Positions 1-39,035 of a stretch of 39,035 nt of DNA are shown here, in pieces. Made by a program: the position numbers and the translations under genes. This stretch comes from Pseudomonadota bacterium. GTDB taxonomy: Bacteria > Pseudomonadota > Gammaproteobacteria > Burkholderiales > Burkholderiaceae_C. The DNA is taken from assembly GCA_021808405.1 (NCBI GenBank), contig JAKBBQ010000004.1, positions 1-39,035 on the forward strand. The letters run 5' to 3'. Numbering within the stretch: the first letter of the stretch is position 1; every line of letters begins with the position of its first letter. Under the pieces are notes generated by a model, which searched no databases, was not told the DNA's origin, and saw only the letters and a program-made list of their open reading frames with translations.

Positions 1-2
1 CG

Positions 3-644
3 CCGGCCGGGCTGCCGAGGCCGCAGGCCGGGCGTGCGGCGCACGACCCGGACGCCGACCGTGAAGGCCCCGCGTGCTCGCTGCCGGCTGGCGGGCAGGT
101 GCAGGTCGACGAGCTGGTCGACCATGCGCACCTGGCGGATTTTTTCATCGGCATCGGCGACCACGACAAGGCCATCGACATCATGCGCCGGGCGCTGCTG
201 GAGGCCGATCGTGGTCTGGGCGCGCTGCCCTGCCTGTACCTGTTCGATCTGTATCGCCGCGGCGGACGCAGGCAGGACTACGAACGGCTGCTGGCCGAGC
301 GTGGGTCGCTGCTGAACGCGCGCATTCCGGGCTGGGACGAGCCGACGGGCCAGGCTCCTCGCGACCTGCTGCAGTATCCCCGGGCGTTGGCGCGGTTGAG
401 CGAGTCCTGGAACAGCGCGGCCTGCCCGCATGTGATCGAGCGCATGCTCGCCGGGGACCCGTTCGAGCCCAGGGTGGGCTTCGATCTGCCTGCGTACCGC
501 GACCTGCTCGAGCTGCATGCGCTGGCGTGCGAACTCCAGCGCGCCGAGGGCGGCGCATCGACCGCGCCGCCGCTGGATTGGCCGCTCGACCTCGCGCCCC
601 TGCGGGGGCGCGGGGAGTCGCGCGGCGGACGGGCGCTTCGTTGA
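3..644 (+). CDS. FimV-like TPR protein, C-terminal part (5' end outside window)
   Basis: The frame is open from the left edge, so this is the tail of a longer protein whose start lies outside the window; an internal GTG at 99 is probably not the true start. The readable part begins with a proline/alanine-rich linker and then a helical TPR-like region: VDELVDHAHLADFF, then HDKAIDIMRRALLE, LYLFDLYRRGGRRQDYERLL and a later FDLPAYRDLLELHALACEL. This pattern matches the conserved C-terminal region of large FimV/TPR proteins of Betaproteobacteria, which are linked to type IV pilus and cell-pole functions and usually have a periplasmic LysM part and a cytoplasmic TPR part. The N-terminal domains cannot be seen, so the FimV assignment is by resemblance only. 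It is convergent with cysB, 46 bp away. Confidence 0.6.
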   Translation, partial: PAGLPRPQAGRAAHDPDADREGPACSLPAGGQVQVDELVDHAHLADFFIGIGDHDKAIDIMRRALLEADRGLGALPCLYLFDLYRRGGRRQDYERLLAERGSLLNARIPGWDEPTGQAPRDLLQYPRALARLSESWNSAACPHVIERMLAGDPFEPRVGFDLPAYRDLLELHALACELQRAEGGASTAPPLDWPLDLAPLRGRGESRGGRALR

Positions 645-653
645 ACCTGCCGC

Positions 654-672
654 CGGGGCCGGGCGAGCCCCG
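654..672. terminator. GC-rich hairpin between convergent genes
   Basis: Six-base perfect arms (CGGGGC at 654-659, GCCCCG at 667-672) with a 7-nt loop lie between the converging stop codons of the FimV-like gene and cysB. There is no T-run on either side, so this may not be an intrinsic terminator. Confidence 0.25.
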
Positions 673-690
673 GGCGCGGCGGCGCTGCGA

Positions 691-1635
691 TCAGATCGAA
701 AAGTCCCCGGCGGACTCGCCGCGCAGCACCTGTTCGACCAGCTTGCGCGACAGCCGCGGCGACAGCAGTTCGGCCAGCACGTAGACAAAGCCCCGCTGGT
801 AGACCCCGCGCTTGAAGGCCACGCGGGTCAGGTTGGAGCCGAACAGCTGGCCGACCGGGCGCGCCTGCAACTGCGAATCGCGTTCGGACTGAAAGGCCAT
901 TTCGGCGATCAGGCCGACGCCGAGGCCGAGTTCGACGTAGGTCTTCAACACGTCCGAGTCGATCGCCTCCAGCACGATGTCGGGCTGCAGGCCGTGCTGG
1001 GCGAAGGCCTGGTCGATCCGCCGGCGTCCGGCGAAACCCTGCCCGTAGGTCACGATCGGGTAGCGCGCCAGTTCCTGCAGCGACACGTCGTCGATCTGGT
1101 TCAGCGCATGCGCGGCCGGCGTGACCACCATGTGCTGCCATTCGTAGCAGGGCAGGGTGATGAGCTCGCCTTGCTCGAGCAGGCTCTCGGTGGCCAGCCC
1201 GAGGTCGGCCCGCTCCTCCAGTACCGCGCCGGCGACCTGCTCGGGGCTGCCCTGGAACAGATGCACCGAGACCTTGGGAAAGCGGCGCCGGAACTCGGCG
1301 ACGACCTGCGGCAGGCGGTAGCGCGCCTGCGTGTGGGTGGCGGCGATGGTCAACTGGCCGCTGTCCTGCGCCGCGTAGTTCTGGCCGATGCGCTTGAGGT
1401 TGCCGACTTCGCGCAGGATGATTTCCACGCTGCGCAGCACCTCGACGCCCGGCGCGGTGAGCTTGCGGATGCGCTTGCCGTGGCGACTGAAGATTTCCAC
1501 TCCCAGTTCGCCCTCGAGTTCGATGATGGCCTTGGAAACTCCCGGCTGGGAAGTGAACAGCGCGCGCGCCGCCTCGGTGAGGTTGAAATTGCGGCGCACG
1601 GCCTCCTGCAGGAAGCGGAACTGGTGCAGGTTCAT
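691..1635 (-). CDS. cysB: CysB-family LysR transcriptional regulator
   Basis: A 314-residue LysR-type regulator. The start is the ATG at 1635, giving MNLHQFRFLQEAVRRN, the conserved CysB/Cbl N-terminus; a longer frame to 1704 would add 23 unrelated residues. The winged helix-turn-helix spans about residues 1-60 (NLTEAARALFTSQPGVSKAI, then LGVEIFSRHGKRI), and the rest is a periplasmic-binding-protein-like effector domain. Known members activate cysteine biosynthesis and sulfonate-use genes in response to acetylserine or sulfate limitation; that role is inferred from the family. It is the last gene of an lptF-lptG-cysB run with 19 bp between lptG and cysB, so co-transcription is likely. Cbl or another CysB paralogue is possible, since no target genes are adjacent. 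Confidence 0.88.
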   Translation of the reverse strand: MNLHQFRFLQEAVRRNFNLTEAARALFTSQPGVSKAIIELEGELGVEIFSRHGKRIRKLTAPGVEVLRSVEIILREVGNLKRIGQNYAAQDSGQLTIAATHTQARYRLPQVVAEFRRRFPKVSVHLFQGSPEQVAGAVLEERADLGLATESLLEQGELITLPCYEWQHMVVTPAAHALNQIDDVSLQELARYPIVTYGQGFAGRRRIDQAFAQHGLQPDIVLEAIDSDVLKTYVELGLGVGLIAEMAFQSERDSQLQARPVGQLFGSNLTRVAFKRGVYQRGFVYVLAELLSPRLSRKLVEQVLRGESAGDFSI

Positions 1636-1654
1636 CGCGCGCGCCCTGGAAGCT

Positions 1655-2743
1655 TCAGTGGCGCTGGACGCGCCAGACGAAAAAGCCCAACGCCGCGCCG
1701 CCATACAGCAGGTAGGGCAGCGCAGCGGCCAGCCAGACCGGCCAGCTGGCGACCAGGCCGAGCCTGGACGCCAGGGTGTTGATCAGGATGAAGCTCACAC
1801 CGAGCATGATGCCGGCGAACACCTTCCAGCTCAACTGCCCCGAGCGTGCATGAAGATAGGCAAAGGGCAGGGCCAGCATCATCATGATCACGGCGCTCAA
1901 CGGGTAGAGCAGCTTGCGCCAGAGCTCCAGCTGGTCGCGCTGCACGGCCTGGCCGTTGGCGCGCAGGTGGTCGATGTAGCGCCACAATTCGAACACCGAC
2001 ATGCTTTGCGGGCTCAGCACCAGCGCGTCGAGCACCGCCGGCGACACCGCGGTGTGCCAGCGCAACTGCGGCAGGCGGCTGCGCTGCACGCTGCCCTGGC
2101 TGCTCGCGGGAAGCCGTACCGAGCGCACGTCGTGGAGCATCCAGTTCCCATCGCCGAGGTAGACCCCGGAGCTGGCCCGGACGGTGCGCAACAGGTGCGC
2201 AGAGTCGTCGAGCACATAGATGCTCACGTCATGCCATCGCCCGCCCGCGGAGACGCGGCCGACCTGGATCATCTGGTCGTCGTTGGCGCCTTCGCGGTTG
2301 CGCACCCACAGGCCGGCGCCCGGCGCGGTGCCCGCATCGCCGGCGCCCTGCGCCTGCAGCGTGGCTTGCAGGCGTTGCGCGGCGGGCGCGACGAAATCGC
2401 CCAGGCAGAACAGCACCGCGGCGCACAGCAGGCCGAAGCCGGCCAACTGCGCCAGCGCGACCACGGGTCCCAGCCCGGCCATGCGCATGACGGTGAATTC
2501 CGACGACGCGGCCAGTCCCGCCAGTACGTACACGGCCGCCGTGAGCACCGCGATCGGCAGCACTTCGTAGGCGCGCATGGGGATCTGCAAGGACACCAGC
2601 GCCAGGGCCTGGGCGAAGCCGTGCCCGTTGCTGCTGAGCTGGTTCAGCACGTCGAGAAAGAACAGCAGTCCGACGAACACCAGCAGCACCAGCGCGGTGG
2701 CGCCCAGCAACTGGCGAAACAGGTAGCGACGGAGGGTCTGCAT
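1655..2743 (-). CDS. lptG: LPS export ABC transporter permease LptG
   Basis: A 362-residue inner-membrane permease of the YjgP/YjgQ family, which forms the LptB2FG complex that extracts lipopolysaccharide from the inner membrane and feeds it to the periplasmic Lpt bridge. The start is the ATG at 2743 (MQTLRRYLFRQLLG), typical of LptG; the longer frame upstream is low-complexity shadow. Membrane segments lie near residues 12-32, 55-80 and 95-115. A soluble periplasmic beta-jellyroll region follows (about 135-265), then three more membrane segments in the last 100 residues. FTVMRMAG and LWRKLLYPLSAVIMMMLALPFAY are recognisable family stretches. It follows lptF by 22 bp and is assigned LptG by order and by its N-terminus. 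Confidence 0.92.
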   Translation of the reverse strand: MQTLRRYLFRQLLGATALVLLVFVGLLFFLDVLNQLSSNGHGFAQALALVSLQIPMRAYEVLPIAVLTAAVYVLAGLAASSEFTVMRMAGLGPVVALAQLAGFGLLCAAVLFCLGDFVAPAAQRLQATLQAQGAGDAGTAPGAGLWVRNREGANDDQMIQVGRVSAGGRWHDVSIYVLDDSAHLLRTVRASSGVYLGDGNWMLHDVRSVRLPASSQGSVQRSRLPQLRWHTAVSPAVLDALVLSPQSMSVFELWRYIDHLRANGQAVQRDQLELWRKLLYPLSAVIMMMLALPFAYLHARSGQLSWKVFAGIMLGVSFILINTLASRLGLVASWPVWLAAALPYLLYGGAALGFFVWRVQRH

Positions 2744-2765
2744 CGGCTGCGCGGGACCTGCCCGA

Positions 2766-3875
2766 TCATGCGGCGCGCGGCGCCAGCGGGCGCGGCAGCA
2801 GGCCCTTGGCGTAGGCCAGCAGCAGCAGGATGAGCAGCGCGCTGCCGTGCAGCAGCAGCAGCCCGCTGCCCAGGTGCAGCACCCCGGCATCGATCCAGTG
2901 CTGGGTCGCGTTGAGGAAGTTCAGGTAGATCAGGTAGACCAGCACGGCGACGATGAGCTGCAGCGCGCGGCCTGCGCGTGGATTGGTCGCGGCAAGCGGA
3001 ATGGCCATCAGCACCAGCAGCAACGACGACACCGGAACGCCGATGCGCCAGGACAACTCGCCGAGCCACTGGGGATTGCCCGACAGCGCCAGCGTGGTGG
3101 TGGCGATCTCCCGGCTTGGCGTGTTGGCCAGCCGGGCCGCTCCCGGCAATGCGCGCACCGCCGGCCCGCGCAGCGCCGACAGGCGCACTCCCATCTGCGC
3201 GAAGCCGGTGATCTGGTAGTCCGACTGGCCCACGGTGTGGGTGTAGCGGTGGCCGTCGGACAGCAGCAGGTAGCGCGAGCCGTCGCGCGCGATCAGCGTG
3301 GCCGCGCGGGCCAGCGTGACGGTCTCGCGGCCCTGCTCGAGATCGCGGATGAAAATGTTGCGTGCCAGGCCGTTGGCGTCGGCGCCCTTGGCGATGAAGA
3401 ACACCCGGGTGCCCGAAGCCGAATGGCGGAACTGCCCGGGAGCCGCCCGCGACAGGTCGGAACGCTGCTCGAAACGCTCGCGCAGCGCGTTGTCCTGGCG
3501 GTTGGCCCAGGGCCACGCGACCAGGGTGAGCAGCGCGATGACCACCAGGACCGGCGCACTGAAGCGCAGCGCGATGCGAAAGAAGTGCGCCGGCTGTGCT
3601 CCGGCGCCCGACCAGATCACCATCTCCGAATCGCGATACATGCGGGAAAAACTCATCAGCACGGCCAGGAACAACGCCAGGCCGAGGATGAACTGCAGGT
3701 AGCTCAGGCAGGCCAGTCCGATGAGCAGGAACAGGTCGCGCGGATCGGCCAGCCCCTCGGTCGCCTGGCCGAGGATGCGGATGAGCAGCAGGGTGAGCAC
3801 CACCGAGAACAGCACCGTGAAACTGGCGCCGAAGTGGCGCGCCATTTCATTGCGCAGCGAACTGTCCAGCAGCAT
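2766..3875 (-). CDS. lptF: LPS export ABC transporter permease LptF
   Basis: A 369-residue membrane protein, partner of LptG in lipopolysaccharide export. The start is the ATG at 3875 (MLLDSSLRNEMARHFGASF), which fits the LptF family; 40 further upstream residues in the same frame are arginine-rich and non-homologous. It has the same fold as LptG: an N-terminal membrane bundle (about residues 15-125), a periplasmic beta domain (about 130-265) with NIFIRDLEQG and the conserved RYLLLSDGHRY, and a C-terminal membrane bundle (PLAATNPRAGRA, then the last hydrophobic helices). First gene of the lptF-lptG-cysB run, divergent from pepA over 131 bp that must hold promoters for both; I could not assign boxes with confidence. 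Confidence 0.93.
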   Translation of the reverse strand: MLLDSSLRNEMARHFGASFTVLFSVVLTLLLIRILGQATEGLADPRDLFLLIGLACLSYLQFILGLALFLAVLMSFSRMYRDSEMVIWSGAGAQPAHFFRIALRFSAPVLVVIALLTLVAWPWANRQDNALRERFEQRSDLSRAAPGQFRHSASGTRVFFIAKGADANGLARNIFIRDLEQGRETVTLARAATLIARDGSRYLLLSDGHRYTHTVGQSDYQITGFAQMGVRLSALRGPAVRALPGAARLANTPSREIATTTLALSGNPQWLGELSWRIGVPVSSLLLVLMAIPLAATNPRAGRALQLIVAVLVYLIYLNFLNATQHWIDAGVLHLGSGLLLLHGSALLILLLLAYAKGLLPRPLAPRAA

Positions 3876-4006
3876 GGGATTCAGTGGGGGCGTGGACGCA
3901 GGCGATGCGGCGCGCGCTCGCGTGCGGCCACCGTCGATGCGGCCACGGCGCGAGACAGCCGGACCCGTGCGGTGGAATAATCGCCCGAGCCACATTCGGA
4001 GTCGCC

Positions 4007-5497
4007 ATGGAATTTAGCATAGCCCCCCTCAAAGCATTGTCTTCGCTGCACACCGACTGCCTGGTGGTCTTCCTGCAGCCAGCGGACCAGGCCGCGGCCG
4101 CGCTCGACGAGCAGGCCATCGATGCGATCGTCGCCCAGGCGCGCGAGGACGGAGATTTCAGCGGGCAGGCCGGCAGCACCTACCTGGCCAACCGGCCGCA
4201 GGGCCTTGCCGCGCGCCGCTTGCTGCTGGTCGGGGTCGGGGCCGGCCCCACCGATGCCCAGGGCTGGCGCAAGGCCGCCGAGGCGGCATGCGCGGCGCTC
4301 AAGGGCCGCGCCGCGGCGCGTGTGCACCTGGTCTGCGCGGACACCCAGCAGCCGTTGATCGACGCAGCGGTGCGGGCCTTCGGCGACTTCGCCTATGTCT
4401 ACACGGCCACGCGCAAGCCCGACGCCGAGCCCGGGTGCCGCGTGCGGTCGTTGCACATCCTGGTCGCCGCGCGACAGGCCGTCGCGGCCAGGTCGCGGCT
4501 GCGGCGCGCCGAGGCGGTCCAGGCCGGGATCGACCTCTGCCGGGAGCTGGCCAACCTGCCCGGCAACCACTGCACGCCGACCCACCTGGGCAAGGTGGCG
4601 CAGGCGCTGGGCAAGCGCCACAAGCTGAAGGTGGAGGTGCTCGGCCCGGCGGACATCGAACGCGAGCGCATGGGAGCGCTGCGCGCGGTGGCGCAGGGCT
4701 CGCAGCAGCCGGCGCGGTTCATCGTACTGCGTTACCAGGGGGCCGCGCGCACCCAGCCACCGCATGTGCTGGTGGGCAAGGGGGTGACCTTCGACAGCGG
4801 CGGGATCTCCCTCAAGCCCGGCGCCGAGATGGACGAGATGAAGTTCGACATGGGAGGTGCCGCCTCGGTGCTCGGCGCCTTCGAGGCGGTGGCCAGGCTG
4901 CAGCCGAAGATCAACCTGGTCGGGCTGATCCCCGCGACCGAGAACCTGCCCAGCGGCAGCGCGGTCAAGCCCGGCGACGTGGTGACCAGCCGATCCGGGC
5001 AGACCATCGAGATCCTCAACACCGACGCCGAGGGCCGGCTGATCCTGTGCGACGCGCTGAACTACGCCGAGCGCTTCAAGCCGGCCAGCGTGGTCGACAT
5101 CGCGACGCTGACCGGAGCCTGTGTGATCGCGTTGGGGCATGTGCACAGCGGCTTGTTCAGCCCTGACGACGAACTGGCTCAGGCGCTACTGGAGGCGGGG
5201 AAGCTCTCCCAGGATTCGTGCTGGCGCATGCCGCTGGGAGACGAATACGCCGAAGGGCTGCGCTCGCGCTTCGCCGACGTCGCCAACATCGCCGGGCGCG
5301 CCGGCGGCAGCGTGACCGCCGCGTGCTTCCTGCAGCGTTTCACCAAGGCCTACCGCTGGGCCCACCTCGACATCGCGGGGACCGCCTGGAAGAGCGGCGC
5401 GAACAAGGGCGCCACCGGGCGGCCGGTGCCGCTGCTGGTGCACTACCTGCTCGCGCAGCAGTCGGCTGCCGGGGCGCGCGGCCGAGGCGGGGAGTGA
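4007..5497 (+). CDS. pepA: Leucyl aminopeptidase PepA (M17)
   Basis: A 496-residue cytosolic M17 aminopeptidase that removes N-terminal residues from peptides with two metal ions. The start is the ATG at 4007 (MEFSIAPLK). The catalytic half carries the whole family signature: K258 and D263 in VGKGVTFDSGG, K270, D281 in KFDMGGAASVLG, and D340, E342 and R344 in NTDAEGRL. All sit exactly 12 residues before the known E. coli PepA positions, so the active site looks intact. Length is normal. In E. coli, PepA also binds DNA as an architectural factor at cer sites and the carAB promoter; whether that applies here is unknown. Its stop overlaps the holC start, which indicates an operon, as is common in Gram-negative bacteria. 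It is divergent from lptF. Confidence 0.96.
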   Translation: MEFSIAPLKALSSLHTDCLVVFLQPADQAAAALDEQAIDAIVAQAREDGDFSGQAGSTYLANRPQGLAARRLLLVGVGAGPTDAQGWRKAAEAACAALKGRAAARVHLVCADTQQPLIDAAVRAFGDFAYVYTATRKPDAEPGCRVRSLHILVAARQAVAARSRLRRAEAVQAGIDLCRELANLPGNHCTPTHLGKVAQALGKRHKLKVEVLGPADIERERMGALRAVAQGSQQPARFIVLRYQGAARTQPPHVLVGKGVTFDSGGISLKPGAEMDEMKFDMGGAASVLGAFEAVARLQPKINLVGLIPATENLPSGSAVKPGDVVTSRSGQTIEILNTDAEGRLILCDALNYAERFKPASVVDIATLTGACVIALGHVHSGLFSPDDELAQALLEAGKLSQDSCWRMPLGDEYAEGLRSRFADVANIAGRAGGSVTAACFLQRFTKAYRWAHLDIAGTAWKSGANKGATGRPVPLLVHYLLAQQSAAGARGRGGE

Positions 5498-5964
5498 GCG
5501 ACGCGGCCGGGTCCGACTGCGCGCCCGCGGCCGCCACGCGGGTGGAATTCCGCGTCGGCCTGCGCGACGCTCTCGGGTATTGCTGCGCGCTGTTGCGCAC
5601 CGCCACCGCCCGCGGTGCGCGCCCGGTGGTGTGCGCCGCCGAGCCGCTTGTCGACGAACTCGACCGCAGGCTGTGGACCTTCGCTCCCGGAGAGTTCCTG
5701 GCGCACTGCCGGGTCGGCGATGCCGTCGAGGGGCGAAGCCCGATCGTGCTGTGCACGGGCGCCGACGTCGCTGCGCTGGAGGGCAGGGATTGCCTGATCA
5801 ACCTCGGCGCCGCGCTGGTGCGGGGCTGGCAGCGACTGCCGCGGGTGATCGAGCTGGTGGCCGACGACGAGGCCGCGAAGGCCGCGGCGCGCCAGCGCTT
5901 TCGTGTCTACCGCGAAGCCGGTTGCCGGCCGCAGACCCTGGAGGTGGCCGATGAGACCCGGTGA
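5494..5964 (+). CDS. holC: DNA polymerase III chi subunit HolC
   Basis: A 156-residue chi subunit of the DNA polymerase III clamp-loader complex, which binds the psi subunit and links the replisome to SSB. The likely start is the GTG at 5494, which overlaps the pepA stop (GTGA), a layout for translational coupling. Recognisable stretches are VEFRVGLRDALGYCCALLRTA near the N-terminus, then LDRRLWTFAPGEFLAHC and SPIVLCTG, and a C-terminal LVADDEAAKAAARQRFRVY that matches the usual end of HolC (D/E-rich, then R..YR..G). Length is close to E. coli HolC (147). It follows pepA and overlaps the next small ORF by 14 bp. Confidence 0.92.
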   Translation: MSDAAGSDCAPAAATRVEFRVGLRDALGYCCALLRTATARGARPVVCAAEPLVDELDRRLWTFAPGEFLAHCRVGDAVEGRSPIVLCTGADVAALEGRDCLINLGAALVRGWQRLPRVIELVADDEAAKAAARQRFRVYREAGCRPQTLEVADETR

Positions 5965-6283
5965 ACGCCTGCCGTTGTTGACCGAAGTGCTGGAACTCGC
6001 GCAGCCGCCGGATCGCGCCGCGCCGCCGCCGAGCGAGGTCGCGCCGCCGCCGGGCGAGGTCGCGCCGCCGCAGCCGGTGGCGGCCGCGCCGCGTGGCTCG
6101 CGACCACCGGCCGTGTCCGAGCAGATGGCCCGGGCCGTGCTCGAGCTCGAACTCGAGCAGGCGCTGCGCGAGGTGCTCGAGCCCCGACTGGCCGCCTTGG
6201 TGCGGGAAACGGCCAGCGAACTGGCGCAGCGCCTGCAGCCGCGCATGCACGAATGGCTGGACGAGCAGGGTGCGAGCGACTGA
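5951..6283 (+). CDS. Small protein downstream of holC (DUF2486-like?)
   Basis: A 110-residue soluble protein. The start is the ATG at 5951 (MRPGERLPLLTEVLEL), overlapping holC by 14 bp. Residues about 20-55 are proline/alanine-rich with a repeated PP(S/G)EVAPPP unit. The C-terminal half is a predicted amphipathic helix (EQMARAVLELELEQALREVL, then LVRETASELAQRLQPRM). A small protein with a Pro-rich N-terminus and a helical C-terminus after holC is common in Burkholderiales and is sometimes labelled DUF2486. I recognise the position and composition, not a function. It is probably co-transcribed with pepA and holC. Confidence 0.6.
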   Translation: MRPGERLPLLTEVLELAQPPDRAAPPPSEVAPPPGEVAPPQPVAAAPRGSRPPAVSEQMARAVLELELEQALREVLEPRLAALVRETASELAQRLQPRMHEWLDEQGASD

Positions 6284-6443
6284 GCGGTACCTCGGGCCGG
6301 TGGTCGAATCACCATATGGTTATATCCTCGACATCGGCGGCGGTGGCGGCGATGGGCCCGGCATCGCGGCCCTGCGCGGTGGCCGCGGCCCCCCCATTCG
6401 TGGGCGGCGCGACGCGCCGCCAGGGTTTTTCGCGCATCTCCCG

Positions 6444-6473
6444 TTTACGGTTGGTAAGGCGGGTGTGTATAGT
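6444..6473 (+). promoter_or_regulatory. Putative sigma-70 promoter of livK
   Basis: TTTACG at 6444-6449 and TATAGT at 6468-6473 are separated by 18 bp, in the only AT-richer part of the 266-bp gap before livK. Transcription would start near 6480, leaving a leader of about 70 nt with a strong GGGAGG ribosome site at 6535-6540. The match is partial. Confidence 0.4.
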
Positions 6474-6549
6474 GGCCGCCGTTGGGTGTTCCCGACAGAG
6501 AATTGGTGCACACAACCACCAAAATCCAATAACCGGGAGGTTCGTTCAC

Positions 6550-7704
6550 ATGAAACGCAAACACACAGTCATCGCCCTGTCCATCGGGTTTGCCCTCGCG
6601 GGCGCCTGGGGTAGTGCCTTCGCCGCTGGCGAGGTCACGGTCACCATCGGTTCGGCAGCTCCGATTTCCGGCCCGCAGGCCGCGTTCGGTGCCGACAACA
6701 CCAATGGCGTGCGCATGGCCATCAATGACTTGAACAAGCAGAACATCGTCATTGGCGGCAAGAAGGTGATGTGGAAGATCGATGCCCAGGATGACCAGGC
6801 CGATCCGAAGCAGGCGACGACGGTCGCGCAGAAATTCGTCGACGAGAAGGTCAACGGCGTCGTCGGCCACCTGAACTCGGGTTGCACTTTCCCCGCTTCG
6901 CGCATCTACAACCAGGCCGGGATTCCCGACATCACCCCGTCGTCGACCGATCCGAAGATCGCCGAGCAGGGCTTCAAGACCTTTTTCCGCATCATTGCCA
7001 ATGACAACGCCCTCGGCGCCGGTCTGGCCAATTACGCGAAGAAGGACCTGAAGGCCAAGACCGTGGCGGTGATCGACGATCGCACCGCCTACGGCCAGGG
7101 CGTCGCCGACGTGTTCGCCAAGACCGCGAAGAAGGACGGCCTGAAGGTGCTCGACCGCGAGTACACCAACGACAAGGCGACGGACTTTTCCGCCATCCTG
7201 ACCAAGATCAAGTCGCTGCACCCGGACGTGATCTTCTACGGCGGCATGTACAGCCAGGCCGGCCCGATGCTGCGCCAGATCCAGCAACTGGGGATCAAGG
7301 CCAAGTTCATGGGGGGCGATGGGATCTGCGCGCCGGAGCTGGCCAAGCTGGCAGGCGACGCGGCCGACATCACGGTGTGCGCCGAGGGTGGCGCCCCGAT
7401 CGCGCAGATGCCTGGTGGCGTGGCGTGGAAGAAGCGCTATGACGCCGAGTTCGGCCCGAAGGCCTTCCAGATCTACTCGCCGTACTCCTACGACGCGACC
7501 ATGGTGCTCGCGCATGCGATGATGAAGGCGAACTCGACCGATCCGGCCAAGTACCTGAAGGACATCCAGAAGATCGACTACAACGGCGTGACCAAGAAGG
7601 ATATCCACTTCCTCGCCAACGGCAACCTGGCCGCTCCGACCATCACGCTGTCGACCTTCGACAAGGGCGTGAAGAAGGTGGTCGCCGTCGAACAGGTCGG
7701 CTGA
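6550..7704 (+). CDS. livK: Branched-chain amino acid ABC transporter substrate-binding protein
   Basis: A 384-residue periplasmic binding protein of the Leu/Ile/Val-binding family (type I fold). The start ATG at 6550 is preceded by GGGAGG nine bases upstream. Residues 1-25 form a Sec signal peptide (MKRKHTVIAL core, cleavage near AFA). The mature part shows the family features: TIGSAAPISGPQAAFG, the QDDQADPKQA stretch, NSGCTFPASRIYNQAGIP and DDRTAYGQGVADVF, with two lobes of usual length. Substrates in the family range from Leu/Ile/Val to amides and aromatic acids, so the exact ligand is open. No permease or ATPase gene (livHMGF) lies within the window, so it must use a transporter encoded elsewhere. 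Codon use is biased (AAG, GGC, CTG), suggesting high expression. A clear terminator follows. Confidence 0.9.
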   Translation: MKRKHTVIALSIGFALAGAWGSAFAAGEVTVTIGSAAPISGPQAAFGADNTNGVRMAINDLNKQNIVIGGKKVMWKIDAQDDQADPKQATTVAQKFVDEKVNGVVGHLNSGCTFPASRIYNQAGIPDITPSSTDPKIAEQGFKTFFRIIANDNALGAGLANYAKKDLKAKTVAVIDDRTAYGQGVADVFAKTAKKDGLKVLDREYTNDKATDFSAILTKIKSLHPDVIFYGGMYSQAGPMLRQIQQLGIKAKFMGGDGICAPELAKLAGDAADITVCAEGGAPIAQMPGGVAWKKRYDAEFGPKAFQIYSPYSYDATMVLAHAMMKANSTDPAKYLKDIQKIDYNGVTKKDIHFLANGNLAAPTITLSTFDKGVKKVVAVEQVG

Positions 7705-7769
7705 ACGCAGCACTCCGTAGCCGCAAGCGCATCGCGACCGGACGATCCCGGGAGCGGTGCGCCTTTTGG

Positions 7770-7804
7770 AACGCCCGCGGGTTGGCCTGGCGGGCGTTTT
7801 GTTT
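7770..7804 (+). terminator. Intrinsic terminator between livK and greB
   Basis: A perfect 9-bp stem, AACGCCCGC (7770-7778) with GCGGGCGTT (7790-7798), has an 11-nt loop and is followed by TTGTTTT. It ends only about a dozen bases before the greB start codon, so it could also act as an attenuator in a greB leader. Confidence 0.85.
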
Positions 7805-7816
7805 TGGGATGGACCG

Positions 7817-8380
7817 ATGAGCAAGGCTTTTGTGAGTGAGCGCGACGACGCGGACGACGACGACGGCGAAGGCCAGGCGCTGCCGCCGCTTCCCGCCGGA
7901 AGCCGCAACTACATCACCCCGGCCGGCTACGCCGGCCTGCGGCACGAACTCAAGCAACTGCTCGAGGTCGAGCGCCCGCAGGTGGTCGAAACGGTGGCCT
8001 GGGCGGCCTCCAACGGCGATCGCTCGGAAAACGGCGACTACCTGTACGGCAAGAAGCGGCTGCGGGAAATCGACCGTCGCATCCGCTTCCTGGGCAAGCG
8101 CCTGGAGTGCGCGCAGATCGTCGACCCGTCCGTGCAGTACGGCAATGACAGGGTGTACTTCGGTGCCACCGTGCGCTATGCGCAAGCCGACGGCAGCGAA
8201 AGCGAGGTGACCATCGTCGGCATCGACGAGGTCGACAGCGCCGGCGGGCGCATCAGCTGGGTGTCGCCGGTGGCGCGCGCGCTGCTCAAGTCCGCGGTCG
8301 GTGACGTGGTCCACCTGGCCACTCCGGGCGGGCCGCGCAGCCTCGAGGTCCTGCAGGTGAGCTATCCGCGGCCCGGCTGA
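7817..8380 (+). CDS. greB: Transcript cleavage factor GreB
   Basis: A 187-residue secondary-channel factor that stimulates RNA cleavage by backtracked RNA polymerase. The start is the ATG at 7817. After a short acidic extension (residues 9-19, rich in Asp) comes the N-terminal coiled coil with the GreB signature YITPAGYAGLRHEL, then NGDRSENGDYLYGKKRLREI. D68 and E71 correspond to the acidic tip residues that coordinate the second magnesium. The C-terminal half is the FKBP-like domain (VYFGATVRYA, VDSAGGRISWVSPVARALL). GreB rather than GreA is indicated by the DRRIRFLGKRL region after the tip. The acidic N-terminal extension is longer than in E. coli GreB. It is convergent with spoT, 26 bp away. 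Confidence 0.93.
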   Translation: MSKAFVSERDDADDDDGEGQALPPLPAGSRNYITPAGYAGLRHELKQLLEVERPQVVETVAWAASNGDRSENGDYLYGKKRLREIDRRIRFLGKRLECAQIVDPSVQYGNDRVYFGATVRYAQADGSESEVTIVGIDEVDSAGGRISWVSPVARALLKSAVGDVVHLATPGGPRSLEVLQVSYPRPG

Positions 8381-8406
8381 GGCGCGCGGCCAGGCCGACG
8401 AGGGTT

Positions 8407-10704
8407 TCAGGCGCGCGGCTTGACGCGGAACGCGCGCGAGACGAATTTGTGGGCGCGCACCGCGCGCAGCACGTCGGCGAGGTGCTTGCGGTCGCGCACG
8501 GCCAGGATGAAACGCAGCTCGATGGTCGGCTGCCCGGCGTCGTCGTCCATGCGCACGTGGATGATGTCGGCGTCGTGTTCGCTGATCGCCGAGGCCAGCT
8601 TGGCCAGCACGCCCTTGCCGTTGCTGACCACCACCGACAGGCCGACGTGGTACAGCCCGTTGACCGAGGTCGACCAGGCCAGGTCGATCCAGCTCCTCGG
8701 GTGTTTCTGGAACAGCCGGCGCGCCTGCGGGCAATCCTGCTGGTGCACCGTCAGGCCCTCGCCCTTGCCCAGGTAGCCCAGGATGGCGTCGCCGGGGATC
8801 GGGTGGCAGCACTCGGCGTAGTGCACCGAGGCTCCCTCGCTGCCGTCGAGTTGCAGCATCCCCGCGGCATGGCCCTCGGTTCCCGCGGCGGCCGGCTCTT
8901 CCAGCGCGCGCGGGTCGGCAGCGGCCAGTTGCAGCTGCAGGCGCTTGGCGACGATCTCCGCCACCCGCTTGCCCATGCCTATGTCGGCGTAGAGGTCTTC
9001 CTGGGTCTTGTTGCCGCTCCAGTGCAACAGCCGGCTCCACTGCTGGGGGTCGAGATCGTCGGCTCGCAGTTCGACCTGCTGCAGCGCGCGGGCCAGCAGG
9101 CGCTTGCCCAGCGCCTGGGACTCGTCCTGCTGCGACACCTTGAGTTCATGGCGGATCTTGGAACGCGCTCGTCCCGTCCGCACGAAGCTCAGCCAGTTCG
9201 GGTTCGGGCGGGAATGCGGCGCGGTGACGATGTCCACCACGTCTCCGCTGCGCAACTCCGTGCGCAGCGGGACGAGCTCGCCGTTGACCTTGGCGGCCAC
9301 CGTCTGGTTGCCCAGGTCGGTGTGCACCGCGTAGGCGAAGTCCACCGGAGTGGCGCCGCGCGGCAGCGCCAGGATGCGCGACTTGGGGGTGAACACATAG
9401 ACCGCGTCGGGCGCCAGGTCGACCTTCACGGTCTCGATGAACTCGGCCGCGTCGCGATTCTCGTTCTGGATGTCCAGCAGGGACTGCAGCCACGCTGCCG
9501 TCGTCACCTGGGCTACCGCGTCGGCGCTTTCCCCCGCCTTGTACAGCCAGTGCGCGGCCACTCCGCTCTCGGCCACGCGGTGCATCGCCTCGGTGCGGAT
9601 CTGGAATTCCACCGGCACGCCGGTCGGCCCGACCAGGGTGGTGTGCAGCGACTGGTAGCCGTTGAGCTTGGGAATGGCGATGAAATCCTCGAACTTGCCG
9701 GGCATCGGCTTGTACTGGGCATGCAGCACCCCCAGCGCACGGTAGCAGTCGAGCACCTCGGGAACGATCACGCGGAAGCCGAACACGTCCTGCACATGCG
9801 CGAACGAGCGGTGCTTGCGCTGCATCTTCCGATAGATCGAGTACAGGGTCTTCTCTCGCCCGAACAGCTGGGCCTGGATGCCTGCGTCGCCCAGCGACTT
9901 GGTGGTCGCGGCCAGGATGCGGTCGACCAGGTCACGGCGGTTGCCCCGCGCCACCCGAACCGCCTGGCTGAGCACCGCGTAGCGCATCGGGTGGGTATGC
10001 TGGAAGCCGAGGTCCTGCAATTCGCGGTAGACCTGGTTCAGCCCCAGCCGGTAGGCGATCGGGGCGTAGATGTCCATGGTCTCGTCGGCGATGCGCCGTC
10101 GTTTTTCGACGACCATCGCTCCCAGGGTTCGCATGTTGTGCAAGCGGTCCGCGAGCTTGACCAGGATGACCCGGATGTCCCTGGCCATCGCGAGGAGCAT
10201 CTTGCGAAAGCTCTCGGCCTGGTTTTCCTCGCGGTTGGAAAAACGGATCTTGTCGAGCTTGGTCAGTCCGTCGACCAGCATCGCCACCGTCGAGCCGAAG
10301 TGCTCCAGCAGTTCGGCCTGGGTGGTGCCCTTGTCCTCGGCGGTGTCGTGCAGCAGCGCTGCCATCAAGGCCGGGGTGTCGAGCTTCCACTCGGCGCAGA
10401 TCTCCGCCACCGCCACCGGGTGGGAGATGTACGGCTCGCCGCTGGCGCGATACTGGCCCAGGTGCGCCGCGTCGGCGAAGCGGTAGGCGCTGCGGATCTG
10501 TTGCAGCTCCGGCTCCGACAGGTAGCCGGCCAGGCGATCGAGCAGCCCGGCCAGGCTGACCGCCACCGGGCGCTCGCCGACAGCGGCCTCGGCCAGCGCG
10601 GCCTGCGCAGCACGCTGTTCCGGCCGGCGGTGGACCGCGGGTCGGTTGCGAGGGGGCGGGGTGGACCCCGCGGACAGCGGGCGGCTTTGCATCAGGGTGT
10701 CCAC
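8407..10704 (-). CDS. spoT: Bifunctional (p)ppGpp synthetase/hydrolase SpoT
   Basis: A 765-residue long RSH protein that makes and degrades the stringent-response alarmone (p)ppGpp. Domain order: an HD hydrolase (about residues 70-220) with SHP at 94-96, LLHDTAEDK around 119-125 and LADRLHNMRTL around 184-194, so its metal site looks intact; the synthetase domain (about 260-400) with DVFGFRV and GVPVEFQIRT; TGS (about 430-490, VYVFTPKSRILALPRGATPVDFAYAVH); a conserved-cysteine region (AECCHPIPGDAI); and a C-terminal ACT domain ending near the stop. With both catalytic domains motif-complete, it is SpoT-type. The start is the GTG at 10704 with a GGAG just upstream; an ATG at 10692 is the alternative. 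It lies downstream of rpoZ as in many Proteobacteria. Confidence 0.94.
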   Translation of the reverse strand: MDTLMQSRPLSAGSTPPPRNRPAVHRRPEQRAAQAALAEAAVGERPVAVSLAGLLDRLAGYLSEPELQQIRSAYRFADAAHLGQYRASGEPYISHPVAVAEICAEWKLDTPALMAALLHDTAEDKGTTQAELLEHFGSTVAMLVDGLTKLDKIRFSNREENQAESFRKMLLAMARDIRVILVKLADRLHNMRTLGAMVVEKRRRIADETMDIYAPIAYRLGLNQVYRELQDLGFQHTHPMRYAVLSQAVRVARGNRRDLVDRILAATTKSLGDAGIQAQLFGREKTLYSIYRKMQRKHRSFAHVQDVFGFRVIVPEVLDCYRALGVLHAQYKPMPGKFEDFIAIPKLNGYQSLHTTLVGPTGVPVEFQIRTEAMHRVAESGVAAHWLYKAGESADAVAQVTTAAWLQSLLDIQNENRDAAEFIETVKVDLAPDAVYVFTPKSRILALPRGATPVDFAYAVHTDLGNQTVAAKVNGELVPLRTELRSGDVVDIVTAPHSRPNPNWLSFVRTGRARSKIRHELKVSQQDESQALGKRLLARALQQVELRADDLDPQQWSRLLHWSGNKTQEDLYADIGMGKRVAEIVAKRLQLQLAAADPRALEEPAAAGTEGHAAGMLQLDGSEGASVHYAECCHPIPGDAILGYLGKGEGLTVHQQDCPQARRLFQKHPRSWIDLAWSTSVNGLYHVGLSVVVSNGKGVLAKLASAISEHDADIIHVRMDDDAGQPTIELRFILAVRDRKHLADVLRAVRAHKFVSRAFRVKPRA

Positions 10705-10766
10705 GACGCTCCGGGCCGCCCCGGGATCGGCGGGCCCGGGAAGCGCCGAGCCGCGCCGCGTCGGGC

Positions 10767-10970
10767 TCAGACGGGTACGCGCTTGAGCATTTCCACGCCG
10801 ATCTGGCCGGCCGCGATTTCGCGCAGCGCGGTCACCACCGGCTTGTCCCGCGTCTCGATCTTCGGGCTATGGCCCTGCGCCAGCATGCGCGCCCGATAGG
10901 TTGCGGCCAGCACCAGCTGGAAGCGGTTGGGGATCTTGTCCAGGCAATCTTCGACCGTGATACGGGCCAT
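10767..10970 (-). CDS. rpoZ: RNA polymerase omega subunit
   Basis: A 67-residue omega subunit that helps assemble RNA polymerase by clamping the beta-prime subunit and contributes to the ppGpp-binding site. The start is the ATG at 10970, giving [20 protein letters not shown], the near-invariant family N-terminus; the frame extends further upstream without homology. The Lys/Arg-rich middle (YRARMLAQG) and [16 protein letters not shown] are typical. Length matches Burkholderiales RpoZ. It sits 10 bp after gmk and upstream of spoT, so the gene for the ppGpp-binding polymerase subunit and the gene for the ppGpp enzyme are probably co-transcribed. Confidence 0.95.
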
Positions 10971-10980
10971 GGCGTTTCCT

Positions 10981-11625
10981 TCACTTGCGTGTGTCGCCCG
11001 CGGGGTGGTCGATCCCCAGCGCGCGAAACACTTCCGGATGGGCACGGCGCTGCGCCGCGTACCGCAGGCGCTGGGCGACGACGATGGATTCGAGCTCGCG
11101 CAGCGCCTGATGAAAATGACTGTTCACGATTATAAAGTCGAAGCTCGGAGCATGCGCGGTTTCCACGTGGGCCTCGGCGAGCCGGCGCACGATGGCCTGC
11201 TCGCTGTCCTCGCCGCGGCGCCGCAGCCGTGCCTCGAGTTCCTCGAAGGAAGGCGGCAGGATGAACACGCTGACGGCATTGGCGAAGTGCCTGCGCACCT
11301 GGGCGGCGCCCTGCCAGTCGATCTCCAGCAGGACGTCGTCTCCTTCGCTGATGCGTTGCTGCAGCCACTGCCTGGAGGTGCCGTACAGGTTGCCGTGGAC
11401 CTCGGCCCACTCCAGGAACTCGCCCGCCTGCACCCGGCGCTCGAACTCCGCCCGCGCGACGAAGCAGTACTCGCGCCCGTCCTGCTCCTGTCCGCGCGGG
11501 GCGCGGGTGGTGGTCGATACCGACAGTCGCAGCGCCGGGTCGCGAGCCAGCAACTCGGCGACCAGGCTGGACTTGCCCGCCCCGCTGGGGGCGGCGACGA
11601 CAAACAGGTTGCCCGGGAAATCCAT
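10981..11625 (-). CDS. gmk: Guanylate kinase
   Basis: A 214-residue guanylate kinase converting GMP and ATP to GDP and ADP. The start is the ATG at 11625 ([21 protein letters not shown]). The P-loop is APSGAGKSS (residues about 12-20), followed by the GMP-binding region with [20 protein letters not shown], then [14 protein letters not shown] and [14 protein letters not shown], and the lid with [17 protein letters not shown]. All are standard for the family, and the length is normal. It lies between yicC and rpoZ in the conserved yicC-gmk-rpoZ-spoT order, 45 bp after yicC. Confidence 0.96.
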
Positions 11626-11670
11626 GGGGTCCTCGGTTTGGGGCGGCGGATGCCGCGCCCGCGCGGCGCT

Positions 11671-12570
11671 TCACTCCAGGTTCTGCACCTGTTCGCGGAT
11701 CTGTTCGATGCAGACCTTCATTTCCACCGCGACTTCGCTGAGTTCGAGCAGCGCCGACTTGGAGCCCAGGGTGTTGGCCTCGCGGTGGAGTTCCTGCACC
11801 AGGAAATCCAGGCGCTTGCCGACCTCCGCGCCTCGTTCCAGCGCCGCCTCGGTGGCGTCGAGATGGGATTGTAGGCGGGCGATTTCCTCGGCCACGTCGA
11901 TGCGCAACGCGAACGCCGCCGCCTCCTGCAGCAGCCGCTCCTGCGCCTGCTGGGAGTCGGCGGCGCCGCCCAGCAGTTGCAGCGCCTCGGCGTAGCGAGC
12001 GAGGAAGCGTTGCTGCAGCCGGGCCACCGCCTGCGGCGCGAGCTCCTGGGCCTGGCGCGCCAGTTCGCGCAGCCTGGCGCAGCGCTCGAGCACGAAGGCG
12101 TGCAGCCGCTGGCCTTCGGCCTGGCGCGCGGACTGCAGCGCGCGCAGCGCTTGCGCCATCGCCGCCTCGGCGGCAGCCAGCAGTTCGGCGGACTCGGCTC
12201 GCGCGGCGCTCGGCGAGCCGGCCAGGCGCCAGGCCTCGGCCACCGACAGCGGCTGCAATTGCGGCCAGCGCTGCAGCAACTCCTGTTGGGCGCGCATCAG
12301 CGGTTCGACCAGTTCGGCCGCGGGTGCCGCGCTGGCGGCGCTGGCGGCCTCCAGGTTCAGCCGACACTCCACCTTGCCGCGTCGCAGCGCGGCGGCCAGC
12401 CGGGCGCGCAGCGTGGCTTCGCCGGAGCGCAGTTCGTCGGGGAGCCGGAAGCTCAGGTCCAGGAAGCGCCCGTTTACGCTGCGCAGATCGACGTGTACGC
12501 TCAGGTTGCCGTCGGCGCCCACGGGCGCCGACGCCTCGCCGTAACCGGTCATGCTATAAATGGCTGTCAC
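11671..12570 (-). CDS. yicC: YicC-family endoribonuclease
   Basis: A 299-residue protein of the YicC family. The start is the GTG at 12570, with GGGAG a few bases upstream; it yields MTAIYSMTGYGEA, keeping the conserved SMTGYG start, while the ATG at 12552 would cut it. The N-terminal half shows LRSVNGRFLDLSFRLPDELR, the middle is a long Ala/Leu/Arg-rich helical region, and the C-terminal DUF1732 part holds KRLDFLVQELHREANTLGSK. E. coli YicC has been reported as an endoribonuclease and linked to small-RNA turnover; a similar role is inferred here. First gene of the yicC-gmk-rpoZ-spoT run and divergent from the kinase gene over 125 bp. Confidence 0.92.
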   Translation of the reverse strand: MTAIYSMTGYGEASAPVGADGNLSVHVDLRSVNGRFLDLSFRLPDELRSGEATLRARLAAALRRGKVECRLNLEAASAASAAPAAELVEPLMRAQQELLQRWPQLQPLSVAEAWRLAGSPSAARAESAELLAAAEAAMAQALRALQSARQAEGQRLHAFVLERCARLRELARQAQELAPQAVARLQQRFLARYAEALQLLGGAADSQQAQERLLQEAAAFALRIDVAEEIARLQSHLDATEAALERGAEVGKRLDFLVQELHREANTLGSKSALLELSEVAVEMKVCIEQIREQVQNLE

Positions 12571-12695
12571 TGCGCGCTCCCGGGCTGGAGGGTTGTTCGG
12601 ATCGTGGGCCGCATTTTTCCACAGCCCTGTCGTGGCCCAGCCGTGGCGCAGCCCACCAACACGCCGTCGGCCTCGCCAGCCACGGCCCGTACCGC

Positions 12696-13721
12696 ATGTC
12701 GACCAAGAACAAGCCCGCCCCGCTCGAGCCGGACACCCAGGTCGGGGGCTACCGTGTCCTGCGCAAGCTCGCCAGCGGCGGCTTCGGCGTGGTGTACCTG
12801 GCTGTCGGCGGCGACAGCCAGAGGGTGGCGATCAAGGAATACCTGCCGGCGTCGCTGGTCGAGCGCCAGCCGGGTGAGACCATCCCCGTGGTGCAGTCCG
12901 AAAAACTGGCGCTGTACCGGCTGGGGCTGAAGAGCTTTTTCGAGGAAGGCAGGTCGCTGGCCCAGATCTCCCACCCCAGCGTCGTCGGGGTCCTGAATTT
13001 CTTCCGGGAGAACGAAACCGTCTACATGGTGATGAACTACCTCGAGGGCTCGTCCCTGCAGGAGTTCATCATCACGGCTCGAGACCTGCGGCGCAAGAAG
13101 ATCTTTCGCGAGTCGACGATCCGCTCGCTGTACGACGAAATCCTGCAAGGGCTCCGGGTTGTGCATCAGCACAAGATGCTGCATCTCGATATCAAGCCAG
13201 CGAACTTATTCATCAACGACGACGATAAACCGATCCTCATCGACTTCGGCGCTGCGCGCGAGGTCATCGGCCAGCAGGACAAGCGCTTCCGACCGATGTA
13301 CACGCCCGGCTTCGCGCCGCCGGAGATGTACAAGCGCGACGCGTCGTTCGGCCCGTGGACCGACATCTACGCGGTCGGCGCCTGCATCTACGCCTGCATG
13401 ACCGGCTACCCGCCCCACGAGGCGACGCAGCGCCTGGAGAAGGACCGCCTGGGAGCGCAGCTGGCCAAGCTGCGCGGGGTGTATTCGGACAACCTGATCG
13501 AAATCGTCGAGTGGTGCATGTCGCTGGACCCGCTGGCGCGGCCGCAGAGCGTGTTCAACCTGCAAAAGGAGCTGGGTGCCGAGAATCCGAGGCGCTACAC
13601 CCAGCTCACGCTGAGCGAGAAACTGCGCATGCAAATCGACGAACTGGTCAACGACACCAAGGCGCGCGTGGACAAGGCGATCCACCTGACCCGCTTCGGC
13701 GGCGGCGCGCGCCGTTCCTGA
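12696..13721 (+). CDS. Serine/threonine protein kinase
   Basis: A 341-residue Hanks-type kinase without a membrane segment. The start is the ATG at 12696. The kinase domain covers about residues 19-300: glycine loop SGGFGVVY (27-34), ATP lysine K47 in VAIKEYLP, catalytic HLDIKPANL with D165 and N170, DFG at 183-185, the PGFAPPEMY activation-segment end, and WTDIYAVG around 221-228. The HRD arginine is replaced by leucine (HLD), a non-RD form, suggesting activity may not depend on activation-loop phosphorylation. A short charged C-terminal helix follows (about 305-330). It is followed after 31 bp by a PP2C phosphatase, a classic antagonistic pair. Substrates are unknown. Confidence 0.93.
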   Translation: MSTKNKPAPLEPDTQVGGYRVLRKLASGGFGVVYLAVGGDSQRVAIKEYLPASLVERQPGETIPVVQSEKLALYRLGLKSFFEEGRSLAQISHPSVVGVLNFFRENETVYMVMNYLEGSSLQEFIITARDLRRKKIFRESTIRSLYDEILQGLRVVHQHKMLHLDIKPANLFINDDDKPILIDFGAAREVIGQQDKRFRPMYTPGFAPPEMYKRDASFGPWTDIYAVGACIYACMTGYPPHEATQRLEKDRLGAQLAKLRGVYSDNLIEIVEWCMSLDPLARPQSVFNLQKELGAENPRRYTQLTLSEKLRMQIDELVNDTKARVDKAIHLTRFGGGARRS

Positions 13722-13752
13722 TGGCGCAGCGAGCATCCGACGGGGCATTGCG

Positions 13753-14679
13753 ATGAGATTTTCGGTCTACCAGGTCAGCCGCCGCGGCGGCCGCGCGACC
13801 AACGAGGATCGCGTGGGGTACTGCTACACCCCCGACAGCGCGCTGCTGGGACTGGCCGACGGCATGGGCGGCCATCCGCGCGGCGACGTGGCCGCGCAAC
13901 TGGCGTTGCAGACCATCTCGGCCATGTTCCAGCGCGAGGCCCGACCCGGGCTGCAGGACGTGCGCGCCTTCCTGCGCCGGGCGATCTATGCGGCCCACGA
14001 GCACATCCACCGCTACGCCCGCGAGCAGCGCCTGGACGACTTCCCCCGCACCACCGTGGTGCTGTGCGTGCTGCAGGACGGCATCGCCCAATGGGCCCAT
14101 GTGGGCGATTCGCGGCTGTACTTCGTGCGCGAGAAGGCTTTGCTGACCCGCACCCTCGACCATTCCCATGCCGAGCAGCGCATGCTGCAGACCGCGGTCA
14201 CCGGCAGCCTGTCGCAGGCGGCGCAGGCGCGGGGTACCAACCGCAACGTGCTCTATACCTGCCTGGGATCGCCGCAGGCGCCGTTCATCGAAATCGGCGT
14301 GCCGCAGGCCTTGCGCCAGGGCGACGTGGTGCTGCTGTGCTCCGACGGCTTGTGGAGCCAGGTCGAGCAGGGGGCGATCGTGCATCTGCTCAGCCAGCGC
14401 GCGCTGGCCGATGCGGTGCCGGAACTCGTCGAGAGCGCCTTGCGCAACCGCTCGGCGGAATCCGACAACGTCACCGCGCTGGCCATCGAGTGGGAAGCCG
14501 AAGCCGAGCGCGACAGCACGCAGGGGGTGAGCACCGAGAACCTGGCCCCCGGGGTGTTCGCGTCGACCTTCCAGGCCGGGCTGCCCGACGTGGCGGTCGA
14601 CGAGCTCGACGACGCCGAGATCGAGCGTTCGATCGCCGAAATCAACGAGGCCATCCGCAAGGCGGCCAGCCGCAAGTAA
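13753..14679 (+). CDS. PP2C-family protein serine/threonine phosphatase
   Basis: A 308-residue PPM/PP2C phosphatase, presumed to reverse the upstream kinase. Metal-binding and catalytic motifs are all present: NEDR at 17-20, LADGMGGH at 34-41, GDSRLYF in the middle, LLCSDGLW, and the C-terminal SDNVTALAI. The PP2C fold ends near residue 252. A roughly 55-residue acidic and helical tail follows ([19 protein letters not shown]) that is not part of the fold and may be a docking segment. The start is the ATG at 13753. It sits between the kinase and rph (13 bp), so the signalling pair and the RNA/nucleotide enzymes are likely on one transcript. Confidence 0.93.
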
Positions 14680-14692
14680 CCCCCCGCAGTCG

Positions 14693-15418
14693 ATGACCAT
14701 TCCCCGTGTTGACGGTCGCTCCGCCGAACAGCTGCGCGACATCCGCTTCACCCGCGGCTTCAGCTGCCACGCCGAGGGTTCGGTGCTGGTCGAGTTCGGG
14801 CGTACCCGGGTCCTGTGTACCGCCAGTGTCGAGGACAAGGTGCCGCCGCACCGGCGCGGCAGCGGCCTGGGCTGGGTCACCGCGGAATACGGCATGCTGC
14901 CGCGCGCCACCCACACCCGCAACGAGCGCGAGGCCAAGCGCGGGCGCCCGCAGGGGCGCACCGAGGAAATCCAGCGTCTGATCGGACGCAGCCTGCGCAG
15001 TGTGTTCGACTTCCAGGCGCTGGGCGAGCGCCAGCTGGTGCTGGACTGCGACGTGCTGCAGGCCGACGGCGGCACGCGCACCGCGGCGATCACCGGGGCC
15101 GCGGTAGCGGCCTGGGACGCCTGCGAAGGCCTGCTGCGCGCCGGTCGCGTGCAGCGCCAGCCGATGCGCGAACTGCTGGCCGCGGTTTCGGTGGGACTGC
15201 TCGAAGGACGGGTGCTGGTCGACCTGGCCTACGAGGAGGATTCGCGCTGCGACTGCGACATGAACGTCGTGGGCAGCGCGTCCGGCGGGCTGGTGGAAGT
15301 GCAGGGCACCGCGGAAGGCAGCCCCTTCAGCCGCGCCGAGCTCGACGCCCTGATCGACGCCGCGCAGCGCGCGCTGGCGCAACTGCACCAGCTGCAGCTG
15401 CGCGCATTGCAAGGCTGA
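14693..15418 (+). CDS. rph: Ribonuclease PH
   Basis: A 241-residue phosphorolytic 3'-to-5' exoribonuclease that trims tRNA precursors. The start is the ATG at 14693. Conserved blocks are in order: [46 protein letters not shown], the phosphate-binding region [39 protein letters not shown] and [19 protein letters not shown]. Length matches the family (about 240). It precedes rdgB by 2 bp, the usual neighbour in Proteobacteria. In some E. coli K-12 strains rph carries a frameshift; here the gene is intact. Confidence 0.97.
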
Positions 15419-15420
15419 GG

Positions 15421-16080
15421 ATGCCTGCGAGCGAGCTGTTGCTGGCCACCGGCAACCCGGGGAAGCGAGCCGAGTTTCGCAGCCTGTTCGGCGGGCTGCG
15501 GCTGCAGTGGCTCGACCCCGATCCGTCGCTTCCCGAATGTCCCGAGCCGCATGGCACCTTCGTCGAGAACGCGTTGGCCAAGGCCCGCGAGGCCAGCAGG
15601 CACAGCGGCAGGCCGGCGCTGGCCGATGACTCCGGGCTGTGCGTGCAGGCGCTGGGCGGAGCCCCGGGGGTGCGCTCGGCGCGCTACGCCCAGCGCGACG
15701 AACAGGGTCCCGGCGACGGCGCTGCGCGCGCGCAGCAGGACGCGGCCAACAACCGCCTGCTGCTGCAGCGCCTGCAGGGCGTGGGCGACAGGCGGGCGCA
15801 TTTCGTCTGCGTGCTGGTGGCGCTGCGCGACCCCGACGACCCCGAGCCCCTGGTCGCGCATGGCTGGCTGCATGGCCATATCGCGGCCGCCGCGCAAGGC
15901 CAGGGCGGCTTCGGCTACGACCCGCTGTTCGTGCTGCCCCAGCAGGGACTGACCCTGGGTCAGCTCGACGCCGAGCACAAGAACCGCATCAGCCACCGCG
16001 CTCGCGCCGCCGGGCAGATGGCGCAATTGCTCCAGGCCTTCTGGGGGGTTTCCCCGAGCGCCGGGCACCAGAGTCTTTGA
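15421..16080 (+). CDS. rdgB: XTP/dITP diphosphatase RdgB
   Basis: A 219-residue Ham1/RdgB nucleotide-sanitising enzyme that hydrolyses dITP, XTP and related non-canonical triphosphates so they do not enter DNA or RNA. The start is the ATG at 15421, two bases after the rph stop. Signature residues are present: LLATGNPGKRAEF at the N-terminus, TFVENALAKAREAS, ALADDSGLCVQALGG, then GQGGFGYDPLFVLP and the late NRISHRARA. The stretch between the active-site blocks is slightly longer than in E. coli RdgB (197 residues). Its stop overlaps the hemW start by one base (TGATG). Confidence 0.95.
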   Translation: MPASELLLATGNPGKRAEFRSLFGGLRLQWLDPDPSLPECPEPHGTFVENALAKAREASRHSGRPALADDSGLCVQALGGAPGVRSARYAQRDEQGPGDGAARAQQDAANNRLLLQRLQGVGDRRAHFVCVLVALRDPDDPEPLVAHGWLHGHIAAAAQGQGGFGYDPLFVLPQQGLTLGQLDAEHKNRISHRARAAGQMAQLLQAFWGVSPSAGHQSL

Positions 16081-17366
16081 TGGACCCGCGTCCGCTACCC
16101 ATGCCGCGCGTGGCCGCGCGCCAGCGCGACGAGCATGCGCAGGCGCTGCAGGGCGCGGCGGCCGCATTGCCCCGTCACCTGCGTGACGGCACCTTGCAGT
16201 TGCGCCAGCTGCCCCCGCTGGGGCTGTACGTGCACCTGCCCTGGTGCCTGCGCAAATGCCCCTATTGCGACTTCAACTCGCATGGCTGGCGCCAGTCGCG
16301 CGACGAGCTGCCCGAGGCGCGCTACGTGCAGGCGCTGCTGCAGGACCTGGAGACCGCGCTGCCGCTGGTGTGGGGACGCGGGGTGATCAGCGTGTTCGTC
16401 GGCGGAGGCACTCCCAGCCTGTTCTCCCCCGAGGCCATCGAGCGCTTGCTGGCCGGGATTCGCGCCCGCCTGCGGCTGCAGCCCGATGCCGAAATCACCC
16501 TCGAGGCCAATCCGGGCACCTTCGAGCGCCAGCGCTTCGCCGCCTACGCCGCGGCCGGGGTGAACCGGCTGTCGATCGGGGTGCAGAGTTTCGACGACAC
16601 CATGCTGCAGCGACTGGGGCGGGTGCACGACTGCGCGCAGGCCCGCGCCGCGATCGAGGAGGCGGCCACGGTGTTCGGGCAGTACAACATCGACCTGATG
16701 TTCGGGCTGCCCGATCAGAGCCTGCGGCAGGCGCAGCAGGACCTCGCGCAGGCCCTGGACTACGCCCCGCCGCACCTGTCGCTGTACCAGCTGAACATCG
16801 AACCGCAGACCGCCTTCGCCCGCCGCCCGCCGCCGGGGCTGCCGCAGGGCGACCTGGCCGCCGACATGCAGCAGGCGCTGGCCGGGCAGGCCGAGGCCGC
16901 CGGGTTGCAGCGCTACGAGGTCTCGGCCTACGCGCGCGCCGGCTTCCGCAGCCGGCACAACGGCAACTACTGGGAGTTCGGAGACTACCTGGGGATCGGC
17001 GCCGGGGCGCATTCCAAGATCTCCTTCGCCCACCGGGTGCTGCGCCAGGTGCGCCATGCGCAACCCGAGCGCTACATGCAGCAAGCGCAGCTGGGGCAGC
17101 CGGTGGAGTCGGAGCACGAGGTCGGGCGCGGCGAGCTGCCCTTCGAATTCCTGCTCAACGCGCTGCGGCTGCGCGAGGGCTTCGACCCGCGGGTCTACAG
17201 CGAGCGCACCGGGCTGCCGGTGTCGAGCCTGCAGCCCGGGCTGCAGCGCGCGGTCGAACTGGGGCTGCTCGAGTCCTCGACCACGCGCATCGCCGCCACC
17301 GAGCGCGGCTGGGATCTGCTCAACGACGTGCTGCAACTGTTCCTGCCCGCAGGCAGCGCGGGCTGA
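16080..17366 (+). CDS. hemW: Radical SAM heme chaperone HemW
   Basis: A 428-residue radical-SAM protein of the HemN-like group. The iron-sulfur motif is C56-x3-C60-x2-C63 (WCLRKCPYCDFNSHGW), the HemW form ending in CDFNS. Downstream are VGGGTPSLFSPEAIERLL, ITLEANPGTFE, GVNRLSIGVQSFDD, NIDLMFGLPDQ and HNGNYWEFGDYLGIGAGAHS, followed by the HemW C-terminal domain. HemW is considered a heme-insertion chaperone rather than a coproporphyrinogen dehydrogenase; this is family knowledge. There is an N-terminal extension of about 45 residues before the barrel, longer than in E. coli. It starts on the rdgB stop and ends the operon. Confidence 0.94.
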   Translation: MDPRPLPMPRVAARQRDEHAQALQGAAAALPRHLRDGTLQLRQLPPLGLYVHLPWCLRKCPYCDFNSHGWRQSRDELPEARYVQALLQDLETALPLVWGRGVISVFVGGGTPSLFSPEAIERLLAGIRARLRLQPDAEITLEANPGTFERQRFAAYAAAGVNRLSIGVQSFDDTMLQRLGRVHDCAQARAAIEEAATVFGQYNIDLMFGLPDQSLRQAQQDLAQALDYAPPHLSLYQLNIEPQTAFARRPPPGLPQGDLAADMQQALAGQAEAAGLQRYEVSAYARAGFRSRHNGNYWEFGDYLGIGAGAHSKISFAHRVLRQVRHAQPERYMQQAQLGQPVESEHEVGRGELPFEFLLNALRLREGFDPRVYSERTGLPVSSLQPGLQRAVELGLLESSTTRIAATERGWDLLNDVLQLFLPAGSAG

Positions 17367-17400
17367 GGCAGCGGGCCCGCGGGCTCCCGCGGTGCCTCAG
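17363..17400. terminator. Hairpin spanning both convergent stop codons
   Basis: Arms CTGAGGCA (17363-17370) and TGCCTCAG (17393-17400) are exact complements and are extended by GCGGG/CCCGC inside. The hemW stop (17364-17366) lies in the left arm and the stop of the opposing gene (17397-17399) in the right arm. There is no T-run, so it would need Rho or act as a processing hairpin. Confidence 0.45.
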
Positions 17401-18580
17401 GTGCGCAGGCTTGCTGCCAGATCCAGCAGCCACTCCCGGCTCCACTGCGGCCGGCGGGGGTGGTCGACATCGTCGTGGAGCACCAGCGTGTAGGCGGCCC
17501 GATCGGTCACCCAATGCAGCCGCGTCGCGGCGTCGCCGTCGGGCACGCGCTGGATCCACAGCCGGGCGGGGTGGCTGCCGACGCGGGCATTGGCCAATTC
17601 GCCGATTCGCACGATGGCAGCCCCGGGGGAGCGCAGGTCATGGAATTCCTCCAGGGTCAGCAGCGCGCCCCGATCGTGGTCGAAGGCCCGGGCTGCGATC
17701 GCCGTGCGACCGTCGAGCTCGAGCCCGGGCAGCCTGCCGAGGAATGTCCAGTTCGCCAGCGGGGTGGAGCGCAGCGGCAGCAGTCCGGGGGAGTCGCCGA
17801 CCCCGGCTGCCACGGGCTGTCGCGGCAACCTGGCGATGGCTTGCGCCGCGTCGCTCAGCACCACCGCGGGGACGCATTCGATGCCCGCGGCATCGTTGCG
17901 CAGTTGCCGCAGCGCGTCGGCGCGCAGCCACGCAGGCAGATCGTCGATGGACACGATGGTGACCTTGCCGCGGGCACTCCCAGGCGCGGATCGGCGTCGG
18001 GCGGCGGGTGGGCCAGCGGCAGCAGCGGTGAAAGCGTATCGCCCGGTGCCGCGGGCAGCGAAGCCACCGCTGCCGGCCACTCGCAGGCCGGTGCCGAGGT
18101 TTCGGCGGCGATCGGCGCGGGTGGTGTCATCGACGCGCCGGGCGAGGCCTGGGCACCGAGGTTGCAGTCGCGCGCCTCGGTGAAGGCCAGCGGATGGATC
18201 CAGTCCCCGTCCTTCGCCCAGTGATAGCCGACCACCCGGCCGTACCGGAATTCGCTGCCGAGATGCCCCGCGCAGGAGCGCCAGGTGTCCTGCCAGCCTC
18301 CGGTCGCCGGAGACTGCGCCACGGTGTTGACGTTGTGCAGCCAGTTGCCGCTGGGGTCGTAGTGCGCGGAGGCCGTCCACAGCACGCGATGATCGAAGGG
18401 CTTGCAGGTGATGCTCTGCTGCGCGCCGGCGCGGGCGCACGAGCGGCTGATCGCGTTCCAGCCATCGACCTGGACCTCACCGGCGGCGGCCGGCGTCGGG
18501 CCGCATGCGGCCCAGGCGATCAGCGCCAGCGGCATGCGACGCGCATCGCGGATTCGCGGGGAGTTGGACAGGCGTGGCAT
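17397..18580 (-). pseudogene. Secreted protein of unknown function, split by a frameshift
   Basis: Two overlapping frames together make one protein. The N-terminal part reads from the ATG at 18580, with AGGAGA upstream and a signal peptide (PLALIAWAACGPTPAAA then GEV). It has a Trp/Cys-rich region (QVDGWNAISRSCARAG, SITCKPFDHRVLW, GSEFRYGRVVGYHWAKDGDW) down to about 17,990. The C-terminal part is in the next frame from about 17,985 to 17,397 (KVTIVSIDDLPAWLRADAL, LTLEEFHDLRSPGAAIVRIGE, WLLDLAASLRT). One missing base in the short G run near 17,985-17,990 would join them. It could be a real mutation, a sequencing error or, less likely, programmed frameshifting. The family was not recognised. 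It is probably periplasmic or secreted. Confidence 0.6.
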
Positions 18581-18788
18581 CGCGCATCTCCTGCCAAGTG
18601 CGTTGACAGGCTTCGTACGCTAAGCCAGGCTTGCCGACATCGGTGGGCCCAGGGAAGTCGGCCACCGCCGACCATGGGCCGCCGCGCCCCGCCGGCTGCG
18701 AAGGCCCCGGGCGGCCCGGGAGTCCCCCGGGCACCGGGGCGGCGCGCGCCCCGGCACCCGGCCAGGCAGTAAACTGCCCGCGTTCCCC

Positions 18789-18876
18789 GGAAGCGTGGCA
18801 GAGTGGTCGATTGCACCGGTCTTGAAAACCGGCGACGGGCAACCGTCCGTGAGTTCGAATCTCACCGCTTCCGCCA
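18789..18876 (+). tRNA. tRNA-Ser (UGA anticodon)
   Basis: The acceptor stem GGAAGCG (18789-18795) pairs with CGCTTCC (18866-18872), followed by the G discriminator and an encoded CCA end. The anticodon stem CCGGT/ACCGG encloses a loop with TGA at 18823-18825, read as serine for UCA-type codons. The long variable arm (about 18833-18851) marks a class II tRNA, and the TTCGAAT T-loop is present. A strong terminator follows seven bases after the CCA. Confidence 0.97.
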
Positions 18877-18882
18877 AAACAG

Positions 18883-18917
18883 AAATCCCATTTTCGACGA
18901 AAATGGGATTTTTTGTT
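18883..18917 (+). terminator. Intrinsic terminator after tRNA-Ser
   Basis: A perfect 13-bp stem (AAATCCCATTTTC, 18883-18895; GAAAATGGGATTT, 18899-18911) with a GAC loop is followed by TTTTGTTT. Its AT-rich stem stands out against the GC-rich surroundings. It marks a clean boundary before the catabolic operon. Confidence 0.9.
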
Positions 18918-19017
18918 TGCCGGGCCCATTTCGGCAGGCGAAATCGGCGTCGCGCGGCACCGAAAATTCACGTCTCGATACGCGTGGATACGTTACGCCC
19001 GCAGCTATCAGTGTTTC

Positions 19018-19054
19018 CCCGCGCTGGACAGCGCGGGCCGTGTCGCCGTACAGT
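19018..19054 (+). promoter_or_regulatory. Putative operator and promoter of the mutase operon
   Basis: In the 324-bp gap between the tRNA and the transporter gene, CCCGCGCTG (19018-19026) and CAGCGCGGG (19029-19037) form an inverted repeat separated by GA. A possible -35 (TGGACA, 19025-19030) lies inside it, and a possible -10 (TACAGT, 19049-19054) follows 18 bp later. That would give a leader of about 140 nt ending in the strong GAAGGAGA ribosome site before 19201. The remainder of the gap shows two GATACG direct repeats near 18,980 and nothing else I can interpret. I saw no cobalamin-riboswitch-like motif. Confidence 0.4.
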
Positions 19055-19200
19055 GAATGCCGGTAACCAGCGTGTCGCAACGATATTCACACCCTGCTCG
19101 CGAGGCGCTGGTCGCGGTTCGGCGGCGGACGATGGCCGCGGGATTGATACGCTCCCAACAACCACAAGATCGAGCGCCACTGTGCCTGAAGGAGACTGCT

Positions 19201-20625
19201 ATGGCTAAAGAATCGATGGAACCGCTGAATATCCCGGGTCGCATGGAAAGGCTGCCCCTCAGCGGATTCACATGGCTGGTTATCTGGCTCGCCGGGGCGG
19301 CCTGGTTCATCGAGTCGCTCGATATCGGTGCCATCGGTGTCGTGCTCGAGAGCGTGCGCCGGGTGATGCAACTGAGTCCGGGGCAGGTGGGCATGCTGGC
19401 GGTGTCGTCGACCTTCGGCATCGTGCTCGGATTGATCCCGGCCGGCTATCTGGCCGACCGCTACGGCCGCAAGCGCGTGCTGGTGTGGGGGGTGATCGAG
19501 TACAGCGCGCTGACCGTGCTCGCGGCATTCAGCCCGAATTACTCGGTGCTGCTGGTGATCCGCTTCCTGTCGGGGCTGGGCATGGGGGCGGTTTTCCCGC
19601 TGCCCTACGCGATCGTGTGCGAATTCGTTCCGAAAACCACGCGCACCCGCTTCAACGGCCTGCTCGACGGTTGCCTGTCGGTGGGCTACTTCCTGGCGCC
19701 GCTGCTCGGCGCGCTGATCCTCCCACGCTTCGCTCCCACCGAGTCGTGGCGGGTGTTCCTGATGGTCAGCGGGTTGCCGCTGGTCTACGCCGCGATCGCC
19801 CACAAGTGGATGCCCGAGTCGCCGCGCTGGATGGAGGTGCGCCTGGGCCGCGAGCGCGCCGACGCCGCGATGCGCGCGATCGAGGAACGGGTCGAGCGCG
19901 AGATGGGCAGGGCGCTGCCGGCGCCGCGGATGATCCCGCTGCTGGTGCCGCAGGGCAAGCCGCGGCCGACGGTCGCCGAGGTCTGGAGCGGCGCCCAGCT
20001 GGGCAAGACCGTCGTCGGCAGCGCGGCGATGATCTCCGCGCTGCTGATGTTCTACGTGGTGATGATCTACATGCCCAGCCTGCTGGTGAAGGATGGTTAC
20101 AGCATCGCCCATTCGCTGCTCTACACGGCCATCATCACGGGCTCGGCGATTCCCGGAAAGCTGTTGAACGGCTGGCTTTCGGATACCTGGGGACGCAAGC
20201 CGGTCTATATCCTGTTCATGGTGCTGGCATCGATCGGCGCGCTGTTTTTCGGCGAGGTTCATTCGCTGCCGCTGGTCATTACCTACGGTTGCCTGATGAG
20301 TTTCTTCGGAACCGGCACGTTCCCGGGCTTGAAGATGTATTATGCCGAGCAATATCCGACGCGCCTGCGCGCCACCGGATCGTCCACCGTGGAAGCGGTG
20401 AGCCGGCTGCTCGGCGGTGTCGTCGGCCCGTATTTCGTGCCGGTCCTGCTGGCGACGGTCGGTATTGCGGGGATTTTCCGGGTCATCGGTATCGTCGGCA
20501 TCGCAGGTCCGCTCGTGGTGCTGTTCTGGGGCAAGGAAACCGCCAAGCGCACGCTGGAGGAAGTGTCCGGCGACACGGCCGCGATGGCGGGCGACGCGGT
20601 GCCCGGCGCGCTGGTGGGCAAATGA
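19201..20625 (+). CDS. MFS transporter (carboxylate/sugar-acid type)
   Basis: A 474-residue, 12-helix major facilitator protein, first gene of a seven-gene operon. The start ATG at 19201 has GAAGGAGA upstream. The cytoplasmic loop 2-3 signature GYLADRYGRKRV (82-93) and its pseudo-repeat GWLSDTWGRKPVY in the second half mark the family. The TM1 stretch WFIESLDIGAIGVVL holds acidic residues (E38, D41), as in proton-coupled aromatic-acid/sugar symporters. ESWRVFLMVSG and MPESPRWMEVRLGRE also fit the SP/AAHS side of the superfamily. I infer uptake of the substrate for the enzymes encoded downstream; the substrate cannot be read from sequence. Confidence 0.9.
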   Translation: MAKESMEPLNIPGRMERLPLSGFTWLVIWLAGAAWFIESLDIGAIGVVLESVRRVMQLSPGQVGMLAVSSTFGIVLGLIPAGYLADRYGRKRVLVWGVIEYSALTVLAAFSPNYSVLLVIRFLSGLGMGAVFPLPYAIVCEFVPKTTRTRFNGLLDGCLSVGYFLAPLLGALILPRFAPTESWRVFLMVSGLPLVYAAIAHKWMPESPRWMEVRLGRERADAAMRAIEERVEREMGRALPAPRMIPLLVPQGKPRPTVAEVWSGAQLGKTVVGSAAMISALLMFYVVMIYMPSLLVKDGYSIAHSLLYTAIITGSAIPGKLLNGWLSDTWGRKPVYILFMVLASIGALFFGEVHSLPLVITYGCLMSFFGTGTFPGLKMYYAEQYPTRLRATGSSTVEAVSRLLGGVVGPYFVPVLLATVGIAGIFRVIGIVGIAGPLVVLFWGKETAKRTLEEVSGDTAAMAGDAVPGALVGK

Positions 20626-20686
20626 CCCGAGCAGGCGCGGCGGGCCAGGCTGGGCAGGGATGCGATTCGAAGGGAGGAAGCCGACG

Positions 20687-21790
20687 ATGGTCGATGCGAG
20701 CGTGACGGTGGAGTCCGTGCAGGTGCGGCGCCTGCAGGTGCCGCTCAAGTCGCCCTACAAGCTGTCGCTGGGCGCGGTGACACGGTTCGACACCATCCTG
20801 GTGCGCATCGACGCGCCGGCCGGCAGCGGCTGGGGCGACGCGACCATCCTGACCGGCTATACCGACGAGACCGTCGAGGGCGCCTGGGCGCTGGCGCGCG
20901 ACCTGGCCGCGCGACTGCCGGGGATGGAGGCCGCGCGGGCGCGGCACGCGCTGGCCGGGTATTACGCCAGCGCGCCCTTCACCGCGACGGCCTTCGCGAC
21001 GGCGCTGGACATGCTGGAGGGCGATCCGGCGCTGCAGGTGGCCGAGGCGACCGGGGTGCCGCTGCTGGCGACCCTGGGCGCCGACGGCGGCCCGCAACTG
21101 GCCGCCGAGATCGAGCGCCACCTGGCACAGGGTTACCGCACGCTGAAGATGAAGGTCGGCTTCGACGTCGCGCAGGACCTGGCCCGCGTGGCCGAGGTGC
21201 AGCGCTGCGTGGGCGGGCGGGCGCAGATCCGCATCGACGCCAACCAGGGCTTCAGCCAGGCCGAGGCCTGTCGTTTCGTCGGCGCGGTCGACCCGCGGGA
21301 CATCGAGCTCATCGAGCAGCCTTGCGCGGCCGAGGACTGGCGCGCCGCCGAGGCGGTGGCCCGGGTCTGCAACGCTCCGCTGATGCTCGACGAATCGATC
21401 TACGACGAGTCGGACATCGAGCGGGCGGCCGCGATCGGCGCGCGCTATGTCAAGCTCAAGCTGATGAAACTCGGCGATGTGCGGCGCCTCGGGAACGCGC
21501 TGCAGCGCGTGCGATCCCTCGGCATGGAGCCGGTGCTGGGCAACGGGGTCGCGACCGAGATCGGCTGCTGGATGGAGGCCTGCGTGGCGCGTCATCACAT
21601 CCGCAATGCCGGCGAGATGAACGGATTCTTGAAACAATCGGTGCCGCTGGTGCAAAGGCCCTTGCGGGTCGAGGGGGGCATGCTCTGGCTCGAGCCCGAG
21701 CCGCCCAGCCTCGACGAGGCGGCGCTGGCGCGGGTGAGCGTCGAGCAGGCGCATTTTGGCAAGGTACCCAGTTCCCAGGGAGTGGTCTGA
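20687..21790 (+). CDS. Enolase-superfamily enzyme, muconate-lactonizing (MLE) type
   Basis: A 367-residue enzyme with an N-terminal capping domain (about 1-125) and a C-terminal barrel. The start is the ATG at 20687, preceded by AGGGAGG. Metal ligands are D184 (RIDANQG), E210 (LIEQP) and D235 (LDES). The acid/base lysines are in LKMKVG (K154, K156) and VKLKLMKLG (K258). This KxK plus opposite-lysine arrangement marks the muconate cycloisomerase/dipeptide epimerase subgroup. These enzymes abstract the proton next to a carboxylate, giving cycloisomerisation, racemisation or elimination. True 3-methylaspartate ammonia-lyase, the usual partner of glutamate mutase, belongs to a different enolase-superfamily subgroup, so this is not its clear orthologue. 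It lies directly upstream of the mutase small subunit (1 bp gap). The substrate is unknown. Confidence 0.85.
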
Positions 21791-21791
21791 C

Positions 21792-22253
21792 ATGCATTCG
21801 CAACCCACCGCGCGCCACGGCAGGACCCTGCTGACCGGCGTGATCGGCTCGGATACCCATATCGTGGGCAATCGCATCCTGTCGCTGGCGCTGGAGAGCG
21901 CCGGCTATCGGGTGGTTTCGCTGGGCGCGCTGACCCCGGCGCGCGAATTCATCGAAGGCGCGATCGAGACCGCGGCCGACGCCATCCTGGTGTCCTCGCT
22001 GTACGGCCAGGGCGAACTCGACTGCCGGGGCTTCCGCGACCTGTGCATCGAGGCCGGCATCGGCGACATCCTGCTGTACGTCGGCGGCAACCTGGTGGTG
22101 GGCAAGCAGGCGTGGCCCGATGTCGAGCAGCGCTTCCTGGCGATGGGCTTCGACCGCGCCTTCCCGCCGGGCACCCGGCCCGACGACGTGGTCTCGGCCC
22201 TCGATCGGGATTTCGCGGCGCGTGCCGCCGGGGCGAGGTTGGCGGCATCATGA
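21792..22253 (+). CDS. glmS: B12-binding small subunit of a glutamate-mutase-type enzyme
   Basis: A 153-residue cobalamin-binding subunit, closely resembling the sigma (S/MutS) subunit of glutamate mutase. The start is the ATG at 21792. The base-off, His-on signature DxHxxG is intact as D21-T-H23-I-V-G26 in [12 protein letters not shown], so H23 should ligate the cobalt. [16 protein letters not shown] and [18 protein letters not shown] are strongly conserved family blocks. The subunit binds adenosylcobalamin and joins the large epsilon-type subunit to make the active enzyme. The symbol reflects subunit family only, because the substrate appears to differ from glutamate (see the large subunit). 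Its stop overlaps the reactivase start (ATGA). Confidence 0.9.
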
Positions 22254-23683
22254 GTGAGCGCGACGACGTCGCGCTGCTGATCGATTTCGGCAGCACCTTC
22301 ACCAAGCTGCGGGCGGTCGACCTGCGCGGCGGCAGCATCCTCGGCAGCGGCCAGGGTCCGTCGACTGTGACCAGCGATGTCACGGTCGGGCTGAACGTCG
22401 CGCTCGCCGACCTCGACAGGCGCCTGGGCGGGCTGCCGCGCTTTCGGCACAGGCTGGCCTCGAGCAGCGCGGCCGGCGGCCTGCGCATGGTGACCGTGGG
22501 ACTGGTCAAGGACCTGACGGCCGAGGCGGCGCGACGCGCTGCGCTGGGAGCCGGAGCCAAGCTGGTCGGCACCTTCGCCTACCGGCTCAACGCCGCGGAC
22601 ATCCGCCAGGTGCTGCAGCTGCGCCCCGACATCCTGCTGCTGTGCGGCGGCACCGACGGCGGCAACGAGGACGTGATCCTGCACAACGCCGGCTTGCTCA
22701 GCGCCAGCGAACTGGCCTGCCCGGTGGTGCTGGCCGGCAACCGGGCGGTGGCCGACGTGATCGCCGAGCAGTTCGGCAGCCGCGGCAAGGAGGTGCGCAT
22801 CGCCGGCAACGTGATGCCCGAGCTCAACGTGCTGGACATCGACCCGGCGCGGGCCGTGATCCGCCAGGTGTTCATGGAGCGCATCGTCCACGCCAAGGGA
22901 ATCGACAGGGCCGCGGAGATGTTCGACGCGGTGCTCATGCCCACGCCTGCCGCCGTGCTCGAGGGCGCTCGCCTGCTGGCCGCCGGCACCCGGGGACAGC
23001 CGGGGCTGGGCGACCTCGTGGTGGTCGATGTCGGCGGGGCGACCACCGACGTGCACTCCATCTGCGCCGGCGAGCCGACGCGGCCCGACGCGCTGATGCA
23101 CGGATTGCCGGAACCTTTCGCCAAGCGCACCGTCGAAGGCGATCTGGGCATGCGCCACAACGCGACGGCCATCGTCGAGGCGGCCGGCCTGGGGCCCGTC
23201 GCCGCTGCCGCCGGGCTGTCCGAATCGCGGGCGGCGCAGTTGCTGGCCCTGCTCGCGGCCGATGTCGAGCGCGTGCCGACGAACGACGAGGAGGCGCGCT
23301 TCGACCAGGCGCTGGCCAGCGCGGCGATCCGCATCGCGATGCGCCGCCACGCCGGCACCGTGGAGACGGTCTACACCGCCACCGGCCCGAAGGCGCTGCA
23401 GCGAGGCAAGGACCTGGGCGCGGTGGCCAGCGTGATCGGCACCGGCGGGCCGATCATCCATGCCGCCGACCCGCTGCCCATGCTGGAGGCGGTGTTGTGG
23501 GATTCCGGCGAGCCGCAGTCGCTGCGGCCGCGGCAGCCGCGGATGTTCCTCGACCGCGGCTATGTGTTGTACGCGGTCGGCCTGCTGGCCGAGCGCGACC
23601 CGGAGGCGGCGATGGCGCTGGCCAGTTCCCAATTGCAATCGATCGATCGGAGTGTGCGTGATGGACACAGCAGTGCAGCCTAG
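22250..23683 (+). CDS. glmL: GlmL/MutL-family mutase reactivating protein (ASKHA ATPase)
   Basis: A 477-residue protein of the GlmL/MutL family, an ASKHA-fold ATPase encoded with glutamate-mutase subunits and thought to reactivate enzyme inactivated by loss of the adenosyl group. The start is the ATG at 22250, overlapping the small-subunit stop. Phosphate-binding motifs are [10 protein letters not shown] (11-20) and [13 protein letters not shown] (258-270). Between them is [18 protein letters not shown], and later [12 protein letters not shown] and GPIIH. Length is typical. It lies between the small and large subunit genes, the usual S-L-E order. It overlaps the large-subunit gene by 23 bp. 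Confidence 0.9.
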
Positions 23684-25157
23684 GGCGGCGCACGAGGCCA
23701 GTGCGAGCCCGATTCCGTGGGATGAATTCGCGGCCATGCGCCGCGACAACCTGGCGCGCTGGCCGACCGGCGCGGCGGTCGACATCGACGAGGCCGTGGC
23801 CTACCACAAGGCGATGCCGCAGGCCAAGAGCCTGGCGCGGGCGATGCGCCTGGCGGCCGAACAGCGCGCCTGCCTGACCCAGCCGCGGGGCGGTTTCGGC
23901 ACGGTGGCGATGCAGATGGAACTGATGCGGGTGCTCGAGTCCGAGGGCCTGGCCGATATCGTTCCCACGACCACCGACAGCTATACCCGCAACGAGCAGT
24001 TCGACGCGGCGCAGCACGGCATGAACGAGTCGGAGGCGGCGGGGCGCTCGATGCTCAACGGTTTTCCGATCGTCACCGCCGGGGTCGCGACCTGCCGCAA
24101 GCTGGTGGAGTCGAGCACGCGGCCGAACATCGTGCTGTCGGGAACCGCGATGCCCCGGCTCACCTCGGAGATCGCTCTGGCCGCCGGCTACACGGGCTAC
24201 CTCGGATCGGGGATCGCCTACACGACTTCCTACACCAAGACCCTGTCGATCGCGGAGGGCATCCGCAACTACCAGTACCTCGACAGGCTGACCGCGCTGT
24301 ACGCCGAAAAGGGCGTGGAACTGCATCGGCGCCAGCCGGGGTTCCTGACCGGCACCAACATCCCGCCGTCGATCGCGATCGTCACCTGCATCCTCGACGC
24401 GCTGCTGGCGGCCGCGCAGGGGGTTCGCAACTACGGGCTCGAACTCGGACAATGCCTGCACCTGGTGCAGGACGCCGCGGCGATCGCCGCCTGCGGCGAA
24501 CTCTGCCAGGAATACCTGCGCAAGTTCGGCCATACCGACGTCTTCACCCCTGTGACCTCGCTGCACTGGATGGGCGCGTGGCCGCATGACGAGGCGCAGT
24601 GCGCTGCGCTGATCTCCTACGGCGGCACGCTGGCCGCGGTCGGCGGCGCGGTCAGCGTGACCACCAAGTCGACCCACGAGGCGATCGGCATCCCGACGCC
24701 GAGCGCCAACGCGGAGGGCCTGCGCATGACCCGGTTGGCGATCTACATGGCGCGCGGCCTGCGGCTGGACGGCCTGCCGGAGTACGAGCGCGAGAAGGCG
24801 CTGATCGCCAGCGAGGTGCGGCCCATCGTCGACAAGGTGCTGGAGATCGGCGACGGCGATCCGGCGCTGGGTGCCGTGCGCGCCTTCGAAATCGGCGTGC
24901 TCGACATCCCCTGGTCGCCCAACCGCCATGTGAAGAGCCGCATCATGCCGGCGCGCGACGCCGACGGCTACATCCGCATCCTCGACGCCGGCAAGGTGCC
25001 GATCCCCGCGGAGGTGATGGAAGTGCATCACGCGGCGCTGCGCCGCAGGGCGCAGCGCGAGGCAGTCGCCTTCGACCATTCGCTGGCGGTTTCCAGCGTC
25101 TACGAATTCAGCGAACCGCTGGCGCAACTGCTGCCCTGGCAGCCGCGCATGGCCTGA
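23661..25157 (+). CDS. glmE: Large subunit of a glutamate-mutase-type B12 enzyme with altered substrate site
   Basis: A 498-residue epsilon-type subunit, a TIM barrel where adenosylcobalamin radical rearrangement occurs. The start is the ATG at 23661. Compared with my memory of the Clostridium cochlearium enzyme, residues align at a constant +10 offset: R66 to R76 (QPRGG), R100 to R110 (SYTRN), Y177 to Y187 and Y181 to Y191 (GIAYTTSYTK), K326 to K336 and E330 to E340 (TKSTHEAIGIP). Two positions differ: R149 to L159 (NIVLSGT) and E171 to L181 (GYLGSG). In glutamate mutase R149 and E171 help hold the substrate's carboxylate and amino groups. The cofactor-side residues (K336, E340) are kept. 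I infer an active mutase for a substrate lacking the alpha-amino acid end, or with a different group there. The gene symbol is by family only. Confidence 0.85.
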   Translation: MDTAVQPRAAHEASASPIPWDEFAAMRRDNLARWPTGAAVDIDEAVAYHKAMPQAKSLARAMRLAAEQRACLTQPRGGFGTVAMQMELMRVLESEGLADIVPTTTDSYTRNEQFDAAQHGMNESEAAGRSMLNGFPIVTAGVATCRKLVESSTRPNIVLSGTAMPRLTSEIALAAGYTGYLGSGIAYTTSYTKTLSIAEGIRNYQYLDRLTALYAEKGVELHRRQPGFLTGTNIPPSIAIVTCILDALLAAAQGVRNYGLELGQCLHLVQDAAAIAACGELCQEYLRKFGHTDVFTPVTSLHWMGAWPHDEAQCAALISYGGTLAAVGGAVSVTTKSTHEAIGIPTPSANAEGLRMTRLAIYMARGLRLDGLPEYEREKALIASEVRPIVDKVLEIGDGDPALGAVRAFEIGVLDIPWSPNRHVKSRIMPARDADGYIRILDAGKVPIPAEVMEVHHAALRRRAQREAVAFDHSLAVSSVYEFSEPLAQLLPWQPRMA

Positions 25158-25204
25158 ACCGCGTCATGGCGGCCCGCGACGCGCCGCCTTCACAGGAGCC
25201 GACG

Positions 25205-26176
25205 ATGCATCTGGGTGTACGACTTGCGGTGCAGGGAGAGATGGGGGCCACCGGCCAGGGCTGGGACCTGGCCAGGCAGATGACCCTGGAAGCCGAGGAA
25301 CTGGGTTTCGACAGCGTGTGGCTGCCCGACCATGTGATGAACGCCCACATGGCGGTCGACGTGCCGATGCTCGAGTGCTGGACGGTGCTGTCGGCTCTGG
25401 CCGCGCTGACCACGCGGGTGCAGTTCGCCGGCCATACCTTCAACAACTCGCTGCGCCATCCCGCGCTGATGGCCAAGATGGCCGCGACCTTCGACGTCAT
25501 GTTCGGCGGGCGGCTGATCTACTCGCTGGGTTCGGCGTGGTTCCGGCGGGAGAGCGAAGGCTACGGCCTGCCCTGGGACGGCCACGACGACCGGGTCGCG
25601 CGCCTGCGCGAGGCCCTGCTGATCGCCAAGGCGATGTGGACGGAGGACTTCGTCGACTTCGACGGCCGCTTCTATCGCCTGAAGCAGGCGCATGTGTCGC
25701 CCAAGCCGCTGCAAAAGCCCCATATCCCCATCTGGGTGCCGGGGGATTCGGAGGCCACGCGCCAGCTGGCCGCCGAGCTGGGCGACGCCTGGCTGTTCTA
25801 CTCCAAGCCGCCGCGGGTCATCGCCGAATACGCTGCCGACATGGCGCGCCGGCGTGGCGGGCGGCCGCTGGCCATGGCGGCGTCGACCGTGTTCCTCGGG
25901 GGACTTGCGCAGCAGCAGGTCGGCGAGTGGAGCGTCAAGTACGCCAAGGAGCGCGAACACCGCTTCGCCACGCCGCCGACCCCGCAGGACGTGCTGGAGG
26001 AAAACCTCTGGGGCAGCGCCGACGCCTGTGTCGACAGGATCCGGCAATGGCAGGCGGCGGGGGTGTCGTCGCTGATCATCCAGCCGATCCCGCCGCTGCA
26101 GGGCATGCGCTACTTCGCCAGCGAGATCATGCCGCGGCTGCGGCCCGAACCCGCCGCGCAGGCGGCGAGCGGCTGA
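25205..26176 (+). CDS. LLM-class flavin-dependent oxidoreductase
   Basis: A 323-residue luciferase-like enzyme with a TIM-barrel fold. The start is the ATG at 25205, with AGGAG upstream; a start at the ATG near 25166 would lack this site. Recognisable stretches are EELGFDSVWLPDHVMN, LAALTTRVQFAGHTFNN, LRHPALMAKMAATFDVMFGGRLIYSLG, the RVARLREALLIAKAMW helix, and KPHIPIWVPGDSEATRQLAAELGDAW. Family members use FMN (or F420 in actinobacteria) for monooxygenation or reduction; the flavin and substrate cannot be decided here. It follows the mutase large subunit by 47 bp in the same direction, so it is probably part of the pathway. Confidence 0.85.
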   Translation: MHLGVRLAVQGEMGATGQGWDLARQMTLEAEELGFDSVWLPDHVMNAHMAVDVPMLECWTVLSALAALTTRVQFAGHTFNNSLRHPALMAKMAATFDVMFGGRLIYSLGSAWFRRESEGYGLPWDGHDDRVARLREALLIAKAMWTEDFVDFDGRFYRLKQAHVSPKPLQKPHIPIWVPGDSEATRQLAAELGDAWLFYSKPPRVIAEYAADMARRRGGRPLAMAASTVFLGGLAQQQVGEWSVKYAKEREHRFATPPTPQDVLEENLWGSADACVDRIRQWQAAGVSSLIIQPIPPLQGMRYFASEIMPRLRPEPAAQAASG

Positions 26177-26192
26177 GCGGAGCCGCGACATC

Positions 26193-27188
26193 GTGCAGGC
26201 CATCCAGATCGAAGGCTTCGGCGAAGCCGACCAACTCCGGCTCGTCCGCGTCGAGCCGCCGCGTCCGGGGCCCGGCGAGGCGCTGGTCAGGTTGGCGTGT
26301 GCCGGGGTCAATTTCATCGATGTGTACATGCGCAAGGGCATGTACGCGAGCTCCCACACCTACCAGACCCCGCTGCCGATGACGGTCGGCATGGAAGGCG
26401 CGGGCACGGTGGTCGAGCTGGGCGAGGGCGTGCACGATCTCGCCGTCGGCACCCGCGTGGCGTATTGCCTGTCGCGCGGCAGCTATGCCGAGTACGCGGT
26501 GGTTCCGGCGTGGCGGCTGGTTCCCGTGCCCCGGCAGGTGCCGCCCGCGGTGGCCGCGGCGCTGATGCTGCAGGGCTGCACCGCCCACTACCTCGCCACT
26601 TCGGCCTTCGGCTTGTCGCCCGGGCATGCCTGCCTGGTGCATGCGGCGGCCGGCGGAGTCGGGCAGCTGCTGGTGCAACTGGCCAAGCTGCACGGAGCCC
26701 GGGTGATCGCCACCGCGGGCAGCGCCGACAAGGCGGACATCGCCATGCGTTGCGGGGCCGACAGCTGCATTGCGTACCGCGAGGTCGATTTCCGCGACCA
26801 GCTGCTGGAGCTGACCGAGGGCAGGGGGGTCGACGTGGTCTACGACTCGGTGGGGCGCGACACCATCCAGCGCAGCATCCGCTGCCTCAAGCCGAGGGGC
26901 CTGTGCATACTCTACGGCGCCAGTTCGGGCGCGGTGCCGGCGGTGACCCCGCTGGAACTCGCCGAGGCCGGCTCGGTGTTCTTCACCCGGCCGCACCTGG
27001 CCGACTACATCGCCACCCGCGACGAACTGCGGCAGCGCTGCGAACAGCTGTTCGCGCACTGGTCGTCGGGCCGGCTGCGGGTGAGCATCGACCGCGAACT
27101 GCCGTTGGCCGAGGCAGCGACGGCCCATCGGCTGCTCGAGGGGCGCGCCAGCCGGGGCAAGCTGCTGCTGCGCATCGAGCCGGACTGA
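26193..27188 (+). CDS. Zinc-independent quinone oxidoreductase (MDR family)
   Basis: A 331-residue NADPH-dependent medium-chain reductase of the QOR type. The likely start is the GTG at 26193 (MQAIQIEGFGEAD). The catalytic half has ACAGVNFIDVYMRKG and LPMTVGMEGAGTVVE, and the Rossmann part has VHAAAGGVGQLLVQLAK. The catalytic and structural zinc cysteines of alcohol dehydrogenases are absent, matching quinone or enone reductases. It is the last gene of the 19201-27188 operon. A reducing step on an enone, quinone or crotonyl-type intermediate is a plausible role. The end of the operon is inferred from the 82-bp gap and a change of function afterwards. Confidence 0.88.
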   Translation: MQAIQIEGFGEADQLRLVRVEPPRPGPGEALVRLACAGVNFIDVYMRKGMYASSHTYQTPLPMTVGMEGAGTVVELGEGVHDLAVGTRVAYCLSRGSYAEYAVVPAWRLVPVPRQVPPAVAAALMLQGCTAHYLATSAFGLSPGHACLVHAAAGGVGQLLVQLAKLHGARVIATAGSADKADIAMRCGADSCIAYREVDFRDQLLELTEGRGVDVVYDSVGRDTIQRSIRCLKPRGLCILYGASSGAVPAVTPLELAEAGSVFFTRPHLADYIATRDELRQRCEQLFAHWSSGRLRVSIDRELPLAEAATAHRLLEGRASRGKLLLRIEPD

Positions 27189-27270
27189 GCGAGCCGGTTG
27201 CGATGCGGCGTGCCGCCAGCCCGCCGCCGACGGTACGATGTGCTCTGGAACCTCGCTACCTGGGCTCGGC

Positions 27271-27537
27271 ATGCAACCCTCGGCTCGCAAATCCCTCGGC
27301 GGTTACCTGTGGACCGGCATGGCCGTGCTGGCCTGCCCCTGCCACTTGCCGCTGCTGGTCGGCGCGCTGGCCGGAACGGCAGCAGGCGCCGCGCTGGCCA
27401 GCCATTGGCTGCTCGCGCTGGCCGGCCTGGCCGCGCTGTTCGTGCTGGCCGCGGCGCGGGCCTGGGTGGCGCTGTCGGAACGGAGCTGCGACTGCGCCGG
27501 CGAGCCGGGCGGCTGCGCGGCTCCGCCTTCGGCCTGA
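27271..27537 (+). CDS. MerE-like mercury transport protein
   Basis: An 88-residue membrane protein of the MerE type. The start is the ATG at 27271. It has two hydrophobic segments (about 11-42 and 47-67) with the mercury-binding pair C22-x-C24 in LACPCHLPLLVGALAGTAAGA, which closely resembles MerE (GYLW..AVL.CPCHLP). An unusual cysteine-rich tail (C73, C75, C82 in SERSCDCAGEPGG) follows. MerE moves inorganic mercury and possibly methylmercury across the inner membrane. No merR, merA, merT or merP genes are near, so it is either a remnant or a stand-alone transporter. Confidence 0.7.
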   Translation: MQPSARKSLGGYLWTGMAVLACPCHLPLLVGALAGTAAGAALASHWLLALAGLAALFVLAAARAWVALSERSCDCAGEPGGCAAPPSA

Positions 27538-27561
27538 CGGGTCCTCGCGGGCCCTGCGACC

Positions 27562-27771
27562 ATGCCGTCGAAGCTTCCGCCCCCCAAGGCCAACGTGGAC
27601 AACGTGCTGCCCGAGTTGATCGAGGCCGCCCGCGCGCAAAGGCAGCAGGACGCCGCGGACCGGTCGCAGCGCGAAGACCCGGTCGCGGGCACGCGGTCGC
27701 GCTCGCTGCAGTGGCTGCTGGCCGTGGCCGCGGTGGCGGCGATCCTGCTGGCGATCCATCTGCTGGGCTGA
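27562..27771 (+). CDS. Small single-pass membrane protein
   Basis: A 69-residue protein with a charged N-terminal half (PKANVDNVLPELIEAARAQR and a Lys/Arg/Asp-rich stretch) and a C-terminal hydrophobic helix (residues about 49-68) ending almost at the stop. It starts at the ATG 27562, 24 bp after the MerE-like gene, and is followed at once by the racemase gene. It is likely a tail-anchored inner-membrane protein. No family recognised. Confidence 0.5.
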   Translation: MPSKLPPPKANVDNVLPELIEAARAQRQQDAADRSQREDPVAGTRSRSLQWLLAVAAVAAILLAIHLLG

Positions 27772-27773
27772 GC

Positions 27774-28727
27774 GTGAGAAGGCTGCGGTTCATCGATTCG
27801 CACACCGGTGGCGAGCCGACGCGGGTCTTGCTGGGCGGCGTCGAGCGTCCCGCGCAGGGCGTGGAGCGCGGCGCTGCCGAGCTGGGCCGTCGATCCGGCT
27901 GGCTGCTCGAGGCGGCCATCGTCGAGCCGCGTGGCTCGGATATCCTGGTCGGCGCGGTCTACTGGCCGCCGGCGCCGGGGCAGCCCGCGGGAGAAGTGGT
28001 GTTTTTCAACAACGTCGGGCTGCTCGGCATGTGCGGCCACGGCACCATCGGCCTCGTGGCCTCGCTGGCCTTCCTCGGCGAACTCGGTACCGGCGAGTTG
28101 TCGTTGCGCACCCCGGTCGGCCCGGTACGCGCGCAATGGCTGGGCGACGGCCGGGTCGGCATCGACAATGTCGTCGCCTATCGGGAACACAAGGACGTCG
28201 CGCTGGAGGTTCCGGGGTATGGCCGTCTGCTCGGCGACGTGGCTTGGGGCGGCAACTGGTTCTACCTCGTCGAGCAGCCGCCACTGGCGCTGGAACTGGC
28301 CAACCGCGAGGCGCTGACCGAACTGGCCTGGGCGATCCGCGGGCAACTGCGGGCCCGGGGCATCCGCGGGCGCGATGGCGCCGAGATCGACCACATCGAA
28401 CTGTGCTCGGCAGCCGGTTCGTCGTCGGCCGTGGATTCGCGCAATTTCGTGCTGTGCCCCGGAAAGGCCTACGACCGCTCGCCCTGCGGCACCGGCACCA
28501 GCGCCAAGCTGGCCTGCCTGGCTGCCGACGGCAAGCTGCAGCCCGGCAGCATCTGGCGCCAGCAGGGAATCACCGGCAGTGTGTTCGAAGCCAGCTACGA
28601 GCCCGCGGGCCACGATCCGCGCGGCAGGCTGTGCATACGGCCCTCGCTCGTCGGACAGGCGCAGGTCACCGCGGTCGGCGAACTGCTGATCGATGACTCC
28701 GAGCGGGCTGCGCACAGCTGGGGGTGA
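27774..28727 (+). CDS. Proline racemase family enzyme, 4-hydroxyproline 2-epimerase type
   Basis: A 317-residue cofactor-independent racemase. The likely start is the GTG at 27774, two bases after the previous stop; the N-terminus FIDSHTGGEPTRV is standard. The two catalytic cysteines are present: C87 in GMCGHGTIG and C238 in YDRSPCGTGTSAKLA, with H89 and D234 alongside. A Cys/Cys pair supports racemase/epimerase activity rather than the Thr/Cys dehydratase subgroup. Closely related enzymes epimerise trans-4-hydroxy-L-proline to cis-4-hydroxy-D-proline, the first step of hydroxyproline breakdown. The other catabolic genes of that pathway are not in this window. Proline racemase is the alternative. 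Confidence 0.85.
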   Translation: MRRLRFIDSHTGGEPTRVLLGGVERPAQGVERGAAELGRRSGWLLEAAIVEPRGSDILVGAVYWPPAPGQPAGEVVFFNNVGLLGMCGHGTIGLVASLAFLGELGTGELSLRTPVGPVRAQWLGDGRVGIDNVVAYREHKDVALEVPGYGRLLGDVAWGGNWFYLVEQPPLALELANREALTELAWAIRGQLRARGIRGRDGAEIDHIELCSAAGSSSAVDSRNFVLCPGKAYDRSPCGTGTSAKLACLAADGKLQPGSIWRQQGITGSVFEASYEPAGHDPRGRLCIRPSLVGQAQVTAVGELLIDDSERAAHSWG

Positions 28728-28817
28728 AACGCCGCTTGCCCCGCGAAGCGCGATGTGTTCCGATGATGGCAGAACATTACGCGGAATTCTGTTTTTGAGT
28801 TGGAGCGTAATCAAGAG

Positions 28818-28838
28818 TATTGGATATATATACCAATA
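28818..28838 (+). promoter_or_regulatory. AT-rich inverted repeat before the c-di-GMP gene
   Basis: TATTGG (28818-28823) and CCAATA (28833-28838) flank a 9-bp run of alternating AT. The segment 28785-28845 is strikingly AT-rich for this genome. A possible -35 (TTGAGT, 28795-28800) sits 17 bp upstream of the left arm. It is likely a promoter with an overlapping operator. Confidence 0.4.
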
Positions 28839-28913
28839 TTCGAAGGTGTGATTGCGGCGTCGACCGCCGGCGGGAACCCTCCAGCAGGTGGCGTTGCGCG
28901 TGCGGAGGCGCGG

Positions 28914-31900
28914 ATGGCGGACGAGGGCGTGGCGCACCGACTGGCCGAGGACCTGGCGGCCCGCGACGGCACTGCGGGTGCGGCGCTGGCGGCGCTGGCG
29001 CGGGACCCGGTCCTCGACGAATCCCGGATCGCGGCCGATCGCGTGCGCATGCTGCTGGCCGGGTTGCCGCTGGCCTTGCTGGCCAGCTACGCCACCGCCG
29101 CGGTGCTGTGCTGGACCCTGAGGGAGGCCTTCGGCCCCGCGCGCATCACCGCCTGGCTGGCGGCGCTGGCGCTGGTGTATGGGCTGCGCCTGGGCATCTG
29201 GCGGGCGGCGCGCGCCCGGCGATTCCCCGACGCCCAGGCCGCGCGCTGGCTGCCCTGGCTGCGCCTGGGCGTGCTCGCGTCGGCGCTGGTCTGGGTGGCG
29301 CTGCCCTTGCTGCTCTACCCGCCTTCGGCGGTCGAGCAGTTGGTGCTGGCGCTGGTGCTGGCGGCCATCTGCGCGGCCGCGGTCAGTGAGCTGGCTGCCG
29401 ATTCGCGGTCCCTGCTGGTCTTTGCGCTGCCCCAGATTCTCGCGCTGGCGCTGCGCTTGTCGCAATCGCAGCAGGCGGCGCAGCGGGCCGTGGGGTTGCT
29501 GGCGCTGGTGTTCGCCGGTTACCTGGTCTACATCGCGCGGAGCACCGAAAGCACCTTCCTGGACATCTCCAGGCTGCGAGCCAGGGCCGCGAACCTGCTG
29601 CACTTCGACGAACAGACCGGCCTGCCCAACCGCGTCGGCCTGCATTGGCTGCTGCCGCAGGCGGTGGCGCGGGCGCGCCGGCGTGGCTGGCAGATGGCGG
29701 TCGGATATATGGACCTGAACGACTTCAAGCTGGTCAACGACCAGCATGGCCATGCCGCCGGCGACCGCGTGCTGGTCGAGTTGGCGCAACGGCTGCGCGC
29801 CCAGCTCGGCGCGGCCGAAACCATCGCCCACCTGGGGAGCGATGAATTCGCGCTGGTGATCGAGAACCTCGATGCCTCGAGGGCGTCGCAGCAACTCGCC
29901 GAGGTGCTGCGGCGGGTGCATCGCGCGGTCGAGCGGCCCTTCGCGGTGTCCCGCGACCAGGCGGTGGAACTCGAACTGGCCATGGGTGTCGCGCGCTACC
30001 CGGTCGATGCCGAGGATGCCGACGCGCTGTTGCGCCAGGCCGATGCCGCGATGTACCAGGCGAAGTACCGCAAGGGAGAGCATGCGCAGTGGTGGCAGGC
30101 CGGGGTGGAGGTGGAGTCCGCGGCGCGGGCCGAGCGGCCCATCGACCCCTACGGCGACGAGGCCGCGCAGGCGCTCGAGCAGGCGCAGCCCACGCTGATG
30201 CAGGTCAACCAGCGCTTTGTCGACGCCTTCTATGACGGTCTGCGCGCCGACCCCGAAGCGCAGGCGCTGCTGGCCGCACTCGACCCGGCGAGCTTCGCCG
30301 AGTTGAAGTCGCGGCAGCTGCAATACCTGCGCATGCTCACCGAGCCGCGCGGCGAGCGCGAGGCTTTCGAGAGACGATCGGCGCACCTGGGAACGGTGCA
30401 TGCGCTGACCGGGGTCGGCGCGTCGATGCTGGCCAGGGCCTCGACCCTGTACCGCAATGTGCTGGCCGAGCAACTCAATTCCCAGCGGCTGCTGGCGTCG
30501 CGGCGATATCGGCTGCTGCGCGTCGTCGAGGCGCGCTTCCAGGCCGGTGTGCAGTCGCAGTTCGCGGCCGTCGACCAGGTGCAGCAGGCTTATATCCAGG
30601 CGCTGTCTCGTTCGCGCCCGGCCGCCGGCACCTTGTGGGCCGACGCCTCGCAAGCCGAACTGCAGGCTCTGGCGCGCCTGCCAGGGGTGGCCATGGTGAC
30701 CCTGAGCCGCCTGGGCGCCGAAGGCGAGCTGCTGATCGAACGCAGCGTCGGCCTGTCCGACGGGGAATTGGCCGATGTGCTGGAGCGGCGCGACTGGCGG
30801 CCGCTGCTCGATGCCTCGTCGCGACGCGGCCAGGTGCTGACCGCGGTGGCCTGGCGGACCCAGGCCATCCAGCGCATCGACTCCTGGCTCAACGATGCGC
30901 GGGTCGAAGGCTGGCAGCCGCTGGCGCGCAAGCTGGGTGTGCGCTGCAGCCTGGCGGTGCCTTTCGCCCATCGGGACGGCCATATCGAGGGGGTGATATC
31001 GATCTACGGCAGCTACCTGAACCAGTTCGCGGCGCCCTGGATGCAGCAGTGGGCGGCCGGAATACGCCGTCGCTGGGAAGCCTTGTGGGCCCAGTGCAGT
31101 GCCTCCGAGGCCGGCACCGTGGTGTCGGAGCAGACCGCGCAAAGCTACCGCGACCGGTTGTTCTCCGGCGGCTTGCAGATGTATGTGCAACCGATCGTCG
31201 ACCTGCAAAGCGGCCGTGTCGAAAAGGTCGAGGCCTTGGCGCGGCTCGGCATGCCCGACGGCACCATGGTTCCTCCCGGGCTGTTCATACCCCTGCTCGG
31301 GGATCGTGAACTGGGGCATGTGTTTCGCAATGGGCTGGATCTGGCGCTGCGCGGCCTGCGCCAATGGGAGGCAGGCGGTCAGTCGGTCGGCGTGTCGTTG
31401 AACCTGCCGCCGTCGACCCTGCTCGACCCGGATTGCCCGCTGTGGGTCGAGCAGGCGCTGCGCAGTCACGGCGTGCAGGCGGGCTGGTTGACCCTGGAAT
31501 TGCTGGAAACCGAGGGCGCCGAGGGGCCCCGGCAAAGCGAGGCCATGCAGCGCTTGCGCAGCCTGGGAGTCAAGCTGGCGATGGACGACCTGGGAGCGGG
31601 CTACAGCAGCATCGAACGCCTTTCCCGACTCCAGTTCGACAGTGTGAAAATCGACCAGAGGCTTTTGCGCAACATGGCTTCCAGCCCCTTGCAGACCATC
31701 ACCATGGTCGGCACGATGATCCTGCTCGGGCTGGATCTCGGGCATGGCGTGGTGGTCGAGGGCCTGGAGACCGACGCGCTGCTCGAGGCCGCGGCGATCC
31801 TGGGGGCGCAGCACGGGCAGGGCTACGCCATCGCGCGACCGATGCCGGCGCAGCAGTTCCTGGCCTGGGTTCAGGGCTTCAACCTGCAGCCGGCCGGCGG

Positions 31901-32102
31901 CGTGCCGCCGATCCGCACCCCGGTCGGCGCGTTGGCGCACGTGTGGCGCCATGGCCGATCAGGCATGTGCTTTGGCGCCCGCCCCGAGGCAGGCTGCCCG
32001 TTGGGGGCTTTCCTCGCCCGCCAGGCGGCAGGCGAGCCCCGGGTGCAGGCCTGGCACGCGGCGCTGCACCGCCCCGGCGCAACGCCGGCAAGCGGCGGCT
32101 AG
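28914..32102 (+). CDS. Membrane GGDEF/EAL protein with internal globin-like and GAF-like domains
   Basis: A 1,062-residue c-di-GMP protein. The start is the ATG at 28914, with GGAG seven bases upstream; the frame opens at a TTG at 28800 but inside the promoter-like region. About six membrane helices fill residues 48-208. The GGDEF domain (224-390) has GSDEF at 308-312 with a His before it and no RxxD inhibitory site, so cyclase activity is doubtful. Residues 432-522 look like a globin sensor with proximal-His candidate H496 (GTVHALTGV). A GAF-like region follows (about 575-725). The EAL domain (745-989) keeps E773, N830, E862, D891, D892, K912, E949 and Q969, so phosphodiesterase activity is likely. 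The tail (H1009, C1028 in CPLGAFL, H1048, H1052) resembles a CZB zinc-binding site. Confidence 0.85.
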   Translation: MADEGVAHRLAEDLAARDGTAGAALAALARDPVLDESRIAADRVRMLLAGLPLALLASYATAAVLCWTLREAFGPARITAWLAALALVYGLRLGIWRAARARRFPDAQAARWLPWLRLGVLASALVWVALPLLLYPPSAVEQLVLALVLAAICAAAVSELAADSRSLLVFALPQILALALRLSQSQQAAQRAVGLLALVFAGYLVYIARSTESTFLDISRLRARAANLLHFDEQTGLPNRVGLHWLLPQAVARARRRGWQMAVGYMDLNDFKLVNDQHGHAAGDRVLVELAQRLRAQLGAAETIAHLGSDEFALVIENLDASRASQQLAEVLRRVHRAVERPFAVSRDQAVELELAMGVARYPVDAEDADALLRQADAAMYQAKYRKGEHAQWWQAGVEVESAARAERPIDPYGDEAAQALEQAQPTLMQVNQRFVDAFYDGLRADPEAQALLAALDPASFAELKSRQLQYLRMLTEPRGEREAFERRSAHLGTVHALTGVGASMLARASTLYRNVLAEQLNSQRLLASRRYRLLRVVEARFQAGVQSQFAAVDQVQQAYIQALSRSRPAAGTLWADASQAELQALARLPGVAMVTLSRLGAEGELLIERSVGLSDGELADVLERRDWRPLLDASSRRGQVLTAVAWRTQAIQRIDSWLNDARVEGWQPLARKLGVRCSLAVPFAHRDGHIEGVISIYGSYLNQFAAPWMQQWAAGIRRRWEALWAQCSASEAGTVVSEQTAQSYRDRLFSGGLQMYVQPIVDLQSGRVEKVEALARLGMPDGTMVPPGLFIPLLGDRELGHVFRNGLDLALRGLRQWEAGGQSVGVSLNLPPSTLLDPDCPLWVEQALRSHGVQAGWLTLELLETEGAEGPRQSEAMQRLRSLGVKLAMDDLGAGYSSIERLSRLQFDSVKIDQRLLRNMASSPLQTITMVGTMILLGLDLGHGVVVEGLETDALLEAAAILGAQHGQGYAIARPMPAQQFLAWVQGFNLQPAGGVPPIRTPVGALAHVWRHGRSGMCFGARPEAGCPLGAFLARQAAGEPRVQAWHAALHRPGATPASGG

Positions 32103-32107
32103 CAGGC

Positions 32108-32665
32108 TCAGTTGTCCGCAGCGCCTGCGTGCGTGCGCCCGATCACCACCCGGCGATTGGCCGCGGCTGTCGGATCCTTGGGATTTTCCAGCCCTTTCGA
32201 TCCCACGCCGACCGCCACCAGCAACGCGGGATTAACTCCGTGCGACACCAGGTATTGCTTGGCCGCCTCGGCGCGCGCCAGCGAGAGTTGCCGGTTCACC
32301 TCGGGCGTGCCCGACGCGTCGGCATGGCCGACGATGCGCACCTTGCCGTCGGACGGACTGCGCTTGCGCAGCGCGACCGCAAACGCGCTCAACTGCTTTC
32401 TCAGCAGGTCTGGAAGCACCGAGGAGCCGAGTTGGAAATTCGCCGCCGGAAGCGAGAATTGCACGGCCGGCTTGAAACCCATGCACTTGAATCCGGCGGC
32501 CTTCAGTTTGGCGCACTCGGCATTCGGGAACAAACCCTTCGACACCTGTCCGGGCGTCAGCACCTTGCTACCCACGTTGACCGTCTGGTCGGCGTGTGCG
32601 GTGAATGCCACCAGGCTCGCGCCAGCCGCGACCCATTGCAGCACACGCAGAATGTTCCGATTCAT
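32108..32665 (-). CDS. OmpA-family peptidoglycan-binding protein
   Basis: A 185-residue exported protein. The signal peptide covers residues 1-25 (LQWVAAGASLVAFTAHA), after a GGAGG ribosome site. A short N-terminal region with two cysteines (NAECAKLKAAGFKCMGF) precedes a C-terminal OmpA-like domain: VRIVGHADASGTPEVNRQLSLARA and GSKGLENPKDPTAAANRRVVI. The Asp and Arg of this domain, which bind the diaminopimelate of peptidoglycan, are present. There is no beta-barrel, so it is a periplasmic or lipoprotein-like anchor (no lipobox seen). It is divergent from the membrane kinase gene; such OmpA plus kinase pairs suggest an envelope function. Confidence 0.88.
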   Translation of the reverse strand: MNRNILRVLQWVAAGASLVAFTAHADQTVNVGSKVLTPGQVSKGLFPNAECAKLKAAGFKCMGFKPAVQFSLPAANFQLGSSVLPDLLRKQLSAFAVALRKRSPSDGKVRIVGHADASGTPEVNRQLSLARAEAAKQYLVSHGVNPALLVAVGVGSKGLENPKDPTAAANRRVVIGRTHAGAADN

Positions 32666-32708
32666 TGCAGACCTCCGATGGACGCGGGACGAGACTATGA
32701 ACCCCTAT

Positions 32709-32736
32709 ATTTTAGGGTACATTTAGTGCGCGGCAA
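32709..32736 (-). promoter_or_regulatory. Putative promoter of the OmpA-like gene
   Basis: Read on the minus strand, TTGCCG (32736-32731) and TAAAAT (32714-32709) are 16 bp apart. They overlap an inverted repeat CCCTA/TAGGG (32703-32707, 32713-32717), which could be an operator in the 161-bp divergent gap. Confidence 0.35.
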
Positions 32737-32826
32737 CCGTGCCCAACCCTAGGGCCGGCACAGCCGGCGCGCGCCTTGCGGCCTCGCGCACGGCGCCTCG
32801 ACCCGATCGTTTCCAGTACGGCCGAT

Positions 32827-34791
32827 ATGAACAGTGCGCATTCCGACGATGATGACCGTACCGTCATACGACCGCCAAGCGGGGACGGCGCCACGTCGGC
32901 GCCGGAGGCCGTCGCTGCGGCGGCCCCGAGCCGTGGCGGCGAGACCGCGCCCGCGGGCGCCTCCGTGCAGGAGCAGGCGCCGCCGCCGCAGCAGCAGCAG
33001 CAGCGTGGCTCGGTTGGCACGGGCCTGCGGATCGGCACCCGGCTGGGCGAGTTCGAGATCCTCGACCTCATAGGCGAGGGTGGATTCGGGGTGGTCTACA
33101 CGGCGATGGACCACTCGCTGCAGCGACGCGTGGCGCTCAAGGAGTACATGCCTTCGGCACTGGCCATGCGCAGCGGCGAGACCGAGGTGCGGGTCAAGTC
33201 GGAGCGCCACCGCGACACCTTCGAGGCGGGCCTGAAGAGTTTCATCAACGAAGCGCGCCTGCTGGCCAGTTTCGATCATCCGTCGCTGGTCAAGGTCTAC
33301 CGATTCTGGGAGGCCAACGGTACCGCCTACATGGTGATGCCCCTGTACGAAGGCATCACGCTGAAGGAGCACCTGAAGTCGCTGCAGGCGCCGCCGAGCG
33401 AGGAGCAGTTGCTGGAACTGCTGGACCCGCTGACCAGGGCGCTGATGGTCATCCATGCCGAGCAGTGCTTCCACCGCGACATCGCGCCGGACAATGTGAT
33501 CCTGCTCGCGGGAAGCGGCACGCCTTTGCTGCTGGACTTCGGCGCCGCGCGACGGGTCATCGGCGACATGACCCAGGCGTTGACGGTGATCCTCAAGCCG
33601 GGCTACGCGCCGATCGAGCAATACGCCGAAGCTCCGGGGATGAAGCAGGGCGCCTGGACCGATGTCTACGCGCTGGCGGCGATGGTCTATTTCGCCATCG
33701 TGGGCAAGACTCCGCCGCCGTCGGTCAGCCGGCTGGTCAACGACCAGTACCAGCCGCTGACCGAAGCGGCGTCCGGGCGCTACAGCCAGCCGTTCCTGCG
33801 TGCCATCGACCAGGCGCTGATCGTCGCGCCCGACGCACGCACCCAGTCGGTCGCCGAGCTGCGCGCGCAGCTCGGCCTGGCCGATGCCGCGGGGGCGCCG
33901 GGGTCGGCCGGCGGTGTCACGCTGGTTCGCACGACCCCCGCGCCGGCAACGGCCGCGGCCGTCGGATCGGGGGCATCCCGCGCATCGGGCGCATCGCTCG
34001 CATCGGGCGCATCCGCGACGCGGCGGCCGGGTTGGCTGTGGCCCGCGCTGGGCGCCGGGGTGCTGGTGCTGGGCGGCGGAGCCTACTGGATGCTGCGCCC
34101 GCAGCCCAGTGGGCCGGCGACGCCCGCGGTGTCGCCGCCGGTGGCCGCTGCTCCCGTCGTGCAGCCGCCCGCGGCGCGGCCGGCGACCCAGGTTGCGCAA
34201 CCGCCTGCGCCGAGGCCGGCTGCGGCCTCGCAGGTGGCGGCGGCGCAGCCCCGGCAGCCCGCCGTACCGCCGCCGCTGCGCGTTCGCGCCGAGTTCCAGC
34301 GGCTGCTGGACAGCCAGAGCCCGGGCTGGAACGTGCAGGCCGGCTCGGTGGCGCCTCGGTTGCGCATCAATCGCGACGACCTGCGCTTTCGCGTCAGCTC
34401 GTCGCGCGCGGGCTACGTGACCGTGCTGGTCTACGGCCCGGACGGCAGCCTGACCGAACTCGTGCCCAGCCAGACGATGCCCAGCGTGCGCATCGCAGCG
34501 GGCCAGACGCTGACCTTGCCGCCGACGGATATCCGCATCCAGGCCGCCGCGCCCACGGGGCCCGAGCGCTTCATGGTGCTCGTCAGCCGGGCGCCGCGCA
34601 GCTACGCGGCCTATGCCCCCGATGTCGAGGGAGGTTACCCGGTGCTGCCGACCGGAACCGCGGCAGCGGCGGCCGCCGCCCAGCTGCGTGCCACCGGGCT
34701 GCCGCCACTGCTCGGCAGCGCCAGGGATTGCCACGCCAGCGGCTGCGATGCCTTCGGCGCGTCGGGTTTTACGGTCGACGTGGTGCATTGA
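32827..34791 (+). CDS. Membrane Ser/Thr protein kinase with DUF4384-like periplasmic domain
   Basis: A 654-residue kinase. The start is the ATG at 32827. The N-terminus has an FHA-type phosphothreonine motif (DDDDRTVIRPP, T12) and a low-complexity Ala/Pro/Gln linker. The kinase domain (about 75-350) has G83-G88 loop, K105 in VALKEYMP, D218 and N223 in HRDIAPDNV, and DFG at 237-239. A short Ala-Ser-Gly repeat linker (381-397) leads to a membrane helix (403-423). After a long Pro-rich stretch (about 425-482) comes a C-terminal domain (about 515-595) with YVTVLVYGPDGSLTELVPSQ and ERFMVLVSRAP, resembling DUF4384. The linker and C-terminal part are presumably periplasmic. It is divergent from the OmpA-like gene and convergent with the caspase gene. 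Confidence 0.9.
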   Translation: MNSAHSDDDDRTVIRPPSGDGATSAPEAVAAAAPSRGGETAPAGASVQEQAPPPQQQQQRGSVGTGLRIGTRLGEFEILDLIGEGGFGVVYTAMDHSLQRRVALKEYMPSALAMRSGETEVRVKSERHRDTFEAGLKSFINEARLLASFDHPSLVKVYRFWEANGTAYMVMPLYEGITLKEHLKSLQAPPSEEQLLELLDPLTRALMVIHAEQCFHRDIAPDNVILLAGSGTPLLLDFGAARRVIGDMTQALTVILKPGYAPIEQYAEAPGMKQGAWTDVYALAAMVYFAIVGKTPPPSVSRLVNDQYQPLTEAASGRYSQPFLRAIDQALIVAPDARTQSVAELRAQLGLADAAGAPGSAGGVTLVRTTPAPATAAAVGSGASRASGASLASGASATRRPGWLWPALGAGVLVLGGGAYWMLRPQPSGPATPAVSPPVAAAPVVQPPAARPATQVAQPPAPRPAAASQVAAAQPRQPAVPPPLRVRAEFQRLLDSQSPGWNVQAGSVAPRLRINRDDLRFRVSSSRAGYVTVLVYGPDGSLTELVPSQTMPSVRIAAGQTLTLPPTDIRIQAAAPTGPERFMVLVSRAPRSYAAYAPDVEGGYPVLPTGTAAAAAAAQLRATGLPPLLGSARDCHASGCDAFGASGFTVDVVH

Positions 34792-34831
34792 CAGCCTGTC
34801 GACAGGCTGTTGAACCGGCCCGCGCAGCCGG
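34791..34831. repeat. Perfect palindrome plus second hairpin in convergent gap
   Basis: Positions 34791-34810 form a perfect 20-bp palindrome (arms ACAGCCTGTC and GACAGGCTGT) starting on the last base of the kinase stop codon. As RNA it would fold into an 8-bp stem with a UCGA loop. A second small hairpin (CCGGC/GCCGG, 34815-34831) follows. There is no T-run. It possibly acts as a bidirectional end signal or is a copy of a dispersed palindromic repeat. Confidence 0.5.
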
Positions 34832-34850
34832 CCCTCACGGACCTGCCGGC

Positions 34851-36317
34851 TCAGCGCCGCACGTTGCTCAGCGTGGGCGGCGGCGTGTAGCCCAGGCGCA
34901 GCGCCAGCGCCTCGAACTGCGAAGCCAGCATGGGCTGGCGCTGTTCGCGGTAGTACAGCGCGAGCTGGTAGCTCGCGATGCCGTTGCCCAGCGCGGCGGC
35001 GAACTGCATCCAGCCTTCGTAGCGTGCGCTGGCCCGCTCGGGGCCGTCGCGGTGGTCGTGAAGCGCCGCGGCGCCGAGGCGGGCCGCGGCGTCCTTGTCG
35101 CCACGCGCGGCGCGGCGCACGTCACGCATCCACTGCACGCTTTCGCGCTTGGGATGCAGCACGAAGTCCGACACATAGAGCTGGATGTCGCTGCGCTGCA
35201 GGATGGCGCTGGCGCGTCGTGATCCGCGCAACTCGACCTTCACCGCGGCGCGGTACTTGGAATGGGGGTAGGCCGAGAGGAAAGCGGCGGCGGCCTGGCT
35301 GATCTGCGCCGGAACGCTGAGATCCTGCAGTTCCTTCCACGCCTGCTCCTCCGACACGCTGCCGAAGCCCTGTCCGGCGCGCGCCATCGCCGACGGCCTG
35401 CCCAGCGTGACCCGCACGAAGGAGTGGTCGGCGATGAACGGGTCCTGCGCGAACTGGCGGATGATCGGGATCGGGTAGGCGCGCATTTCCCGGTAGACGT
35501 CGGTGCGCACCAGCTGGAACAGGTCGCTGAAGCTGGTCTCGTCGGATTCGCTCTCCAGCAGCTTGACCAGCGCGGCCGTGAAGAAGGTGTCACGGTCGGC
35601 GACCGCCGGCGCGATCGCCGGCTTGCCGGCCGCGGTGGAGAACACGATCATCGAGCCGGGCGGGGCCTCGACCTGGTTCATGCTGGCGTCGCGGTGGGTG
35701 GTCGCCAGCAGCGAGGTGCGACAGGCGTCGACCACCGCGATGGTCAGCCCCTGCGGCGGCGTCGTGATGGTCTGCACGACGTCGCGCAGCAGATGCAGGC
35801 AGGCGTCGCGCAGGGTGTCCGGCGATTCGGCCGGGCTGACCCCCGCCGGCAGCAGCAGGTTGGCCGCATCGGCCTGCGCGCCATGTCCGGTGAAGTAGAA
35901 GAACAGCAGGCCGTCCGCCGAGGCGTGTCGGGCCCGTTCGGCGAAGGCCGCGACCACCTGGCGCGCCGCGTCGAGGCCCAGGTTCAGCGCGTTCGACACC
36001 TCGAAGCCCCGGCGCATCAACGCGGCAGCCAGATCGGTGACGTTCTTCGGCGCCGGCGGCAGCGTGAAGGGGTCGGGATAGTCGGCATTGCCCAGCAGCA
36101 GCGCGATGCGCGTCTGCGTGCCGTCGCCGGTGCGCGGCAGCGCGGCGGCAACGGCCGCCGCCGCGGTCTGGCTGGGAGGCGGGGCGGCATGTGCTGCGCA
36201 CATTCCTCCCAGTTCCAGCGCCATCGGCAGCAGCACCGCGGCGCGCAGCACGCCGCGCCGGGTCTTGCTGGTCACCGAGGCGCGGGACGGGGTGCGATGC
36301 TTGCATTCAGTCGGCAT
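34851..36317 (-). CDS. Exported caspase-like protease (peptidase C14) with helical-repeat tail
   Basis: A 488-residue protein. A twin-arginine-like signal (KTRRGVLRAAVLLP, cleavage near AHA at about 44) suggests export. The caspase-fold domain spans about 66-300: IALLLGNADY at its start, catalytic His H145 in YFTGHGAQ and catalytic Cys C199 in VVDACRTS. The C-terminal half has DLSVPAQISQAAAAFLSAYPHSKY and Sel1/TPR-like helices (ARYEGWMQFAAALGNGIASYQLALYYRE). The start ATG at 36317 overlaps the upstream surface-protein gene by 11 bp, so the two are likely translated from one message. Prokaryotic C14 proteases process or degrade partner proteins; the partner here is unknown. Confidence 0.88.
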   Translation of the reverse strand: MPTECKHRTPSRASVTSKTRRGVLRAAVLLPMALELGGMCAAHAAPPPSQTAAAAVAAALPRTGDGTQTRIALLLGNADYPDPFTLPPAPKNVTDLAAALMRRGFEVSNALNLGLDAARQVVAAFAERARHASADGLLFFYFTGHGAQADAANLLLPAGVSPAESPDTLRDACLHLLRDVVQTITTPPQGLTIAVVDACRTSLLATTHRDASMNQVEAPPGSMIVFSTAAGKPAIAPAVADRDTFFTAALVKLLESESDETSFSDLFQLVRTDVYREMRAYPIPIIRQFAQDPFIADHSFVRVTLGRPSAMARAGQGFGSVSEEQAWKELQDLSVPAQISQAAAAFLSAYPHSKYRAAVKVELRGSRRASAILQRSDIQLYVSDFVLHPKRESVQWMRDVRRAARGDKDAAARLGAAALHDHRDGPERASARYEGWMQFAAALGNGIASYQLALYYREQRQPMLASQFEALALRLGYTPPPTLSNVRR

Positions 36318-39035
36318 GGCTATGGCTCTTCGTTGCGCCGGCGCGCGCGGGGGCGCAGCCCAGGCCCTGCGGCACGCATTGCGGCGGCGGCGCGGCCCCG
36401 GCGCCGCCGTTGGTCGCGGGAACGCCCGGGCCGAGTTGGGCGACGACTCCGGTATGCAGGCGATTGGTCACGTTCTCGGTGCGCACGGTCTGCCGGATCA
36501 GTTGCCGCTGCGCCGCATCGGCCAGCGCCGCCACCGAGGACAGCGCCCCCGACACCTGCGCCGCGGCCGGCACGACGTTGTTGTAGATCACCGGGATGTT
36601 GGGAGGATTGGTTCCGCCGAGCACCGAGAACTGGTAGCCGAGGCCACCCAGCCCCACCTTGGGGCCCATCAGGTACACCGCGGTCGGCGGGATCTCGCTG
36701 TCTCGCGGCAGCACGAGCACGAGCCCGGCGTCGGGGCCGATGGTGCGTCCCCCCAGGGTCTTCGAGCCCACCGACACCTCGATGCCCTTGCCGTCGCCCA
36801 GGTTGCCGAAGGCGTCCGGCACGGTGAACGCCCCCGGGGCCAGGGTCAGTACCAGCGCCGGCGCCGACAGCGAGGATCCCTGCGCGATGGAGTCGTAGGG
36901 CAGCCTGGCCGCGATCAACGAGCCCGGCGCGGTGACCAGGCTGTTGGCGTCGATGGCCACCAGGTCGGCCTCGATCCCGCCCTGGCCGACCAGGATCTGG
37001 TTGCCGGCCAGCGAAACCTCGGATTGCATCGCGGCCGAACCACCGCCCGCAAGCGGCTGCACGTTGGGCGTCCAGGCCGTGCCGTAGGACCCTCCGCTGA
37101 GCACCGCCAGCGTGCCGGCGAATTCGTTGCCGGCCTGGTCCAGCGTCACCGAGCCGCCGCCGGCCGCCTGCACGCTCAGGCTCGCGCCGGCCAGCACGTC
37201 GATGACACTGCCGGAGCCCTGGGTGACGGTGGCAGGTACCACCGCCAGTTGCCGGCCGACCACCGGCACCAGCGCGTCGGGCACGACGCTGGCCAGCGCG
37301 GTGTCGGGCGTCGCGCTGGCCACCAGCGCGAGCGAGCCGCCGTCGACGCTCAGCCGCCCCTGCAGGCTCAGCGTCGGCGCCTCGATCCGCCCGCCGGCGG
37401 CCAGCGTGACATCGCCCAGCGCCAGCGCCGATGCCGAGTTCAGCACCGCGCTGCCGGCGACGATCGACAGCGGTTGGGTGCCCAGGTCGTTGGCGCCGCC
37501 CGGCGCGTACACCGAGGGCGCGTCCAGGGTGATCGGCGTGCCGGCGACGATGGACAGCGTGCCGCTGTAGTTCTGCGCTCCCGCGGTGGTCAGGTTGCCG
37601 CCGAGGCTGACCTGGCCGGCGGCCTGCACCGAAGCCAGGGTCTGTGCCCCGCCGGTCACCAGGCTGCCCGCCGCGGCGACGTCGACCGTGGTGGCGGCCG
37701 GCAGCACCTGGGCCTGGGTGGTGCGCAGGGTGCCGCTGATGATCGTCGTGGGGCCGCTGTAGGTGTTGGCGGCCGACAGGCTGAGCACGTGGGAGCCGCC
37801 GCTGCTGTCCTGCACGCTCAGCGCCGTGCTCGCCAGCGCGGAGCCGTCGCGGATGGTGCCGGTGAAGGTGGTGGAGGCCGTCTCGTCGACGCCCAGCGTC
37901 GCCGGCGCGCCCCCGACGTTGGTCACGATGCCGCTGCCCGACAGCGGGCCGCCGGTGGTGGACAGGCCGTCGAGGGCCAGCGTGCCGTCGTCGCGCAGCG
38001 CGCTCGCGGCCGACAGGCCGCCGGCCGCGAGCAGGGTCGCGCCCGACTGGATGTTCGTGGCGCCGGTGTAGGCATTGCTGCCCTCGAGCACGGTGACGCC
38101 CGAGGGCAGCGACACGATGGCGCTGCCGCCCAGGTTGCTGATCACGCCGCCGGTCGAGACGATCGGCGCGTCCACCGCGCCGTTGCGCAGCACGCCGCCG
38201 CCCAGCGTGACACCGCCTCCGGGCGACTGGGTCGTTCCGCCGAGGTCGAGAAGGCCTCCACCGCCGATCGACCACGAGCCGCTCGCAGCCCCCAGGGTTC
38301 CGCCGGTCACGTTCAACTGTCCGTTGGGCAGCGTGACCAGCTGGGCGTCGATCGTGCCGCTGCTGGTCACCGTGCCGCCGCTGACGGTCAGGTTGCCGTG
38401 GATCGTGCCTTCGTTGGTCAGTGCGCCCGACGGATTGGCGATCGCCCCGTTCAGCGCGACGGTCCAGGTGCCCGTGCGCGCATTGTCGATCGTGCCGCCA
38501 CCGTTGCTGGCGTTGCCGTTCCAGGTTCCCTGGTTGGTGATCAGCGCGCCGGGCTCGTTCGCGCCCGGATCGACATTGCCCGCCCAGGTCGCCGCGGTGG
38601 CGTTGGTGATCTGTCCCGCGTTCAATACGACGTCACCGGTGTAGGTTCCATCGTTGGTCATCGCCACATAGTTGACCAGCGGGGCCTGTGTGGTGCCCGA
38701 ATTGACCAGCGATCCGAAGTTGGTGATCGTCCCCAGGACGTTGTGGCCCGACAGCGTGGTCGTATAGCCCGCATCGGCCGTCACCGACGGCCCGCCGGCC
38801 ACGCTCGACAGCGTGCCCCCGAAGGAAGTGACGGGGCTGCTCGGGCTCAGGCTGCCGTTCTGCAGCGTGGCACCGCTATCCAGGGTCACGCCCGCCGACT
38901 GGGTCTGCGTGGTGCCGCCGAGATCGACGGTGCCGCCGCCGACCGCCAGCGCGTTGCTGGTCGCCCCCAGCGTGCCGCTGCCGCTCAGCGCCAGCGTTCC
39001 GGCGCTGACCGTGGTGCCGCCGGTGTAGGTGTTGG
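36307..39035 (-). CDS. Large beta-repeat surface protein (filamentous-hemagglutinin/autotransporter-type), C-terminal part
   Basis: The frame stays open to the right edge, so the 5' end is outside; 909 codons are seen. The visible part is Gly/Thr/Ser/Val-rich and built of autotransporter-associated beta-strand repeats: NTYTGGTTVSAGTLALSG (near 39,030), NAYTGATNIQSGATLLAAGG (near 38,070), NTYSGPTTIISGTLRTTQ (near 37,770) and NYSGTLSIVAG (near 37,580), plus TNxGTxxG repeats. These form a beta-helix passenger typical of adhesins. The C-terminus (PAAAQVSGALSSVAALADAAQRQLIRQTVR, then a Gly/Pro/Cys tail) has no autotransporter beta-barrel, so a two-partner (TpsA) or other export route is more likely. 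It overlaps the caspase gene. Confidence 0.8.
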   Translation of the reverse strand, partial: NTYTGGTTVSAGTLALSGSGTLGATSNALAVGGGTVDLGGTTQTQSAGVTLDSGATLQNGSLSPSSPVTSFGGTLSSVAGGPSVTADAGYTTTLSGHNVLGTITNFGSLVNSGTTQAPLVNYVAMTNDGTYTGDVVLNAGQITNATAATWAGNVDPGANEPGALITNQGTWNGNASNGGGTIDNARTGTWTVALNGAIANPSGALTNEGTIHGNLTVSGGTVTSSGTIDAQLVTLPNGQLNVTGGTLGAASGSWSIGGGGLLDLGGTTQSPGGGVTLGGGVLRNGAVDAPIVSTGGVISNLGGSAIVSLPSGVTVLEGSNAYTGATNIQSGATLLAAGGLSAASALRDDGTLALDGLSTTGGPLSGSGIVTNVGGAPATLGVDETASTTFTGTIRDGSALASTALSVQDSSGGSHVLSLSAANTYSGPTTIISGTLRTTQAQVLPAATTVDVAAAGSLVTGGAQTLASVQAAGQVSLGGNLTTAGAQNYSGTLSIVAGTPITLDAPSVYAPGGANDLGTQPLSIVAGSAVLNSASALALGDVTLAAGGRIEAPTLSLQGRLSVDGGSLALVASATPDTALASVVPDALVPVVGRQLAVVPATVTQGSGSVIDVLAGASLSVQAAGGGSVTLDQAGNEFAGTLAVLSGGSYGTAWTPNVQPLAGGGSAAMQSEVSLAGNQILVGQGGIEADLVAIDANSLVTAPGSLIAARLPYDSIAQGSSLSAPALVLTLAPGAFTVPDAFGNLGDGKGIEVSVGSKTLGGRTIGPDAGLVLVLPRDSEIPPTAVYLMGPKVGLGGLGYQFSVLGGTNPPNIPVIYNNVVPAAAQVSGALSSVAALADAAQRQLIRQTVRTENVTNRLHTGVVAQLGPGVPATNGGAGAAPPPQCVPQGLGCAPARAGATKSHSHAD

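Follow-up and report, generated by a model that had tools for sequence, protein, structure and literature searches.

Which acid does a coenzyme-B12 mutase of the glutamate-mutase type rearrange when the arginine and the glutamate that should clamp its substrate are both leucine? This question is raised by an operon in the stretch of DNA analysed here (39,035 nucleotides, the window). Because the clamp residues are exchanged and the bacteria that carry this form usually also carry genes for sulfonate breakdown, a sulfonated acid rather than glutamate is probably rearranged. The reading that we favour, and hold to be reasonably probable, is that of an adenosylcobalamin (AdoCbl) carbon-skeleton mutase with a glutamate-mutase fold, in which the migrating group has changed and the substrate lies within organosulfonate breakdown.

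The mutase operon and its substrate pocket

The reading frames of S, L and E are all open and all lie on the + strand. S (21792..22253), the cobalamin carrier, exceeds its family cut-off (NF002612, 189.1 bits versus 110), matches 1i9c_A at E 2.6e-50 (as P0002) and contains DxHxxG, which we take to be the motif of such subunits. E is therefore accompanied by an S-type cobalamin-binding subunit, as in AdoCbl mutases. L (22250..23683) is an accessory protein of the GlmL type (NF040745, 585.8 bits versus 475). E (23661..25157) belongs to the GlmE/MutE family, exceeding the curated cut-offs of both PF06368 (450.5 bits versus 26.6) and TIGR01503 (443.3 bits versus 390.1). Since the latter is the NCBI methylaspartate mutase cut-off, the members of the clade described below are likely named for a glutamate pathway that is seemingly missing from most of their genomes.

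E aligns with Clostridium cochlearium glutamate mutase (PDB 1cb7 chain B) at E 2.9e-116, residues 22-481 of P0001 pairing with 11-470, and the printed alignment is gap-free. The offset is +11 in P0001 numbering because P0001 starts one codon ahead of the ATG, and +10 when counted from MDTAV, as below. Conservation of the cofactor-contacting residues at +10, claimed in an earlier note on this DNA, is borne out: R76, R110, Y187, Y191, K336 and E340 (R66, R100, Y177, Y181, K326 and E330 in C. cochlearium) are all in place, and N133 is kept as well. The same alignment confirms the note's central claim, that L159 and L181 stand at R149 and E171. It also shows H150 replaced by S160 and H291 by L301, and a comparison of rows shows that K322 is lost besides H150 and H291. 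Structure agrees: an AlphaFold2 model of E (mean pLDDT 91.6) has the epsilon-subunit fold, superposing on 6h9e_B and 1cb7_B with an rmsd of 1.1 Å (TM 0.93-0.96, 40% identity), and upholds Leu/Leu. Together, the gapless alignment and the superposition rule out misalignment as the source of the Leu/Leu reading.

The pocket has also gained an arginine. E214 is replaced by R224, and Arg stands at 214 in 87/87 rows and in 0/19 classical rows; position 171 is Leu in the same 87/87. As the classical rows, except 1cb7, were picked by R149/H150/E171, columns 149, 150 and 171 differ by construction, whereas the columns of E214, G173 and P180 do not. The pair R149 and E171, which marks the glycyl half of glutamate mutase, is lacking in the window and in 80/80 fetched loci; the acrylate-half (R100, Y177) and adenosyl (K326/E330) residues are present wherever covered in the 80 loci. 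In glutamate mutase, R66, R149 and E171 contact the migrating glycyl group, and R100 and Y177 the acrylate half (passages of PMC10947579). From these roles, the acrylate half is kept and the migrating group is different and probably still anionic. Since Glu is exchanged for Arg at 214 throughout and R66 is retained, another strand probably still provides a grip on a second anionic group. The note's picture of a lost clamp with R110 gripping one carboxylate thus fits the roles of R100 and Y177 in its latter part, but simple loss is an incomplete description. Read from the alignment, S would deliver cobalamin, K336 and E340 would bind the adenosyl moiety, and R110 and Y187 together would grip the acrylate half of the substrate. 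The glycyl pocket would be rebuilt with Leu at 149, 171 and 291, Ser/Thr at 150 and the new R224, so that the second half of the substrate is probably no amino acid, yet anionic.

Distribution and conservation of the Leu/Leu form

In a genome scan, each of the 80 loci retained has Leu at 149, 171 and 291, the last of these being spanned by one of the two peptide patterns used (LHWMGAW); neither pattern covers 149 or 171. Position 150 is S in 43 of these loci and T in 37. R66 was covered in 78/80 and R100 in 79/80, and each is Arg every time. When 300 genomes of the order were drawn evenly and searched without such patterns, 10 had a match, seven with the Leu/Leu form (the window's own genome among them), two with classical R/H/E and one with a short fragment. 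One of the seven holds an odd second copy too.

Whether the Leu/Leu form is a clade, a point that the note had raised, is answered by a tree of sampled rows (the window and 22/86 relatives, trait columns included, with a long-branch warning among other rows), in which it forms a single clade with support of 100/100. Compared with a 97% relative, the E gene of the window has a dN/dS of ~0.07 (dN 0.014, dS 0.207) and is under purifying selection. A contaminant contig is unlikely, as a genome of the same genus has the operon, with E 97% identical. Judged from these sequences, Leu/Leu is the fixed form of a widespread bacterial branch. The note's proposal of a functional mutase acting on a different substrate would fit the purifying selection, the conserved clade and the S and L scores above family cut-offs.

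Neighbouring genes and sulfonate context

Neighbourhoods were compared over 87 loci, among which two contigs are counted twice (L031/L054 and L036/L109) and many are short. In the window, all the neighbours described here lie on the + strand. An MFS transporter (19201..20625; Pfam MFS_1, 176.7 bits), presumed to take up the substrate, scores 220 bits against an aromatic acid/H+ symport model, under the cut-off of 418.55; its gene cluster recurs in 4/87 loci. It is followed by MLE, an enolase-superfamily protein of the muconate-lactonising/epimerase type (20687..21790; Pfam MR_MLE_C, 102 bits), which is present in 54/87 loci with conserved KxK, D, E, D and a later K. Its best solved relative is the L-Ala-D/L-Glu epimerase 1jpm, and it is presumed to act on the substrate or product of the mutase as racemase or lyase. 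Sulfitobacter THAF37 (L166) has an enolase-type gene that resembled this partner at first sight; with a median identity to the 54 of only 24%, it was left out of the count. Downstream of E lies a luciferase-like flavin or F420 oxidoreductase (25205..26176; Pfam Bac_luciferase), found also at L039, at L053 and, in Azospirillum oleiclasticum RWY-5-1-1, at L048, whose solved relatives are 3rao (best) and then the alkanesulfonate monooxygenases 8vw6 and 7jv3. The next gene, identified by a structure-relative search, encodes a quinone-oxidoreductase-type reductase (QOR, 26193..27188) that has the 2-haloacrylate reductase 1wly as second-best solved relative and belongs to the same cluster at 27/87 loci. 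Because ORFs below 110 aa were uncalled and overlapping ORFs dropped, S (51) is undercounted, and so are the S and the flavin oxidoreductase of the window itself.

The main clue to the substrate, missed by the earlier note, is the sulfonate context. Fifty genomes with the Leu/Leu form were surveyed, 8 from genus/order searches and the remainder those of 42/80 fetched loci. Xsc is over cut-off in 42/50, versus 28/293 genomes of the order without the form, SauS in 42/50 versus 18/293, and an SDH-like flavoprotein (at least 60% identity, some matches being partial) in 43/50 versus 9/69; related genomes are not independent in these counts, and the Fisher tests ignore kinship. The order draws behind the Xsc, SauS and E counts are apparently the same 300 genomes, judged by their handles. 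All three markers occur together in 35/50, at least one in 48/50 and none in 2/50. The SDH-like flavoprotein is linked to fumarase and sulfolactate-type genes. Thus the mutase co-occurs with desulfonation genes, as expected of organosulfonate catabolism. Since 28 and 18 of the 293 genomes without the form carry Xsc or SauS, the pathways of these two enzymes can do without the mutase.

Locally, S, L, E, SauS and two ligase subunits are consecutive at five loci, Xsc immediately precedes MLE at two, and TauE-type exporters are found near the mutase at 17/87, adjoining MLE on the same strand at nine. At 45/87 loci, neither SauS, Xsc, TauE nor a SuyB-like gene is nearby, for which short contigs are partly responsible. 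Methylaspartate ammonia-lyase, which accompanies glutamate mutase proper, was not detected in the window's own genome at E 1e-20 and is over cut-off in 2/50 Leu/Leu-form genomes (fragments in a third), as against 3/3 classical control records. Some names were assigned by eye, and SuyA/SuyB, ComC, SlcD-like, CobS/CobT, TcuA, PrpF, TauD, SauT and GMC are what we take these genes to be. The closest model to the ComC candidate is L-sulfolactate dehydrogenase (211 bits, below the cut-off of 500). The sole match of the SuyB candidate is galactarate dehydratase (129 versus 731), and its relatives in plasmid records are named UxaA family hydrolase or D-galactarate dehydratase. Against the sulfonate reading, no locus names the substrate.

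Candidate reactions and known systems

Our leading specific guess, a tentative one, is the radical interconversion of 2-sulfopropanoate and 3-sulfopropanoate, which would be the sulfonate counterpart of the methylmalonate/succinate pair. The exchange would pass through acrylate and a sulfite radical, which the rebuilt pocket would retain. As to direction and partner roles, we infer that MLE would serve as racemase, that 3-sulfopropanoate would be oxidised by the SDH-like flavoprotein and hydrated by a fumarase-like enzyme to sulfolactate, and that sulfite would finally be released via sulfolactate lyase or Xsc. Still more tentatively, this would be the first coenzyme-B12 mutase to migrate a sulfo group, forming with racemase, SDH-like and fumarase-like enzymes a sulfonate equivalent of the methylmalonate-succinate-fumarate-malate route. 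A literature search did not find 2-sulfopropanoate as a natural compound, and the guess leaves the sulfoacetate genes unaccounted for. Sulfosuccinate, CoM thioethers, homocysteate and 5-sulfolevulinate are disfavoured as substrates, on chemistry alone. According to passages of PMC11489063, bacteria form 3-sulfopropionate from sulfoquinovose and DHPS, and its degradation by bacteria was previously unpublished except in one thesis. If true, the sulfonate reading would extend the small set of B12 mutases to another class of substrate, and possibly to a novel migrating group, and would fill in a step by which short sulfonated acids are broken down.

A doubtful alternative, which overlaps with the class-level sulfonate statement as a narrower form of it, is that the glutamate-mutase/methylaspartase logic applies, sulfite taking the part of ammonia. 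The mutase would shift the sulfonate-bearing carbon, placing the sulfonate beta to a carboxylate (4-sulfobutanoate to 2-methyl-3-sulfopropanoate, or 2-sulfoglutarate to 3-methyl-2-sulfosuccinate), the enolase-type partner would eliminate sulfite in the way that methylaspartate ammonia-lyase eliminates ammonia, and the enoate would be reduced by QOR. The frequent position of MLE beside the mutase speaks for it, as do the ammonia-lyase found downstream of E in 6/8 annotated classical loci, the exporter adjoining MLE and the similarity of QOR to 2-haloacrylate reductase; but a CH2-SO3 radical is poorly stabilised by general chemistry, nothing marks MLE as a lyase, and the SDH-like and sulfoacetate genes go unexplained. 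We consider it unlikely that the substrate is an acid without sulfur, such as a dicarboxylate resembling 2-methyleneglutarate, with sulfonate genes as mere companions in generalist acid degraders sharing tripartite transporters. Such transporters generally take many acids, and the 45 loci without a nearby marker and the two genomes without any of the three are in line with this; the co-occurrence counts and the common operons with SauS and Xsc argue against it. That the enzyme is still a glutamate mutase, R224 replacing R149 and glutamate bound slightly differently, would fit the methylaspartate mutase score and the regained Arg, but is very improbable given an amino group without acidic partner at 171, the loss of H150, H291 and K322 and the scarcity of methylaspartate ammonia-lyase. 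That E is a non-catalytic paralogue, decaying or retained only for its structure, as the loss of residues known to matter in glutamate mutase might suggest, is scarcely credible beside the low dN/dS, the invariant adenosyl and acrylate residues and the retention of S and L.

The sulfonated-acid mutase that we favour is like C. cochlearium GlmS/GlmL/GlmE in fold, gapless alignment, S/L partners and acrylate- and adenosyl-contacting residues, and unlike it in having Leu/Leu for R149/E171, Arg for E214 and, in most genomes, sulfonate genes in place of the methylaspartate ammonia-lyase partner. Methylmalonyl-CoA mutase pairs with methylmalonyl-CoA epimerase, and the proposed pairing of racemase and B12 mutase is analogous; unlike that system, the one in the window is expected to work without a CoA ester, and the Foldseek match is weak (TM ~0.5). 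Sulfoacetate degradation employs SauS with SauT or SauCD, a tripartite transporter and Xsc (passages of PMC12625764). These genes adjoin the mutase or occur elsewhere in the same genomes; by word count, a mutase goes unmentioned in the main text of that paper. Isethionate sulfite-lyase IslA, a glycyl radical enzyme, holds its sulfonate by two arginines; it catalyses an elimination without B12, migration being discussed in passages of PMC8473560 as not its reaction, and shares with the mutase proposed here radical chemistry on a sulfonate.

Residue exchanges in the mutase large subunit

The plus-strand genes at 19201-27188 of the window form an apparent operon. An MFS transporter (19201-20625) and an enolase-superfamily enzyme of the muconate-lactonising/epimerase type (MLE, 20687-21790), both recognised by profile match, are followed by the mutase genes S (cobalamin carrier, 21792-22253), L (GlmL-type accessory, 22250-23683) and E (large subunit, 23661-25157), a luciferase-like flavin oxidoreductase (25205-26176, profile match) and a quinone-oxidoreductase-type reductase (QOR, 26193-27188). 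Slightly downstream, a proline-racemase-family gene (27789-28727) nears 4-hydroxyproline epimerase at 318.9 bits, below the cut-off of 442.

E matches Clostridium cochlearium glutamate mutase over 460 residues with zero gaps (E 2.9e-116). The +10 numbering offset claimed in the earlier note holds when counted from the MDTAV start, and the gapless alignment bears out its report of leucine in place of both R149 and E171. H150 and H291 are also exchanged, for Ser and Leu respectively, while R66, R100, N123, Y177, Y181, K326 and E330 are retained (C. cochlearium numbering). Passages of PMC10947579 describe crystallography in which R66, R149 and E171 bind the glycyl moiety, with R100 and Y177 as the deduced binding residues for the acrylate. 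The site of change is, as judged from the alignment, the pocket of the migrating group, and the acrylate side is unaltered.

Columns were compared between 87 rows of the Leu/Leu form (Leu at 149 and 171) and 19 classical rows (R149/H150/E171). Beyond 149, 171 and 291, complete or near-complete swaps are I95T, N102E, Q147I, G173S, S176A, P180S, E214R, F216P, P218F, G251E, Q292H and K322S, of which E214R corresponds to R224 in window E. In barrels of this type, the strand ends house the active site. An AlphaFold2 model of E (mean pLDDT 91.6; 1.1 Å against 6h9e and 1cb7) places L159 (strand 156-159), L181 (179-181), R224 (222-224) and L301 (298-301) at strand ends. We read this as a probable loss of the amino-group partner and a shift of the anion clamp from 149 to 214, in which case the migrating group would be anionic and not an amino acid.

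Distribution of the Leu/Leu form

The gene is present in 1 of 27 other genomes of the same genus, with a protein 97% identical to window E. Among 300 genomes drawn evenly from the order, 6 others also had the gene, each encoding a Leu/Leu protein of 67-73% identity. A scan of named genomes returned 100 relatives, 80 of which were retained (61-97% identical); all 80 carry L149, L171 and L291, the scan patterns leaving 149 and 171 outside but one of them spanning 291, and position 150 is S or T. These relatives are mostly titled alpha-, beta- or gammaproteobacteria or Proteobacteria alone, a few being MAGs titled Nitrospira, Nitrospinae, Acidobacteria or Bacillota; two named isolates are Azospirillum oleiclasticum (locus L048) and a Roseovarius (L114). 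In the phylogeny that the earlier note had called for, the 23 Leu/Leu rows of a 44-row tree group together with support of 100/100, so that, on sequence grounds, the form is a clade and no one-off. Between window E and its nearest relative dN/dS is about 0.07.

Other divergent GlmE-like genes were encountered. Genome G867 (loci L029, L037) carries, beside the Leu/Leu form, a second gene with R149 retained and H150 to Thr, E171 to Thr, Y177 to Phe and H291 to Ser, near a tripartite-transporter binding protein and, by eye, an isopropylmalate-dehydrogenase-like gene; it possibly represents a third specificity. In genome G073 (L005, L038), a highly divergent GlmE adjoining S and L has 66 Q, 149 V, 150 T, 171 S, 177 E, 181 H and 291 F, with acyl-CoA dehydrogenase- and CoA-ligase-like genes around it (by eye), and is predicted to be another retuned mutase.

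Genes accompanying the Leu/Leu form

Neighbourhoods were compared at 87 loci (80 scan loci, 6 more and the window) by clustering ORFs of at least 110 aa. E is present at all 87 loci, L at 76, MLE at 54 and S at 51 (an undercount). Tripartite transporter parts occur at 42 loci, QOR at 27 and TauE-type exporters at 17. SauS is found at 20 loci, Xsc at 11, and subunits of an SDH-like enzyme at 18, of an ADP-forming CoA ligase at 13 and of fumarase at 7. Forty-two loci contain one or more of SauS, Xsc, TauE and a SuyB-like gene; the other 45 contain none of the four. Representatives of SauS (789.7 bits, cut-off 600) and Xsc (1070.4 bits, cut-off 676.4) exceed their cut-offs. At five loci the genes S, L and E are contiguous with SauS and the two ligase subunits, and Xsc immediately precedes MLE at two. 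At locus L034, a TauD-type dioxygenase look-alike (3695-4624, by eye) shares the strand and the gene run of the mutase. On a plasmid of Sulfitobacter sp. LC.270.F.C4 (L164, 3809-18233), an MLE relative of about 40% identity sits in a stretch without a mutase gene. The genes around it encode a CoA ester lyase, parts of a biotin carboxylase, a CoA ligase of the ADP-forming type, a tripartite transporter and a sulfate exporter.

Across 50 genomes with the Leu/Leu form, Xsc exceeds its cut-off in 42, versus 28 of 293 genomes of the order without the form, and SauS in 42 versus 18 of 293; an SDH-like flavoprotein (at least 60% identity, some partial) occurs in 43 versus 9 of 69. All three markers are present in 35 of the 50, including the window's own genome, at least one in 48 and none in 2. 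Within the 300-genome draw, 6/7 Leu/Leu genomes have Xsc (p 9e-6) and 7/7 have SauS (p 1.2e-8). In the same-genus genome G023, Xsc, SauS, a CoA ligase and a tripartite transporter cluster apart from the mutase. CobS/CobT cobaltochelatase look-alikes (by eye) lie near Xsc in several genomes (loci L098, L100, L118, L120, L122, L135 and L137).

The SDH-like regions, 16 of which were read, contain an iron-sulfur subunit (16/16), fumarase alpha (14/16), an Ldh-family gene (9/16), UxaA-family and 2-hydroxyacid dehydrogenase genes (6/16 each) and fumarase beta (5/16). The fumarase alpha representative exceeds its own cut-off; that of the Ldh family is nearest to L-sulfolactate dehydrogenase at 211 bits, under the cut-off. 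The annotated order in Methylobacterium radiotolerans runs SDH subunits, fumarase alpha and beta, flavoprotein, TPP enzyme, TauE, two UxaA-family genes, dehydrogenase and Ldh-family gene. The module fits conversion of 3-sulfopropanoate via sulfoacrylate to sulfolactate, a thesis route from Roseovarius nubinhibens as recounted in passages of PMC11489063, and the conserved operon of SDH-like, fumarase-like and sulfolactate-type genes (loci L148-L163 and L165) is a candidate 3-sulfopropanoate pathway. On a plasmid of Pseudomonas sp. MPC6 (L167, 7560-13899), a gene for a CoA-acylating methylmalonate-semialdehyde dehydrogenase comes after the SDH-like and fumarase genes, and TauE and a sulfite oxidase lie nearby; there, hydration at the carbon bearing the sulfonate would directly yield malonate semialdehyde and sulfite.

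Candidate reaction

We consider the enzyme to be, probably, a mutase of sulfonate catabolism acting on a substrate with an acrylate-type half. The main rival, which we judge unlikely, retains the glutamate-mutase/methylaspartase logic and has MLE expel sulfite. Methylaspartate ammonia-lyase is the next gene in 6 of 8 annotated loci with classical residues (it is absent from that place in Roseibium and Methylobacter) and exceeds its cut-off in 3/3 classical control records versus 2/50 Leu/Leu genomes, a third having fragments below cut-off. A search of open-licence PubMed Central, outside which most subscription journals lie, returned no paper tying glutamate or methylaspartate mutase to sulfonate breakdown; one query matched a single paper, on a Halobacterium genome, and passages of PMC8473912 mention sulfoacetaldehyde and glutamate mutase, each in a context of its own.

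Within a role in sulfonate catabolism, our most specific guess, a tentative and rather doubtful one, is conversion of 2-sulfopropanoate to 3-sulfopropanoate. It has two weak points: the open-licence search gave no record of 2-sulfopropanoate as a natural compound, and the sulfoacetate genes are unaccounted for. In this conversion, the migrating group would be a sulfite radical. Enzymatic radical C-S cleavage is described for isethionate sulfite-lyase, in which two arginines and a glutamine hold the sulfonate (in sections of PMC8473560), and that enzyme is a precedent for the radical C-S cleavage proposed in the mutase.
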